From Microbacteriaceae bacterium (lineage in GTDB: Bacteria; Actinomycetota; Actinomycetes; Actinomycetales; Microbacteriaceae), in contig JAIXWK010000003.1 of NCBI GenBank assembly GCA_027491295.1, positions 248,001 through 312,000 of the forward strand: 64,000 bases of DNA. The letters are read 5' to 3'. Of the stretch, positions 1-64,000 are shown piece after piece (position 1 is the first letter of the stretch; every line of letters starts with the position of its first letter). The translations under genes were made by a program, and so were the position numbers. A model generated the notes under the pieces. The model saw only the letters and a list, made by a program, of their open reading frames with translations. It did not search any database and had not been told where the DNA came from.

Positions 1-1
1 G

Positions 2-76
2 CAGCAGGCAATTGATAAGTACCGTCTTTACGATGTAAACGCTGGCACCAGTGGATCGGCCGGTGGAGACGCCTAA
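2..76 (+). CDS. aceE: pyruvate dehydrogenase E1 component, C-terminal fragment (gene begins before the window)
   Basis: Frame 2 reads QQAIDKYRLYDVNAGTSGSAGGDA* up to TAA at 74-76, resembling actinobacterial AceE C-termini; precedes the fas regulator. Confidence 0.6.
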   Translation, partial: QQAIDKYRLYDVNAGTSGSAGGDA

Positions 77-1223
77 GCATCTCGCCTGGCTGCAATCCAT
101 AGCTGGCGAGCTCGCAACGGCGACGCTGAGTCGCCTTGATGAAACCTTGCCCTGGTATAGATCAATGCCGCCGGCAAGACGTGCTGCCATCGGTTCTGTT
201 GCTCAAAACGGCATAACGAGTTTCATTCAGTGGTATCAAGATCCATCCAGCCAACCCTGGGTAGCGGCCGATGTATTTGGAAGCGCACCTAGGGAACTAC
301 TTCGTTCAATCTCACTTCAGGAAACCCTGCAGTTGATTCAAGTTGTCGTGGAGATGGTTGAGGACCGGGTAGTGGCGGAACACCCGGATCTCACCGAGTC
401 AGTTCTTCGCTACTCGAGGGACATCGCATTTAGCGCGGCAGATGTTTATGCCAAAGCTGCCGAAGCACGTGGGCTCTGGGACGCAAGGCTCGAAGCGCTA
501 GTAGTTGACAGCATCATCTCCGGCGAAACCTCGCAAGAGATTAGCTCTCGAGTGGCAGCGCTTGGCTGGAGAAGCGATGGCCAGGTCGCCGTGCTACTTG
601 GAATTGCAAATCCAGCTCCGGATCCTGATGCAATGCGAAAGATTTCCAGAAAAGCAGGAAGCGATTTACTTCTAGGCATTCAGGGCAGACGGCAGGTCGT
701 CGTCATAGGCCTAATGACAGTCTCGGAAAAGCCAGATCAAGCAATCCAGCAGATTGCTACTCAGCTAGAGGGCTACTTTGGTCAGGGTCCGCTAATTCTC
801 GGCACCACTGTCGCAACCGTTTCTGATGCCCCTAAAAGCGCGCGTAGCGCGCTAGCAGCTCACTCTGTGGCAGTTAGCATTGACGCCGTGAAGCGGCCTT
901 TGGCGGCAGATGAACTCTTGCCAGAAAGAGCGTTGGCCGGAGATTCTCTGGCAAGGCAAACTCTGATTGAAACTTATTACCTCCCGCTTGCAAAGAGTTC
1001 CCCAGAACTTCTCGGGACGCTGAGGGCATACCTGGAATGCGGCCGATCTTTGGAAACCACAGCGAAGTCGTTGTTTGTCCATGCCAACACTGTTCGCTAT
1101 CGCCTAAAGCGCATATACGAAGAGATTTCGGCCGATCCAACCATCGCACGAACCGCGTTTGTGTTGCAGGTCGCTTTAATACTCGGCGCTATTAATGACA
1201 ATGAATTTGGATTGAAAAGGTAG
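51..1223 (+). CDS. PucR-family (FasR-like) transcriptional regulator of fatty acid synthesis
   Basis: 390-aa ORF with C-terminal PucR HTH (LETTAKSLFVHANTVRYRLKRIYE), immediately upstream of fabD as for FasR; the true start may be GTG at 63. Confidence 0.8.
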   Translation: MDRPVETPKHLAWLQSIAGELATATLSRLDETLPWYRSMPPARRAAIGSVAQNGITSFIQWYQDPSSQPWVAADVFGSAPRELLRSISLQETLQLIQVVVEMVEDRVVAEHPDLTESVLRYSRDIAFSAADVYAKAAEARGLWDARLEALVVDSIISGETSQEISSRVAALGWRSDGQVAVLLGIANPAPDPDAMRKISRKAGSDLLLGIQGRRQVVVIGLMTVSEKPDQAIQQIATQLEGYFGQGPLILGTTVATVSDAPKSARSALAAHSVAVSIDAVKRPLAADELLPERALAGDSLARQTLIETYYLPLAKSSPELLGTLRAYLECGRSLETTAKSLFVHANTVRYRLKRIYEEISADPTIARTAFVLQVALILGAINDNEFGLKR

Positions 1224-1232
1224 TTTGGACAG

Positions 1233-2126
1233 ATGCGTATTTTGATGTGCCCGGGGCAAGGTTCCCAATCCGAAGGTTTCCTAACCGAGTGGTTCGCTAG
1301 TGTCCCAGGTTTCCAACAGAAGATCATTGAGCTAGGAGTTGCCGCAGGCAAAGACCTAGTGCGATTAGGCACGGTGGCTTCCGAAGACGAAATCAAGGCG
1401 ACTGAGAACGCTCAGCCACTGATTGTTGCCGCATCCATCGCGGCAGCTCGAACCGCAATCAATCTCGCTGACTTTGACGGTGTTGTCGGGCACTCGGTTG
1501 GTGAATTCGCAGCCGCCGCAATTGCCGGAGTTCTCTCCGACGAAGATGCCATGAAGCTAGTAGCGGTGAGAGCTAATGCAATGGCTGAGGCTGCAAAGCT
1601 TGAAGTCACCTCGATGGCTGCGATCCTTGGAGGCGAGCAGGAGCAGGTGCTGACCTTACTTGCGGAGCTGGGTCTATCTGCGGCCAATTACAACGGTGCC
1701 GGTCAGATTGTGGCCGCTGGAAGCAAAGCCGCCATCGAACAGCTGGTTGCTACTCCCCCGGAGAAATCTCGAGTGATTGAACTCAAGGTTGCCGGTGCTT
1801 TCCACACTCATTTCATGCAGCCAGCGCTAGCAAGGCTCAGCGAAGCTGCTGAAACCGTTTCTGCAAGCAATCCCCTGATGAAGCTTTGGAGCAACGTTGA
1901 CGGCGGCATGGTCACATCCGGCGAGCAGTTCCTAGCCTCACTGGTTTCACAGGTTTCAAACCCAGTTCGCTGGGATCTTTGCATGGCAAGCATTGACCAA
2001 CTCTCTGCCTCGGTTATTGAACTCCCACCGGCTGGGGCGCTAGCTGGCCTTGCCAAGCGCGGTATGCCAAATTCAACGGCTGTAGCTCTAAAGAATCCAG
2101 CCGACCTCGAGAAAATCGGAGCGTAA
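1233..2126 (+). CDS. fabD: malonyl-CoA:ACP acyltransferase
   Basis: GQGSQ and GHSVGE motifs; first gene of the FASII cluster. Confidence 0.95.
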   Translation: MRILMCPGQGSQSEGFLTEWFASVPGFQQKIIELGVAAGKDLVRLGTVASEDEIKATENAQPLIVAASIAAARTAINLADFDGVVGHSVGEFAAAAIAGVLSDEDAMKLVAVRANAMAEAAKLEVTSMAAILGGEQEQVLTLLAELGLSAANYNGAGQIVAAGSKAAIEQLVATPPEKSRVIELKVAGAFHTHFMQPALARLSEAAETVSASNPLMKLWSNVDGGMVTSGEQFLASLVSQVSNPVRWDLCMASIDQLSASVIELPPAGALAGLAKRGMPNSTAVALKNPADLEKIGA

Positions 2127-3124
2127 TGAAGACTCTCAATCAAACCAAGACAGTTGAATTCACCCGCATTTATGCGCTGGGGGCCTCAAGGGGACACCAG
2201 ACCGTGACAAACGATGACGTGGCGGGCCCAATCGATTCTTCTGACGAGTGGATTAGGCAGCGCACCGGAATCGTAACGAGAGTTCGTGCTGACAAAGAGC
2301 AGTCACTTTTGGACATGGCGGTCGAGGCGTCGAACGAGGCAATCAAGAAATCTGGAATTTCTCCTTCAGACATTGGAACCGTGATTTTGGCTACCATCAC
2401 ATTCCCCTACCAAACGCCCTCAGGAGCTTCGCTTTTGGCAGAGAAGGTTGGCGCGCACGGCGCAGCTGCCTACGACATCTCGGCTGCTTGCGCAGGCTAC
2501 TGCTACGGCATCGCCCAGGCAGACGCGTTGGTTAGGGCAGGAACCAGCAAGTATGTCCTTGTTGTCGGTGGCGAGAAACTCTCTGACTTTGTGGACCCTG
2601 CCGATCGCTCAATTAGCTTCTTGCTCGGCGATGGCGCTGGAGCTGCGATTGTCGGTCCCAGCGATCACCCCGGCATCTCAAAGTCCGTCTGGGGCTCTGA
2701 TGGTGCCAACTGGGACAAGGTCGGTATGACCAGTTCAATTCTTGATTTCAGAGACGGCAAGGCACAGTGGCCAACACTGGTTCAGGAAGGTCAGTCGGTC
2801 TTCCGCTGGGCAGTTTGGGAAATGGCAAAGGTCGCTAAACAAGCACTCGCTGAATCGGGCCTAGAGGCTAGTGATCTGAGTGCGCTGGTTACCCACCAGG
2901 CCAACATGCGCATCATCGATGAACTCGCAAAGCAGCTTGAACTGCCAGACAGCGTTGTTGTCGCAAAAGACATCGTGGACACCGGAAACACCTCTGCCGC
3001 CTCAATTCCATTGGCAATGCACCGGCTTTTAGCCGAAGGCAAGGTAAAAAGTGGCGGCTACGCGCTTGAGATTGGCTTCGGCGCGGGGCTCGCCTTCGCG
3101 GCTCAAGTGGTAGAACTGCCGTAA
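2126..3124 (+). CDS. fabH: 3-oxoacyl-ACP synthase III
   Basis: SSDEWIRQRTGI, DISAACAGY and HQANMRIID motifs. Confidence 0.95.
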   Translation: MKTLNQTKTVEFTRIYALGASRGHQTVTNDDVAGPIDSSDEWIRQRTGIVTRVRADKEQSLLDMAVEASNEAIKKSGISPSDIGTVILATITFPYQTPSGASLLAEKVGAHGAAAYDISAACAGYCYGIAQADALVRAGTSKYVLVVGGEKLSDFVDPADRSISFLLGDGAGAAIVGPSDHPGISKSVWGSDGANWDKVGMTSSILDFRDGKAQWPTLVQEGQSVFRWAVWEMAKVAKQALAESGLEASDLSALVTHQANMRIIDELAKQLELPDSVVVAKDIVDTGNTSAASIPLAMHRLLAEGKVKSGGYALEIGFGAGLAFAAQVVELP

Positions 3125-3156
3125 AATAAAGCGACTCAATCACTTCAAGGAGAAAC

Positions 3157-3405
3157 ATGGCTCTTTCGCAGGCAGATGTCCTAGCAGGACTTGCAGAACT
3201 AGTAAACGACGAGACCGGTATTGCAACCGATGCAGTCCAAATGGACAAGTCTTTCACTGACGACCTAGACATCGACTCAATCTCGATGATGACCATCGTG
3301 GTAAACGCTGAGGACAAGTTCAGCGTCAAGATTCCAGACGAGGAAGTAAAGAACCTCATCACCGTAGCTGACGCGGTCAACTTCATCACCGCAGCACAGG
3401 CCTAG
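3157..3405 (+). CDS. acpP: acyl carrier protein
   Basis: 82 aa with DDLDIDSIS phosphopantetheine site. Confidence 0.95.
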   Translation: MALSQADVLAGLAELVNDETGIATDAVQMDKSFTDDLDIDSISMMTIVVNAEDKFSVKIPDEEVKNLITVADAVNFITAAQA

Positions 3406-3412
3406 TAGCAGC

Positions 3413-4645
3413 ATGCGTCGCGTCGTCGTCACCGGAATTGGTGCAACCACACCATTGGGTGGCGACGCCGCTTCCAGCTGGGCAAACCTGCTCAGCGGAC
3501 AGTCCGGCATCTCCACTTTGGAACATGAGTGGGTAGCAAGATATGAACTTCCAGTTACATTCGCAGGCCAGGCCAGGGTTGCCGCAAGCGAAATTCTTCC
3601 CCCTCACGAGGCAAAGCGCCTCGATCCTTCTAGCCAGTTCGCGCTCATCGCAGCTCGCCAGGCTTGGGAGGATGCCGGTTCCCCAGAAGTTGAACCTGAG
3701 CGACTAGCTGTTGAGTTCGCTACCGGAATCGGTGGCGTGTGGACACTGTTGGATGCCTACGACACACTTCGTGAGCGCGGTCCAAGAAGAGTTCTTCCAA
3801 TGACCGTGCCGATGCTGATGGCAAATGGACCGGCTGCTGCAATCGGTATGGACCTAGGTGCTAGAGCTGGTGTCCGCACCGCTGTTTCAGCCTGTGCATC
3901 GGGCAATGAATCAATTGCCAACGCATTCCACAGAATTCAGACCGGTGAAGCAGATGTGGTGGTAGCCGGTGGAGCGGAAGCTGCGATTCACCCACTTCCA
4001 ATTGCTTCTTTTGCCGCGATGCACGCTCTGTCTAAGCGAAATGATGACCCAACCAAAGCCTCAAGGCCCTATGACACAGACCGTGATGGTTTTGTCATGG
4101 GCGAAGGTGCCGGAGCTCTTGTGCTTGAACCACTGGAATCCGCTTTGGCGCGTGGCGCAAAGATCTACTGCGAAATAGTAGGCGGCTCAGTTACCTCTGA
4201 CGCCTATCACATCACAGCACCAGATCCTGAAGGTTCAGGTGCTGCTCGCGCTGTGCTAGCGGCGCTGGCACAGGCTGGAGCAGACATCAAGGATGTTGAG
4301 CACGTGAATGCCCACGCCACCTCCACTCCGGTTGGCGATATCGCCGAATACACCGCAATCAAGCGCGTATTTGGAGCTCACACCCAGAACCTGATAGTTG
4401 CCGCAACCAAGTCAGCTACCGGTCACCTACTCGGTGGTGCCGGGGCAATTGAAGCAGTGTTTACAATCTTGGCCCTGAGTCAGCAAATGGCTCCACCAAC
4501 CATAAACCTAGACAACCAAGACCCTGCCATCGATCTAAATGTTCCTCGCACACCAACCAAGCTGGGCCGCCGTGATGCAATTGCTATCAGCAACAGCTTT
4601 GGTTTCGGCGGCCACAACGCAGTACTGGCGTTTAGAAACGTCTAG
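3413..4645 (+). CDS. fabF: 3-oxoacyl-ACP synthase II
   Basis: RRVVVTGIGATTPLG, SACASGNESI and GHLLGGAGAIEA motifs. Confidence 0.95.
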   Translation: MRRVVVTGIGATTPLGGDAASSWANLLSGQSGISTLEHEWVARYELPVTFAGQARVAASEILPPHEAKRLDPSSQFALIAARQAWEDAGSPEVEPERLAVEFATGIGGVWTLLDAYDTLRERGPRRVLPMTVPMLMANGPAAAIGMDLGARAGVRTAVSACASGNESIANAFHRIQTGEADVVVAGGAEAAIHPLPIASFAAMHALSKRNDDPTKASRPYDTDRDGFVMGEGAGALVLEPLESALARGAKIYCEIVGGSVTSDAYHITAPDPEGSGAARAVLAALAQAGADIKDVEHVNAHATSTPVGDIAEYTAIKRVFGAHTQNLIVAATKSATGHLLGGAGAIEAVFTILALSQQMAPPTINLDNQDPAIDLNVPRTPTKLGRRDAIAISNSFGFGGHNAVLAFRNV

Positions 4646-5106
4646 ACGGCTCTAGGAAGCGCTATCGCGTATTCCGCGACCTTTCTATAGGGCTCTATCA
4701 AGTCAAGCCATGGAACGCCGGTAAGGCGTCTAAAGCCACGAGAGAAATCAGATAGGTTTCCGCGCGACTCCAAAAGCAACTGCTCTAACTGGCCGACTCT
4801 CACGACCACCTCGCCAGCCTGATCAAACTCGTTTCTGCAGACCCCGAGCGATGGGTGGTGCAGATAGCGCTCCGAGTAGTCAGCGAAGCTATTGAGCTCG
4901 AAGGTGGCCTTGGTCTTCGCCAGCGATGAGACAAGTTGTGGGATTAGATCGTCCGTGAGTTCTGCCTGGATTCGAAGCTGCACGGTGTTCACTTCAAGCG
5001 GTTGACCGTAAAAAGATCCGGATACGCCAAATTCGGCCAAAATGCTATTGATTTGGCCCATCGCTTCGACGGGTGCGCTAAACACCCATAAATCGACGTT
5101 TGGCAA
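4642..5106 (-). CDS. DUF3145-like conserved actinobacterial protein
   Basis: 154-aa ORF adjacent to the fab cluster; TTG start with GGAGGAAA upstream; family recalled from sequence and context. Confidence 0.65.
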   Translation of the reverse strand: MPNVDLWVFSAPVEAMGQINSILAEFGVSGSFYGQPLEVNTVQLRIQAELTDDLIPQLVSSLAKTKATFELNSFADYSERYLHHPSLGVCRNEFDQAGEVVVRVGQLEQLLLESRGNLSDFSRGFRRLTGVPWLDLIEPYRKVAEYAIALPRAV

Positions 5107-5156
5107 TTTCCTCCGATCCAGATCCGTCTTCCCCTACGTTCTGAACCGGTTTAGGA

Positions 5157-5186
5157 ACGATAAACCCAAACCCTGAGAGTTGTCAA
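5157..5186 (-). promoter_or_regulatory. predicted sigma70-type promoter of the DUF3145-like gene
   Basis: Minus strand TTGACA (5186-5181), 18 bp spacer, TATCGT (5162-5157). Confidence 0.5.
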
Positions 5187-5220
5187 ACAATCTCAGCTAT
5201 CTCTCCTAGGATTTCTAGCG

Positions 5221-5814
5221 ATGAGCAAACTATATTTCCGCTTCGGGGCAATGAACTCAGGCAAGAGCACTTCGCTACTCCAAGCAGCATTCAACTACGA
5301 GGAGCGCTCCCAGCATGTCTTGCTCACCAAGCCAGCGATTGACTCCAAAGGTGACCGCAGCATCGTCTCGCGCCTAGGAGTTACCCGCCAAGTTGATTTT
5401 CTGGTGGAGCCAAGGCAAAACCTCCGCACGTTATTTGCTGAGCACGTGACCGCCTTCAAGAAAGATTCCGGGGAATCAATTGCCTGCCTGCTGATCGATG
5501 AAGCACAGTTTCTCACCCGCGAGCAGGTTGACCAGTGCCTTGAGATCGCGGTCCTCGATGGTGTTCCGGTTTTGGCTTATGGGATCCGCACAGACTTCAG
5601 AACAGAAGCATTTCCAGGCTCAATGAGGCTGCTGGAGATCGCGCACTCGCTGGAGGAGCTTAAAACGATTTGTCGTTGCGGTCGCAAGGCGATGTTCAAC
5701 GCCCGATTGCTAAACGGAGAATTCACCTTCGATGGAGACCAGGTCGCCATCGACGGCGACAAGGTCTCTTACGAATCACTTTGCGCCAGCTGCTACCTAG
5801 AAAAGCGCAACTAA
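5221..5814 (+). CDS. tdk: thymidine kinase
   Basis: FGAMNSGKST P-loop, DEAQFL, and CRCG/CASC zinc-site cysteines. Confidence 0.9.
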   Translation: MSKLYFRFGAMNSGKSTSLLQAAFNYEERSQHVLLTKPAIDSKGDRSIVSRLGVTRQVDFLVEPRQNLRTLFAEHVTAFKKDSGESIACLLIDEAQFLTREQVDQCLEIAVLDGVPVLAYGIRTDFRTEAFPGSMRLLEIAHSLEELKTICRCGRKAMFNARLLNGEFTFDGDQVAIDGDKVSYESLCASCYLEKRN

Positions 5815-5828
5815 CTAAACCCTAAGAA

Positions 5829-8402
5829 TTACTTTCCGATTGACAGCACCATCGTTGATTGAGCCGGGACAGTAATCGAACCAATGGCCTTAGTGGTTCG
5901 AATACCGGTCGCCTTCGCGACGAGCCCCTCCGCCAAGACTTTCCAGGCACCGCTCACGGGAAGCTTCACGACTTTTGCAACCTTGCCCGCGTTGTGGATT
6001 ACGAATACTCGCTTAGCGCCATTGGTCTGCTTCGAGGCATCCAGCGAGTAAGCAATCAGGTCCTCAGATGTGCTGCTGAACTTCATCCCCTTAATTACAT
6101 CGGTCGCTTTACTCATTCTGAAAGCTGGGTTCGCTTTACGAATAGCAATCAGTCCCTTGAAGTAACCAACCATGTCTTTATTCTTGGCAGCCTCATCCCA
6201 CTTCAGGGAGTTCACGCTATCTGGTGATTTGTAGGAGTTCTCATCCCCACCCTTTGTCCTCATGAACTCTTGCCCGGCGTGAATAAATGGCACGCCCTGG
6301 GCAAGAATCGCCGTTGAGGATGCAAGCGCAAACACTCGCTTACGTTCCGCTGATGTTGAATTGGGCATCGAGACTACGAGCTTGTCGAAAAGCGTCAGAT
6401 TGTCATGCGCCTCAACATAGCTAACCGACTGATCTGGATTCAAAGGACCCCATGAACCACGAATCTTGGTTCCAGAGGCGGTTTCCCCAGTGATTCCCTC
6501 CATAACCTGCACCTTGAGCGAGTTGCGACCTGATGCCCACCCGTTTTCGAGTGGCTTGAAAACATCACCCTTTAGCCCGTCTCGGATCCCATCGTTGAAG
6601 TGGGCGATTCTAGGCATTTTGAATGCATTAACCTGATTGGCCTTTTGGCTCGGTGCAAGTTTGTTGCCCATCTGCCAGCCCTCACCAATGATCAGGAAGG
6701 TGTTATCGATTTTGTCGACACCGACTCGGACTTGGTTCATGGTGTCTACATCAATAATGCCCATTAGGTCATATCTAAAGCCGTCGAGTTTGTACTCACT
6801 GGCCCAGTAGAGCGAGCTTTCGACAATGAACTTGCGTGCCATTGATCGGTCTGACGCGACTTCATTTCCAACACCAGTGCCATTTGCAAATGTCCCATCC
6901 GCCTCTTTCCGGAAGAAGTAACCGGGGACCAGCTTCTCAAAGCTGTGGCTACCGGCATCAAACACGTGGTTGTAGACAACGTCCATCACCACACGAATGC
7001 CCCTTGAGTGCAAGTACTGGATGGTTTGCTTCAGCTCAGTAATACGGTTCAGCGGGTCCGCTGGCTTTGTGGAGTAGGAACCCTCTGGGACATTGAAATT
7101 TAGTGGGTCATAGCCCCAGTTGAATTGATCATTACGAGATTCGTCAACGGTCTTGTAGTCGTAGATCGGCAACAGCTGAAGGTGAGTGATTCCAAGATCC
7201 ACGATCGCATCAACACCGGTCTTGGTTTTGCCATCGGACGCTTTAGTGCCAGCCTCGGTGAGACCTAGGAACTTGCCCTTCTGAGCCACGTTGCTACTGG
7301 TATCAACGGAGAGGTCTCTGACGTGAAGCTCATAGAACACGGCATCTGTTGCCGAACCTGAGAACGCAGGCTTGTTGTGGTTGAGCCAACCGGCTGGGTT
7401 GGTCTTAGCAGCATCGAAGACCACACCCTTGGTGCCGTTGATGGTGGCAGCCTTCGCGTAGGGATCCACAGCTTCCACGAGTCGATCGCCCAACTTCACT
7501 TGGAAGTTGTAAATCGTCAAGTGCTGATCACCGGTCAGGGTAGCCACCCAGGTGCCATTTACAGACTTGGTCATCGGGATTGTCTGACCCGCAACCTTCT
7601 CAGAATCGTTGGCATAGACCAAGAGATCCGCTGCCGAAGCAGTAGGTGCCCAGACTCGGAACGAGGTAGCTGACGCAGTGTAGGTGAATCCTAGATCTGT
7701 CCCTGGATAGTGGAATGCCTTTTCAAACTCTGCACTGGCATAAAGGTCTCCCAGTTCCGCTGTCGCCGAACCATAAACCGGGTGGGAGACAGCCAAAGGG
7801 CCATCAAGCGCAAAGTCGGAGGCAAGCGTCACCAGAACTCGATTGGATGAGGTCGCACCGGTTGGGATGCTAGTGATTGAAGAAACAGCGAGAGGCTTCG
7901 AACCTGAGGTAACGCTAAGGCTTGAAGAGATCTCTGCCACTGAGGCTGCCCTATTTAGCGAAACTTCAATTGTTTTGAATGTCCTGGCCGTGGCGGTTAC
8001 GAGCTTTGTAGTGATGCTCGGCTTTGACTGGTACAAAGTGGCATCCGACTGAACAATCCAAATCTCTGCTTTACCATCTTTGAAAGTCTTGATGAAACGA
8101 TCTTCTGCCACATCTTTAGACAACCACTCGCCGAGGCGCACGATGATTCCAATCTCGTCAACCGATCCGGTTCCTGGCACTTTTACCTTGGCAACTTTTC
8201 CAAAAGAGTCATCTTCGGTGAAGGAGTAGGCGGATCCATTGCCGCCTTTTGGCCATAGCCAAAGATTCCAGTCCTTATAGTCCGCGTCGAAGCGGTGGTA
8301 GTGGATGGTTAGCTCAGTGCTTTCAGGGAGGGCCACCGCTGACGGGCTCGCTGTCAAAACCGCCGTTAGAAGGGCTAAAAGACCTGCTAGAAACTTACGC
8401 AT
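5829..8402 (-). CDS. pulA: secreted type I pullulanase (GH13 with N-terminal CBM41-like domain)
   Basis: Signal peptide MRKFLAGLLALLTAVLTASPSAVA; HYHRFDADYKDWNLWLWP starch-binding motif; VVYNHVF, GFRYDLMG and EAHDN GH13 motifs. Confidence 0.9.
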   Translation of the reverse strand: MRKFLAGLLALLTAVLTASPSAVALPESTELTIHYHRFDADYKDWNLWLWPKGGNGSAYSFTEDDSFGKVAKVKVPGTGSVDEIGIIVRLGEWLSKDVAEDRFIKTFKDGKAEIWIVQSDATLYQSKPSITTKLVTATARTFKTIEVSLNRAASVAEISSSLSVTSGSKPLAVSSITSIPTGATSSNRVLVTLASDFALDGPLAVSHPVYGSATAELGDLYASAEFEKAFHYPGTDLGFTYTASATSFRVWAPTASAADLLVYANDSEKVAGQTIPMTKSVNGTWVATLTGDQHLTIYNFQVKLGDRLVEAVDPYAKAATINGTKGVVFDAAKTNPAGWLNHNKPAFSGSATDAVFYELHVRDLSVDTSSNVAQKGKFLGLTEAGTKASDGKTKTGVDAIVDLGITHLQLLPIYDYKTVDESRNDQFNWGYDPLNFNVPEGSYSTKPADPLNRITELKQTIQYLHSRGIRVVMDVVYNHVFDAGSHSFEKLVPGYFFRKEADGTFANGTGVGNEVASDRSMARKFIVESSLYWASEYKLDGFRYDLMGIIDVDTMNQVRVGVDKIDNTFLIIGEGWQMGNKLAPSQKANQVNAFKMPRIAHFNDGIRDGLKGDVFKPLENGWASGRNSLKVQVMEGITGETASGTKIRGSWGPLNPDQSVSYVEAHDNLTLFDKLVVSMPNSTSAERKRVFALASSTAILAQGVPFIHAGQEFMRTKGGDENSYKSPDSVNSLKWDEAAKNKDMVGYFKGLIAIRKANPAFRMSKATDVIKGMKFSSTSEDLIAYSLDASKQTNGAKRVFVIHNAGKVAKVVKLPVSGAWKVLAEGLVAKATGIRTTKAIGSITVPAQSTMVLSIGK

Positions 8403-8470
8403 TGGGACTCCATTCCTGAATTCAACCCTAGCAATCAGCTCAATTCAACATCCGACCGTCGAGCCCTAGT

Positions 8471-8484
8471 CGATAACGTTTGCC
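8471..8484. promoter_or_regulatory. possible LacI-family operator upstream of pulA
   Basis: CGATAACGTTTGCC centred on AACGTT, about 70 bp upstream of the pulA start; one half-site matches GCAAACGTT. Confidence 0.3.
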
Positions 8485-8509
8485 TAACAAGGCCGAGGGC
8501 TAAGAACCA

Positions 8510-9127
8510 CTACTTCTTGGCGGAATTTACCTTTTCGAAAATAGCGCGTCCGACCAAGAACAATACGAAAACTGCGATCGCCGAGTAAGCAACGAAATCA
8601 ATTACATTCGAGAACTCTTCGGCAGCCGACCAGTTTTCTCCCAACACAAATCCAGTGGTGATCCAAATGCTGTTCCAGATGCCACTGCCAAGAGCGGTGA
8701 AGAGAATGAATACCCACAGCTTCATTTTGGTCAGTCCCGCCGGGATGCTTACCAAGGAGCGAATGATGGGAATAAGTCTCCCAAAGAAAACCAGTGCTTT
8801 GCCATAGCGAGTGAACCAGTGCAAAGTCTTGTGGATGTCTGACTCCTTTAGGCCGACAAACTTCCCAAACTTACGAGTCAAACCAAAGACGCGGTCTTCC
8901 CCTATTGCCTTTGCGACGAAATACAGAAAAAGCGCACCTAGCACCGAAGCAAGGGTGGTCACTGCTATCGCTCCCTCAATCAAGAAGCGTCCCTCGGAAA
9001 CATTGAATCCGGTTAACAACAGCACTAGCTCGGAAGGGATCGGGACCACTATCACTTCGATCGCGATCAGCAGCGCAGCTCCCCAAAGACCGATTGAGCC
9101 AATGAGGCCAACCGCAAATTCAACCAA
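8510..9127 (-). CDS. DedA-family membrane protein
   Basis: SNARE-associated/DedA motif FFGRLIPIIRSLVSIPAGLTKM and multiple hydrophobic segments. Confidence 0.85.
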   Translation of the reverse strand: MVEFAVGLIGSIGLWGAALLIAIEVIVVPIPSELVLLLTGFNVSEGRFLIEGAIAVTTLASVLGALFLYFVAKAIGEDRVFGLTRKFGKFVGLKESDIHKTLHWFTRYGKALVFFGRLIPIIRSLVSIPAGLTKMKLWVFILFTALGSGIWNSIWITTGFVLGENWSAAEEFSNVIDFVAYSAIAVFVLFLVGRAIFEKVNSAKK

Positions 9128-9148
9128 GGAACACCCCTTATCGATGTT

Positions 9149-9225
9149 TGGTGGGGCGTGCGGGACTTGAACCCGCGACCGACGGATTATGAGTCCGCTG
9201 CTCTAACCGGCTGAGCTAACGCCCC
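9149..9225 (-). tRNA. tRNA with CAU anticodon (Ile2 or elongator Met)
   Basis: Cloverleaf GGGGCGT/ACGCCCC acceptor, GCGGA-CTCATAA-TCCGT anticodon arm, GCGGGTTCAAGTCCCGC T arm, encoded CCA. Confidence 0.9.
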
Positions 9226-9246
9226 ATGCGATGTGAGTAAGTCTAA

Positions 9247-10668
9247 CTATTTACGCTTACGTTTGATTCGTTTCGCGGCTTCGCTGATCTGCTCTTTAAT
9301 CTCATCCTTGAAATCACTTAGCTGCTCGCTGACTTCTTCGCGAACTTCGTTCAGCTTTTCCAAAGCGTCCTGGGACATGTCTTCTGCTCGGCGACCAATC
9401 TCGACAGCGCTGTGGCGCCAGCTTTCTAAGCGGGTACTAATCGCCTCATTGAGCTTTCCAATTGGCTCCATGTAGTCAGGAGAGTTGTCATCGGTGGTCG
9501 AACTCTCGTCGCGAATACCGACGTAGAGATTCTCAAAGATTCTGATGGTCCGCTCGATATCATGGGATTGGATTAGGTGCAGGCTGTTCTCACTCAAGCG
9601 ATCTAGTTCCTGCTGATCCGCATTCAAGATCAGTCTTAGGCGATCGGCTAGTGCATCCGCATCATCTGGTGGGAAAAGGTAACCATTATCACCATCGTGA
9701 ACCAGGTGCGGGAGGGCCATTGCATCGGCTGCAATTACCGGGCGACCAGAGGCCATAGCCTCCATTGTGGCAATCGACTGTAGCTCTGCAATCGACGGCA
9801 TCACGAAGGCTGTGCAGCGCTCATATGCCGCAGGGAGATCTTGGTCTGAGATGTGACCGGTAAAAATAACCCGATCCGCGATACCAAGGTCGGTGGCGAG
9901 TCTGGAAAGGTTCTCCCGCTCTCCCCCATCCCCAACAAGCTCCACGATGACGTTTGGGTGCTCGGTAAGTTTTGCAACCGCCTGGAGCAGAATGGGAATT
10001 CTCTTCTCGTCATCTAGACGACCGAGGAAAAGAAAACGCGGATTTTTGTTTGTTGTGGGAGTCTCATTAGCGAATCTGGAGGCATCGATGCCACAGCTAA
10101 TCGCAAGCACACCAGTCACTCCAGCCGCACTCTCCAAAAGCTCAGCTGCGCGCCTGGTAGGGGTTGTCAGGGCGTCCATCTTGCGCAGGATACGACCGGC
10201 GTCAGCCCAGGTGATTCGCATGGCGGCCTTGTGAGTGAACTTTGGAAGTAGCGAATACTTGATCAGGTTCTCGGGCATCACGTGGTTGGTCGCAATCATT
10301 CTTAGCCCTGAGCCCTTAGCCGCCTGAATCGCAAAGCGCCCCATCAAAAGATGTGACTGAATGTGAAGCGCATCAGGCTTTACCTTGCGAAGAATTTTTC
10401 TAATCTCGGAACTGAGCCCAAGTGGCTGAGTCCAGCGCAGTGTTTTGTGCTGAGGGACTCGATGGCTCCTCATGCGGTGCACCATCATCTGAGAGCCGTC
10501 ATGCATCTCGACTCGGGAACCATGGGATGAGTCGGTGCTAGCGGCAATAATGTGCACTTCGTGGCCGTGCCTTACAAGCCCAGAAGCGAGGCGCTCTGCA
10601 AACCTTGCGGCGCCATTAATGTCTGGAGCGAAGGTGTCACAAGCCATGACTACCTTGAGTTTTTCCAA
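9247..10668 (-). CDS. GT4-family glycosyltransferase with C-terminal charged coiled-coil tail
   Basis: DINGAARFAERLASGLVRHGHEVHII and MPSIAELQSIATMEAMASGRPVIAADA GT-B motifs; tail ends EAAKRIKRKRK. Confidence 0.85.
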   Translation of the reverse strand: MEKLKVVMACDTFAPDINGAARFAERLASGLVRHGHEVHIIAASTDSSHGSRVEMHDGSQMMVHRMRSHRVPQHKTLRWTQPLGLSSEIRKILRKVKPDALHIQSHLLMGRFAIQAAKGSGLRMIATNHVMPENLIKYSLLPKFTHKAAMRITWADAGRILRKMDALTTPTRRAAELLESAAGVTGVLAISCGIDASRFANETPTTNKNPRFLFLGRLDDEKRIPILLQAVAKLTEHPNVIVELVGDGGERENLSRLATDLGIADRVIFTGHISDQDLPAAYERCTAFVMPSIAELQSIATMEAMASGRPVIAADAMALPHLVHDGDNGYLFPPDDADALADRLRLILNADQQELDRLSENSLHLIQSHDIERTIRIFENLYVGIRDESSTTDDNSPDYMEPIGKLNEAISTRLESWRHSAVEIGRRAEDMSQDALEKLNEVREEVSEQLSDFKDEIKEQISEAAKRIKRKRK

Positions 10669-10670
10669 CG

Positions 10671-11567
10671 CTAGACCTCTTGTTTATTACTTAGTTGCGG
10701 GTGAACCTTTGAAAGTATTAAAACACCCAAAACGGCAACTAATCCCGATACACCGAACCCTAGCACCTGGCCAGCGGCAGCGCTTGATGCCTCTCCCAAG
10801 ATGACAATTGCGATGCCTACCGCAACCGCGGGGTCAATCACAGTAAGTCCTGCAATCACTAAATCTGGTGGGCCGGCAGCATATGCGTTCTGCACGAACC
10901 AGCCGCCCAAAACCGCTGCGGCAAGTAGGGCAAATGTTGCCAACAAAGTCAGCCAGTTGATATCTCCCTGAATGATGCGCTGAATGACAACCTTGGCTAA
11001 AGAAGCCACAAAACCATAGAGCACACCAGCTCCAAAGATGTACTGCAGCGGTCCCACTCGACCCTTTGAGGTAGCGAACAGCACACCAAAAACCGCAACC
11101 ACGGCAATTAGCACTCCCACGACCTGCAGCAGCATTGAATCGTCCAGCTTTACCTGGGTAGCGCTAGTGGCCGTGAACAGCACAAAACCAGATACCCCAA
11201 GCATGGTTAGGGCGATTGCTCCAAAGGTTCTGGGGTCAAGCTTGACCTTGTGGATACGGGCATTCAGAATGCTGGTAATTATCAGCGCAATTGCACCGAT
11301 CGGCTGAACAACAATTAGTGGCGCTAGGGCTAGGGCCGATAGCTGAGAGACAATCGCAAGACCCATAAATATGGTTCCCGCAAGCCACCTCGGGCGACGT
11401 AAAAGGTCCAAAATCTGTTTGATATGTAGCGACTTTAGTTTGAGCTGCTTAGGTGCGTGATGTTCGGTTACAGCATCGTTTTGAAACTGCGCACCGAGTG
11501 CCAAAAAGATGGCTCCGACTACCGCCAGTGCAATTGCTATGGGGCGGGCAAGCTCTGGTTCGAACAA
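10671..11567 (-). CDS. DMT/EamA-like multi-pass membrane protein
   Basis: ORF to 11687 collides with def; TTG at 11567 has AGGGGAG upstream; about 9-10 hydrophobic segments. Confidence 0.7.
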   Translation of the reverse strand: MFEPELARPIAIALAVVGAIFLALGAQFQNDAVTEHHAPKQLKLKSLHIKQILDLLRRPRWLAGTIFMGLAIVSQLSALALAPLIVVQPIGAIALIITSILNARIHKVKLDPRTFGAIALTMLGVSGFVLFTATSATQVKLDDSMLLQVVGVLIAVVAVFGVLFATSKGRVGPLQYIFGAGVLYGFVASLAKVVIQRIIQGDINWLTLLATFALLAAAVLGGWFVQNAYAAGPPDLVIAGLTVIDPAVAVGIAIVILGEASSAAAGQVLGFGVSGLVAVLGVLILSKVHPQLSNKQEV

Positions 11568-11642
11568 CTGCTCCCCTAACCTAAAGTCCAGCCATGACAG
11601 CCTAAAGCAACTAGTTGTGAATTCCTTGAGTAACCTAAATGC

Positions 11643-12206
11643 GTGTCCATACGCCCAATAGTCATAACCGGTGATCCCGTCCTGCATGCCCGCGCGAAGG
11701 AAGTTTCAGAGATCACCGAGGACATCAAACAGCTTGTTGCGGACATGTATGAAACCATGGCGCTTGCGCCAGGTGTAGGGCTTGCCGCCACCCAGGTAGG
11801 GGTTGGACTCCGGATCTTTGTTTACGACTGGCACGATGGAGAAGCACACTACCGCGGCGAGGCTATCAACCCCAGCCTCGAGCTTTCAGCCATCAGTGAT
11901 GAGTGGCCAGACGAGGACACCGAATCCGAAGGATGCCTGTCAATACCGGGTGAACGCTACCCTCTCAAGCGAGCCGACACGGCGATCCTGCGTGCCACGA
12001 ATCTTGCGGGCGCCCAGTTCACAGTCGAAGCAAGTGGTTGGCTCGCTCGAATCTTTCAGCACGAATTCGATCACCTCGACGGTTTGCTTTACGCGGATCG
12101 ACTGCTAAAGCCATACCAGCGAGAAATCAAGAAGGTAATCAAATTCGAAGGGTGGGGCGTTCCCGGAGAGAGTTGGACTCCAGGGGTTGATTACTTAGAA
12201 CCCTAG
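11643..12206 (+). CDS. def: peptide deformylase
   Basis: GVGLAATQVG, EGCLSIPG and QHEFDHLDG motifs. Confidence 0.95.
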   Translation: MSIRPIVITGDPVLHARAKEVSEITEDIKQLVADMYETMALAPGVGLAATQVGVGLRIFVYDWHDGEAHYRGEAINPSLELSAISDEWPDEDTESEGCLSIPGERYPLKRADTAILRATNLAGAQFTVEASGWLARIFQHEFDHLDGLLYADRLLKPYQREIKKVIKFEGWGVPGESWTPGVDYLEP

Positions 12207-12494
12207 GAGTCTCAAGCCAGCCGCAGTTCCGGCTGCGGTAATGACCACGACGATGTATGGCACTCTCAGCGCAAACAGGATTGCAGCAACGCCTAGGGCC
12301 GGAACTCGAGCATCGAACTCGACTTGATTGCCGGTGACCAAGGTCTGAACCGCAACCAAAGCGGTCAACAGCACAACCGTCACACGCTCACTGAATGCTC
12401 TAATGCCATCGGTAATCCACTTTTGAGGAATCAAATAGCCAAGCATTTTCCAGCTAAACACAGCCAAGGATGCGATGATCACGGTGAGGGTCAC
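12195..12494 (-). CDS. azlD: branched-chain amino acid transporter subunit, AzlD-like
   Basis: About 99-aa hydrophobic protein; GTG start overlapping the azlC stop. Confidence 0.8.
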   Translation of the reverse strand: MTLTVIIASLAVFSWKMLGYLIPQKWITDGIRAFSERVTVVLLTALVAVQTLVTGNQVEFDARVPALGVAAILFALRVPYIVVVITAAGTAAGLRLLGF

Positions 12495-13129
12495 TTGGAC
12501 CTCCCGGGAACAAGCGCTACAAGAACTGTTAGCAATACCGGCACACCGGCTGGCAGGAAGAGTGAGCAAACAACCGCTACCAGTGCTGCTGCCAAGGCCA
12601 GCACTTTGTTGTCCTTTAGCTTTGGCCAAACAAGCCCTAAGAAAGCAGCTGCAGCTGCAGCGTCAAGGCCCCAGGTCTCGGCAGACCCCAAGAAGTCACC
12701 GGCCAGTGCTCCCAGCAGGGTTGCTAGATTCCAGAAAACGAATACTGCAATGCCAGTAGCCCAAAAACCGTACCGCTGCGACTTGAGATCAGATTGAGCT
12801 GCGGAAACACCATTCGATTCATCAATGCTGAGCTGCGCAGCAATTACTTTCATCAAGCCCCTGGGGGACAAAACACTGTTCAAGCGCATGGCGTAGAAGC
12901 CATTTCTCACCCCAAGCAGCCAAGAAGACGTGATTGCCGAGATCGGAGCCCCGCCACCAGCTAGGACACCAATAAAGGCAAATTGACTGCCTCCGGAAAA
13001 CATCAAAATGCTCAGCAACATGATTGATAGCAGGTCTAGACCGGCAACGGCAGCGAGAGCACCAAATGAGATTCCATAGAGGCCAGTGGCTAGACCAACT
13101 GAGATGGATGTGGAAAGAACTCGCTTCAT
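12491..13129 (-). CDS. azlC: AzlC-like branched-chain amino acid permease
   Basis: SGGSQFAFIGVLAGGG and LLGVRNGFYAMRLN motifs; start moved to ATG 13129 because the longer ORF overlaps the tRNA. Confidence 0.85.
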   Translation of the reverse strand: MKRVLSTSISVGLATGLYGISFGALAAVAGLDLLSIMLLSILMFSGGSQFAFIGVLAGGGAPISAITSSWLLGVRNGFYAMRLNSVLSPRGLMKVIAAQLSIDESNGVSAAQSDLKSQRYGFWATGIAVFVFWNLATLLGALAGDFLGSAETWGLDAAAAAAFLGLVWPKLKDNKVLALAAALVAVVCSLFLPAGVPVLLTVLVALVPGRSK

Positions 13130-13144
13130 ACGATTCCTAAAATT

Positions 13145-13220
13145 TGGCTCCCCGGCTTGGACTCGAACCAAGAACCTATCGGTTAACAGCCGATTGCTCT
13201 GCCAATTGAGCTACCGAGGA
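13145..13220 (-). tRNA. tRNA-Asn (GUU)
   Basis: TCCTCGGTAGCTCAATTGGCAGAGCAATCGGCTGTTAACCGATAGGTTCTTGGTTCGAGTCCAAGCCGGGGAGCCA. Confidence 0.95.
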
Positions 13221-13260
13221 TTAGCGTCCTAAGACGCCTGAGAAAGATTAGCAGAAAAAA

Positions 13261-15078
13261 CTATGACATGTAAGTTCTGCGTTCGGCCTCAAGTTCAACT
13301 AATTGTCGCTGAACTTGCGAGTAGGCCTCTGCCTGGGTAGCCATGTCAATACGCTTGAGTGCCGCTAGCAGGTCATTCTTTTCGCGAGCCAAAGCCTGCA
13401 GCATCGCGCCGTTTACAACGCCCCTGCAGTACTTCTGCAAATCTGCATCGTTAGCTGCTGGAAGTTCCGCCAGAGCGAGAGCCCGCAGGAGATCTAGCTG
13501 TTCACCGGATAGCTCGTTTGCCAGTTGATTCACCCAGTCGCTTGAGTTCAGCTGACTAGAGATGCGACTTGCAGCTTCTGCGACGCCAGCTAGTTCCGCT
13601 TGGGTAAAGCCTGCTCCGACAATTCTGGTGATTCGCTCTGCGTTGAAAGACTGCGGACGTTGCACCAGGACTTCGAGAACCTGGCGCTCAAACTTTGTAG
13701 CTGGGGTTTGCTCAACCGGCTTTGGCGCGCTAGTTCGAATCTGTTCCACTCGCTGCCCAACCTGCTGTCTGCCGACTTGAGCAATCAGCTGAGAGACCTC
13801 GGAGATTTCAAGCGAAACCCAATCTGCCAATTGCCTGGTGTAGCCGGCACGTAATGCCGGATCAACAATTTCTGCAACAACAGGCGCCGCTGCCCTGGCA
13901 GCCGCAGCACGAGAGTCGAGGTCATTGAGCGAGAATTTGCCAATCCGGTGGCGAATCACGAATTCAAATAGTGGCTTTCGCGCCTCTAGCATTTGCCCAA
14001 TAGCGCCATCTCCTCGCTGCTGGCGAAGATCTGATGGGTCTAAGCCTTCAGGACCGGACGCGACAAAGGTAAGGGCATTGAACTTGGAAGTATCGCCATA
14101 GACCCTGAGGGCGGCCTTCTCCCCCGCAGCATCTGGGTCAAAGGTAAACACCACTGCGGCTGGGTCTTCGGAAGTGCCAAAAAGCCGGTTGATTATCTTG
14201 ATGTGATCCTCGCCAAAAGCCGTGCCGCAAGTGGCAACAGCATTGGGGAATCCCGCTAGGTGGCAGGCCATCACATCGGTATAGCCCTCCACCACAATGA
14301 TCTCTTTGCGCTTAATGATCTCTTTGCGGGCTAGATCAAGGCCGTAGAGCACCGAACCCTTGTGGTAGACCGGCGTCTCAGGAGTGTTAAGGTACTTAGG
14401 CCCCTGGTCGTCCTCGTAAAGCTTCCGCGCACCAAAGCCCAGCACCTGCGAGTTTGAGTCTCGAATGGGCCAAAGCACGCGGCCGCGGAATCGGTCGTAA
14501 CCGCCTTTATCGCTCGCCATAGCAAGCCCTGCGGTGATTGCCTCTTCTACGGTGAAACCCTTTGCCTTGAGGTGATCAAGTAATCCCTGCCAACCCTTTG
14601 GCGCATAACCGATGCCAAACTGAGAAATCGCCTTTTGGTCAAAGCCTCTAGAGGCAAGAAATTTGACCGCGGTTTCGCCCTCGCTGGATTGCAGCTGCTC
14701 GCTGAAAAAAGCACTGGCCTCTTGGTTGGCTGCCAAAAGCCTGGCACGACCACTTGATTCTTGAGTGCTTCCCTCATCGTAGGTGAGTTGAAAGCCTGAC
14801 TTCTCGGCAAGCTTCTCGATTGCCTCGGTGAAACCTACGTGCTCGATTTCTTGAATGAACTTATAGACGTCTCCACCAGCACCGCAACCGAAGCAGTGGT
14901 AAAAAGCTGGAGCTGATCGAACGTTAAAGCTTGGACTCTTCTCGGAGTGAAAAGGACACAAACCCTTGAAAGATCCTGCGCTAGCTGGCTTTAGCGAGAC
15001 GTATCCAGCAACAACCTCAACGATGTCGAGTTTGGCTTTTAGCTCTTCAACATCACTCTGTCTCACCCGGCCGGCCAT
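13261..15078 (-). CDS. dnaG: DNA primase
   Basis: CPFHSEKSPSFNV zinc-binding motif, EGYTDVMA and TFDPDAAG Toprim motifs. Confidence 0.95.
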   Translation of the reverse strand: MAGRVRQSDVEELKAKLDIVEVVAGYVSLKPASAGSFKGLCPFHSEKSPSFNVRSAPAFYHCFGCGAGGDVYKFIQEIEHVGFTEAIEKLAEKSGFQLTYDEGSTQESSGRARLLAANQEASAFFSEQLQSSEGETAVKFLASRGFDQKAISQFGIGYAPKGWQGLLDHLKAKGFTVEEAITAGLAMASDKGGYDRFRGRVLWPIRDSNSQVLGFGARKLYEDDQGPKYLNTPETPVYHKGSVLYGLDLARKEIIKRKEIIVVEGYTDVMACHLAGFPNAVATCGTAFGEDHIKIINRLFGTSEDPAAVVFTFDPDAAGEKAALRVYGDTSKFNALTFVASGPEGLDPSDLRQQRGDGAIGQMLEARKPLFEFVIRHRIGKFSLNDLDSRAAAARAAAPVVAEIVDPALRAGYTRQLADWVSLEISEVSQLIAQVGRQQVGQRVEQIRTSAPKPVEQTPATKFERQVLEVLVQRPQSFNAERITRIVGAGFTQAELAGVAEAASRISSQLNSSDWVNQLANELSGEQLDLLRALALAELPAANDADLQKYCRGVVNGAMLQALAREKNDLLAALKRIDMATQAEAYSQVQRQLVELEAERRTYMS

Positions 15079-15087
15079 AGTGGAATC

Positions 15088-16347
15088 CTAAGCCTTTAGC
15101 TTCTGGTGCAAAGCGATTGCTGCGGGGTCAGTTAGTGAGGCCACCTGATCCACGATTACTCGCTTCCGAGCCTGATCACTTGATGCCTGAGCCCAGGCCT
15201 CGGCGCTGATTGAATCGAGGTGCTGTGCTCCGGTTTCCAATAGCCGATCTGCCAATTCAATTAGCAACTCGCGCTGATCTTCGTAGTAACTCTGACGTGA
15301 ATTGTGGGTCATTACCTGCGAGGCAACAATGCCCTTCAATACCGCAATCTCGGATTTCACCTTGGATGGAATGATGACTCCGGCGCGGTAACGGGTAAGG
15401 CTCGCCCTGGATGCATTCTCCAAAATCGAATCAGTAGTCCTAGATACAAACGATCCAATCAGGTCAGATGTCAGGTTTTTGAGCTGCGCCAGCGACCGAG
15501 GTGAGCCATCAAAGCTGTAAAGCCAGTAGTGACTGTCCTGCAGCAGATCGAAGGCTTCCTCAAGCTGCACCCTGTCCAGCATGCCGCCTGACCATTTGCC
15601 AACCTCTTCAATCAGCTGGTTCCTGGCGCTTGGATCTGAAATGGCGGAGGGGTCTATAAAACCTTCGACGATTGCGTCTTCAAAGTCGTGCACGGAATAA
15701 GCCACATCATCGGCAAAGTCCATGATCTGAGCCTCAACACACTTAGCGCCCTCTGGGGCATTGTGCCGCATCCAGTGAAAGACCTCTAGATCGTCCTCGT
15801 ATGTGCCGAACTTTACCGAGTTGCCAAAATCTTGGGCTTGGGAAAGCCGCCACGGGTATTTGGTGGCAGCATCCAGCGATGCTCTTGTGAGGTTCAAGCC
15901 CCGCGAATGACCTTGGTCGTCATAGATCTTAGGTTCAAGCCTGGTGAGGATTCGGAAGGTTTGGGCATTTCCCTCAAAGCCCCCAATATCAGCAGCCCAG
16001 AAGTTCAAAGCCGACTCACCGTTGTGACCAAATGCCGGGTGACCTAGATCGTGAGCCAAGCAGGCCATGTCAACCAGATCCGGGTCAACACCCAGGACCG
16101 ATGCAAGCTCTCGACCCACCTGCGCCACCTCAAGCGAGTGAGTAAGTCGAGTTCTTGCAAAATCTCCAGATGATGGGGAAAGCACCTGGGTCTTAGCGCT
16201 TAGGCGCCTAAATGCTGCGGCGTGAAGCACTCTGGCGCGATCGCGAGCGAACTCGCCTCTGCGAAGCATCGAAGACCTTGGTTGCGCGATAAACCGCTCC
16301 CGGTCGAATTCTTCGTAACCGGGTTCGATGGGCGTAACTGGCTTCAA
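15088..16347 (-). CDS. dgt: deoxyguanosinetriphosphate triphosphohydrolase-like protein
   Basis: RLTHSLEVAQVGRELA and CLAHDLGHPAFGHNGE HD motifs. Confidence 0.93.
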   Translation of the reverse strand: MKPVTPIEPGYEEFDRERFIAQPRSSMLRRGEFARDRARVLHAAAFRRLSAKTQVLSPSSGDFARTRLTHSLEVAQVGRELASVLGVDPDLVDMACLAHDLGHPAFGHNGESALNFWAADIGGFEGNAQTFRILTRLEPKIYDDQGHSRGLNLTRASLDAATKYPWRLSQAQDFGNSVKFGTYEDDLEVFHWMRHNAPEGAKCVEAQIMDFADDVAYSVHDFEDAIVEGFIDPSAISDPSARNQLIEEVGKWSGGMLDRVQLEEAFDLLQDSHYWLYSFDGSPRSLAQLKNLTSDLIGSFVSRTTDSILENASRASLTRYRAGVIIPSKVKSEIAVLKGIVASQVMTHNSRQSYYEDQRELLIELADRLLETGAQHLDSISAEAWAQASSDQARKRVIVDQVASLTDPAAIALHQKLKA

Positions 16348-17502
16348 CTACCCTCCCGAGACTGAAAGCTCTGCCTCTTGCAGTTGCAAGCGGTGTGAGC
16401 TGCTGAGCTCACGAGACTGGAGCCAGTTCTCTGGCAAGGCACAGCTCTTTACGGAACCGAGCCTACCTCTTGGGCCCTCGGCGTCATCGCCCGGGTATGG
16501 AATCTCTCTTTCCAAGTCTCCAAGAAGCTGTGCCATGTGATTCAGCGACTCGACCTGGGCTAACGCAGCTCTAAAATCGCCACCGACTGGGTAACCCTTG
16601 AAATACCAAGCGACATGCTTACGAATGTCGCGACAGGCCCTGCCTTCATCCTCAAAATATTCGACCAAGAGTTCGGTATGACGAACAAAGGCGTCTGCCA
16701 CCTCACCCAAAGTAGGCATCACGATGTCGACGCTTGGGTTTTTATCGCCCTGCAGATAAGAGGCAATTGCCTTCTCGAGATCCGCAAACAACCATGGTCG
16801 TCCAAGGCAGCCACGTCCAACCACAACACCGTCTACTCCGGTTTGCTCCATCATCCGAACCGCATCTTGAGCGGACCAGATATCGCCATTTCCTAAAACC
16901 TGGACATCCGGTAGCTCTGCGCGCAGCTTTGCAATTGCGTCCCAGTCAGCGATCCCCGAGTAGTACTCCTCGGCTGTTCTGCCGTGGAGAGCAACCGCGG
17001 CAACGCCTGCGTCTCGTGCGGCCTTTCCGGCATCCAAATAGGTCAGGTGATCAGAGTCGATGCCCTTGCGCATTTTTACGGTTACTGGAATGTCACCAGC
17101 GGCATTCACGGCGGCTTTTACGATCGCATCAAAAAGATCCGACTTCCAAGGCAGAGCTGCTCCCCCGCCTTTACGGGTTACTTTCGGAACTGGGCAACCA
17201 AAATTCAGATCGATGTGATCTGCTCGGTCCTCGGCAACCAACATGGTCACGGCATTTGCAATGGTCTTTGGATCAACACCGTAGAGCTGCACCGAGCGAA
17301 TATCCTCAGACTCGTGGTGACCGATAAGTCTCATCGACTCTGGAGTTCGCTCCACGAGAGCTCTGGAAGTAACCATCTCGGATACGAACAAACCGCCGCC
17401 ATATTCACGGCAGAGCCTGCGGTAAGCGGTGTTGGTAATTCCAGCCATAGGTGCTAAAACCACCGGTATGGCAATCTCGTGCTTGCCGTACTTCAGAGAC
17501 AA
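16348..17502 (-). CDS. dusB: tRNA-dihydrouridine synthase
   Basis: APMAGITNTAYRRLCREYG, DLNFGCPVPKVTRKGGGAAL and GRTAEEYYSG motifs. Confidence 0.93.
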   Translation of the reverse strand: MSLKYGKHEIAIPVVLAPMAGITNTAYRRLCREYGGGLFVSEMVTSRALVERTPESMRLIGHHESEDIRSVQLYGVDPKTIANAVTMLVAEDRADHIDLNFGCPVPKVTRKGGGAALPWKSDLFDAIVKAAVNAAGDIPVTVKMRKGIDSDHLTYLDAGKAARDAGVAAVALHGRTAEEYYSGIADWDAIAKLRAELPDVQVLGNGDIWSAQDAVRMMEQTGVDGVVVGRGCLGRPWLFADLEKAIASYLQGDKNPSVDIVMPTLGEVADAFVRHTELLVEYFEDEGRACRDIRKHVAWYFKGYPVGGDFRAALAQVESLNHMAQLLGDLEREIPYPGDDAEGPRGRLGSVKSCALPENWLQSRELSSSHRLQLQEAELSVSGG

Positions 17503-17503
17503 G

Positions 17504-18880
17504 CTAACCGTTGATTCTCTCGAAGATGTAATTGCGGACCTGAGAAAGCGCTACACGCTCTTGAGCCATGGAGTCGCGCTCACGAATGGTAACTGCCTGA
17601 TCGTTTGGAGTGTCAAAGTCAACAGTGATACAGAAAGGGGTTCCGATCTCATCTTGACGACGGTAGCGACGACCAATTGCTCCAGAATCATCAAACTCAA
17701 CATTCCAAACTGCTCGAAGCTCTGAAGCGAGGTCCTTGGCAATTGGGTTGAGTTCTTCGTTTCGGCTAAGCGGCAAAATTGCAGCCTTCACTGGAGCTAG
17801 TCGGTAGTCAAGGCGCAGCACGGTTCGAACATCAACGCCACCCTTGGTGTTAGGAGCTTCGTCTTCGGTGTAAGCGTCGACCAGGAATGCCATTAGTGAT
17901 CTGGTGAGACCGGCTGCCGGCTCGATAACATAAGGCGTCCAGCGACGCTCTTCGGTTGGGTCGAAGTAGCTAAGGTCAACGCCGGAGTGCTCAGAGTGAG
18001 TCTTTAGGTCAAAGTCGGTTCGGTTAGCAACGCCCTCGAGTTCACCAAATTCACTGCCCTGGAAACCGAAGCGGTATTCGATGTCCACGGTGCGCTTTGA
18101 GTAGTGCGAAAGTTTTTCCTTCGGGTGGTCAAAGAGCCTTAGGTTGTCTGGGTTGATGCCCAGGTCGATGTACCAGTTATAGCGCTCATTGATCCAGTAG
18201 TCGTGCCACTGCTCGTCCTCACCGGGTTTGACGAAGAATTCCATCTCCATCTGCTCAAACTCACGGGTTCGGAAGATGAAGTTTCCTGGAGTGATCTCGT
18301 TGCGGAAGCTCTTGCCCATCTGACCAATGCCAAATGGCGGCTTCATTCGCGCAGCGTTGAGAACGTTGTTGAAGTTCACGAAGATACCCTGAGCGGTTTC
18401 CGGTCTTAGGTAGTGCATGCCGGATTCGTCGTCGACCGGACCGAGGCTAGTTTTCAATAGACCATTGAAGCTCTTCGGCTCAGTCCAGATGTCCTTGTTG
18501 CCGCAGTTTGGGCAGGCAATCTCAGACATCGAGGAAGGCGCACGGCCCTTCTTTTCCTCAAAAGCCTCTTCTAGGTGATCCTGGCGGAATCGCTTGTTGC
18601 AGCTGGTGCACTCGATTAGCGGGTCAACAAATGCCTCAACGTGGCCGGAAGCTTCCCAGACCTTTTTCGGAAGGATGATTGAGGAGTCAAGTCCAACCAC
18701 ATCTTCACGACCCGAAACCATCGAGCGCCACCACTGACGCTTGATGTTTTCCTTTAGCTCGACACCCAAAGGGCCATAGTCCCAAGCCGAGCGTGAACCA
18801 CCGTAAATCTCTCCAGCCTGAAAGACAAAACCACGTCTCTTAGCTAACGAGATGACTTGATCTAGTTTCTGGGTTGCCAT
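17504..18880 (-). CDS. glyS: glycyl-tRNA synthetase
   Basis: [28 protein letters not shown] and [14 protein letters not shown] motifs. Confidence 0.95.
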
Positions 18881-18916
18881 GGTTCTCCAATAAATCTTTG
18901 CCTTAGGCGTAAGCCC

Positions 18917-19672
18917 CTAGTTTAGCGGGAGGTCTGAAGCAGCGCCGAAGCGTCGATCACGATTCTGATAGGCCATGATCGCTTCCCAGAGCGTTTCCCT
19001 AGTGAAGTCTGGCCACAATTGCGGCATAAACATCATCTCGGCGTAGCTTGATTGCCAAAGCAAGAAGTTCGAGGTCCTCAGTTCTCCACTGGATCGAACA
19101 AATAAGTCCACATCTGGTAGTTCTGGAACGTAAAGTCTTGAAGCAATTGTTTTCTCGGTAATGGCCCCTGGCTTTAGTTTCCCACTTTGAACCTGCAGTG
19201 CAATTTGGTTCACGACATCGACTATTTCCTGGCGACCTCCGTAGTTCACCGCCATGGTCAAGGTGAGGCCAGTGTTCTTTGCCGTTAGCTCCTCAGCACT
19301 TTTGAGTTCTGAGATGACACTTGGCCAAAGCTTTGGTGTCCTTCCTGCCCAGCGGATTTTCACGTTCCAGCTATTGAGCAGATCCCTGCGACGCCTGAGA
19401 ACTTCTTTGTTGTAGCCCATTAGAAAGCGAACCTCCTCCGGGGATCGCTTCCAGTTCTCCGTGCTAAACGCGTAGGCCGTGACGTGCGTGACACCAGCCT
19501 CTATTGCACCTGCCAAAACATCTAGCAGCGCTTGCTCTCCGGCCTTGTGGCCTTCGGTTCGGGTAAGACCTCTACTGTTGGCCCATCTTCCGTTGCCATC
19601 CATCACAATCGCAATGTGGCCGGGGACTTTGGAAAATGCAGGAGCTTTGCGCGCAGGGTCAAATAGTTCCAC
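18917..19672 (-). CDS. uppS: isoprenyl transferase (undecaprenyl diphosphate synthase)
   Basis: [13 protein letters not shown] and [14 protein letters not shown] motifs; GTG start at 19672 overlaps the recO stop, with GGAG upstream. Confidence 0.93.
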
Positions 19673-20394
19673 TAGGCCCGCTCCACCATGCTCATCGAAC
19701 GCAACCCGCGCTCGAGTTGCCATTGCAAGTATGCCGAAATTACCGAACTCACGTTTGACTTCGCTCCGGGTTCGACAGTTGCCACCTCCGGCCAGTTTCC
19801 AGCCAAGAGGTTGCGCATGTGCATTAGCCCAGCGGAACCGAGTTTCACCGCTCCGGGAAGTGAGCATTCTCCGCAGCTGACGTGACCGGTGTGGACAGAA
19901 AATGCCACCGGGTTCTCACTTTGACAACTTTGGCAGCTGCCAAGTTCCGGCACCCAGCCCGAGAGCGATAGCGCTCTCAAAAGATATGAGTCCAAAACCT
20001 GGGAGCCCTCGTGTTCGGAACCCGAAAGTGCTCTGAGTCCTCCTAGCAAAAGTAAGTACTGCTGAGAGTTGGAGGATTCTCTCGTCAGTCTTTCAGCGGC
20101 CTCAACCATGGCATTTGCCGCGGTGTATTTGGGGTAATCCGCAACTATCTGAGCCCCGTAGCTGGCAAGTTGCTCAACCTGTGAAACCGTGTCCAGGTTC
20201 TTACCTTCAAAAAGCTGCAGATCCGCGACCATAAAGGGTTCAAGTCTTGCGCCGAAGCGGCTGGAGGTTTTTCTCACGCCCTTCGCAACCGCTCTAATCT
20301 GACCGTGTTCTTTGGTCAGGATTGTCAGGATGCGATCAACCTCACCCAGCTTGTGGGTGCGGAGAATGATTCCCTCATCGCGGTAGTGCGGCAT
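19672..20394 (-). CDS. recO: DNA repair protein RecO
   Basis: [25 protein letters not shown] and zinc-finger cysteines CQSC...CGEC. Confidence 0.93.
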
Positions 20395-20435
20395 GCAAGA
20401 AAGTATCGCTGAAGCTTGCCTGAAACCTGTTCAGG

Positions 20436-22251
<1,816 letters not shown>

Positions 22252-22286
22252 AGCAACAGAGCGGAACGCATACCCAAAATCTAGCA

Positions 22287-23171
22287 CTAGAAGCCGAGTT
22301 TGCCTAGCTGCTTAGGGTTACGCTGCCAATCCGGAGCAACTCGGACCTGAATTGAGAGGTGCACCGGGTAACCGAGCAGGGTTTGAATTTGGGTTCTTGC
22401 CTCAGAGCCGATCTTCTTGAGCATCGAGCCTGCTTTGCCAATCACGATTCCCTTTTGGCTATCGCGCTCAACCCAGAGGCTGACGTGAATATTTGGCTTG
22501 TCGTCGCCTAGAACTATCTCATCCAGGGTAACCGCAAGCGAGTGTGGCAACTCGTCGTCAACTAATTCAAGCGCTGCTTCGCGAACTAGTTCGCAGATCA
22601 GGTCGTCGTCACTCTCACCGGTCTCAACATCGTCTGGGTAGAGCTTTGGGCTTACTGGAAGTTGCTTGAACAAAAGTTCTGACAGCAACTCCACCTGAAT
22701 GCCTTTTAGGCCAGAGACCGGAACAATCTCAGCCCAATCACCCAGAGCCTGCACGTCCATTAGGTGCTCGGCCAAGCGCTCTTTGGAAACCGTGTCCACC
22801 TTGGTGACAATCGCAATTTTCCTGGATTTAGGAAAACGCTCGAGGTCTGCGACGATGTGCTTATCCCCCGGGCCCACTTTCTCGTTAGCGGGTGAGCAAA
22901 ACGCAATTACATCAACATCGGTCAAGGTTGATGTGACCAAATCATTTAGGCGCTGGCCCAAAAGGGTTCTTGGTCGGTGCACACCGGGCAGGTCGACAAT
23001 GATCAGCTGGGAATCTTCTCGATTCAAGATCGCCCTGATTGCCTTGCGGGTGGTTTGCGGTTTAGAACTTGTGATGGCGAATTTTTGACCGACAATCGCG
23101 TTCATGAGAGTGGATTTACCAACGTTTGGTCTTCCAACGAAGGACACAAACCCTGCTCTAAATTCAGTCAT
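22287..23171 (-). CDS. era: GTPase Era
   Basis: GRPNVGKSTLMNA, DLPGVH and a KH domain with GIVIGKAGSMLKKIG. Confidence 0.95.
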   Translation of the reverse strand: MTEFRAGFVSFVGRPNVGKSTLMNAIVGQKFAITSSKPQTTRKAIRAILNREDSQLIIVDLPGVHRPRTLLGQRLNDLVTSTLTDVDVIAFCSPANEKVGPGDKHIVADLERFPKSRKIAIVTKVDTVSKERLAEHLMDVQALGDWAEIVPVSGLKGIQVELLSELLFKQLPVSPKLYPDDVETGESDDDLICELVREAALELVDDELPHSLAVTLDEIVLGDDKPNIHVSLWVERDSQKGIVIGKAGSMLKKIGSEARTQIQTLLGYPVHLSIQVRVAPDWQRNPKQLGKLGF

Positions 23172-24240
23172 CGGTTTGCTCCAGCTTTCTAACTAACACA
23201 CTAAGAATTCTTCCGCGCTTTGCATCAACGCGTTCTGCGGTTAGTTCGATGCCGGCAATCGCCACCACTTCACCACCCTTTGGCAGTTCGCCCAGTCCCT
23301 TGATCAGTAGACCTCCGACAGTGTCAACATCTTCGTCTTCAATCTCAACCTCGCACTGCTCGGACATCTCATCCAGAGTGACTCTTGGGTTCACCCGGTA
23401 AAGGTTTAGTCCAACCAAAACGATGTCTTCGGTTTCCCGGTCGTGCTCGTCACTAATCTCGCCAACAATCTCTTCGAGTAGGTCTTCAATTGTCGCGACA
23501 CCCGCGACACCGCCGTATTCATCCGAGACGATTGCGATTTGAGTTCCTGATTTCTGCATTTGACGCAATAGCTGAGCAACCGAAATCGTCTCAGGAGTAA
23601 ACAGAGCTGGGCGAGCTGCTTCCTTAGAGGAAGTGGTAGCTAAGAGCCCAGGGTCTTGGTGCGTGTACCTGGCAAGGTCTTTGAGATAAAGCACACCGAC
23701 CACGTCATCAACGTCATCACCAATCACCGGAAGCCTTGAGTAACCGGTTGAAATGAATACCGCTAAAGCTTTCTCCAAAGAATCATCGGAGCTAACGATC
23801 TCCATATCGACTCGAGGAACCATTACCTCGCGAACCACAGTCTCGGAAAAATCTTCCACCGATTCGATTAGTTCCTGCTCGTATTCTTCGATTACCTCTG
23901 GGGTTGTGAGTCGAAGTGGAACGGCGTACTTTGACCAAAACTTTACGAAAGGCTCAAACTTCTCAGCCAATGACTCCGCGAAAGCTCTTTGTCCGAGGGT
24001 TCGACCTATCAACTGCTGCAGTAACCAAAGTGCCACCAAGGCAATTGCAAGAACCAGTGCAAAAGGTGCTTGGCTGGAAGAAAACGCCAGCCAGCTGGCT
24101 GCCAAAAGCACCAACAGCAACGTTCTAGCTATCGAGATCGCGCTGGAACGCGGGTCTTCGATGGCCTGCAGGTGAGCCTGAACAATGGATAGCAGCGAAA
24201 TCAAAACCAGAGCTGTCAGGCCGAGCAGAATTTCAAGCAT
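23164..24240 (-). CDS. hemolysin/CorC-family protein with CNNM and CBS domains
   Basis: N-terminal membrane region; VREVMVPRVDMEIV, paired CBS segments, DEYGGVAGVATIEDLLEEIVGEI. Confidence 0.9.
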   Translation of the reverse strand: MLEILLGLTALVLISLLSIVQAHLQAIEDPRSSAISIARTLLLVLLAASWLAFSSSQAPFALVLAIALVALWLLQQLIGRTLGQRAFAESLAEKFEPFVKFWSKYAVPLRLTTPEVIEEYEQELIESVEDFSETVVREVMVPRVDMEIVSSDDSLEKALAVFISTGYSRLPVIGDDVDDVVGVLYLKDLARYTHQDPGLLATTSSKEAARPALFTPETISVAQLLRQMQKSGTQIAIVSDEYGGVAGVATIEDLLEEIVGEISDEHDRETEDIVLVGLNLYRVNPRVTLDEMSEQCEVEIEDEDVDTVGGLLIKGLGELPKGGEVVAIAGIELTAERVDAKRGRILSVLVRKLEQTDD

Positions 24241-24697
24241 CGCTGGATTCGCTCTCGTAGAACTTCTCTAAGAGTTCTTTTTGAAGACCGAACATCTCTT
24301 TCTCTTCCTCAGGCTCGGCGTGGTCAAAACCAACCAGGTGCAACATGCCGTGAGTAACAAGTAAAAGAATCTCGTTGATAACCGGGTGGCCTGCGGTTTC
24401 GGCCTGCCTGGTAGCAACCTGAGGGCAAACCACGATATCTCCCAAAACACCCTCGGGTGATGGGACTAAGTCAGATCCTGGACGAAGTTCATCCATTGGG
24501 AAACTGAGTACGTCGGTCGATCCTGGCTCATCCATCCATTTGAGATGAAGATCGGTCATTGGGCCTTCGTCGACAAATATGACCCCGACATCAACCATTG
24601 GGTGCAGTTTCAAAGCATCGCGAACGCTTACCGCTAGTAACTGAACTCGCTCAACATCAACAACGATTTCCGACTCGTTGGAAATCTCAATGCTCAA
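24233..24697 (-). CDS. ybeY: rRNA maturation RNase YbeY
   Basis: HGMLHLVGFDHAEPEEEKEM zinc motif; TTG start with AGGAG upstream preferred over the longer ORF. Confidence 0.93.
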   Translation of the reverse strand: MSIEISNESEIVVDVERVQLLAVSVRDALKLHPMVDVGVIFVDEGPMTDLHLKWMDEPGSTDVLSFPMDELRPGSDLVPSPEGVLGDIVVCPQVATRQAETAGHPVINEILLLVTHGMLHLVGFDHAEPEEEKEMFGLQKELLEKFYESESSDA

Positions 24698-25637
24698 TGT
24701 CGCTCCTGTCGTAGGCCTCAACAATGCGGGTAACTAATTCGTGTCGAACCACATCTTTACTGCTCAGGGTAGCAATGTGTAGACCCTCGACCCCCGAAAG
24801 GATGTCGGTTGCGACCTTCAGTCCCGACTTTCCAAAAGGCAGGTCAACCTGGGTTGTGTCGCCGGTGATCACCATTTTGGAGTTGAAGCCGAGGCGGGTA
24901 AGGAACATCTTCATCTGCTCCGCGGTGGTGTTTTGCGCCTCATCCAAAATGATGAATGAGTCATTTAGCGTTCTTCCGCGCATGTAGGCAAGCGGTGCAA
25001 CCTCAATAACACCGGCTTCAATCAAGCGATGTGTTGCCTCAGGTTCAAGCATTTCCTGAAGCGCATCGAACAGCGGCCGAAGATAAGGGTCGATCTTGTC
25101 GCTTAGTGTTCCAGGCAGGAATCCAAGACGCTCGCCAGCCTCGACAGCTGGCCTGGTCAAGATGATTCTGCTTACCTGTCGGCCGTAAAGAGCTGCCACG
25201 GCCTTTGCAACTGCCAAATAGGTCTTGCCGGTTCCCGCAGGTCCAATTCCAAAAGTGATGGTGTTTTGATCAATTGCCTCGAGATACTGCTTTTGACCAA
25301 GGGTCTTTGCTCGAACAGTTTTCCCCGGGGTGGTGATACCGCCAGCGCCAAGCACCTTGGATGGGGTCTCCTCGGGATTCTGCTCGATGATCCTCGCACT
25401 TTCAACAACTGATCTCTCATCCGGAGCAACGCCCTGCGCAACCAGATCGGCAAGTTCTAAAAGAGTGCGCTCAGCAGAAATCAGCTGCTCGTCCGAGCCC
25501 TCAAGCATGTATGAGGTGCCGCGGTTTTGAATCCTGAGTCCCGGGAACTCCTGCTCTAGCTTTTTCGCAATTTTGTCTTCAGGACCAAGAAGGTCAATGG
25601 CCGAAACCTTGGTTATCTCCAGTGTTTTCTGTGGCAC
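24687..25637 (-). CDS. phoH: PhoH-like ATPase
   Basis: GIGPAGTGKTYLAVAKAV, FIILDEAQNTTAEQMKMFLTRLGF. Confidence 0.93.
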   Translation of the reverse strand: MPQKTLEITKVSAIDLLGPEDKIAKKLEQEFPGLRIQNRGTSYMLEGSDEQLISAERTLLELADLVAQGVAPDERSVVESARIIEQNPEETPSKVLGAGGITTPGKTVRAKTLGQKQYLEAIDQNTITFGIGPAGTGKTYLAVAKAVAALYGRQVSRIILTRPAVEAGERLGFLPGTLSDKIDPYLRPLFDALQEMLEPEATHRLIEAGVIEVAPLAYMRGRTLNDSFIILDEAQNTTAEQMKMFLTRLGFNSKMVITGDTTQVDLPFGKSGLKVATDILSGVEGLHIATLSSKDVVRHELVTRIVEAYDRSDIEH

Positions 25638-25969
25638 TAGTTGGCCTGATTACTTAGCACGTGGGCGTGGGTGTGGAAAACCGATTGGCCCTCGCGGCTG
25701 CCGGTGTTGAACTGCAAGCGGAATTGACCATCGGTCTTGGTTTTAGCGACCTCGCGAATAAGTTCAAATAGCCCAAGCAGCTCTTGCGGATCTTCGAGCT
25801 CAGAAACATTTGAAGTGTGCGTTCTGGGCACAACAAGTATGTGGACCTTGGCCTGCGGGTTGATATCTAAAAATGCGACGGCGTGATCATTCTGAGCTAC
25901 GAATTCCGTGCCAAATTCCCCACCAACAATCTTGCAAAAAATACAGTCCAACGAATCCTCCAGATTCAA
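25637..25969 (-). CDS. HIT-family hydrolase
   Basis: DCIFCKIVGGE, HILVVPRTH and a QSVFHTHAHV HIT triad. Confidence 0.9.
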   Translation of the reverse strand: MNLEDSLDCIFCKIVGGEFGTEFVAQNDHAVAFLDINPQAKVHILVVPRTHTSNVSELEDPQELLGLFELIREVAKTKTDGQFRLQFNTGSREGQSVFHTHAHVLSNQAN

Positions 25970-25978
25970 TACTAAGTC

Positions 25979-26668
25979 TCAGGCCCAGAGCCCTGAAGCG
26001 AATTGCAAAGCCGCCATTGCGGCAGGTCCGGCACTCGAGGTTCTAAGCACGCTTTGGCCTAGTCGCACTCGCTGAAAACCTTGTTCTTCAAGAAGTTGAA
26101 ATTCGCTATCTGAAATGCCGCCCTCGGGTCCAACTACCAAGGTCACATCGTCCGTGAGCGGCATAAAGTCGTTGAGTGATTTGGTGGCCTTGGGATCCAA
26201 AACCAATGCGGTTTCGAAAGCACTGAGTTGCTTGGTGGTTGCAATTGGTTTCACCTCGCAGAGGAATGCCTGCTGGGACTGCTTCATCGCCTCGATGGCA
26301 ATCTGCTGCCACCTCGTTTGATTCTTTGTCTCTTTGCCATCCCAGCGAACTATTGAACGATCTGAACTCCAAGGCGTGACACTACTTAGTCCCAGTTCAA
26401 CGCAAGCTTGCATGGCTAGCTCATCACGATCAGCCTTGGCTAGAGCTTGCACTAGGTGAAAACGTGGGGTGCGCTGGCTGGTTTGCTGTAGCTCTGAAAT
26501 CTCGTAGCCATCATCTGATGAAATCACGGCACTAGCGATCAAGCCCTTGCCATTGGTAATCGCAACCTGCTCCCCCACCCGAAGACGAAGCGACTTCGCG
26601 TGACTGGCTTCGCTCGCAGGCAAAGAAGTTGTTTGAGGAGAGAGTTGAGGGTCGTAAAGCCAGTGCAC
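25979..26668 (-). CDS. rsmE: 16S rRNA (uracil1498-N3)-methyltransferase
   Basis: HAKSLRLRVGEQV, VGPEGGISDSEFQLL, LGQSVLRTSSAGPAAMAAL. Confidence 0.92.
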   Translation of the reverse strand: MHWLYDPQLSPQTTSLPASEASHAKSLRLRVGEQVAITNGKGLIASAVISSDDGYEISELQQTSQRTPRFHLVQALAKADRDELAMQACVELGLSSVTPWSSDRSIVRWDGKETKNQTRWQQIAIEAMKQSQQAFLCEVKPIATTKQLSAFETALVLDPKATKSLNDFMPLTDDVTLVVGPEGGISDSEFQLLEEQGFQRVRLGQSVLRTSSAGPAAMAALQFASGLWA

Positions 26669-27720
26669 TAGAAGCGACCCTTGGCTCTTCTGGAACCTAG
26701 TCTCGGGACATCTTCGCGGTGAAGGTCGCGAAGCATTTTGAAGATGTCTTTACCCTTGCCATCAAGACGTGTTGGGGTCAGCACCTTCAGCTCAAGACGA
26801 AGGTCGCCCCTTCCCTTGCCGCGAATGCGAGAAGCTCCTAGCCCCTTGAGGGTAATCACATCACCGTGCTGAGCACCGGGCTTTGATTCAACTTTGACGT
26901 CGCCATCAAGTGACTCGATCTCAACCTCAAAACCTAAAGCGGCATCAGCCACCGGGACTTCCAACTGAGCAACTAGATCGTCACCATCGCGGCCGAAGAT
27001 TGCGTGCGGTCGGACCGAAACCTCCAGGTAGATATCTCCCGCTGGACCTCCGGCGAATCCAACTTCGCCCTGGCCAGAAAGGTGAAGACGCATGCCATCG
27101 GCAACACCGGCTGGGATGTCCATGGTCAAATCGCGCTTTGAGCGCACTCTGCCCTGACCTCGGCAGGTTATGCATGGGTCAGGAATCACTTCACCGGTTC
27201 CTCGGCAAGATCCGCAGGGCGATGTGGTCACCATTACGCCCATGAAGGACTGAACCTGGCGCTGAATCTGACCTGAACCACGGCAAATATCACAGACGCG
27301 AACGCTGGTTCCGGGCTTGCAGCAGCTGCCCTGACAGGTATCGCAAAGGATTGCGGTATCGATGGTTAGGGTCTTCTCTGCGCCGAAAACTGCTTCCGCT
27401 AGATCTAAATCAACTCTTAGCAGTGCATCTTGCCCGCGCTGAGATCGGGACTGCGGACCACGGGATGTTCCGCCACCAAAGAATGACTCGAAAATATCTC
27501 CGAGCCCAAAGCCGCCATCGCCGCCTCTGTCATAACCAGCGCGCTGCTGAGGGTCAATAAGTACCTCATAGGCATGAGTAACCAACTTGAATCTCTCAGC
27601 AGCCTTAGGATCTGGGTTGATATCCGGGTGTAGTTCGCGGGCTAATTTGCGGTAAGCCTTTTTTATCTCGTCCTCACCTGCAGTCCGAGAGACGCCTAAC
27701 ACCTCATAGTGGTCGCTCAA
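26668..27720 (-). CDS. dnaJ: chaperone DnaJ (DnaJ2 type)
   Basis: J-domain with HPD, CxxCxG-type cysteine repeats, immediately downstream of hrcA. Confidence 0.95.
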
Positions 27721-28739
27721 GCGTTAGCCTCCAAAATCTTTGACAGATACCTTGCAACAGCGCGGACCGAAGCAATGTTTCCGGAATAGTCCATTCGGGT
27801 AGGTCCGAGTACTCCAAGTTTTGCCACCTCGGTACCGCGGTTCTCGTAACCGGTGACCATGATTGAAGCGCTCTTTAAACCCTCAACGCCAATTTCCGAG
27901 CCGATTCTGAGCCCGACACCGTGCTGATCGCTGTGTAATTCATCCAAGATCTTTAGCAGAACCACCTGCTCCTCGATTGCTTCTAGTACCGAGGAAAGAT
28001 CACCGGAGAAATCCTGCTCTTGCTTTGCAAGATTGGCAGCCCCGGAGATGGTGAGTTTTTCCTGGCGGTTGGCATCGACCAGAGACTGCAGTGACTGGAT
28101 AACCTGAAGCACAATCGGTCTGCGGTCAGGTGCAAATTCCGATTCCAGCGAAGTCAACTTACCTTTGACATCCGCCAGTGCAGAACCAGAGAGCATGCCA
28201 TTTAGGCGACCGCGCAGTTCCTGAATCAGATCCTCCTGCATTGAGTTGGACTCAATCTGTAGCTGCTGGACTCGACCGGAGTCGGTGATCAACATCAACA
28301 ACAGCCTGCTTGAGCCGATTGGTATTAGCTCAATGTGTCGCACGGTTGACTTACCGAGCGATGGGTACTGGACCATCGCAAGTGAGTTAGTGAGAAGTGC
28401 AAGCTGCCTAGCGCTTCGCTCGACGATTTCATCTAGGTCGTGTGCGCCGCCTAGAAAGCCCTCGATTGCTGCTTTTTCGCCAGTTGAAAGCGGTTTGAGA
28501 TCAGCAAGTTTGTCTACAAAAAGCCGATAGCCCTTTTCGGTTGGGATTCTTCCAGCGCTGGTGTGAGGAGCAACAATTAGCTCCTCCTCCTCCAAAAGCG
28601 CCATGTCGTTTCTAATAGTCGCCGCTGAGACGCCTAACGGGTGTCTATCAAGCAGTGACTTTGAGCCAACCGGCTGCGAAGAAAAGATGAAGTCCTGCAC
28701 GATCGCGCGCAGCACCTCTAAAGAGCGTTCTGGAATCAT
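27717..28739 (-). CDS. hrcA: heat-inducible transcription repressor HrcA
   Basis: [52 protein letters not shown] 28739 or GTG 28745. Confidence 0.94.
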
Positions 28740-28765
28740 TGGCACTCACCTTCTTCGAGTGCCAA
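28739..28765. promoter_or_regulatory. CIRCE element (HrcA operator)
   Basis: TTGGCACTC-N9-GAGTGCCAA, a perfect 9-bp inverted repeat at the hrcA start. Confidence 0.92.
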
Positions 28766-28772
28766 TTCTAGG

Positions 28773-29984
28773 TCAAGCCTGGGATTTTGATAGAAAATCC
28801 AGCACCAGCCCATCAACCAATAGGCGCCCTGAAAGCGTTGCCTTGATTTGGTCATTCGAAGCTAATTCCAAGAGCCCGGAGGCGATCGCATTCGCTACCA
28901 ACTCCGTGGGAACTCCAAGCTCCCTAAAAAGCGATCTTGGAACACCTTGGCTTGTGCGAAGCATGAGCAGAAGTCGCTCTTCCAATTGAGTTCTTTCATC
29001 AAGGTACTCAAAACCGGCAGCAGGGCTGCCTTTTTCCAAAGCGGCCGTGTAGGTCGCGGGGTGTTTTTGATTCCAGAACCTAGCCCCTGAAATATGTCCG
29101 TGAGCACCTGGGCCATACCCCCACCAGTCTTGCGATTGCCAGTAGGCCTGATTGTGAAGTGATGGATTACCCCAGTTCGAAACCTCGTAGTTCTTAAGTC
29201 CAGCTTTTCCAAGAAGCTCTTCGGTAAGCAAATACTTATCCGCGTTTAGGTCCTCATCGACCTCTGCTAGCTCCCCGCGGGCAATCTTCCGCGCAATGGC
29301 AGTTCCCTCTTCGATGATTAGCGAATAGGCGGAAACGTGCTCGACACCAAGCTCAATCGCCTGCTCCAAAGTCCGTCTCCAGCTCTCCAACGTCTCTCCG
29401 GGTGCGCCGTAGATCAAATCGACGCTGACTCTGAGTCCCAGCTCTCGAGCTTGCTTGACAGCCGCGATTACCTTGTCTTTGCTGTGAACTCGATCTAGAA
29501 CGTCCAGCACCTTCTGGTCAAACGATTGAACTCCCAGACTTATTCGATTCACGCCAGCGGCTTTGAGCTCTTCAAGCTTTAGGTGATCCAGCCCTTCAGG
29601 GTTTGCTTCCAAAGTGATCTCGATGCCATCGGTGAAGCCGAAATTATCTTCTAACGACTCAAGAATCTGTGAAATCTGGCTTGCCTCAAACATCGATGGC
29701 GTTCCGCCACCGAAGAAGACGGTGGTCAATTCTCTAGCGGGGATTGCCCACTGCGAGAGCAGTTGCTTACTGAGGTTCACCTCTTGAATCAGCGGGATAT
29801 GGAACTCGGCTTGCGATACACCGCGCAACTCTTTCGAGGTGTAGGTGTTGAAGTCGCAGTAACCACAGCGAACAGCGCAGAACGGGATGTGAACATAAGC
29901 GTGAAATGTTGCGCTTAGGTTTGGCGTCAGCTTGAGCTGATTGTCACCTGGCCAGCTAAGGCCCAACGGCAAGGACGCGGCCAA
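28773..29984 (-). CDS. hemW: radical SAM coproporphyrinogen III oxidase-like protein
   Basis: HIPFCAVRCGYCDFNTY radical SAM cluster, FFGGGTPS. Confidence 0.93.
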   Translation of the reverse strand: MAASLPLGLSWPGDNQLKLTPNLSATFHAYVHIPFCAVRCGYCDFNTYTSKELRGVSQAEFHIPLIQEVNLSKQLLSQWAIPARELTTVFFGGGTPSMFEASQISQILESLEDNFGFTDGIEITLEANPEGLDHLKLEELKAAGVNRISLGVQSFDQKVLDVLDRVHSKDKVIAAVKQARELGLRVSVDLIYGAPGETLESWRRTLEQAIELGVEHVSAYSLIIEEGTAIARKIARGELAEVDEDLNADKYLLTEELLGKAGLKNYEVSNWGNPSLHNQAYWQSQDWWGYGPGAHGHISGARFWNQKHPATYTAALEKGSPAAGFEYLDERTQLEERLLLMLRTSQGVPRSLFRELGVPTELVANAIASGLLELASNDQIKATLSGRLLVDGLVLDFLSKSQA

Positions 29985-31838
29985 CTACTTCTTCTTGTCA
30001 GTCTTTGGCTCTTCGGTGGAAAGCGCAGAGATGAATGCTTCTTGAGGCACTTCAACGCGACCGACCATCTTCATGCGCTTCTTTCCCTCTTTTTGCTTCT
30101 CGAGGAGCTTGCGCTTTCTGGAAATGTCGCCACCGTAGCACTTTGCCAAAACATCCTTGCGGATAGCTCGAATGGTCTCTCTGGCAATGATTCGTGCTCC
30201 AACCGCGGCCTGAATCGGAACCTCAAACTGCTGCCTTGGGATTAGTTCGCGCAGCTTTGCAGCAATCCTGGTGCCGTGGGCATAGGCCTTGTCCTTATGA
30301 ACGATGGAGCTAAACGCGTCCACCTTTTCACCTTGGAGAAGGAGGTCAACTTTGACAAGGTCACCTTCTGCATAGCCATCTTCTTCGTAATCCAAAGATG
30401 CATAGCCCTGAGTCTTGCTCTTGAGCTGGTCAAAGAAGTCGAAGACGATTTCTGCCAGTGGCAACTTGTATCGCAGTTGAACGCGATCTTCACCCAGGTA
30501 CTGCATGTCGATCATGCTGCCGCGCTTGGTCTGGCAAAGCTCCATTATGGTGCCAACGTAATCCTTCGGGCTGAGGATGGTCGCCCTGACCATAGGTTCC
30601 TGCACCTCGCGAATCTTGCCCTCTGGATACTCGGAGGGGTTGGTCACTATGTGTTGACTGCCGTCGTCGACGGTGACCTTGTAAACCACTGAAGGGGATG
30701 TAGCGATAAGAGACAGGTTGAACTCGCGCTCCAAGCGCTCGGTGATGATTTCAAGGTGCAAAAGCCCCAGGAATCCGCAGCGGAATCCAAAGCCCAACGC
30801 AGCCGAAGTCTCGGGCTCATAAACCAAGGATGCGTCAGAGAGTCGAAGCTTGTCCAACGCTTCACGTAAGTTTGGGTAATCGCTGCCGTCGATTGGGTAG
30901 ATACCGGAGAAAACCATTGGCTTTGGTTCTGAGTAGCCCTTAAGCGCTTGGGTGGCTGGCTTGAGCTTTGTAGTGACGGTGTCACCTACCTTGGACTGAC
31001 GGACATCCTTCACACCGGTGATTAGGTAACCAACCTCGCCAACGGACAATCCCTGAGTTGATTCGGGCTCAGGGGCGATAACTCCGATTTCCAAAAGCTC
31101 GTGAACCGCCTTGGTCGACATCATCTGGATCTGCTCACGAGGATGCAGGGTTCCATCAATCATTCGAACATAGGTCACTACACCTCGGTATGAGTCGTAG
31201 ACCGAGTCAAAAATCATCGCTCTTGCAGGAGCGTTGGCATCCCCGACCGGAGCTGGAACAGTCCCGACAATCTTGTCCAAAAGCTCAGCTACACCGACTC
31301 CGGTTTTACCCGAGACTCTTAGGCAGTCCTCAGGGTTGCCACCGATCAAACTTGCCAACTCTTCGGCATACTTCTCTGGCTGGGCCGCTGGTAGGTCAAT
31401 CTTGTTCAATACCGGAATGATTTGTAGATCGTTTTCCATGGCGAGATAGAGATTCGCAAGTGTCTGAGCTTCAATCCCCTGAGCTGCGTCAACCAGCAAA
31501 ACTGCACCTTCGCAGGCTGCCAGTGAACGTGAAACTTCGTAGGTAAAGTCCACGTGTCCAGGGGTGTCGATCATATTCATGGCGTATGTCACGCCCTCAA
31601 ATTCCCAAGGCAAGCGTACGGCCTGGCTTTTGATTGTGATTCCACGCTCGCGCTCAATATCCATGCGGTCCAAATACTGAGCACGCATGTCGCGGTCGCT
31701 AACAATTCCAGTGAGCTGAAGCATGCGGTCGGCCAGAGTGGATTTACCGTGGTCAATGTGCGCAATGATGCAGAAATTGCGGATTTGGCTAGGGGCCGTT
31801 TGAGACGGTACAAGGGCCTTTAGGGCGCGTGGCGACAA
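29985..31838 (-). CDS. lepA: elongation factor 4
   Basis: [30 protein letters not shown] and the LepA C-terminal region. Confidence 0.96.
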
Positions 31839-31886
31839 ACTAACCTCTGCTTTGGGAATCTGGATGTAGGTATTCTCGCATGGTGC

Positions 31887-31915
31887 TTGCCCTTATTGCA
31901 TCAAACTGATAGAGT
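31887..31915 (+). promoter_or_regulatory. predicted rpsT promoter
   Basis: TTGCCC-17 bp-TAGAGT in the lepA/rpsT divergent intergenic region. Confidence 0.5.
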
Positions 31916-31973
31916 TTCCCCTTGTTCTGAGGTCATTCACCTCAACAAAAGTTTTCGCCTAAGAAAGTGAAAC

Positions 31974-32234
31974 ATGGCAAACATCAAGTCGAACATCAAG
32001 CGCATCGGAACCAACCGCAAGGCCGAGGCACGCAACAAGGCTGTCCGCTCCGAGCTAAAGACTGCAATTCGCGCAGTTCGTGAGGCTACCGAGGGTGGCG
32101 ACAAGACTGCTGCAGCAGCAGCTCTAGTGAACGCAACTCGCAAGCTAGACAAGGCTGTTTCAAAGGGTGTTGTTCACAAGAACCAGGCTGCTAACCGCAA
32201 GAGCGCTATCAGCAAGAAGGTTTCAGCTCTCTAA
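31974..32234 (+). CDS. rpsT: 30S ribosomal protein S20
   Basis: [33 protein letters not shown]. Confidence 0.96.
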
Positions 32235-32250
32235 AGAGTTTTTTGAAAAG

Positions 32251-32275
32251 ACCGGGCTTCGGCCCGGTTTTTTTA
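32251..32275 (+). terminator. intrinsic terminator of rpsT
   Basis: ACCGGGC-TTCG-GCCCGGT followed by TTTTTTTA. Confidence 0.9.
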
Positions 32276-33226
32276 TTTCCGGGCCATAGCAAACAGCAGC
32301 TTCTCAATAGAGAAGCCGGGATCACGACTTGCACCTTTAACGTCGGCATCGGTTTGTGCAGCCAACTGAACCAGCTTGATAAGTTGCGACTCTTCCCAGC
32401 CCGACAATTCTCTTCTGGCCTTTTCAAGCTGCCACGGCTGCATCCCTAAGGCTCCGGGTGATGCGTTTCTGTCGTTGAATAACCGCGCAAGCTGTCGAAT
32501 CTTCATGGTGAGCGCAGCACTGAGTGCAACCGGGTCTATGCCGGTCGTAAAGCCGTGACGAAATAGTCGAATAGCCTCAGCCGCGTTGCCGCTTAGAGCG
32601 GCATCTGCAATCTTGAAGGCATTGGTTTCAACCCTGCCCTGGAATATCTGCTCGACAATCTCCAGGTTGATGGTTGCAGCTCCAGAAGTTGCCAACTGGG
32701 AGCATGCTCCACCAAGTTCGCCTAAGTCTTGGTTGAAGGCTGACAAAAGCGCTTTTAGGCCAGCAGCATCAATCTTCTTTCCCAAAGCTTGCAGTTCTGC
32801 TTTCACAAACTCAGCTTTTTCGGCATCTTTTTTGAGCTCCTCGCAGGAGACAACTAGAGACTTAGGCCCCAGGGCGGTTTTCACTTTTCCATTGTGACCA
32901 ACGGCATTTGGCAACCTGACAACAACGGTGCAGTTATCTACCGGTTCCGCCACCAACTGCGTCAAATCCTCCAATAGACCTTCGGAGGCAGTCTGAATTA
33001 TGACCAATCGTGGTTCGGCGAAAAGCGAAGGCGCTGCGACTGTGAAAAGCAGTCCCGGCGAATACTCCGACTCGGCGACTTCAGTGACTTCGAGATCGGG
33101 GTGCTGAGCCCTGAGCTTGGACTTGATGGAAGAGATTGCCCGAGATGCTAGATAGCTCTCGTTTCCAGTCACCAGAACAAGCGGAGCAGACTCTGCTTGA
33201 TTCCAATAGACCGTTTTCCCGCTCAC
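32273..33226 (-). CDS. holA: DNA polymerase III subunit delta
   Basis: VLVTGNESYLASRAI and the HolA fold pattern; next to comEC and rpsT as usual. Confidence 0.88.
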   Translation of the reverse strand: MSGKTVYWNQAESAPLVLVTGNESYLASRAISSIKSKLRAQHPDLEVTEVAESEYSPGLLFTVAAPSLFAEPRLVIIQTASEGLLEDLTQLVAEPVDNCTVVVRLPNAVGHNGKVKTALGPKSLVVSCEELKKDAEKAEFVKAELQALGKKIDAAGLKALLSAFNQDLGELGGACSQLATSGAATINLEIVEQIFQGRVETNAFKIADAALSGNAAEAIRLFRHGFTTGIDPVALSAALTMKIRQLARLFNDRNASPGALGMQPWQLEKARRELSGWEESQLIKLVQLAAQTDADVKGASRDPGFSIEKLLFAMARK

Positions 33227-35079
33227 AGCGAAAGTTTACCTCCGGTAGAAGCAACCAGCCCTCCACCCTCGACCCTGATTGATATTGGGCCCTGTGAATC
33301 GGACCTCAGCACCTTCGCACCCAAGCCGTAAAGCAGCGACAGCGTCTTGGGTGAAGGATGTCCGTAGTCATTTCCCTGCCCCACGGAGAAGATCGCAACA
33401 TCTGGCTGAATCAATTCATGCAACTGATCCGACTGATCCTTGGACCCGTGATGCGCAACCTTGAGTACCAGTGGCTTCTCTCGCAGGACCCAAAGTTGGG
33501 GCCAAGAATGCCGCAACAACCTCTGCTGACCAGGCTCCCCTAAATCGCCAAGCGTTAGAACACTGAATTCTTGAAGGTCAAAAGTCATCACGACCGATGC
33601 GTTATTTGAATCCTCAGCCTCAAGGGCATTGGATGTCGGGCTTAGAACCGACCACTGCATTCCCCCAAGCTCACCTGTCATTCCTCGATGCCCAATCTGA
33701 ACTGAATCCGCTGACCTTGATAACACCTCAGACACCAAACTCACTAGCGGCCGGTCATCTTTGAAGCCTGAAATCAGAACCAGGCCTGCAGTTCTGTTTC
33801 GCATTGCACCCGCTATTCCGCCAATGTGATCTGCATCAAAGTGAGTTAGCACCAAGAGATCAATCCTTGCGATTCCAAGGCTCTTTAAGCAATTGTCGAT
33901 GGGCTCATCTTCGCGGCCGACGTCGATTAGTGCGATTTGTCCTTGGCTACGAATCAGGAGCGCATCGCCCTGACCGACGTCGCAATTTAGAACCTGCCAG
34001 CCCTGATGGAATGATGACTGTCGATTTATGTCTGTTACAACCCATGCAATCGGTATCACAAAAACGGAAACAAAGATTGCGCCGAGAAGGCGCATATGGG
34101 GTTGTTTTGAGATTGCAAGCATGGTCAATCCCAAAACCAACAGCACGCTAAACCACACGCCGGTGGGTCCTGGCAACATTGGCACTCGAGTAAGCGGTAG
34201 TTGACTTAGGTGGTTTGCAACAACCTCAATCCACCAGGTTCCAAATGATGCAATCAGGGACAAGAGCTTTGCGAGTGGTGGGAAGAACGCGGCCGCCAAC
34301 ACCGCGAGAATTCCTAAAACAGTCACTGGCGCGACAACCAACTCCACGGCCAGATTTGCAAGCACTGAATAGAGCGGAATTGAAGGCTGAAGGATTAGTA
34401 GAACCGGCAAGGTATACAACTGAGCCGCTATAGAGGCCGATATTCCTATCGACAACCAAGTCCCAAGTCTGGGCTCAAGCCATTCATGCAGGCGGCCTGC
34501 AAGAAGCAGCAACCCTAAAGTCGCAAACGCCGAGAGCGCGAAACCGATGTCTACCGCAAGCCCTGGGTCAATAAGCAATAGAAGCAAGACTGCCCACGAA
34601 AGTGGCATCAACGGATGAACTTTTCGTCCAAGCCACCAACCCGCTAACACAAAAGCCGCCATGGCTCCGGCTCTTAGAACACTGGATTCAGGGCCAACTA
34701 AAACTATGTAGCAAGCAATAGCTATATAAGAAAGTGCGAATCTCCAGGATCTGCCAAAACCCAGCATTGATGCGGTAAGAAAAACAGCAGCCGCAACAAT
34801 CGCAAGGTTTGCTCCACTTACCGCAACCAGGTGAGTAAGGGAAAGCTCCTTCATGTTTTCAGCCAATGCTTCGCTGATCAAGCCACGCTCACCAATAGCT
34901 AGTCCACCAACTAAGCCAGCGCTGTCCTGAGTTACTCCGGAGAGATTGAACAGGAAATTGGCTCGAAGCTCTTCAACAGCGTCAAACTTAGGAAAGCTCA
35001 CCTTCAGGCTGGATTCCAGGCCCTCTTTTGCCGTAACCCAGATATAGAGCCAAGTGAGCCCAGCTAGGAATGGGATCAC
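33223..35079 (-). CDS. comEC: ComEC/Rec2-family competence protein
   Basis: HLVAVSGANLAIVA competence domain and metallo-beta-lactamase-like domain (LTHFDADHIGG, VAHHGSKDQ). Confidence 0.9.
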   Translation of the reverse strand: MIPFLAGLTWLYIWVTAKEGLESSLKVSFPKFDAVEELRANFLFNLSGVTQDSAGLVGGLAIGERGLISEALAENMKELSLTHLVAVSGANLAIVAAAVFLTASMLGFGRSWRFALSYIAIACYIVLVGPESSVLRAGAMAAFVLAGWWLGRKVHPLMPLSWAVLLLLLIDPGLAVDIGFALSAFATLGLLLLAGRLHEWLEPRLGTWLSIGISASIAAQLYTLPVLLILQPSIPLYSVLANLAVELVVAPVTVLGILAVLAAAFFPPLAKLLSLIASFGTWWIEVVANHLSQLPLTRVPMLPGPTGVWFSVLLVLGLTMLAISKQPHMRLLGAIFVSVFVIPIAWVVTDINRQSSFHQGWQVLNCDVGQGDALLIRSQGQIALIDVGREDEPIDNCLKSLGIARIDLLVLTHFDADHIGGIAGAMRNRTAGLVLISGFKDDRPLVSLVSEVLSRSADSVQIGHRGMTGELGGMQWSVLSPTSNALEAEDSNNASVVMTFDLQEFSVLTLGDLGEPGQQRLLRHSWPQLWVLREKPLVLKVAHHGSKDQSDQLHELIQPDVAIFSVGQGNDYGHPSPKTLSLLYGLGAKVLRSDSQGPISIRVEGGGLVASTGGKLSL

Positions 35080-35657
35080 AACGTCAAGTCTTTAGAGATC
35101 TTCGCGTATAGCTTGTCGCCGATTCCTGAGACATCTTTTAGCTGGGTCAAATCAGAGAATGAGCCAATTGACTCGCGGTGTTCAATGATTCGTGAGGCCA
35201 TCGCAGGACCTACTCCTGGCAATGACTCGAGCTGCTCCAGAGTCGCGTTATTGAGAGAGATGAACTGTGAATTGGTCCCGCCTGAACTCACCTGTGATTT
35301 GTCCAGAACGACAATCTGCTCGCCATCAGAGACCATTCGAGCCAGGTTCACACTCTGCTCAAATGCTGAGGAGGTCATGCCGCCCGCCAGCTCAATGGCG
35401 TCTTCAACCCTTGATCCAACCTCCACCGCATAAAGTCCGGGCTTTTTGACCTCACCAGCGACGTGCACAAATATTTGACTGCCTACTTGGCTTGATTCCG
35501 ATGCGATGTCACCGACATAACTTAGATCTAGCTTGTTGGCCTGGTTTTCGGAACTAAAGGATGTGCCAAGCAAATAGAGAACAGCCACAGCCAATGCGCC
35601 AACCACAACTTTTTGGCTTAGCGATAAAGCGGTTAGCCAGTTCATAACTTTCTGCAT
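35076..35657 (-). CDS. comEA: ComEA-family DNA-binding protein
   Basis: N-terminal TM, SLBB segment, NNATLEQLESLPGVGPAMASRIIEHRE HhH motif. Confidence 0.9.
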   Translation of the reverse strand: MQKVMNWLTALSLSQKVVVGALAVAVLYLLGTSFSSENQANKLDLSYVGDIASESSQVGSQIFVHVAGEVKKPGLYAVEVGSRVEDAIELAGGMTSSAFEQSVNLARMVSDGEQIVVLDKSQVSSGGTNSQFISLNNATLEQLESLPGVGPAMASRIIEHRESIGSFSDLTQLKDVSGIGDKLYAKISKDLTL

Positions 35658-35721
35658 GCAGCAAGGATGAAGTTAGGTTCAATGAGCCCAGTGGGCTCTG
35701 TCCCAATCGGTGGAAAAGTAG

Positions 35722-38199
35722 TTACTTGGTGGCGATGTTCACAAGTTTTGGAGCGCGAACAATCACTTGAGCGAGCTCTTTATCGCCGATAGCTCGCTTT
35801 ACAGCCTCAGAGTTCAAGGCAAGTTCCCTTAGGTCTTGCTCTGAAATGTTTGAGGGCACCTCAAAACGGTCTCGAAGCTTTCCGTCGACCTGCGCAATTG
35901 CAACGACTGAATCCTCAACCAAAAGCGAAAGATCAGCTTCTCTAAACTGCGCGAGAGCAACACAAGGCTGGTGTCCCAGTAGCGACCACATGTCTTCAGA
36001 AGCGTAAGGTGCAAATAGTGACAGTGCCTTGGCTAGCTCTTCTGCGCCTTCACGGACCGCTGGATCCTTAGGTCCGCATCCCGAGTCAATCGCCTTTCGA
36101 AGCGCGTTGGTTAGCTCCATAGCTTTGGCGACGCCGACGTTGAACTTGAACGACTCGATAGCTTCTTTGAATCCTGCTAGGAATGTGTGGGTGGCTTTGC
36201 GCACCGTTGCATCGCCAGTGGTGACATCTATTCCGGAATCGGAATCTACATCCTGGGCAATTCTCCACGCTCGGGCAAGGAACTTAGAGCTTGCGCCAGG
36301 CGATACGTCGGCCCAGTCGATGTCGTCCTCTGGTGGGCCAGCGAACGCCATGGTTAGACGAATGGCATCAACACCGTGCTCATCCAGCTGCTCGGAGAGC
36401 CTTACAAGGTTTCCGCGCGACTTACTCATTGCCGAGCCGTTCATCAAGACCATGCCCTGGTTTAGCAATCTGGTGAATGGTTCTTCGAAATCGATCAGCC
36501 CGATATCGTGCAGCACCTTGGTGAAAAAACGAGCGTAAAGCAGGTGCAGAATCGCGTGAGTTACACCACCAACATATTGGTCAACCGGTGCCCAATCTTT
36601 GGCAGCTTGAGGGTCAAATGCAAACTCTTCGCTGGTTGGGTTTAGGTAGCGCAGGAAATACCAGGAGCTATCTACGAAGGTGTCCATGGTGTCGGAGTCG
36701 CGCCTGGCTGGCTTGCCACACTTAGGGCAGGAAACATTCACCCAGTCGCTTGCGGCACCAAGTGGTGAGGTGCCCTTCGGTGATAGGTCCAATCCAGCGC
36801 TATCCGGAAGTTCAACCGGTAGCTGATCCTGAGGAACCGGAACCTCACCGCAGGACTCACAGTGAATAATCGGGATTGGGGTGCCCCAGTAGCGCTGACG
36901 AGAGATCAGCCAATCGCGAAGCCGGAAGTTCTTGGCCCCATTGCCAACCTTGCGCTCTTCGATGATCTCGATTGCCTTAGCGATGGCAGCTTTTTTAGAT
37001 AAGCCATTTAGTTCGCCGGAATTGATTATCACTCCGTCGCCAGATGTTGCAACTCGGGATACCGACGGTAGTTCATCGCCGGTATCGACCACGTCAATCA
37101 CCGGAAGATCTAGTGCGTTGGCAAACGCCATGTCTCGATCATCGTGTGCAGGAACCGCCATGATGGCTCCGGTTCCGTAATCTGCCAGAACATAGTCCGA
37201 TGCCCAGATTGGAATTCGAGCACCGCTGAGTGGATTGATCGCGAAGCGGTCCAAGAAGACCCCGGTCTTCTCGCGATCGGTGGACAAACGCTCGATGTCA
37301 TTGGACTGCTTGACGTTATCCAGGTATGCCTGAAACTGCATCCGGGTGGCAGGTTCTGCCATGGAAGCCAGTTCGGCAGCCAAATTACTGTCGGCTGCAA
37401 CGACCATAAATGTTGCACCGTAAAGCGTGTCTGGACGGGTGGTAAAGACGCTTAGGCGCTCTTCGCGACCTTCGATCTCAAAGTCAACATTGGCACCCTG
37501 TGATCTTCCGATCCAGTTGCGCTGCATGGTCAGCACCTTGGCTGGCCAGTTTCCCTCGAGAGTGTCTAGGTCATCCAGTAGGCGATCTGCGTAATCGGTT
37601 ACCTTGAAGTACCACTGGGTAAGAGCTTTTTTGGTGACCTGAGAGTCGCAGCGCTCACAAAGCCCCTGCACAACCTGCTCATTTGCCAATACGGTTTGGC
37701 AACTTGGACACCAGTTCACATTTGAGTTCTTGCGATAGGCAAGCCCACGCTTATAAAACTCTAGAAACAGCCACTGGTTCCAACGGTAGTAGAGCGGATC
37801 GCAAGTTTGTAGCACTCGATCCCAGTCGAAGCTGGATGCATAGCGACGCATCGAAGACTTTTGCTGATCGATGTTTTCGTAGGTCCACTTGCGAGGATCT
37901 AGGCCACGCTTGATTGCCGCGTTCTCGGCAGGAAGTCCAAAGGCATCCCAACCAATTGGGTGCATCACGTTAAAGCCCTTTTGTGCCCAGTAGCGAGCAA
38001 CCACATCGCCCAGTGCATAAGCCTCGGCGTGACCCATGTGAAGGTCGCCCGATGGGTATGGAAACATGTCAAGGACGTACTTCTTTGGACGCGCATCATC
38101 AGGGCTGGCAGAGTTGAATGGCTTTTGCTCATCCCAAACTGGAAGCCACTTATCTTGAATGGCGTGGAAGTTGTACTCAGTGCTCAATGAAAACCTCAA
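35722..38199 (-). CDS. leuS: leucyl-tRNA synthetase
   Basis: [17 protein letters not shown] and SAMSKSRGN motifs. Confidence 0.96.
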
Positions 38200-38217
38200 A
38201 ACATCTAGGGTAGAAGG

Positions 38218-39492
38218 TTACCAACGCACGGCGGCAGAAAGGGCACTAACCAGTGCTTGAGCCTTGATTTGTATCTCCTGGTGTTCCGCCTCGGGCTCTG
38301 AACCGGAGGTGATTCCGCCGCCGATTCCGATTGTGACCCTCCCAGACTCAAATACCGCGGTCCTTATAACCATGCCCAAATCCAAGTTGCCATTGCCGCC
38401 AACCCAGCCAAGAGCTCCCGAGTATTCCCCGCGCTCTGATTCCTCTAGGTCGGAGATGATCTCCATGGCCCTAAGTTTTGGCGCTCCGGTCATAGAGCCG
38501 CCAGGGAAAAGCGCAGCGATTGCCTGAGAGGTGCTGACGCCCTCGCGAAGCTTCCCGCTGACATCGGAGACCAGTTGGTGAACCGTCGAATAGCTTTTTA
38601 CCTTTAGTAGATCGCTAACCAGGATCGACTCTGGTGTGCAGATTACCGATAGGTCATTGCGAACCAGATCTACAATCATCAGGTTCTCAGCGCGTTCCTT
38701 ATCGCTCTCACTCAGCTCTGCGGCTAATTGTGCATCTAAATCTTTATCCTCAGATCTCGGCCTGGTTCCCTTGATCGGACTCGAGGTTGCGGTCTGAGCG
38801 TCGATAGCTAAAAAGCGCTCTGGAGAGATGCTGACGAAAGATTTGCGGCCAACCCGAATAAAGGATGCGTAGGGAGCGGGGTTTTGCCGGCGCAGTCTTA
38901 GGAAATAGGACAGCTCATCGCCGAGGTATTCACCAACCAACCGGGTGGTTAGGCAGAGTTGATAAACATCACCCTTTGAGATGTGCTCCTTGGCGACTTC
39001 AATCTTTTGCTGATACTGGTCTTTGCTGTCTTCGCAAATCAACTCTGTGCTGGTGGCGGCCTGGTTATGAAGGGTGTAACTCGCAGAATCGCCGCCGATT
39101 AGGGCGAGCCGCAATAGCGCTGCATGGTGCCACTGGTCGAAATCGGCCCTGGTTTCAAAGCGGCCAATAAAGTACAAACGCTTTTTGGTGTGATCGTAGA
39201 CAAAAGCTCGGTCAACCTTGAGCCAATCCCCCGAGCCAGAAAACTCTTCAGCGTCCGAATAATGCATTACTCCGACCAGCATTGGTCGGAATGAAAAGGG
39301 AAGTTCTAGATCGTCAAAACTTTCGTCCAGATCTATTTCTTGGCTTGGATACCCAATACCCATTATCGAGAACGGCGAGGTTGGGTGATGCTGCCTATCT
39401 AGCCAGAAAGCATTTGGTTGGTGGGCAAAAACTGAGCAAAAAATATCTTGAGCTGAGGTCCAAGATTGCAAAGATTCGCAATACAGCGGCAT
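38218..39492 (-). CDS. pabB: aminodeoxychorismate synthase component I / anthranilate synthase-like
   Basis: PGGSMTGAPKLRAMEIISDLE chorismate-binding motif; ATG 39492 has AAGGAGGT upstream. Confidence 0.85.
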   Translation of the reverse strand: MPLYCESLQSWTSAQDIFCSVFAHQPNAFWLDRQHHPTSPFSIMGIGYPSQEIDLDESFDDLELPFSFRPMLVGVMHYSDAEEFSGSGDWLKVDRAFVYDHTKKRLYFIGRFETRADFDQWHHAALLRLALIGGDSASYTLHNQAATSTELICEDSKDQYQQKIEVAKEHISKGDVYQLCLTTRLVGEYLGDELSYFLRLRRQNPAPYASFIRVGRKSFVSISPERFLAIDAQTATSSPIKGTRPRSEDKDLDAQLAAELSESDKERAENLMIVDLVRNDLSVICTPESILVSDLLKVKSYSTVHQLVSDVSGKLREGVSTSQAIAALFPGGSMTGAPKLRAMEIISDLEESERGEYSGALGWVGGNGNLDLGMVIRTAVFESGRVTIGIGGGITSGSEPEAEHQEIQIKAQALVSALSAAVRW

Positions 39493-39511
39493 TGGACCTC
39501 CTTCAGGCACC

Positions 39512-39519
39512 TAATCTAG
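39512..39519. promoter_or_regulatory. predicted bidirectional -10 core between pabB and the class IV aminotransferase gene
   Basis: TAATCTAG reads TAATCT on + and TAGATT on -, at suitable distance from both starts. Confidence 0.4.
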
Positions 39520-39524
39520 TTCAG

Positions 39525-40301
39525 ATGAGCGTAGCTGGCGATTTCTACCAATACCGCGACAAGGAGCTTTGTCGCGTTGATGCCACACTCAGTGAAGCCC
39601 TAACCGTTGCAGACAGCTTTCTAGTACGAAACGGCCGAGTAAGGGCCTTGGATCAACACTTCGCAAGATTTCGGTCCTCAATATTCGACGATGAAACCCA
39701 AGGCGAGCTAGCGCCTTTTTTTGAATCACTGAAACTGCTTATTCCAACCGAGGGCGACTGGTTTCCGAGAGTGGAATATCGCGACCAACTCCCGGCTGGA
39801 GAGCGTTTGGTGTTTCGCCTGAGGGAATCACCGGAGCGAACCGAATCGCTCAGCCTTTGGAGTAGTGACGAGCCAGATCCAAGAAAGCAGTTCCAGATCA
39901 AAGGCCCAGACCTTTCTATCTGCCAGCAGATCAGACGTCGGGCAAACCTCAATGGAGCGGACGAGGCGGTATTGCTCAGTGAATCTGGGCACGTCGCCGA
40001 TGGAGCACTGAGCTCAATTGTTTGGTGGCGAGACGACGTGCTTTACGGGCCAGATGATTCCACCAACTGGCTGCCTTCGATTACTCGAAACTTGGTTTTT
40101 GATCTGGCGAATCAAGCCGGCTATGAAACTGCCACCGAGCGGGCGACCCCGCAGCAGCTTTTGGACTGCGAGGTTTGGAGTCTTAGTTCGCTGCAGGGCA
40201 TTCGCTATGTCACCGCCTGGGATGGTGTGCAGCTTGCTCCGCCGAGATTTGCCGGTTCTTTCGTGAAGCGACTGGAACTTTTGGCTCAACCAATCAGCTG
40301 A
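39525..40301 (+). CDS. class IV aminotransferase (aminodeoxychorismate lyase-like)
   Basis: SFLVRNGRVRALDQHFARFRSS and DEAVLLSESGHVADGALSSIVWWRDD; start at ATG 39525 in the divergent gap. Confidence 0.75.
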   Translation: MSVAGDFYQYRDKELCRVDATLSEALTVADSFLVRNGRVRALDQHFARFRSSIFDDETQGELAPFFESLKLLIPTEGDWFPRVEYRDQLPAGERLVFRLRESPERTESLSLWSSDEPDPRKQFQIKGPDLSICQQIRRRANLNGADEAVLLSESGHVADGALSSIVWWRDDVLYGPDDSTNWLPSITRNLVFDLANQAGYETATERATPQQLLDCEVWSLSSLQGIRYVTAWDGVQLAPPRFAGSFVKRLELLAQPIS

Positions 40302-40366
40302 GTCGCATTGGTTGTGACAGGATTCTCGATATCAAAATTCGATTCGAAGGCTGGGACTGATTAGTT

Positions 40367-41074
40367 ATGTGCGGTCGATTTGTAATTGCAAAGACCACGG
40401 ACATGATTACAGAGCTGTTTGAAATAGATGAATTGGAAACCGATTCAGATTTCAGAAGCTTCAACGTTCCCCCAACCACTCAGATCCCCATGATTGTGGA
40501 GCGTGAAATTGACGGAATGCCATCCAGGCAGCTGCACTCCGCCCGCTGGGGACTTATCCCAAGCTGGGCAAAGGAAGTCTCAACCACGCCGCTGATCAAC
40601 GCCAGAATCGAATCTGTGCTGGATAAGCCAAGTTTTCAAGAGTCAGCGCTCTCCAAGCGCTGTGCAATCCCAGCCGATGGCTATTTCGAGTGGCAGAGCA
40701 CGATTGCCGATAGCAAGGTTCCCTACTTCATTTATCCAAGCGAAGGGATGCTGGCCTTCGCCGGTATCTATTCGTGGTGGCGAAACCCAGCCAAGGCTGC
40801 GGATGACCCAACCAGGTGGGTATTGACCGCATCGCTTCTAACCAAAGAGTCCGCTCCAGAGTTGGCCCAGATTCACAACCGCAACCCAGTGATGCTCTCC
40901 GAGGAGAATCTCAGCGCTTGGCTTGCCCCGGATTACCAGACCACCGCTGAGGTGTTGGCTGCGCTGAGCGATGAATCTGATGAGGTCGCAGCAGCGCTTG
41001 AATACCACGCTGTTTCTAGCGCCGTTGGTTCGGTTCAGAACAATTCCGCAGAACTTATTGCCAAAGTTAGCTAA
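40367..41074 (+). CDS. SOS response-associated peptidase (SRAP; YedK/HMCES-like)
   Basis: MCGRFV catalytic Cys2, RWGLIPSWAKE, NARIESV, RCAIPADGYFEW. Confidence 0.93.
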   Translation: MCGRFVIAKTTDMITELFEIDELETDSDFRSFNVPPTTQIPMIVEREIDGMPSRQLHSARWGLIPSWAKEVSTTPLINARIESVLDKPSFQESALSKRCAIPADGYFEWQSTIADSKVPYFIYPSEGMLAFAGIYSWWRNPAKAADDPTRWVLTASLLTKESAPELAQIHNRNPVMLSEENLSAWLAPDYQTTAEVLAALSDESDEVAAALEYHAVSSAVGSVQNNSAELIAKVS

Positions 41075-41080
41075 CTCATT

Positions 41081-41108
41081 TTGAAAATGTCGGTGCCACC
41101 AATACACT
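41081..41108 (+). promoter_or_regulatory. predicted promoter of the DUF6504-like/dnaE2 operon
   Basis: TTGAAA-16 bp-TACACT immediately upstream of the SOS box. Confidence 0.5.
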
Positions 41109-41117
41109 TCTAAGTAT

Positions 41118-41133
41118 TCGAACATTTGTTCGA
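41118..41133. promoter_or_regulatory. LexA/SOS box
   Basis: TCGAAC-ATTT-GTTCGA, exact match to the actinobacterial consensus TCGAAC-N4-GTTCGA. Confidence 0.9.
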
Positions 41134-41152
41134 TTTGCGAGAGGTTTGGGGA

Positions 41153-41440
41153 ATGCGACTAGAGGAAATTACCGGCGTGATGCTGGATTTTGACGGTGCT
41201 CCAGTTGGCTTTAACTATCAGGGGAAATCGTTCCTGGTGGCCTCCAGACCGGTCCGCTGGTATTCCAGAAGATTGTGGTGGGAAGATGCTGCTGCGGCCC
41301 CCAAAGGGGCTGGAGCTGCTCTTTTAGAGGTGGAGATGTGGCGCTTGTGGGCAGCAAGCGGGGATGTTCGCTTTTTCTTCGAGCTCAGCCACCAACAACC
41401 AGATGATCGCTGGGAAGTGAACCAACTCAATAGCCAATGA
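41153..41440 (+). CDS. DUF6504-like small protein, first gene of the SOS operon
   Basis: MRLEEITGVMLDFDGAPVGFNYQGKSFLVASRPVRWYSRRLWW; ATGA overlap with dnaE2; family named from memory. Confidence 0.6.
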   Translation: MRLEEITGVMLDFDGAPVGFNYQGKSFLVASRPVRWYSRRLWWEDAAAAPKGAGAALLEVEMWRLWAASGDVRFFFELSHQQPDDRWEVNQLNSQ

Positions 41441-44400
41441 GTTTTACCCACCTAAACGTATCTTCTGCATTTTCTGCCCACTACGGAGTCACTAGACCCG
41501 AACGTCTGGCTATTGCTGCCAAGGCGATGGGGTTTGATGCACTAGCCGTAACCGATCGAGATGGACTTTACGGAGCCATAAAACACATAGGTGCCTGTGT
41601 TCAGCTCGGCATCTCCCCGATCATCGGAGTAAACCTAAGGGTTGTGGATTTTGGCAGGGTCACCATCCTTGCTCACGGCCATGACAAAGGTATGGGTTGG
41701 GCTGGACTGTGCCGGATCATCTCTGCCGCGCAAACCGGGCGTGGAAAGCAAAAGAACATTGCTATCGATCTAAAGACGCTGGCCGAGCTAAGTAGGCACT
41801 GCACCATCTTGATAGGTGCCGAGAATATCGTTTCAGAGTCGGTGATTATCAATCCCGAACTGGCAAGACGGCGCCTTAGTGAACTGCAAAGCGAGCTTTC
41901 ATCCCCCGGTCAATTGGCAATCGAGGTGGTCACCCACCTAACTCAGCCCGGGGCTGCGCTATCGATTGAGCACGCCAGGGCAATGTTGGAGCTGGCGCGA
42001 ACCAGCAAATTGCCGAGCATATTGAGTAACGCCGTTAGGTACTTGGAGCCGGATGATGCCGTAACCGCGGATGTCTTAGATTCGGCGAGATTACTTGAGC
42101 CACTTGGGTTATTTGCACCGCAACCAAATGCTCAAGCATGGCTTAAGCCCAAATCCGAGATGGTGAGGTTGGCTCTTGAAATAACCGAAGACCCAAAGGG
42201 TTCAATTGAGCTATTGCGAAGCACCGCGAATCTGGCAGACCGCTGTCGATTGGAACCTGAGTCTGATTGCGGTTGGGGAAAACCTAAGACCCCGGAACAG
42301 TCAGCGCTTGGGATAACCGGCAACCCGTTTGAGGTGCTCTGGCAAAAAACTCACAGTGCCATTCATTGGCGCTACCCAAATGCACCGGCGGCAAAACTCG
42401 CCGAGATTCAACACCGCCTGAGTAAAGAGCTAATTGCGGTGAATCAGCTGGGATTTGCCACCTACTTCCTAACCGTTGCGGATGTGGCCCAGATGATTCG
42501 GGACATGAGCATTCGAATTGCAGCTAGAGGTTCTGGTGCCGGCTCGCTAATCAACTACCTGCTTGGAATCTCCGGGGTTGATCCAATCAGCGAGGGCTTG
42601 CTGTTTGAAAGGTTTCTATCTACCGAGCGCTCTACCCTGCCGGATATCGACATCGATGTCGAGTCGGCCCGTAGGCACGATATCTACAAGGCCATATTCC
42701 GCCGCTACGGTGGCGACCGAGTAACGCTGCTTTCGATGCAATCCACATACCGAGGACGCGGAGCGGTTAGGGATTCGGGACTCGCCCTTGGGATCGAAGA
42801 GGATCGAATTGATGAGATCGCCAAGAACATCTGGCGCTTTTCAGCCCGCAGCTTTCGCGAGGCAATGGCCAATAAGCCTGAGCTCGAGCAGTTTGCCAAA
42901 CAATCAACCGAAGATAGAAAACTGAATCTGCTGGTGGATATCACTCAGCGTTTGGACAGGCTGCCAAGACACATCTCGATGCACCCGTGCGGGGTGATTT
43001 TAGGAAACAGCAATCTATTGAATCTGACTCCGACCGAACCAAGTGGAGTGGGGCTGCCGATGAGTCAGTTCGATAAAGACGATATGGATCCAATGGGTTT
43101 TCTCAAACTCGATGTTCTCGGGGTCAGAATGCAATCAGCCATGGCATACACGATTCAGGAGATAGCCAGGGTTAGTGAAAAGGCCGTGGACCTAGATTCG
43201 GTTGATAGAGCAGACCCCGAGGTTTACAAAACCATTCGGACAACCAACACCCTGGGTATGTTCCAGATCGAATCTCCGGGTCAGCGAGAACTCACCGGAA
43301 AGCATCAGCCAACCAAATTCAATGACCTCACCCTGCAGATTTCACTGTTTCGCCCAGGTCCGATGAAGGGCAACATGATTTCGCCATACCTTGATGGCAG
43401 ACATGGTTTCCGCGAACCGGATTACATTCACCCTGATCTCAAGCCGATTCTGGAGGAAAGCTACGGGGTGGTGGTATTCCACGAGCAGTTGATGCGAATC
43501 ATGCAGGTTATGACCGGCTGCACGCTGGCTCGCGCCGATGAGCATCGCAGGCAGTTAGCCAAGCCGGAAAGGTCCGTGAAAATTGGTGAATACTTCAAGA
43601 AATCGGCTGCCGCCAGGGGCTACTCCAAAGAGGTGATTGAAAGAGTTTGGTCGATCATCGAAGGCTTTGGTTCGTTTGGGTTCTGCAAGGCTCACGGTGC
43701 CGCCTTTGCGCTCCCGACCTACCAGTCGGCTTGGCTCAAGACTCATCACCCCACCGAGTTCATAGCGGGTCTACTCACCCACGACCCAGGCATGTATCCC
43801 AGACGTTTGCTGCTGGCAGAAGCCAGAAGGCTCGGAGTCAAGCTACTGCCGATAGATGTGAACTATTCAACCGATGAATATCGGGTTGAGCGAATCGGTG
43901 AGCAGATCGGCGTCAGGATGGCGCTGTCCGACATAGCCGGCATCTCGAAGCCGGAACTTGAACGCATCAAGGCCCAGCAGCCCTTTGTAAATCTTGGCGA
44001 CTTCTACCTAAGGGCTAGGCCTTCGAGACGAACCCTGAGCCGGCTAGCCCTAATTGGTGCACTCGATACCCTTGCCAAGATCACGCCGCAAACCGACAGC
44101 AACCGCGGTGACCTGATGGTTCGAATAAGACAGCTAAGTGCTAAGGCTGCTCCGAAACTTGATCTGAACCAGATGGCATTTGATTTTGATGCCGAGGCGC
44201 CACTTGGCAAAGGTGGTCACAAGCCAAGCAGGCAGGAGCAAATCGAGCAGGAGTTATCAATCACCGGAATGGAGATATCCGGTCACCAGATCGAACAGTT
44301 CCAGCAGATGCTCGATGAGATGGGCGTGGTGCGGGCTAGCGAACTTATTTCGCTTCGCAGTAACACCGAGGTGCTAATTGCCGGGGTGAGAATCGCGACT

Positions 44401-44646
44401 CAATCCCCGCCAATGCGCAGTGGTAAGCGCGTGGTGTTTATCAGCCTGGACGATGGCTCTGGCTGTGCCGATGCAACTTTCTTTGACGAGTCTCAACGAA
44501 GGGCAAGCCAGGTGCTATTTCAAAATAAGTTGCTCCTGATATCAGGAAAGACCCGCCGCACCGGAGTGCGAGGGGTCTCGGTCCTGGCTGAGAATGCCTG
44601 GGATCTGCGACAGCTTTGGTCGCAGTGGCAATCAAAAGCTAGTTAG
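41437..44646 (+). CDS. dnaE2: error-prone DNA polymerase (DnaE2/ImuC)
   Basis: 1069-aa C-family polymerase with PHP domain, RGSGAGSLINYLLGI, LPDIDIDVESARR; SOS promoter. Confidence 0.92.
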   Translation: MSFTHLNVSSAFSAHYGVTRPERLAIAAKAMGFDALAVTDRDGLYGAIKHIGACVQLGISPIIGVNLRVVDFGRVTILAHGHDKGMGWAGLCRIISAAQTGRGKQKNIAIDLKTLAELSRHCTILIGAENIVSESVIINPELARRRLSELQSELSSPGQLAIEVVTHLTQPGAALSIEHARAMLELARTSKLPSILSNAVRYLEPDDAVTADVLDSARLLEPLGLFAPQPNAQAWLKPKSEMVRLALEITEDPKGSIELLRSTANLADRCRLEPESDCGWGKPKTPEQSALGITGNPFEVLWQKTHSAIHWRYPNAPAAKLAEIQHRLSKELIAVNQLGFATYFLTVADVAQMIRDMSIRIAARGSGAGSLINYLLGISGVDPISEGLLFERFLSTERSTLPDIDIDVESARRHDIYKAIFRRYGGDRVTLLSMQSTYRGRGAVRDSGLALGIEEDRIDEIAKNIWRFSARSFREAMANKPELEQFAKQSTEDRKLNLLVDITQRLDRLPRHISMHPCGVILGNSNLLNLTPTEPSGVGLPMSQFDKDDMDPMGFLKLDVLGVRMQSAMAYTIQEIARVSEKAVDLDSVDRADPEVYKTIRTTNTLGMFQIESPGQRELTGKHQPTKFNDLTLQISLFRPGPMKGNMISPYLDGRHGFREPDYIHPDLKPILEESYGVVVFHEQLMRIMQVMTGCTLARADEHRRQLAKPERSVKIGEYFKKSAAARGYSKEVIERVWSIIEGFGSFGFCKAHGAAFALPTYQSAWLKTHHPTEFIAGLLTHDPGMYPRRLLLAEARRLGVKLLPIDVNYSTDEYRVERIGEQIGVRMALSDIAGISKPELERIKAQQPFVNLGDFYLRARPSRRTLSRLALIGALDTLAKITPQTDSNRGDLMVRIRQLSAKAAPKLDLNQMAFDFDAEAPLGKGGHKPSRQEQIEQELSITGMEISGHQIEQFQQMLDEMGVVRASELISLRSNTEVLIAGVRIATQSPPMRSGKRVVFISLDDGSGCADATFFDESQRRASQVLFQNKLLLISGKTRRTGVRGVSVLAENAWDLRQLWSQWQSKAS

Positions 44647-45410
44647 TCGTTGCTGTTGAAGATTGCTAGCAAACGAAGGATCTCAACGTAGAGCCAGATC
44701 AGGGTTGCGGTAAGGCCAAAGGCTGCTCGCCACTCCATGTCCTGCGGAAGGCGCTGTGCCACACCCTCCCGGATAGCCTCAAAGTCAAGGTTCAGAGTGA
44801 AGGCGGCAAGTCCGACACCAACTAGAGCGATAAGCCAACCAAATGGTGAGGAGTAAACGCTCATCCCGGCAAACATTGCAAAGCCGAAGTTGACCAAAGC
44901 AAATACGCCATAACCGATCAGAGAGAACATCATGATGCGAGTAAAGCGAGCATCAACCTTCACCCAGCCAAAACGGTAGGCCGCAAACATTGCACCTGCG
45001 GTTGCCAGGGTTCCAAGCACTGCGGTCTGAGCAATACCTGGGAACATTTCTTCAAAAATCATCGACAGTCCACCGATGAAAACACCCTGGGCTGCCGCAT
45101 AAGCAAGCATTACGCCCGGGCGAACCTTCTTACCGAAAGTTGCCCAGAGTCCAAGACCTAGACCAACCAGCATCGCAGGCAGCAATAGACCTCTTAGGTC
45201 GAACATCCAAGTTGCGCCGGCTGCAATCGCAACCACAGCGAACATTCCCAAAACCTTGGCAGCAGTGCCCTCAATTGTCATTGGGGCGCCGGTTAGGCGA
45301 GAAAACTCTGAATCAACCTGCTGCTGGTCTAGCTGTGCACTGAGCTCGCCAGTTTGCATTGCTCGGTTGAAAATAGGATTGTGAGAGATAGCCAACCTGA
45401 ATCCTTTCAT
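44643..45410 (-). CDS. Bax inhibitor-1/YccA-family membrane protein
   Basis: Multiple TM segments, GGLSMIFEEMFPGIAQTAVLGTLATAGAMF, LNLDFEAIREGV; start uncertain (TTG 45395 possible). Confidence 0.88.
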   Translation of the reverse strand: MKGFRLAISHNPIFNRAMQTGELSAQLDQQQVDSEFSRLTGAPMTIEGTAAKVLGMFAVVAIAAGATWMFDLRGLLLPAMLVGLGLGLWATFGKKVRPGVMLAYAAAQGVFIGGLSMIFEEMFPGIAQTAVLGTLATAGAMFAAYRFGWVKVDARFTRIMMFSLIGYGVFALVNFGFAMFAGMSVYSSPFGWLIALVGVGLAAFTLNLDFEAIREGVAQRLPQDMEWRAAFGLTATLIWLYVEILRLLAIFNSND

Positions 45411-45486
45411 AAAGATGTTTGTGAGAGCATAAGCGAGAAATCTGGAAATTTGCTGGAAGTTATACCGACTAAAGATCTGAGAAATA

Positions 45487-45508
45487 GAAAAGCCCGCCGT
45501 AGCGGGCT
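45487..45508 (-). terminator. intrinsic terminator downstream of tRNA-Ala
   Basis: Minus strand AGCCCGC-TACG-GCGGGCT-TTTT. Confidence 0.85.
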
Positions 45509-45515
45509 AATTCTT

Positions 45516-45591
45516 TGGTGGACCTGAGGGGATTTGAACCCCTGACCCCCTGCATGCCATGCAGGTGCGCTACCAGCTGCGCCACAGGCCC
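45516..45591 (-). tRNA. tRNA-Ala (GGC)
   Basis: GGGCCTGTGGCGCAGCTGGTAGCGCACCTGCATGGCATGCAGGGGGTCAGGGGTTCAAATCCCCTCAGGTCCACCA. Confidence 0.95.
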
Positions 45592-45617
45592 ATGAACCCA
45601 ATAAGTCTACACAACTA

Positions 45618-45971
45618 TTACTTGATTGGCACAACCGGGCAGTCTCGCCAGAGCCTCTCGAGAGAGTAGTACTCACGCTCTTGTTCGTGCATGATGTGGA
45701 CCACCAGATCGCCAAAATCCAGCAGGACCCAGCGGCCGGTTTGTCTACCTTCGCGGAAGCGGGTCTTGACTCCGGCCTTTAGCATTTCATCCTCAACGTT
45801 GTCAGAGATTGCCTGCACCTGGCGCTCATTCTTGGCAGATGCAATAAGGAAGATCTCGGCTAGAGCAAAAGGCTCTGAGACGTCAAGGGCTACGAGGTCT
45901 TCACCCAACTTGTCGGACGCTGCGGATGCTGCAATTTGAAGCTGTGCAATTGTTTCTTTGGTTGCGGACAA
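45618..45971 (-). CDS. rsfS: ribosomal silencing factor RsfS
   Basis: DVSEPFALAEIFLIASAKNERQVQAI, GRWVLLDFGDLVVHIMHEQEREYYSLERLW. Confidence 0.93.
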   Translation of the reverse strand: MSATKETIAQLQIAASAASDKLGEDLVALDVSEPFALAEIFLIASAKNERQVQAISDNVEDEMLKAGVKTRFREGRQTGRWVLLDFGDLVVHIMHEQEREYYSLERLWRDCPVVPIK

Positions 45972-45974
45972 GTA

Positions 45975-46748
45975 TTACGCTCCTAGCGCGTTCAAGATTG
46001 TGATGGTAGCAAAGATTGCTGCCACGGTCATGATTACTCCAGCAACGCCCATAGCCCAGGGACGCCACCATCCCTTGCGAAGCACCGATTTCGGGACAAC
46101 TCCAACGTTTACTCGAGAGTTGATGATGTCCAGCGCTGAGATGGGCTCAACTATAGAAATCACACCGGTTACGGAATCCTGGCGATCGGCATTGTCAAGA
46201 TCAATGCCATCCAAACCTGCGGTCATTGAACCGGTGTTTGGGTCGGTCAAGACTGTGATTGAGCCCGTGATTGCAATCTCACCGGTTTCAATCGGTAGGG
46301 CAATAGCTTCCGGGGCTACCTCCAAAACAATCGACTGCGTGCTTGGCTCAGCAAGCAAGTTGGTGCCGGTGAAATCAGCCGGGGGAAGATCTAGTGCGCT
46401 GAAATCTGAAACCACAATCTGCTCGAGCTCGGCAGACGCAACTTCTTTATCCTCAACCTCGATATCGGGAAGAGCTATCTCGACAGAGTCAGTTGCTGGC
46501 TTCGAAATCTCTGGCACCGGCTGAACTACAGGTGCCTTGCCTTGACGCTCAAGCTCACGTAACTCGCGTCGGGTGAGTCCTACTGGCGAAGAGACAACTG
46601 GCTGGTCCCTAACCTCTTGGACTACCTCGGCCACTGCCTCGGGCGCCTCGAAGATATCTTGCAAAGGTTCAAGTTCGATAACTGGCGCAGGCAACTGCCC
46701 AGAGCGCTCTAGCTCCCTGAGCTGTCTGCGAGTAAGTTGCTCGGTCAA
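45975..46748 (-). CDS. uncharacterised protein with two LTRRxLRELE motifs and a C-terminal TM helix
   Basis: 257-aa ORF between nadD and rsf[19 protein letters not shown] and [18 protein letters not shown]; terminal [25 protein letters not shown]. Confidence 0.75.
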
Positions 46749-47338
46749 TTTTCACCTCGGTAGAGCTTGTGCTTACCAATGTATTGAACGACACCGTCTG
46801 GAACCAGGTACCAAACCGGTTTTCCATCGCTAATTCGGTCCCTGACATCTGAGGAAGAGATGGCAAGGGCCGGAACTTCAAGAATTGACATCGATGCTTC
46901 TGGGACTTCTGGTAGTTGAAGTTTGTGACCGGGTCTGGTGACGCCGATAAAGGTTGCGAGTGGCCAAAGTTTGTCGAGGTCTTTCCAGGCCAAAATCTGT
47001 GCGATTGCGTCAGCTCCGGAGATGAAGAACAGATCTGCACCCGGGTGGTCTTTGGCAATCTGAGACAGCGTGTCAACCGTGTAAGTGGTGCCTGGGCGAT
47101 CAATTTCGACTCGAGAAACAGTGAACCTAGGGTTTGCTGCTGTTGCAATTACGGTCATTAGATAGCGGTGCTCCGCGGACATCACCGGGTTCTTGTGCCA
47201 AGGTTCTCCGGTTGGAACGAAGATAACCTCGTCCAACGCGAATGCATCCGCTACTTCACTGGCGGCAACTAGGTGGCCATTGTGGATTGGGTCGAAGGTT
47301 CCGCCCATTACCCCAATGCGTGGCCGCTTATTGGTCAT
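46745..47338 (-). CDS. nadD: nicotinate-nucleotide adenylyltransferase
   Basis: [41 protein letters not shown]. Confidence 0.95.
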
Positions 47339-47344
47339 GAGGTT

Positions 47345-47524
47345 TTAGTGGTGCGCCTGCTGCGAGGAGGTCTTGTGATCGTGACGGTTCGCAACGTTGC
47401 GGTATGAAAAAGTGATTCCAGCAAGTGCTAGGAATGCAACCATGGCAATTACCCCGAAGATAATTGCAGGGAAAGGTAGCTCGGTGTGATGCACCACAGC
47501 TTCGCTGGCAAGAATTGAAAGCAC
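47345..47524 (-). CDS. 59-aa small membrane protein
   Basis: AAGGAG-ATAAC-GTG start; MLSILASEAVVHHTELPFPAIIFGVIAMVAFLALAGITFSYRNVANRHDHKTSSQQAHH*; absent from the ORF track. Confidence 0.85.
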   Translation of the reverse strand: MLSILASEAVVHHTELPFPAIIFGVIAMVAFLALAGITFSYRNVANRHDHKTSSQQAHH

Positions 47525-47551
47525 GTTATCTCCTTTTGCGTATTTGTAAGT

Positions 47552-48793
47552 TTAGTCTCGGACTTGGCCGTTGCCGCGAACCAACCACTTAGAACTTGTC
47601 AACTCGCGAAGGCCCATTGGGCCTCTAGCGTGGAGCTTTTGAGTTGAAATTCCGACCTCAGCGCCAAATCCAAACTCGCTACCGTCGGTAAATCTCGTGG
47701 AAGCATTCACCATCACCACCGCAGCATCTACCTCCTGCAGAAAACGTTCAGCGTTGGATTGGTCTTCGGTCACGATCGACTCGGTGTGACGGGTTGAAAA
47801 CTTTGAAATGTGAGCAAGTGCCTGGTCCAAATCGGCAACCACCTTGACCGAGAGGTCAAGGCTGTAATACTCGGTTGACCAATCGGCATCGGTTGCTGCA
47901 ACCCCGGAAATCAGCTTCAACGTCTTCTCGCAGCCGTGAATTGTGACGCCTTTGGCCTCAAGCTCAGCCGCAATTTTTGGTAGCGCAATAGCGGATATAG
48001 ATTCGTGCACCAAGAGGGTCTCGAGTGCATTGCAAACCGAGGGCCGCTGCACCTTGGAGTTCACAATCATTGGAATAGCCTTGGCCAAATCAGCGGACTC
48101 GTCGATAAACATGTGAACCACACCATCGCCGGTTTCAATTACTGGAACCTTGGACTCGGTTACCACGGTTTGAATCAGCTGCGCCGAACCGCGAGGAATA
48201 AGGACATCGATAAGGCCACGCGCCTGCATCATCTCCACTGCACCTTCACGACCAAATGGATCAACGGTCTGGACAGCATCGGATGGCAAACCGGCAGTGC
48301 GTAACCCCGCTTGAATAAGCTCCACTAGCACTCGGTTGGTGTTCTCTGCAGCACTGCCACCTCTGAGCAATACGGCATTTCCACTTTTCAGGGCCAGGGC
48401 CGCGATATCAACGGTGACATTTGGTCTTGCCTCGTAAATCACACCGACGACTCCGAATGGCACTCTGATCTGCTGCAATTTCAAACCGTTCGGAAGTGTC
48501 ATGCCTTCTAGATTCTGCCCGATAGGGTCCGGAAGGTTTATTACTAGGCGCAAAGCCGCAGCGAGTGAGCCAATGCGGTTCGCATCTAGTTTTAGACGAT
48601 CCTGCAGGCCAACGGAAACTCCATTTTCCTGAGCGCTCGTTAGGTCTAGTGCGTTAGCCGCCAAAATGTGAGGGATGCTGTTTTCAAGCTCTAGCGCAAT
48701 CTGCTCGAGAGCTGAATTCTTCAGGTTGGTGTTGGCCCGCGCCAGGTTGGAACTAGCCGCTTTGGCCGCACGAAATAGCTGAACAACACTCAT
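47552..48793 (-). CDS. proA: glutamate-5-semialdehyde dehydrogenase
   Basis: GVVGVIYEARPNVTVD, LLRGGSAAENTN, QRPSVCNALETLLVH. Confidence 0.95.
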   Translation of the reverse strand: MSVVQLFRAAKAASSNLARANTNLKNSALEQIALELENSIPHILAANALDLTSAQENGVSVGLQDRLKLDANRIGSLAAALRLVINLPDPIGQNLEGMTLPNGLKLQQIRVPFGVVGVIYEARPNVTVDIAALALKSGNAVLLRGGSAAENTNRVLVELIQAGLRTAGLPSDAVQTVDPFGREGAVEMMQARGLIDVLIPRGSAQLIQTVVTESKVPVIETGDGVVHMFIDESADLAKAIPMIVNSKVQRPSVCNALETLLVHESISAIALPKIAAELEAKGVTIHGCEKTLKLISGVAATDADWSTEYYSLDLSVKVVADLDQALAHISKFSTRHTESIVTEDQSNAERFLQEVDAAVVMVNASTRFTDGSEFGFGAEVGISTQKLHARGPMGLRELTSSKWLVRGNGQVRD

Positions 48794-49575
48794 TACGCAA
48801 TCCTATCCGCAGGCTCAAACCAAGTGTTTCGGCAGTCTGCAGTGTCAATCACAGCGATGTTTGCGGTGCTGGTGAGAAGCACCCCGACTCCCCCGGATGT
48901 TGCTAGTTGGGCAGCAGCCAGTTTGGTTAGAGCGCCGCCGGTTCCGTAACCGGTTGAAGTTCCAGAAACTTCGAGCTCACTTAGGTCCTGACCATAGGAA
49001 ACCACGGCAATTGGCTTAGCCCCTGGCTCGGTTGGCGGTTTGGTATACAGGGCGTCTATGTCGCTGAAGAGAATGAGCAGGTCAGCTGCAGCCAGAAGCG
49101 CCACCCGGGCAGCCAACTGGTCGTTGTCACCAAAGCGAATTTCTTGAGTTGCTACCGAGTCGTTCTCGTTGATGATTGGAATTACACCAATCTCCAAAAG
49201 CCGCTCGAGGGCTCGCAGGGCATTCTCACTACTTGATTCTTGATCGAGGTTATCTACCGTGAGCAGCATCTGCCCAGGCAATAGGTCATACCTGGCAAGG
49301 CTTCGCTCGTAGCGGCCCATTAGCTTCGCCTGACCAATACTTGCAAGTGCCTGAGAGGTCGCCAGGTCTTCGGAGCGAACCGTCAATCCAATGATTGGCA
49401 TCGCAGTGGCAATCGCACCGGAAGATACCAGCACAACCTCTTTTCCAAGTTTTTGCAAACGAACCAAGAAGTCAACCAATAGGTCAAGATTCGACTCATT
49501 TGACCCGGTGATTGAGCTTGAGCCAACCTTGACGACAACGCGCCTGGAAACCTGAATTCGCTCAAAAGTCTGCAT
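48793..49575 (-). CDS. proB: glutamate 5-kinase (AAK domain only)
   Basis: VVVKVGSSSIT, VSSGAIA, ENDSVATQEIRFGDNDQLAARVA; 260 aa with no PUA domain. Confidence 0.94.
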   Translation of the reverse strand: MQTFERIQVSRRVVVKVGSSSITGSNESNLDLLVDFLVRLQKLGKEVVLVSSGAIATAMPIIGLTVRSEDLATSQALASIGQAKLMGRYERSLARYDLLPGQMLLTVDNLDQESSSENALRALERLLEIGVIPIINENDSVATQEIRFGDNDQLAARVALLAAADLLILFSDIDALYTKPPTEPGAKPIAVVSYGQDLSELEVSGTSTGYGTGGALTKLAAAQLATSGGVGVLLTSTANIAVIDTADCRNTWFEPADRIA

Positions 49576-51044
49576 TACTCTTCATCCTCCGAGAACACAC
49601 TTGCCTCTCGAACCGCCTCACGCTCCGCGCGACCCTGAGATCGCTGGTCCATCATCTGGTGATACTCCTGGCGACGATCCTGGTTGGTCCTGCGCTCATC
49701 GCTGACCAATTCCGCAACCGAGTCAACCAGAGGATCCCAGTCGAATACGACACCGTTCTGCTCTCCAATAATTACTGTAGAGCCGCGCTTAGCGCCCTTC
49801 TTGTAAAGCTCGTCCTCAATGCCAATCTTCTGCAAACGCTCGCCAAGGTATCCGACGGCATCCTGATTGCTGAAATCGCACTGCGCAACCCAACGTTCAG
49901 GCTTAGGGCCAATGATTCGGTAAATGATGTTCTCGCCCTGAGATTCGGTGCGAATCTCATATTTTGAATCGTCTTTCTTAGGCGGCAGAAGCGAAATACG
50001 TTTCGAAATCTGGGCAATTTGACTCTTGCGCTCCTCGGTAACCAACTGCCCCAGAGCGAAATTCAGCTCTCTGAGCCCCTGGTTGGTGGCGCTAGAAATC
50101 AAATAGACCGGGTATCCCCTGGCCTCAAACTCTCCCTTTACAAACTCCGCAAGCTCTAGCGCATCTGGAATGTCGATCTTGTTTAGCGCAACCAGCTGAG
50201 GACGCTCGATCAATGGTGTTTGACCCTCAGGCACCTGATATGCGGCCAGCTCAGCCAAAATCACATCGAGGTCGCTGATTGGATCGCGACCAGGCTCCAA
50301 GGTGGCACAGTCGATAACGTGCAGCAGAGCACTGCAGCGCTCCACATGTCTAAGGAACTCAAGTCCCAGTCCCTTACCCTGGCTTGCGCCTTCGATCAAT
50401 CCAGGCACGTCAGCAATTGTGTAGCGCATTTCGCCGGCCTGAACCACACCGAGGTTTGGGTGCAGGGTGGTGAATGGATAGTCCGCAATCTTTGGACGAG
50501 CTGCGCTCATAGCTGCAATAAGAGAGGACTTTCCTGCAGATGGGAACCCAACCAGGGCTACATCCGCAACGGTCTTTAGCTCGAGGATTACATCGCCAGC
50601 CCAGCCAGGAACTCCAAGCAGGTGGAAGTTTGGAGCGATACGCATGCGGTTTGCAAGCGTCATGTTCCCCAGGCCACCTTGACCGCCCTCGGCGACCAAA
50701 AGCTCCATACCCGGCTCCGAGAGATCGGCAAGAATCTTGCCGTTTGCGTCCTTGACGACGGTTCCGACTGGAACTGGAAGCGTTAGGTCTTCACCCTTGG
50801 AGCCATTGCGGTAATCACCGGCACCTGAACCACCAGAGGTTGCCACACGGTGTGGGCGGTGGTGGTAGTCCAGAAGGGTTGTGACGTTATTGTCGGTAAC
50901 CAGAGTGATTGACCCACCATCGCCACCATCAGCGCCATCAGGGCCAGCCAAAGGCTTGAACTTCTCACGCTTGATGGATGTGCAACCGTCACCGCCGTTT
51001 CCAGCGCGCAAATGGAGAGTTACCTGATCTACGAATGTAATCAT
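49575..51044 (-). CDS. obg: GTPase Obg
   Basis: Gly-rich Obg fold GGDGGDGGSI, GFPSAGKSSLIAAMSAA, C-terminal OCT domain. Confidence 0.95.
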   Translation of the reverse strand: MITFVDQVTLHLRAGNGGDGCTSIKREKFKPLAGPDGADGGDGGSITLVTDNNVTTLLDYHHRPHRVATSGGSGAGDYRNGSKGEDLTLPVPVGTVVKDANGKILADLSEPGMELLVAEGGQGGLGNMTLANRMRIAPNFHLLGVPGWAGDVILELKTVADVALVGFPSAGKSSLIAAMSAARPKIADYPFTTLHPNLGVVQAGEMRYTIADVPGLIEGASQGKGLGLEFLRHVERCSALLHVIDCATLEPGRDPISDLDVILAELAAYQVPEGQTPLIERPQLVALNKIDIPDALELAEFVKGEFEARGYPVYLISSATNQGLRELNFALGQLVTEERKSQIAQISKRISLLPPKKDDSKYEIRTESQGENIIYRIIGPKPERWVAQCDFSNQDAVGYLGERLQKIGIEDELYKKGAKRGSTVIIGEQNGVVFDWDPLVDSVAELVSDERRTNQDRRQEYHQMMDQRSQGRAEREAVREASVFSEDEE

Positions 51045-51061
51045 GAACTGCTCCTAATACA

Positions 51062-51089
51062 GAAAGAGGCGGACCTCATGGCCCGCCTC
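51062..51089 (-). terminator. possible hairpin/terminator between rpmA and obg
   Basis: Minus strand GAGGCGG-N10-CCGCCTC followed by a weak TTTCT. Confidence 0.5.
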
Positions 51090-51105
51090 CCTATTGAAAA
51101 ACTAG

Positions 51106-51357
51106 TTACTGGGTAACGATGTTTACAACGCGGCGGCCAGCCTTTGAGCCAAACTCAACAGAGCCTGCAGCTAGTGCGAACAAGGTGTCATCCTTGCCGC
51201 GACCCACGTTTACGCCCGGGTGGAAGTGAGTTCCACGCTGACGAACCAAAATTTCACCGGCGTTTACAGCCTGACCGTCGTGGCGCTTTACGCCTAGACG
51301 CTGAGCGTTCGAGTCACGACCGTTGCGGGTGGAGCTAACTCCCTTTTTGGATGCCAT
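51106..51357 (-). CDS. rpmA: 50S ribosomal protein L27
   Basis: [29 protein letters not shown]. Confidence 0.96.
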
Positions 51358-51367
51358 TTCTACCTAC

Positions 51368-51673
51368 TTACTTGATCTCGGTGACCTGGACACGGGTTAG
51401 GTCCTGGCGGTGGCCCTGACGCTTCTTGTAACCGGTCTTGTTCTTGTACTTCTGAATAATGATCTTCGGACCGCGTAGCTGGTCTAGAACTTCTGCTACT
51501 ACCTTTACCTTGGCTAGGGCAGCAGCGTCGGTTACGACCTTGTCGCCATCAACAAGCAAAAGTGCGGGCATCTCAATGGTGCCTGAGGTAGCGGCAATGC
51601 GGTTCATGGTAACGATGGTTCCAACTGAAACCTTCTCCTGGCGACCACCGGCGCGAACAACTGCGTAAACCAC
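51368..51673 (-). CDS. rplU: 50S ribosomal protein L21
   Basis: [21 protein letters not shown]...[17 protein letters not shown] 51673 gives a normal 101-aa L21. Confidence 0.94.
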
Positions 51674-51738
51674 TTCAAAACCTATCTGTCTTGGAATTTG
51701 AATCTGACCCATAACAAACCTATGGGCAACAGCGCCCC

Positions 51739-51767
51739 AGCCTAGCAAGAAACCTCGGTGGGGTCAA
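51739..51767 (-). promoter_or_regulatory. predicted rplU-rpmA promoter
   Basis: Minus strand TTGACC-17 bp-TAGGCT in the rne-rplU gap. Confidence 0.55.
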
Positions 51768-51775
51768 CCTCATTC

Positions 51776-53638
51776 CTAGCTATTTTCGGACGAATCCAAA
51801 CTCTCCGGGGCGCGGGTTGCACTTGTTACTCTGCGACGCTTTGGCTTCTGGGTAACTTGTGGCTCCGGTAGCGAATCCAAAACCGCATTCAGCATTTCAG
51901 TCTTACCTTCAGGCGCTTTGGATTCTTCGCTCTGGGCAGCCTGAGCGATCTGATTTACGACGTTTTTGAAGGCGTCTGCCTGCTCGGCAGTAACCACCTT
52001 TTTCACAACCTCAGTCTTTTCCTTGCCCTTTTGCTTGCCTCTTTGCTTGGAATTTGACTGCTCTGGCATCTTGAATCTTGGTTCGCTGTGGATAACAACA
52101 CCGCGACCAGCACAGCAATCACAGGTCTCGCCGAAGGTCTCCAAAAGGCCAACGCCGATCTTCTTGCGAGTCATCTGCACAAGGCCCAGCGAGGTAACTT
52201 CACCGACCTGGTTCTTGGTGCGGTCGCGGCTTAGGCATTCCAGCAGGCGACGGCGAACCATCTCTTGGTTTGACTCCTGGATCATGTCAATGAAGTCGAC
52301 CACGATAATGCCACCGATATCGCGCAATCTGAGCTGACGAACCAGCTCCTCAGCGGCCTCGAGGTTGTTCTTGGTAACGGTCTCTTCCAGGTTTCCACCG
52401 GATCCAATGAACTTTCCGGTGTTCACATCGACCACGGTCATGGCCTCGGTGCGATCAATCACCAGGGATCCACCGGAAGGTAGGTAAACCTTGCGATCAA
52501 GCGCCTTTACGATCTGGTCACCGATGCGGTAGAAGTCAAAGATATCTTCCTGAGAGGTGTATGCGCTTAGACGCTCGACCAGTTCAGGTGCAACCGAAGC
52601 CAGGTATTCGCTAATGGTTGTGAATGCTGAGTCACCGGAGATGACCAATTTCTGGAAGTCCTCGTTGAATACATCGCGGATGATCTTGACCAAAAGGTCT
52701 GGCTCGCTGTGAAGTGGCATCGGCGCTTTGCCATTGGCCACCTTCTCGTTGATCGACTCCCACTGAGCCTTTAGCCGCTCAACATCGTGGATCAATTGCT
52801 CCTCGGAAGCGCCCTCAGCTGCAGTTCGAACAATCACGCCGGCATCTTCTTCAAGGGCGTGCTTCAGAATCTGCTTTAGTCGCTGACGCTCACCTTCTGG
52901 AAGCTTGCGAGAGATACCTGACATGTTGCCGCCCGGCACATAAACCAAGAAGCGACCAGGCAGCGAGACCTGCGAGGTCAAACGAGCACCCTTTTGTCCA
53001 ACCGGGTCCTTGGTTACCTGAACCAATACCTGGTCACCAGATTTGAGCGCAAGCTCGATGCGACGAGGCTGGTTGCCAGTCTCGGCGGCTTCCCAGTCAA
53101 CTTCACCGGAGTACAAAACTGCGTTGCGGCCGCGGCCGATATCTACGAAAGCGGCCTCCATTGATGGCAAAACATTCTGGACTTTACCTAGGTAGACATT
53201 GCCAATAAGCGAGCCGCCCTGGCTTTCAGCCACGTAGTGCTCAACCAACATGCCGTCTTCTAAAACACCAATTTGGATTCTGTTGTCTTTTTCGCGAACC
53301 ACCATGGTGCGCTCGACAGATTCGCGACGAGCTAGGAACTCAGATTCGGTAACCGAGGAGCGGCGTCTGCCGCCATCGCGGGAGTCGCGACGTCTCTGAC
53401 GCTTGGCATCGACACGGGTTGAGCCGGTTTCTTTTTCAGATTCTTCCGGCTTTGCCTTTTCCTTTGGAGCCTGCTTTTCCCTTGGCACTCTGGCCTTAGG
53501 CTGCGGTTTTTCCTCAAGCTTCTCCTCTTCGGCAAGCTTTCCGCTGCGCGGGTTTACCTTGGGGGTTGGCAGATCGGGTGCCTGGAAAATTAGTTGGATT
53601 GCCGCCGGCTTAGCCGGTTCTTCTTTTTTCTTAACCAA
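51776..53638 (-). CDS. rne: ribonuclease E/G family protein
   Basis: S1 region (GNVYLGKVQNVLPSMEAAFVDIGRGRNAVLY), VVDVNTGKFIGSGGNLEETVTKNNLEAAEELVRQLRLRDIGGIIVVDFIDM, CDCCAGRG. Confidence 0.92.
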   Translation of the reverse strand: MVKKKEEPAKPAAIQLIFQAPDLPTPKVNPRSGKLAEEEKLEEKPQPKARVPREKQAPKEKAKPEESEKETGSTRVDAKRQRRRDSRDGGRRRSSVTESEFLARRESVERTMVVREKDNRIQIGVLEDGMLVEHYVAESQGGSLIGNVYLGKVQNVLPSMEAAFVDIGRGRNAVLYSGEVDWEAAETGNQPRRIELALKSGDQVLVQVTKDPVGQKGARLTSQVSLPGRFLVYVPGGNMSGISRKLPEGERQRLKQILKHALEEDAGVIVRTAAEGASEEQLIHDVERLKAQWESINEKVANGKAPMPLHSEPDLLVKIIRDVFNEDFQKLVISGDSAFTTISEYLASVAPELVERLSAYTSQEDIFDFYRIGDQIVKALDRKVYLPSGGSLVIDRTEAMTVVDVNTGKFIGSGGNLEETVTKNNLEAAEELVRQLRLRDIGGIIVVDFIDMIQESNQEMVRRRLLECLSRDRTKNQVGEVTSLGLVQMTRKKIGVGLLETFGETCDCCAGRGVVIHSEPRFKMPEQSNSKQRGKQKGKEKTEVVKKVVTAEQADAFKNVVNQIAQAAQSEESKAPEGKTEMLNAVLDSLPEPQVTQKPKRRRVTSATRAPESLDSSENS

Positions 53639-53753
53639 TTTGATGCCTCTTTATAGCCTCTGGGACACACCCGGTGGGCTATTTCTCGTGACCTAGACCG
53701 CAGCCGAGATCGAATTCTAAAAGCGTCAGAATCTAAATCTGACCAAACCTTCG

Positions 53754-54383
53754 ATGCGAGTGTGTTCGCATCTAAGTCCGATTATGCCAGCATTCGCAAA
53801 CAAATGCGATAATTCGAAGGTGGTATTTCCTATAACTCTGATCATCACCGGCATTTTGGGCTGGATTGCAAGCTTCGGCCTGACGCTAGAGCGTCTGCAC
53901 GTGATGGCAAACCCGGCAGCAACAACAGCCTGTGACATCAGTCCATTCATTAGCTGCAAGTCCGTGATGCTTAGCGAGCAGGCGTCCCTCTTTGGTTTTC
54001 CTAACCCACTAATTGGTATCGCGGCGTTTTTTGCGCCAGTGCTTATTGGAGTCGCGATTTTGGCTGGGGCTAAGTTCAAAGGCTGGTTCTGGAACCTGTT
54101 TCTTGGTGGCACATTCCTGGCAATGATCTTTGTGGTCTGGCTATTGAGCCAGAGCGTTTACGTAATCGGATCACTTTGCATCTACTGCATGGTTGCCTGG
54201 ACCGCCACAATTCCACTGTTCTGGACAGTCTTGGGCTACAACCTCAAAGAAGGTTTCTTCGGCGAGAAACTCAAAACCGCAGTGGTTTACGAGTGGACCT
54301 GGGTGATTGTGCTAGTGAACTACCTATTGTTCTGCCTACTGATCCTGATTCAGTTCTGGGACTTTTGGCCGACGCTGTTCTAG
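53754..54383 (+). CDS. vitamin K epoxide reductase (VKOR) family protein
   Basis: Four TM segments, CDISPFISCKSVM and CIYCMVAWTATI cysteine motifs; true start may be ATG 53784. Confidence 0.88.
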   Translation: MRVCSHLSPIMPAFANKCDNSKVVFPITLIITGILGWIASFGLTLERLHVMANPAATTACDISPFISCKSVMLSEQASLFGFPNPLIGIAAFFAPVLIGVAILAGAKFKGWFWNLFLGGTFLAMIFVVWLLSQSVYVIGSLCIYCMVAWTATIPLFWTVLGYNLKEGFFGEKLKTAVVYEWTWVIVLVNYLLFCLLILIQFWDFWPTLF

Positions 54384-54793
54384 AACCAGAGCGCAAGCTC
54401 GCGCTCAGCGGACTCTGCAGAGTCCGAACCGTGCACCAAGTTCTGCACGACCTTTGTTCCCCAGTCGCGCGATAGATCGCCACGAATGGTTCCTGGAGCA
54501 GCAACCGTCGGATCGGTAGCTCCGGCAATAACCCGGAAGCCTTCGATTACTCGGTTTCCCTCAAGGCGAATTGCCACGATGTCACCGGAAAGCATGAACT
54601 CCATAAGTGGCTCGTAGAAAGACTTGCCCTCGTGCTCGGCGTAGTGCTTTGCCAATAGGTCCCTGGATGGGGAGATTTTCTTCAGGGCTGCAACGGTGTA
54701 GCCCTTTGCCTCGCAGCGCGAGATGATTTCACCAATCAGGTTCCTTCTAACACCGTCTGGCTTGATTAGTACCAAGGTTGCTTCTGACATCAC
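54380..54793 (-). CDS. ndk: nucleoside diphosphate kinase
   Basis: TLVLIKPDGVRRNLIGEII, IRGDLSRDWGTKVVQNLVHGSDSAESAERELALWF. Confidence 0.95.
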   Translation of the reverse strand: MMSEATLVLIKPDGVRRNLIGEIISRCEAKGYTVAALKKISPSRDLLAKHYAEHEGKSFYEPLMEFMLSGDIVAIRLEGNRVIEGFRVIAGATDPTVAAPGTIRGDLSRDWGTKVVQNLVHGSDSAESAERELALWF

Positions 54794-55161
54794 TTTCTCC
54801 CAATCTCTACATCAAAGTAAATTCGCTTGGCGTTATCGATCGTTGCACCGGCAATAAGCGCCCAGATCCAAAGACCCGCAAGCATGACACCTATAACAAA
54901 CATCCCCCACAACAAAACGCCCGAGGCAATCAGCAATACCTGCCACAAGCTTCCAACCCAGTAACCCCAGCGATAGCGCAAAACTGCCGGAGTCAAAATC
55001 ATAAGTATCGAGACTGTTAGACCAACCGCCCAGACCAACGGTGCGTCAGCTACCTTCAGGCCAAAAGCGGCGAGGGTTGCAAAGAAAGCGACAAATGACT
55101 CGAAAGCCAAAACAATAGAAGCCAGCGTCTGTTTTGAAGACCTATTCCTCATCGTCCTCAT
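54790..55161 (-). CDS. DUF4233-like membrane protein
   Basis: Small four-TM protein coupled between folC and ndk, as in other Actinobacteria. Confidence 0.7.
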   Translation of the reverse strand: MRTMRNRSSKQTLASIVLAFESFVAFFATLAAFGLKVADAPLVWAVGLTVSILMILTPAVLRYRWGYWVGSLWQVLLIASGVLLWGMFVIGVMLAGLWIWALIAGATIDNAKRIYFDVEIGRK

Positions 55162-56482
55162 CCAATCTCTGGTCCTGAATGTATTTCAAGACGTCACCAA
55201 TTAGGTAAAGCGAACCCGTCACAAACAAGGCTGCCTTTTCCTCTGCTGCAAGCCTATTCGCTAACTTGTAGGCGGCGGTCACACTTGGCTCAATCGAGAG
55301 CACCTCGATGCCGTAATTCTCGCAAATTACCGCCAGCTCTTCCGCAGGAAGTCCTCGGGGAGACGTCGGCTGAGTGCAGATCACCTGGTCAAAGCTCTTA
55401 GCCATTTCCGCAATCGTGCCACTTAGGTCTTTATCTGAAAGCATCGCAACCAAACCAAGGGTCTTTGGGGCGTTGAAGCTCTCGTTAATCGCAGCGGTTA
55501 GTGATGCCATGCCCGCTGGATTGTGAGCTCCGTCGAGCACCACCAGTGGGTCTTTTGACACGACCTGCAACCTGCCTGGCGATACCGCATCAGCAAGAGC
55601 AGCTCTGAGAACCTCATCGGCAATAGGACGCAAACCCTCACCGAGGAACAGCTCGACCGCCGCGATTGCGGTAGCGGCATTTTGCGCCTGGTGGAAACCA
55701 ATAATTGGCATCCAGACATGTGGGTAATCCGAAGCTAATCCTCGAACCGAGAACCGGGTTCCAAAACCGTCAGCCATGACATCGCCATACTCGAAGTCAC
55801 GCCCAGAGAGCTTGAGGTTCGAACACCGGCTCTCGAGAACCTCAATCACGCTCGCATACTGCGGGCTGGAAACTACCAGGGACTTTTCCTTGATGATTCC
55901 AGCCTTGGTGGTCGCAATCTCCTCCACGGTGTTGCCTAAAGATTTTTGGTGGTCAAGATCGATAGCCGTGAAGACGGCGACGTCAGCATCCGCAACATTG
56001 GTGGCATCCCACTCGCCGCCCATGCCAACCTCAAGAACTAAGACATCGACCGGTGCATCCGAGAAAAGCTGGAATGCAAGAGCGGTGAAAGCCTCAAAGA
56101 AGGTGAGCGGTTGGTGACCTTCAGATATCAGTTGCTGGTCCACTAAGTCCATCAGTGGCTTGTTGTCTCGGTAGGTATCGACCAGCAATTCATCGCTGAC
56201 CGGGTCACCATCAAGCGCAATTCGCTCGTTGAAATTCACCAGGTGTGGACTGGTGAGCCTGCCGGTGCGCAATCCATGCTCGCGCAGGATGCGTTCGATG
56301 ATTCGAGAGGTAGAGGTCTTGCCGTTGGTGCCGGTGATGTGGATGATCCCATAATTTCTTTGCGGGTCTCCCATCAGACCTACAAGCCGGGCAGTTGGTT
56401 CAAGCCTTGGGCGAATGTGCTGCTCGGGTTGCCGGGCGTAAAGCTCGGCAAGTATCTGATCGAGATCGTGCTGCGCGGTCAC
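55142..56482 (-). CDS. folC: folylpolyglutamate synthase / dihydrofolate synthase
   Basis: [48 protein letters not shown]. Confidence 0.94.
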
Positions 56483-59400
56483 TTCTTCGATAACTCAATC
56501 TCGATCAAACCAGCATCACCAATCGAAAGCTCTCCGGAAACCTCGGCTGCTACGACATCGAACTCCACAGCTAGGGTCTCGCTAGCAATGAATTCAGCGT
56601 GAGTCTTCAAGGCACCCAATGAGCCGCCATCGACTCGAAGCATCAACGAGATTCGATCTGAAACATCCAAGCCAGCATCCTTACGGGCCTGCTGAATGTG
56701 TCGAATCGCGTCTCGTGCAGCACCTTCAGCCTCAAGTTCCGGAGTCAAGACAGTGTTGAGCAAAACAAATCCGGTAGAGGTGATTCCAACCGCCTGATTG
56801 AGATCAGCCTGGTTTGCCACCATGGTGATCTCGAATTCACCTTCGAATAGCTCAGTGCCGTCAACCACGACAAGATCGCCGCGCACATTCCAGTTACCCG
56901 CCTTAGCCTCGCGAATAATGCGCTGTACTTCCCCACCAACGCGTGGTCCAAGTGTTCTGGCATTCACGCTCAGCGATTTTAGAAGTCCGAACTGGCTGGC
57001 AACCTCGTCCGATGCCTGAACCACCGTGACCTGCTTCACGTTTAGCTCTTCAGCAATCAGATCGGAATAGGCGCTGAGGCTCTGAGCATTTGGCGCAGCA
57101 ATCGTTAGGTCACTCAAAGGCAAACGAACTCGCAAACCGGCTGACTTTCGAAGTGCCTGGGCAACCGAAGCTGCCTCACGGATGGCGTCCATGTCTTGAA
57201 CCAGTTGCTCATCAGCTGGGAATTCGCTGGCTGCAGGCCAGCTCTCTAGGTGAACAGAGCGGCCATTGGTCAATCCGCGCCACATCTCCTCAGCGGTGAG
57301 TGGCAACAGTGGTGCTACGACTCTGAGCACGGCCTCTAGAACTGTGTAGAGAGTGTCGAAGGCATCTTTATCACCCTCCCAGAAGCGGTCTCTTGAACGG
57401 CGGACATACCAGTTGGTTAGCACCTCAGCGAAATCCCTTACCTTGGCGGATGCCTGGTAGCTATCAAAGACATCCAGATCGCTCTGAACATCCTCAATGA
57501 GTTTTCTGGTCTTGGCCATGATGTAGCGATCGAGCAGCTGAGACGAAGAGGTCGAAGGATATGCCTCGTAGTTTGCGGCATTTGCATAGAGCGCAAAGAA
57601 GTAATAGGTGTTCCACAGCGGCAAAAGCGCCTGTCGGACTCCCTCGCGAATACCCTGCTCGGTCACCGAGAGGTTTCCACCGCGAAGAATCGGGCTTGAC
57701 ATCAAGAACCATCTCATCGCGTCTGAACCATCGCGGTTGAAGACTTCATTCACATCCGGGTAGTTGCGCAGGCTCTTCGACATCTTCTGGCCATCATTAC
57801 CGAGCACAATTCCGTGGCTGATGGCATTTTTGAAAGCCGGACGATCAAACAGTGCGGTAGCCAAAACGTGCAGCGTGTAGAACCAGCCTCTGGTTTGACC
57901 TACGTACTCCACGATGAAATCACCGGGGAAGTGTGAATCGAACCAGTCCTGGTTCTCAAATGGGTAGTGCACCTGAGCGAATGGCATAGAGCCTGATTCA
58001 AACCAGCAGTCCAAAACCTCTGGAACGCGGCGCATCATGGACTTGCCGGTTGGGTCATCTGGGTTTGGGCGAACTAGCTCGTCGATTACCGGACGGTGGA
58101 AGTCGGATGGGCGGACACCAAAATCGGCCTCAAGTTCTTCCATCGAGCCGTAAACATCTACACGCGGGTAGTTAGGGTCATCTGATTTCCAAACTGGAAT
58201 CGGTGCACCCCAGAAACGGTTTCGAGAAATTGCCCAGTCGCGGACATTCTCCAGCCACTTACCAAAGCTGCCGTTTTTAGTGTGCTCAGGAACCCAGTTG
58301 ATCTCTTGGTTGAGTTCCAGCATGCGATCGCGCAGCTTGGTGGTCTCAACAAACCACGAGGAAACTGCCTTGTAAATCAGCGGGTTCTTGCAGCGGTAGC
58401 AGTGCGGGTAGCTGTGCTCGTAAGAAGCTTGACGCAGTAGGCGACCCATGGTCTTTAGGTCCTGGGTGATTGGCTTGTTGGCATCAAAGACATGCTGTCC
58501 CTGATACGGGGCAATTACCGAGTTGAACTGTCCGCGCTCGTTGATCGAAACGTAGGTTGGGATGCCGGCGGCCTGACAAACGTTTTGGTCATCCTCACCG
58601 TAGGCAGGTGCCTGGTGCACAATTCCGGTGCCATCGGTATCGGCTACATAATCTGCAACCAATACCTGCCAAGCGTTAGCAACATCAAATAGCTCAGGGT
58701 TTGCGTAGAAGTCAAAAATACGCTCATACTTCAAACCGTTTAGCTCAGTACCCAGATAGGTATTGGTGACAGCAGCCTTTACCTCATCGGCGGATTCGTA
58801 GCCAAGCTCCTTGGCATAGCCGCCAATCAAAGAGGTTGCCATCAGGTAGCGTGCAGATCCATCCTTAGAGGGCGCAACTCCGTATTCAATCTTTGGACCA
58901 ACCGCGAGTGCGAAGTTGGTAGGCAGTGTCCAGGGGGTGGTGGTCCAAGCCACCAGATTTACGCCATGAAGCTCGTGACCTGGGCTGGAAACCGGGAAGG
59001 TGACGCTGACCGACTGGTCCTGGCGGTTTTTGTAAACCTCGTCGTCCATGCGCAATTCATGATTCGAAAGTGGAGTTTCACATCTCCAGCAGTAAGCCAA
59101 AACCTTGAAGCCCTCGTATACCAAGCCCTTTTTGTAGAGCTCCTTGAATGCCCAAAGCACGCTCTCGGTGTAGTTGGTATCCAGAGTCTTGTAGTCGTTG
59201 TCAAAGTCGACCCAGCGGGCTTGGCGGGTGACATAGGTTCGCCAGTCCTCGGTGTACTTCAGCACCGAGGTCTTGCAGAACTCATTGAACTTGGCAACAC
59301 CAAACTTCTCAATCTCAGGTCTACCCGAGATGCCAAGCAGGCGTTCTGCCTCAACCTCGGCAGGAAGACCGTGAGTGTCCCAACCAAAGCGGCGCTCAAC

Positions 59401-59661
59401 GCGATTACCGCGCATGGTCTGGTATCTGGGGACTAGGTCTTTGGTGTAACCGGTCAGCAGGTGACCGTAGTGCGGAAGTCCATTAGCGAACGGAGGTCCG
59501 TCAAAAAAGACAAACTCTGGAGCGTCCTCGGCTTCCCTAATGTCAATCGAAGCCTGAAAGGTGTCGTCCTTAGCCCAGTATGCCAAGACCTCCTCTTCGA
59601 CCTTTGGGAACGAGGGAGAGGCGAGCGGACCATCAGGTCCGTCAGAGTGCTTTGGATACAT
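56479..59661 (-). CDS. ileS: isoleucyl-tRNA synthetase (type 2, IleS2-like)
   Basis: [45 protein letters not shown]; start assigned to [11 protein letters not shown]. Confidence 0.94.
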
Positions 59662-59697
59662 CACGGCTTTCGAAGAAGTTCTAGAACTTAACAATGT

Positions 59698-59705
59698 TAA
59701 TCTAG
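59698..59705. promoter_or_regulatory. predicted bidirectional -10 core between ileS and valS
   Basis: TAATCTAG reads TAATCT on + and TAGATT on -, flanked by palindromes. Confidence 0.4.
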
Positions 59706-59732
59706 AGCCCTGCAAACTCGGAGACGAAATAA

Positions 59733-62309
59733 GTGAACGCTTCAAAACCAGAACCACTAAGACCTGCCAACATCCCGGAAAAAGCCACTGTGGACGGCCT
59801 GGAAGCCAAGTGGGTGCCTAGCTGGGAGCAAAATCAAACTTTCGCGTTTAATGCAGCTGCGCCTAAAGAAAATGTTTTTTCTGTCGATACTCCCCCACCA
59901 ACCGCCTCCGGATCGCTGCACGTTGGTCACGTTTTTAGCTACACCCACACCGATGTAATCGCTCGCTACCAGCGAATGCTCGGAAAAGATGTCTTCTATC
60001 CAATGGGTTGGGATGACAACGGTCTTCCAACCGAACGCCGCGTTCAGAACTACTACGGCGTGCGCTGCGACCCGACACTGCCCTACCAGGAGAGCTTCAC
60101 TCCGCCTTACGAGGGTGGCGACAACAAGAGCTCAAAGGCAGCGGATCAGCTACCAATTTCGCGAAGAAACTTCATTGAACTTTGTGAGCGACTAACCGAA
60201 GAGGACGAGAAGGCATTTGAAAACCTCTGGCGCAACCTAGGAATCTCGGTTGATTGGGCTCAGACCTACCGAACCATCTCCAAAGAGGCTCAGCAGGTTT
60301 CGCAAGCAGCTTTCCTGAACAACCTCGCCCGTGGCGAGGCCTACCAGGCAATGGCTCCAACCCTCTGGGATGTCACCTTCCGGACCGCAGTAGCCCAGGC
60401 GGAGCTTGAGGACCGTGAGATGCCAGGGGCATACCACCGCATTGGATTTGATGGTCCAGAGGGCAAGATCTTCATCGAGACGACTCGCCCAGAGCTAATT
60501 CCGGCCTGTGTTGCGCTGGTTGCCCACCCAGATGATGAGCGTTACCAGCCATTTTTTGGTAAAACCGCAAGAACTCCACTGTTTGGAGTTGAGGTTCCGA
60601 TCCTTGCTCACCGTCTGGCTCAGAAGGACAAGGGCTCTGGCATTGCAATGATCTGTACTTTCGGTGACGTTACCGACGTTATCTGGTGGCGTGAGCTAAA
60701 CCTTCCCAACCGCGCCATGCTCGGGTTTGATGGTCGAATCCTGTCCGAAGCCCCAGATGCAATAGCTCAGAGCAAGGGTGCTGCGCTATTTGATGAGATC
60801 GCAGGAAAAACTGTCTTCAGCGCCAAGGAGATCTTGGTTGAGGCACTCAAGGCCGCAGGCGACATGATTGGCGATGCAAAGCCAATCTCTCACCCGGTCA
60901 AGTTTTTTGAAAAGGGCGACAAGCCGCTAGAAATCGTCTCAACCCGCCAGTGGTACATCACCAACGGCGGCAAGGACAAGGAGCTGTCTCAGCAGCTGAT
61001 TTCTAAGGGTCGCGAGCTTCAGTTTCACCCAAGCTTTATGCGAGTGCGTCTAGAGGACTGGATCAACGGTCTAAATGGCGACTGGCTTATCTCTCGCCAA
61101 AGATTCTTCGGAGTTCCAATTCCGGTTTGGTACAAGCTCGACCAGGATGCAAGCCCGATATTCGATGAGCGCATTGTTCCAACTTTGGAGCAGCTTCCAG
61201 TTGACCCAAGTTCCGACGTTCCGGCTGGATTCAGTGAAGATCAGCGTGGCAAGCCACACGGCTTTATTGGCGAGCTGGACATCATGGACACCTGGGCAAC
61301 CTCATCGCTAACCCCGCAGCTTGCCGGTGGCTGGCTATCCAAGCCAGAGCAGTTTGCCAAAGTGTTCCCATTTGATCTTCGCCCTCAGGGTCAGGACATC
61401 ATTAGAACCTGGCTGTTCTCGACCCTGCTTAGAAGCGAACTCGAACACGGCGTTTTGCCATGGAAGAACGCGGCAATCTCGGGTTGGATCCTCGACCCAG
61501 ATCGCAAGAAGATGTCAAAGTCAAAGGGCAACGTTGTAGTGCCAAACGAGCTTTTGGAGACCCACGGCTCTGATGCGGTTCGCTACTGGGCGGCCAGTGC
61601 ACGATTGGGCACCGATGCAGCATTTGACGAAGGCCAAATGAAGATTGGTCGCAGACTTGCCAACAAGCTATTGAACGCCGGTCGCTTTGCACTTAGCTTC
61701 GAACTACCAAGTGGTGTTACTGAAGTTACCGAACCGATCGATCAGGCCATGCTGGCAGCACTGCGAGACGTCATTGAGAGCGCCACAAAGGCATTTGATG
61801 GCTACGACCACACCAAGGCATTAGAAACCACCGAAACCTTCTTCTGGACCTTCACAGACGATTACCTGGAATTGGTCAAGGAACGTGCCTACGGCAACTC
61901 TGGTCAGTCAGCTCAAGAAATTGGCTCGGCTGTTATCGCACTTCGCGAAGCACTGGCGATTTTGGTGAGGCTATTTGCACCTTTCATCCCATTCGCTGCA
62001 GAGGAAGTCTGGAGCTGGTGGCAGCAGGGCTCAGTGCACCTCAGCCCTTGGCCTCATAGCAACGAGATCAAGTTCCAGGACCCTAAATTGATGAAGGTTG
62101 CCAGCGAAGCGCTAGTTCAGATTCGCAAGTCAAAGTCCGATGCCAAGCTTTCTATGAAGGCTGAGATCAAGACCGCAACCCTTTCTGGTGCTCAAGAACT
62201 CTCACTAATTGCAGAAGACCTCAAGTCAGTTGGAAAGATTGCAGACCTGAAGTTGCTAATTGGCAACGAATTGGTACTTTCCGACTTGGAGTTCGCCTCA
62301 GAGGAATAG
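59733..62309 (+). CDS. valS: valyl-tRNA synthetase (archaeal-like, type 2)
   Basis: [65 protein letters not shown] start with CGGAG upstream. Confidence 0.94.
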
Positions 62310-62318
62310 CATTTTGGG

Positions 62319-64000
62319 ATGACTAATCCCCTAATGCAACCATCCCAGCTAGACAACGAGCTTCCAGATTTCGCAAACCTGCGTGACGAGCACTACCTGT
62401 CAGCCTTTGAGCGCGCGGTAGCTGAGCACAATAAAGAAATCTCAGCAATCCTGGCCCAGCCAACCGTAACCTTCGAGAACACTCTTGAGGCGATGGAGCG
62501 CTCGGGCGGGCTATTGAGCACGATGCTGATGGTCTTCTACAACAAGTCTTCAAGCGACACCAACGAGACCCTCCAGGAGCTGGAGGCAGAAATTGCGCCT
62601 CGATTTGCAGCCCACATGGACAGCATTCGCCTCAACCCAGCGCTTTACGCCCGCATCACAGAGCTTGACTCAAAGCGTTCAGAGCTCGGCCTCGATACCG
62701 CCAGCAATCGCCTCCTTAGCAAGTACTTAGAGGATTTCAATTTTGCGGGGGCTGGACTTAGCGAAGCATCTCGCAAGCGGGTAGCGCAGATCAATGAGCG
62801 CTTGAGCTCTTTAGAGGCAGAGTTTGACAAGAGACTGCTGGCCGACACCAACGACCTTGCTGTTGAACTCAGCGATGACTCCCGCCTAGGTGGTTTGACC
62901 AAGGATGAAATTGACAGCCTTGCGCAGGCTGCTACCGAGCGTGGCAAAACGGGCTTTATCATTCCACTTCTGAACTACTCCGGACACCCATTGATTGCTG
63001 CCCTGGAGGATCGTGAGCTTCGCCAGGAGCTAATGGAACGCACACTGTCCCGTGGCTCTCGAGGAAACTCGAATGACACCAGCAGCGTAATCAAGGAACT
63101 TTTGGACCTCAGACGCGAAAAGGCTGCGCTATTCGGCTTCGCCAACTACGCGCAGTACGTTCTTACTCAGCAAACCGCCAAGAGCCCGGACCGAGTTCAC
63201 GAGGTTCTTCGCAAGATTGCCCCGGTTGCCAAGCGCAATGCCGTTGCCGAAGGCGAGGTATTGGCCTCACTAATGCAGCGTGAAGTCGGTGCGTCGGATC
63301 TTCGTTCTTGGGACTGGGATCGCTACACCGAGCAGCAGCGCAAGGAAAAGTACTCCATCGACACCTCGGTACTGAAGCCTTACTTTGAACTGACCCGAGT
63401 TCTAGAAGACGGTGTTTTCTTTGCCGCTGGTCAGCTATACGGCTTGAAGTTCACCAGACGCCCAGACCTTGTCGCCTACCACCCTGATGCAAATGTTTAT
63501 CAGGTTGACTTCGAGGATGGTTCACGCTGTGGGCTTTACATCTTTGACCCATACGCGCGCCCATCCAAGCGCGGTGGCGCTTGGATGAATAACCTGGTTG
63601 ACCAGTCACACCTGCTTGGTAAGTTGCCGGTTGTTGTGAACAACATGAACATTCCAAAACCAGCAACAGGCAACCCATCGCTTATGACTTTGGATGAGGT
63701 GAACACACTGTTCCATGAGTTTGGTCACACCCTGCACGGGTTGCTTTCCGACGTGAAGTATCCAAGATTCTCTGGCACCAGCGTTGAGCGGGACTTTGTT
63801 GAGTTCCCATCCCAGGTGAACGAGATGTGGATGCTTTGGCCAGAGGTGTTGCAGAACTACGCAATCCACCACAAGACCGGAGAGAAGCTCTCCCTGGATT
63901 GGATCGACAAGTTGCAGGCCACTGAAACCTTCAACCAGGGCTTTGCGACCACGCACTACCTACAGGCAGCCATCTTGGATCTTGCGATGCACGAAGCTAC
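62319..64000 (+). CDS. M3-family oligopeptidase / peptidyl-dipeptidase (runs past the window end)
   Basis: Open frame from ATG 62319 (MTNPLMQPSQLDNELPDFANLRDEHYLSAFERA); FHEFGHTLHG zinc motif in frame at about 63711. Confidence 0.92.
   Translation, partial: MTNPLMQPSQLDNELPDFANLRDEHYLSAFERAVAEHNKEISAILAQPTVTFENTLEAMERSGGLLSTMLMVFYNKSSSDTNETLQELEAEIAPRFAAHMDSIRLNPALYARITELDSKRSELGLDTASNRLLSKYLEDFNFAGAGLSEASRKRVAQINERLSSLEAEFDKRLLADTNDLAVELSDDSRLGGLTKDEIDSLAQAATERGKTGFIIPLLNYSGHPLIAALEDRELRQELMERTLSRGSRGNSNDTSSVIKELLDLRREKAALFGFANYAQYVLTQQTAKSPDRVHEVLRKIAPVAKRNAVAEGEVLASLMQREVGASDLRSWDWDRYTEQQRKEKYSIDTSVLKPYFELTRVLEDGVFFAAGQLYGLKFTRRPDLVAYHPDANVYQVDFEDGSRCGLYIFDPYARPSKRGGAWMNNLVDQSHLLGKLPVVVNNMNIPKPATGNPSLMTLDEVNTLFHEFGHTLHGLLSDVKYPRFSGTSVERDFVEFPSQVNEMWMLWPEVLQNYAIHHKTGEKLSLDWIDKLQATETFNQGFATTHYLQAAILDLAMHEA

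Follow-up and report, generated by a model that had tools for sequence, protein, structure and literature searches.

The locus and its predicted SOS control

The locus lies in a window of 64,000 nucleotides from a Microbacteriaceae bacterium (contig JAIXWK010000003.1 of assembly GCA_027491295.1) and consists of two genes on the forward strand behind a putative promoter and a LexA-type box. The first gene (41153–41440) encodes a 95-aa protein classed here as a standalone ImuB-C (DUF6504); the second (41437–44646) encodes a 1069-aa DnaE2 polymerase of the DnaE2B type. In the window, the two reading frames are joined by an ATGA overlap. This overlap is not universal in the clade—the distance between the genes ranges from a gap of 0 to about 80 nt—and box, small gene, and dnaE2 are kept together in 25/25 clade loci. 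The small protein is present in all 14 near-complete genomes of the genus. Between near relatives, dN/dS amounts to 0.04–0.05 for the small gene, 0.02–0.04 for the first 1500 nt of dnaE2, and 0.03–0.05 for the neighboring SRAP gene; the small gene and dnaE2 are under strong purifying selection. An apparent ImuB-C–DnaE2 fusion in one genome (G095, an open frame of 1175 aa) was rejected, as a TAG stop parts the two genes. PADLOC returned no match.

The predicted promoter features a −35 hexamer TTGAAA (41081–41086, forward strand), in place of which part of the genus has GTAAAT, and, after a 16-nt spacer, a −10 hexamer TACACT (41103–41108, forward strand). A TA[CAG]ACT element is seen in all 25 upstream regions of the clade. 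The LexA/SOS box TCGAACATTTGTTCGA (41118–41133, no strand assigned) follows 10 nt after the −10 hexamer with 0 mismatches, and this arrangement of promoter and box, already pointed out in the first-pass annotation, agrees with the sequence base for base. In a pattern scan, TCGAAC-ATTT-GTTCGA at 41118–41133 is the sole perfect match in the 1,446,827-bp genome, compared with 0.08 perfect boxes expected from genome composition. Boxes with one mismatch are not enriched genome-wide over a reversed-pattern control, and the six boxes with up to two mismatches in the window are unexceptional, such a count being attained in 9 of 100 shuffles. Because of the lack of enrichment of one-mismatch boxes, weight is given only to the perfect box and, by their position, to the boxes of lexA and recA: both genes are encoded in the genome, each with a one-mismatch box upstream. 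Across the clade, the box is kept in 25/25 loci (24 perfect, one with a single mismatch), always 26–49 nt ahead of the mapped start of the small gene. Box, lexA, and recA together suggest that the operon at 41153–44646 is LexA-repressed and DNA-damage-inducible. LexA bound at the box, over the predicted transcription start, would keep the operon off; upon DNA damage, activated RecA would trigger self-cleavage of LexA, and the operon would be switched on.

The polymerase and its small partner

The polymerase features all expected DnaE2 domains (PF07733, PF17657, PF02811, PF14579, and PF01336). Asp403 and Asp405 of the motif PDIDID (42643–42651, forward strand) align with the catalytic residues D401 and D403 of E. 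coli alpha, and Asp559 of the motif KLD (43111–43113, forward strand) aligns with D555. The PHP site is degraded in the alignment: it reads HLNVSSAFSAHYG compared with HLHVHxxYSMLDG of DnaE1. In the tree, the window DnaE2 groups with ImuB-C-linked DnaE2, apart from the ImuB-linked DnaE2A of the same family, with a support of 1.0, and by sequence it is assigned to the DnaE2B type. At the usual position of a clamp motif, residues 912–917 form a putative β-clamp-binding motif, QMAFDF (44170–44187, forward strand), where other DnaE2B proteins have QLSLPL, QLSLF, QLAFEV, or QLDF; a loose pattern, [QE][LMIT]x[FLY], is matched at this position by 62 of 79 DnaE2B. The notion that DnaE2B carries a clamp motif and DnaE2A none was dropped: DnaE2A has QPPLF/L or a similar sequence there, and the motif is thus not unique to DnaE2B. 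In Mycobacterium, the clamp contact shown to be important resides in ImuB (PMC10421592). Lacking ImuB, the window DnaE2 would have to contact the clamp directly. The dnaE2 mutant of S. coelicolor has no phenotype (PMC3919608), so an SOS-inducible DnaE2 is not necessarily mutagenic everywhere.

The small protein of the window scores 19.2 bits against PF20114 (DUF6504), under the cut-off of 24.2, and the same model matches all 25 members of its family, at best with 4e-11. PF20114 also matches the ImuB-C of Deinococcus deserti plasmid 1 at 6.3e-7. This protein is encoded between a Y-family gene and dnaE, bears the RefSeq name DUF6504 family protein, and is a published ImuB-C (PMC8072749). A further match (1.2e-4) covers the C-terminus, residues 426–500, of Sinorhizobium ImuB. 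In hhalign, a 65-sequence profile of the small-protein family finds D. deserti ImuB-C with an E of 2.4e-7. Direct similarity to the C-termini of ImuB proteins from the same bacterial family is weak, with hhalign P values of 0.005–0.012 in a shared W/WW/WR register, and HMM E values of 0.43 at best are not significant. Hence, ImuB-C membership rests on the DUF6504 bridge, by which the 95-aa protein is classed as a standalone ImuB-C. The first-pass annotation had suggested an accessory factor in this small protein, which fits such an identity. The AlphaFold2 model is β-rich, with seven strands, two short helices, and a pLDDT of 88; searches of the PDB and BFVD with this model gave no match at E ≤ 0.001. 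The literature likewise describes the ImuB-C fold as having no close counterpart in the PDB (PMC12926913). The C-terminal Trp, W87, is invariant. A scan of viral contigs for ImuB C-termini found no relatives.

Genomic background and related systems

The Y-family domain PF00817 has no match in the genome of the window or in any of 23 genomes from the genus, compared with matches in 141 of 150 family members. ImuA was found in none of 11 genomes with the cassette, the single weak match—in the genome itself and a near-identical one—being recA, and was detected in 8/8 ImuB-bearing control genomes with E ≤ 1e-41. The search for imuA and imuB across the genome had been set beforehand as the refuting test for the first-pass annotation; neither gene was found. 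The description of a LexA-controlled DUF6504–dnaE2 operon without imuA and imuB is thereby supported. Nine genomes in the family sample lack Y-family genes, and seven of these carry the small protein; in the eighth (G012), dnaE2 borders a contig end, which explains the missing ImuB-C match, and G015, the ninth, is a 0.9-Mb genome with a single C-family match. One genome of the genus is identical at the locus to 'Candidatus Aquiluna' sp. IMCC13023. Another genome, G010, likely represents Rhodoluna lacicola; it carries the box, ImuB-C, and DnaE2 and no Y-family gene, and no SRAP gene was found in the flanking stretch searched. Rhodoluna lacicola is naturally transformable, and knockouts have been made (PMC11577799).

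In 2013, Aravind et al. described pairs of standalone ImuB-C and DnaE2, some of them accompanied by an inactive Y-family protein, and also SRAP in SOS neighborhoods (PMC3765255). Timinskas and colleagues (2019, 2026) delineated mutasome variants, including a DnaE2B group that is linked to ImuB-C alone and restricted to Actinobacteria (PMC12926913). According to the 2026 study, which contains co-occurrence data and AlphaFold models for the DnaE2–[ImuB-C] type, most genomes with DnaE2 are fairly large, and most of those without Y-family proteins are very small (PMC12926913). The module is hence already described for Actinobacteria (2013, 2026); the Y-family-free background is the distinctive point. 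Collections were scanned with DnaE2B as the query, the distant ImuB-C alignment being too diverse. The 80 named DnaE2B loci belong by title to Micrococcales or other Actinobacteria—many are Arthrobacter, with A. alpinus itself not included. ImuB-C lies upstream on the same strand in 76 of them, and the retrieved flanking sequences of all 80 are free of Y-family ORFs, so the cassette is ordinary for its type. ImuB-C alone is the usual partner of DnaE2B across Micrococcales.

Three known systems come close to the locus. The DnaE2–[ImuB-C] module of the fifth DnaE2B group, from Arthrobacter alpinus (PMC12926913), likewise consists only of DnaE2B and a standalone ImuB-C, in an actinobacterial genome devoid of imuA and imuB. 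The window differs by its genome of 1.4 Mb, by a whole genus without any Y-family polymerase, and by an SOS box and SRAP context resolved for the locus. The Deinococcus system shares a standalone ImuB-C (DUF6504) directly 5′ of dnaE2, SOS control, and the lack of imuA, and its UV mutagenesis experimentally requires DnaE2. However, its operon also holds the Y-family protein ImuY, which is needed for mutagenesis and has no counterpart in the window genome. With the Mycobacterium ImuA′–ImuB–DnaE2 mutasome (PMC10421592), the locus has in common the SOS-type control of DnaE2 and the ImuB-C domain, there the C-terminus of ImuB. In contrast to it, the window genome has neither ImuA′ nor the clamp-binding hub ImuB, and the window DnaE2 belongs to another clade and has its own clamp-type motif. 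The locus does not qualify as an ImuA–ImuB–DnaE2 mutasome: searches of the genome found no ImuB (PF00817) and no ImuA.

Several further arrangements of these genes were observed. In some Microbacteriaceae, a standalone DUF6504 gene has an SOS box to itself, either perfect or nearly so (locus L093, 5986–6273, in G028; L097; L094). In G028, this gene lies near a complete ImuA–ImuB–DnaE2A cluster, and a free copy and a fused ImuB-C region hence coexist. On the Pseudarthrobacter plasmid NZ_CP061722.1 (L271, 7986–8318), an ImuB-C-like gene annotated as hypothetical (48% identity over 67 aa) has no polymerase gene within the 16-kb stretch around it. The Rubrobacter tropicus plasmid NZ_CP045120.1 (L273, 2597–7333) features lexA divergent from a 147-aa DUF6504-type protein and a DnaE, and the annotation shows no Y-family gene in the vicinity—possibly a deeper-branching version of the two-gene unit. 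The conjugative plasmid NZ_CP110115.1 of Arthrobacter sp. YA7-1 (L268, 5992–10281) carries DUF6504–dnaE with SRAP convergent just downstream; the SRAP/DUF6504/dnaE trio is hence also carried by mobile DNA.

Function of the two-gene module and the place of SRAP

We consider the locus best explained as a two-subunit error-prone polymerase of the DnaE2–[ImuB-C] type that is induced in the SOS response, and put the probability of this functional reading, drawn from the sequence, at roughly three in four. According to the alignment, DnaE2B would combine an active polymerase site with a degraded PHP exonuclease site; its own clamp motif would recruit it to stalled forks, and it would extend past lesions. 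ImuB-C would dock onto the polymerase, probably at its PHP domain, and stabilize or guide it. In published models, the corresponding domain of ImuB sits on the PHP domain of DnaE2 (PMC12926913). Since searches of the organism and its genus turned up neither a Y-family hub nor ImuA, the two-gene system must act without either.

A different role for the small protein was proposed by Aravind et al., who also list ImuB-C beside Ku, ligase, SplB, and SRAP genes (PMC3765255): instead of serving as a polymerase subunit, it would sense damaged DNA on its own and recruit repair proteins, the operon reflecting co-regulation. The plasmid-borne copy without dnaE2 in its surrounding 16-kb stretch and the standalone copies near ImuA–ImuB–DnaE2 clusters in some genomes are in line with such a sensor. 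Yet the pairing with DnaE2B is near-obligate (76/80), and the published models seat the domain on the polymerase itself, which makes the sensor an unlikely explanation of the locus.

The gene upstream of the operon encodes an SRAP protein of the YedK/HMCES-like type (40367–41074, forward strand; 235 aa; PF02586 with E 8.7e-59). The domain spans residues 1–223, and Cys2 and the catalytic-site motifs are kept, the translation containing MCGRF, INAR, GYFEW, and IHNR. SRAP lies directly upstream in 18/25 clade loci, and all full-length SRAP genes found in the genus sit by the cassette. This arrangement, together with the adjacency of SRAP and DUF6504–dnaE in another orientation on the Arthrobacter conjugative plasmid, would suit a single damage-tolerance cassette of SRAP, ImuB-C, and DnaE2 in which SRAP protects abasic sites and DnaE2 subsequently bypasses them. 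However, SRAP is located upstream of the LexA box, outside the predicted SOS transcript, and lacks its own LexA box even when one mismatch is allowed. In addition, six near-complete genomes from the genus (G151, G154, G161, G165, G166, and G167) contain no SRAP gene anywhere but keep box, ImuB-C, and DnaE2. A joint cassette of all three proteins hence appears improbable, slightly more so than the sensor. From the first-pass annotation, SRAP as the upstream neighbor holds, whereas its inclusion in the cassette is not supported, the gene being boxless and missing from cassette-bearing genomes. SRAP is a recurrent but optional neighbor and not a needed part; it may be an abasic-site protein with its own expression, a frequent companion of the module and dispensable to it. 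The six SRAP-less genomes, including the Aquiluna IMCC13023 one, form a natural SRAP knock-out set.

A reading of the locus as what is left, after genome streamlining, of a decaying ancestral ImuA–ImuB–DnaE2 mutasome would agree with the small genomes and missing Y-family polymerases, but is largely refuted and very improbable: the DnaE2 stems from the other clade and has intact catalytic residues, dN/dS is 0.02–0.05, the cassette is kept in 14/14 near-complete genomes, and the same two-gene module occurs in larger relatives and on plasmids. Likewise, the earlier wording of a "reduced" version of ImuA–ImuB–DnaE2 is not supported, as DnaE2B is a separate clade with ImuB-C alone as its usual partner.

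The two-subunit polymerase would carry a stronger implication: ImuB-C and DnaE2B may be the only dedicated translesion system of the clade, devoid of a Y-family hub, ImuA, or a RecA-binding (RecA-NT) subunit, with DnaE2 contacting the clamp directly. We regard the chances for and against this as evenly balanced. The experimentally studied DnaE2 mutasomes in the cited literature all include a Y-family protein, either ImuB or ImuY. If true, this arrangement would break the rule, based on the Mycobacterium and Deinococcus systems, that DnaE2 depends on a partner of the Y family. The streamlined freshwater bacteria of the Luna cluster are naturally free of confounding Y-family genes and would provide a clean place for testing the ImuB-C/DnaE2 pair alone—the more so as the set contains a genome, likely that of Rhodoluna lacicola, with box, ImuB-C, and DnaE2 in a transformable species amenable to knockouts.
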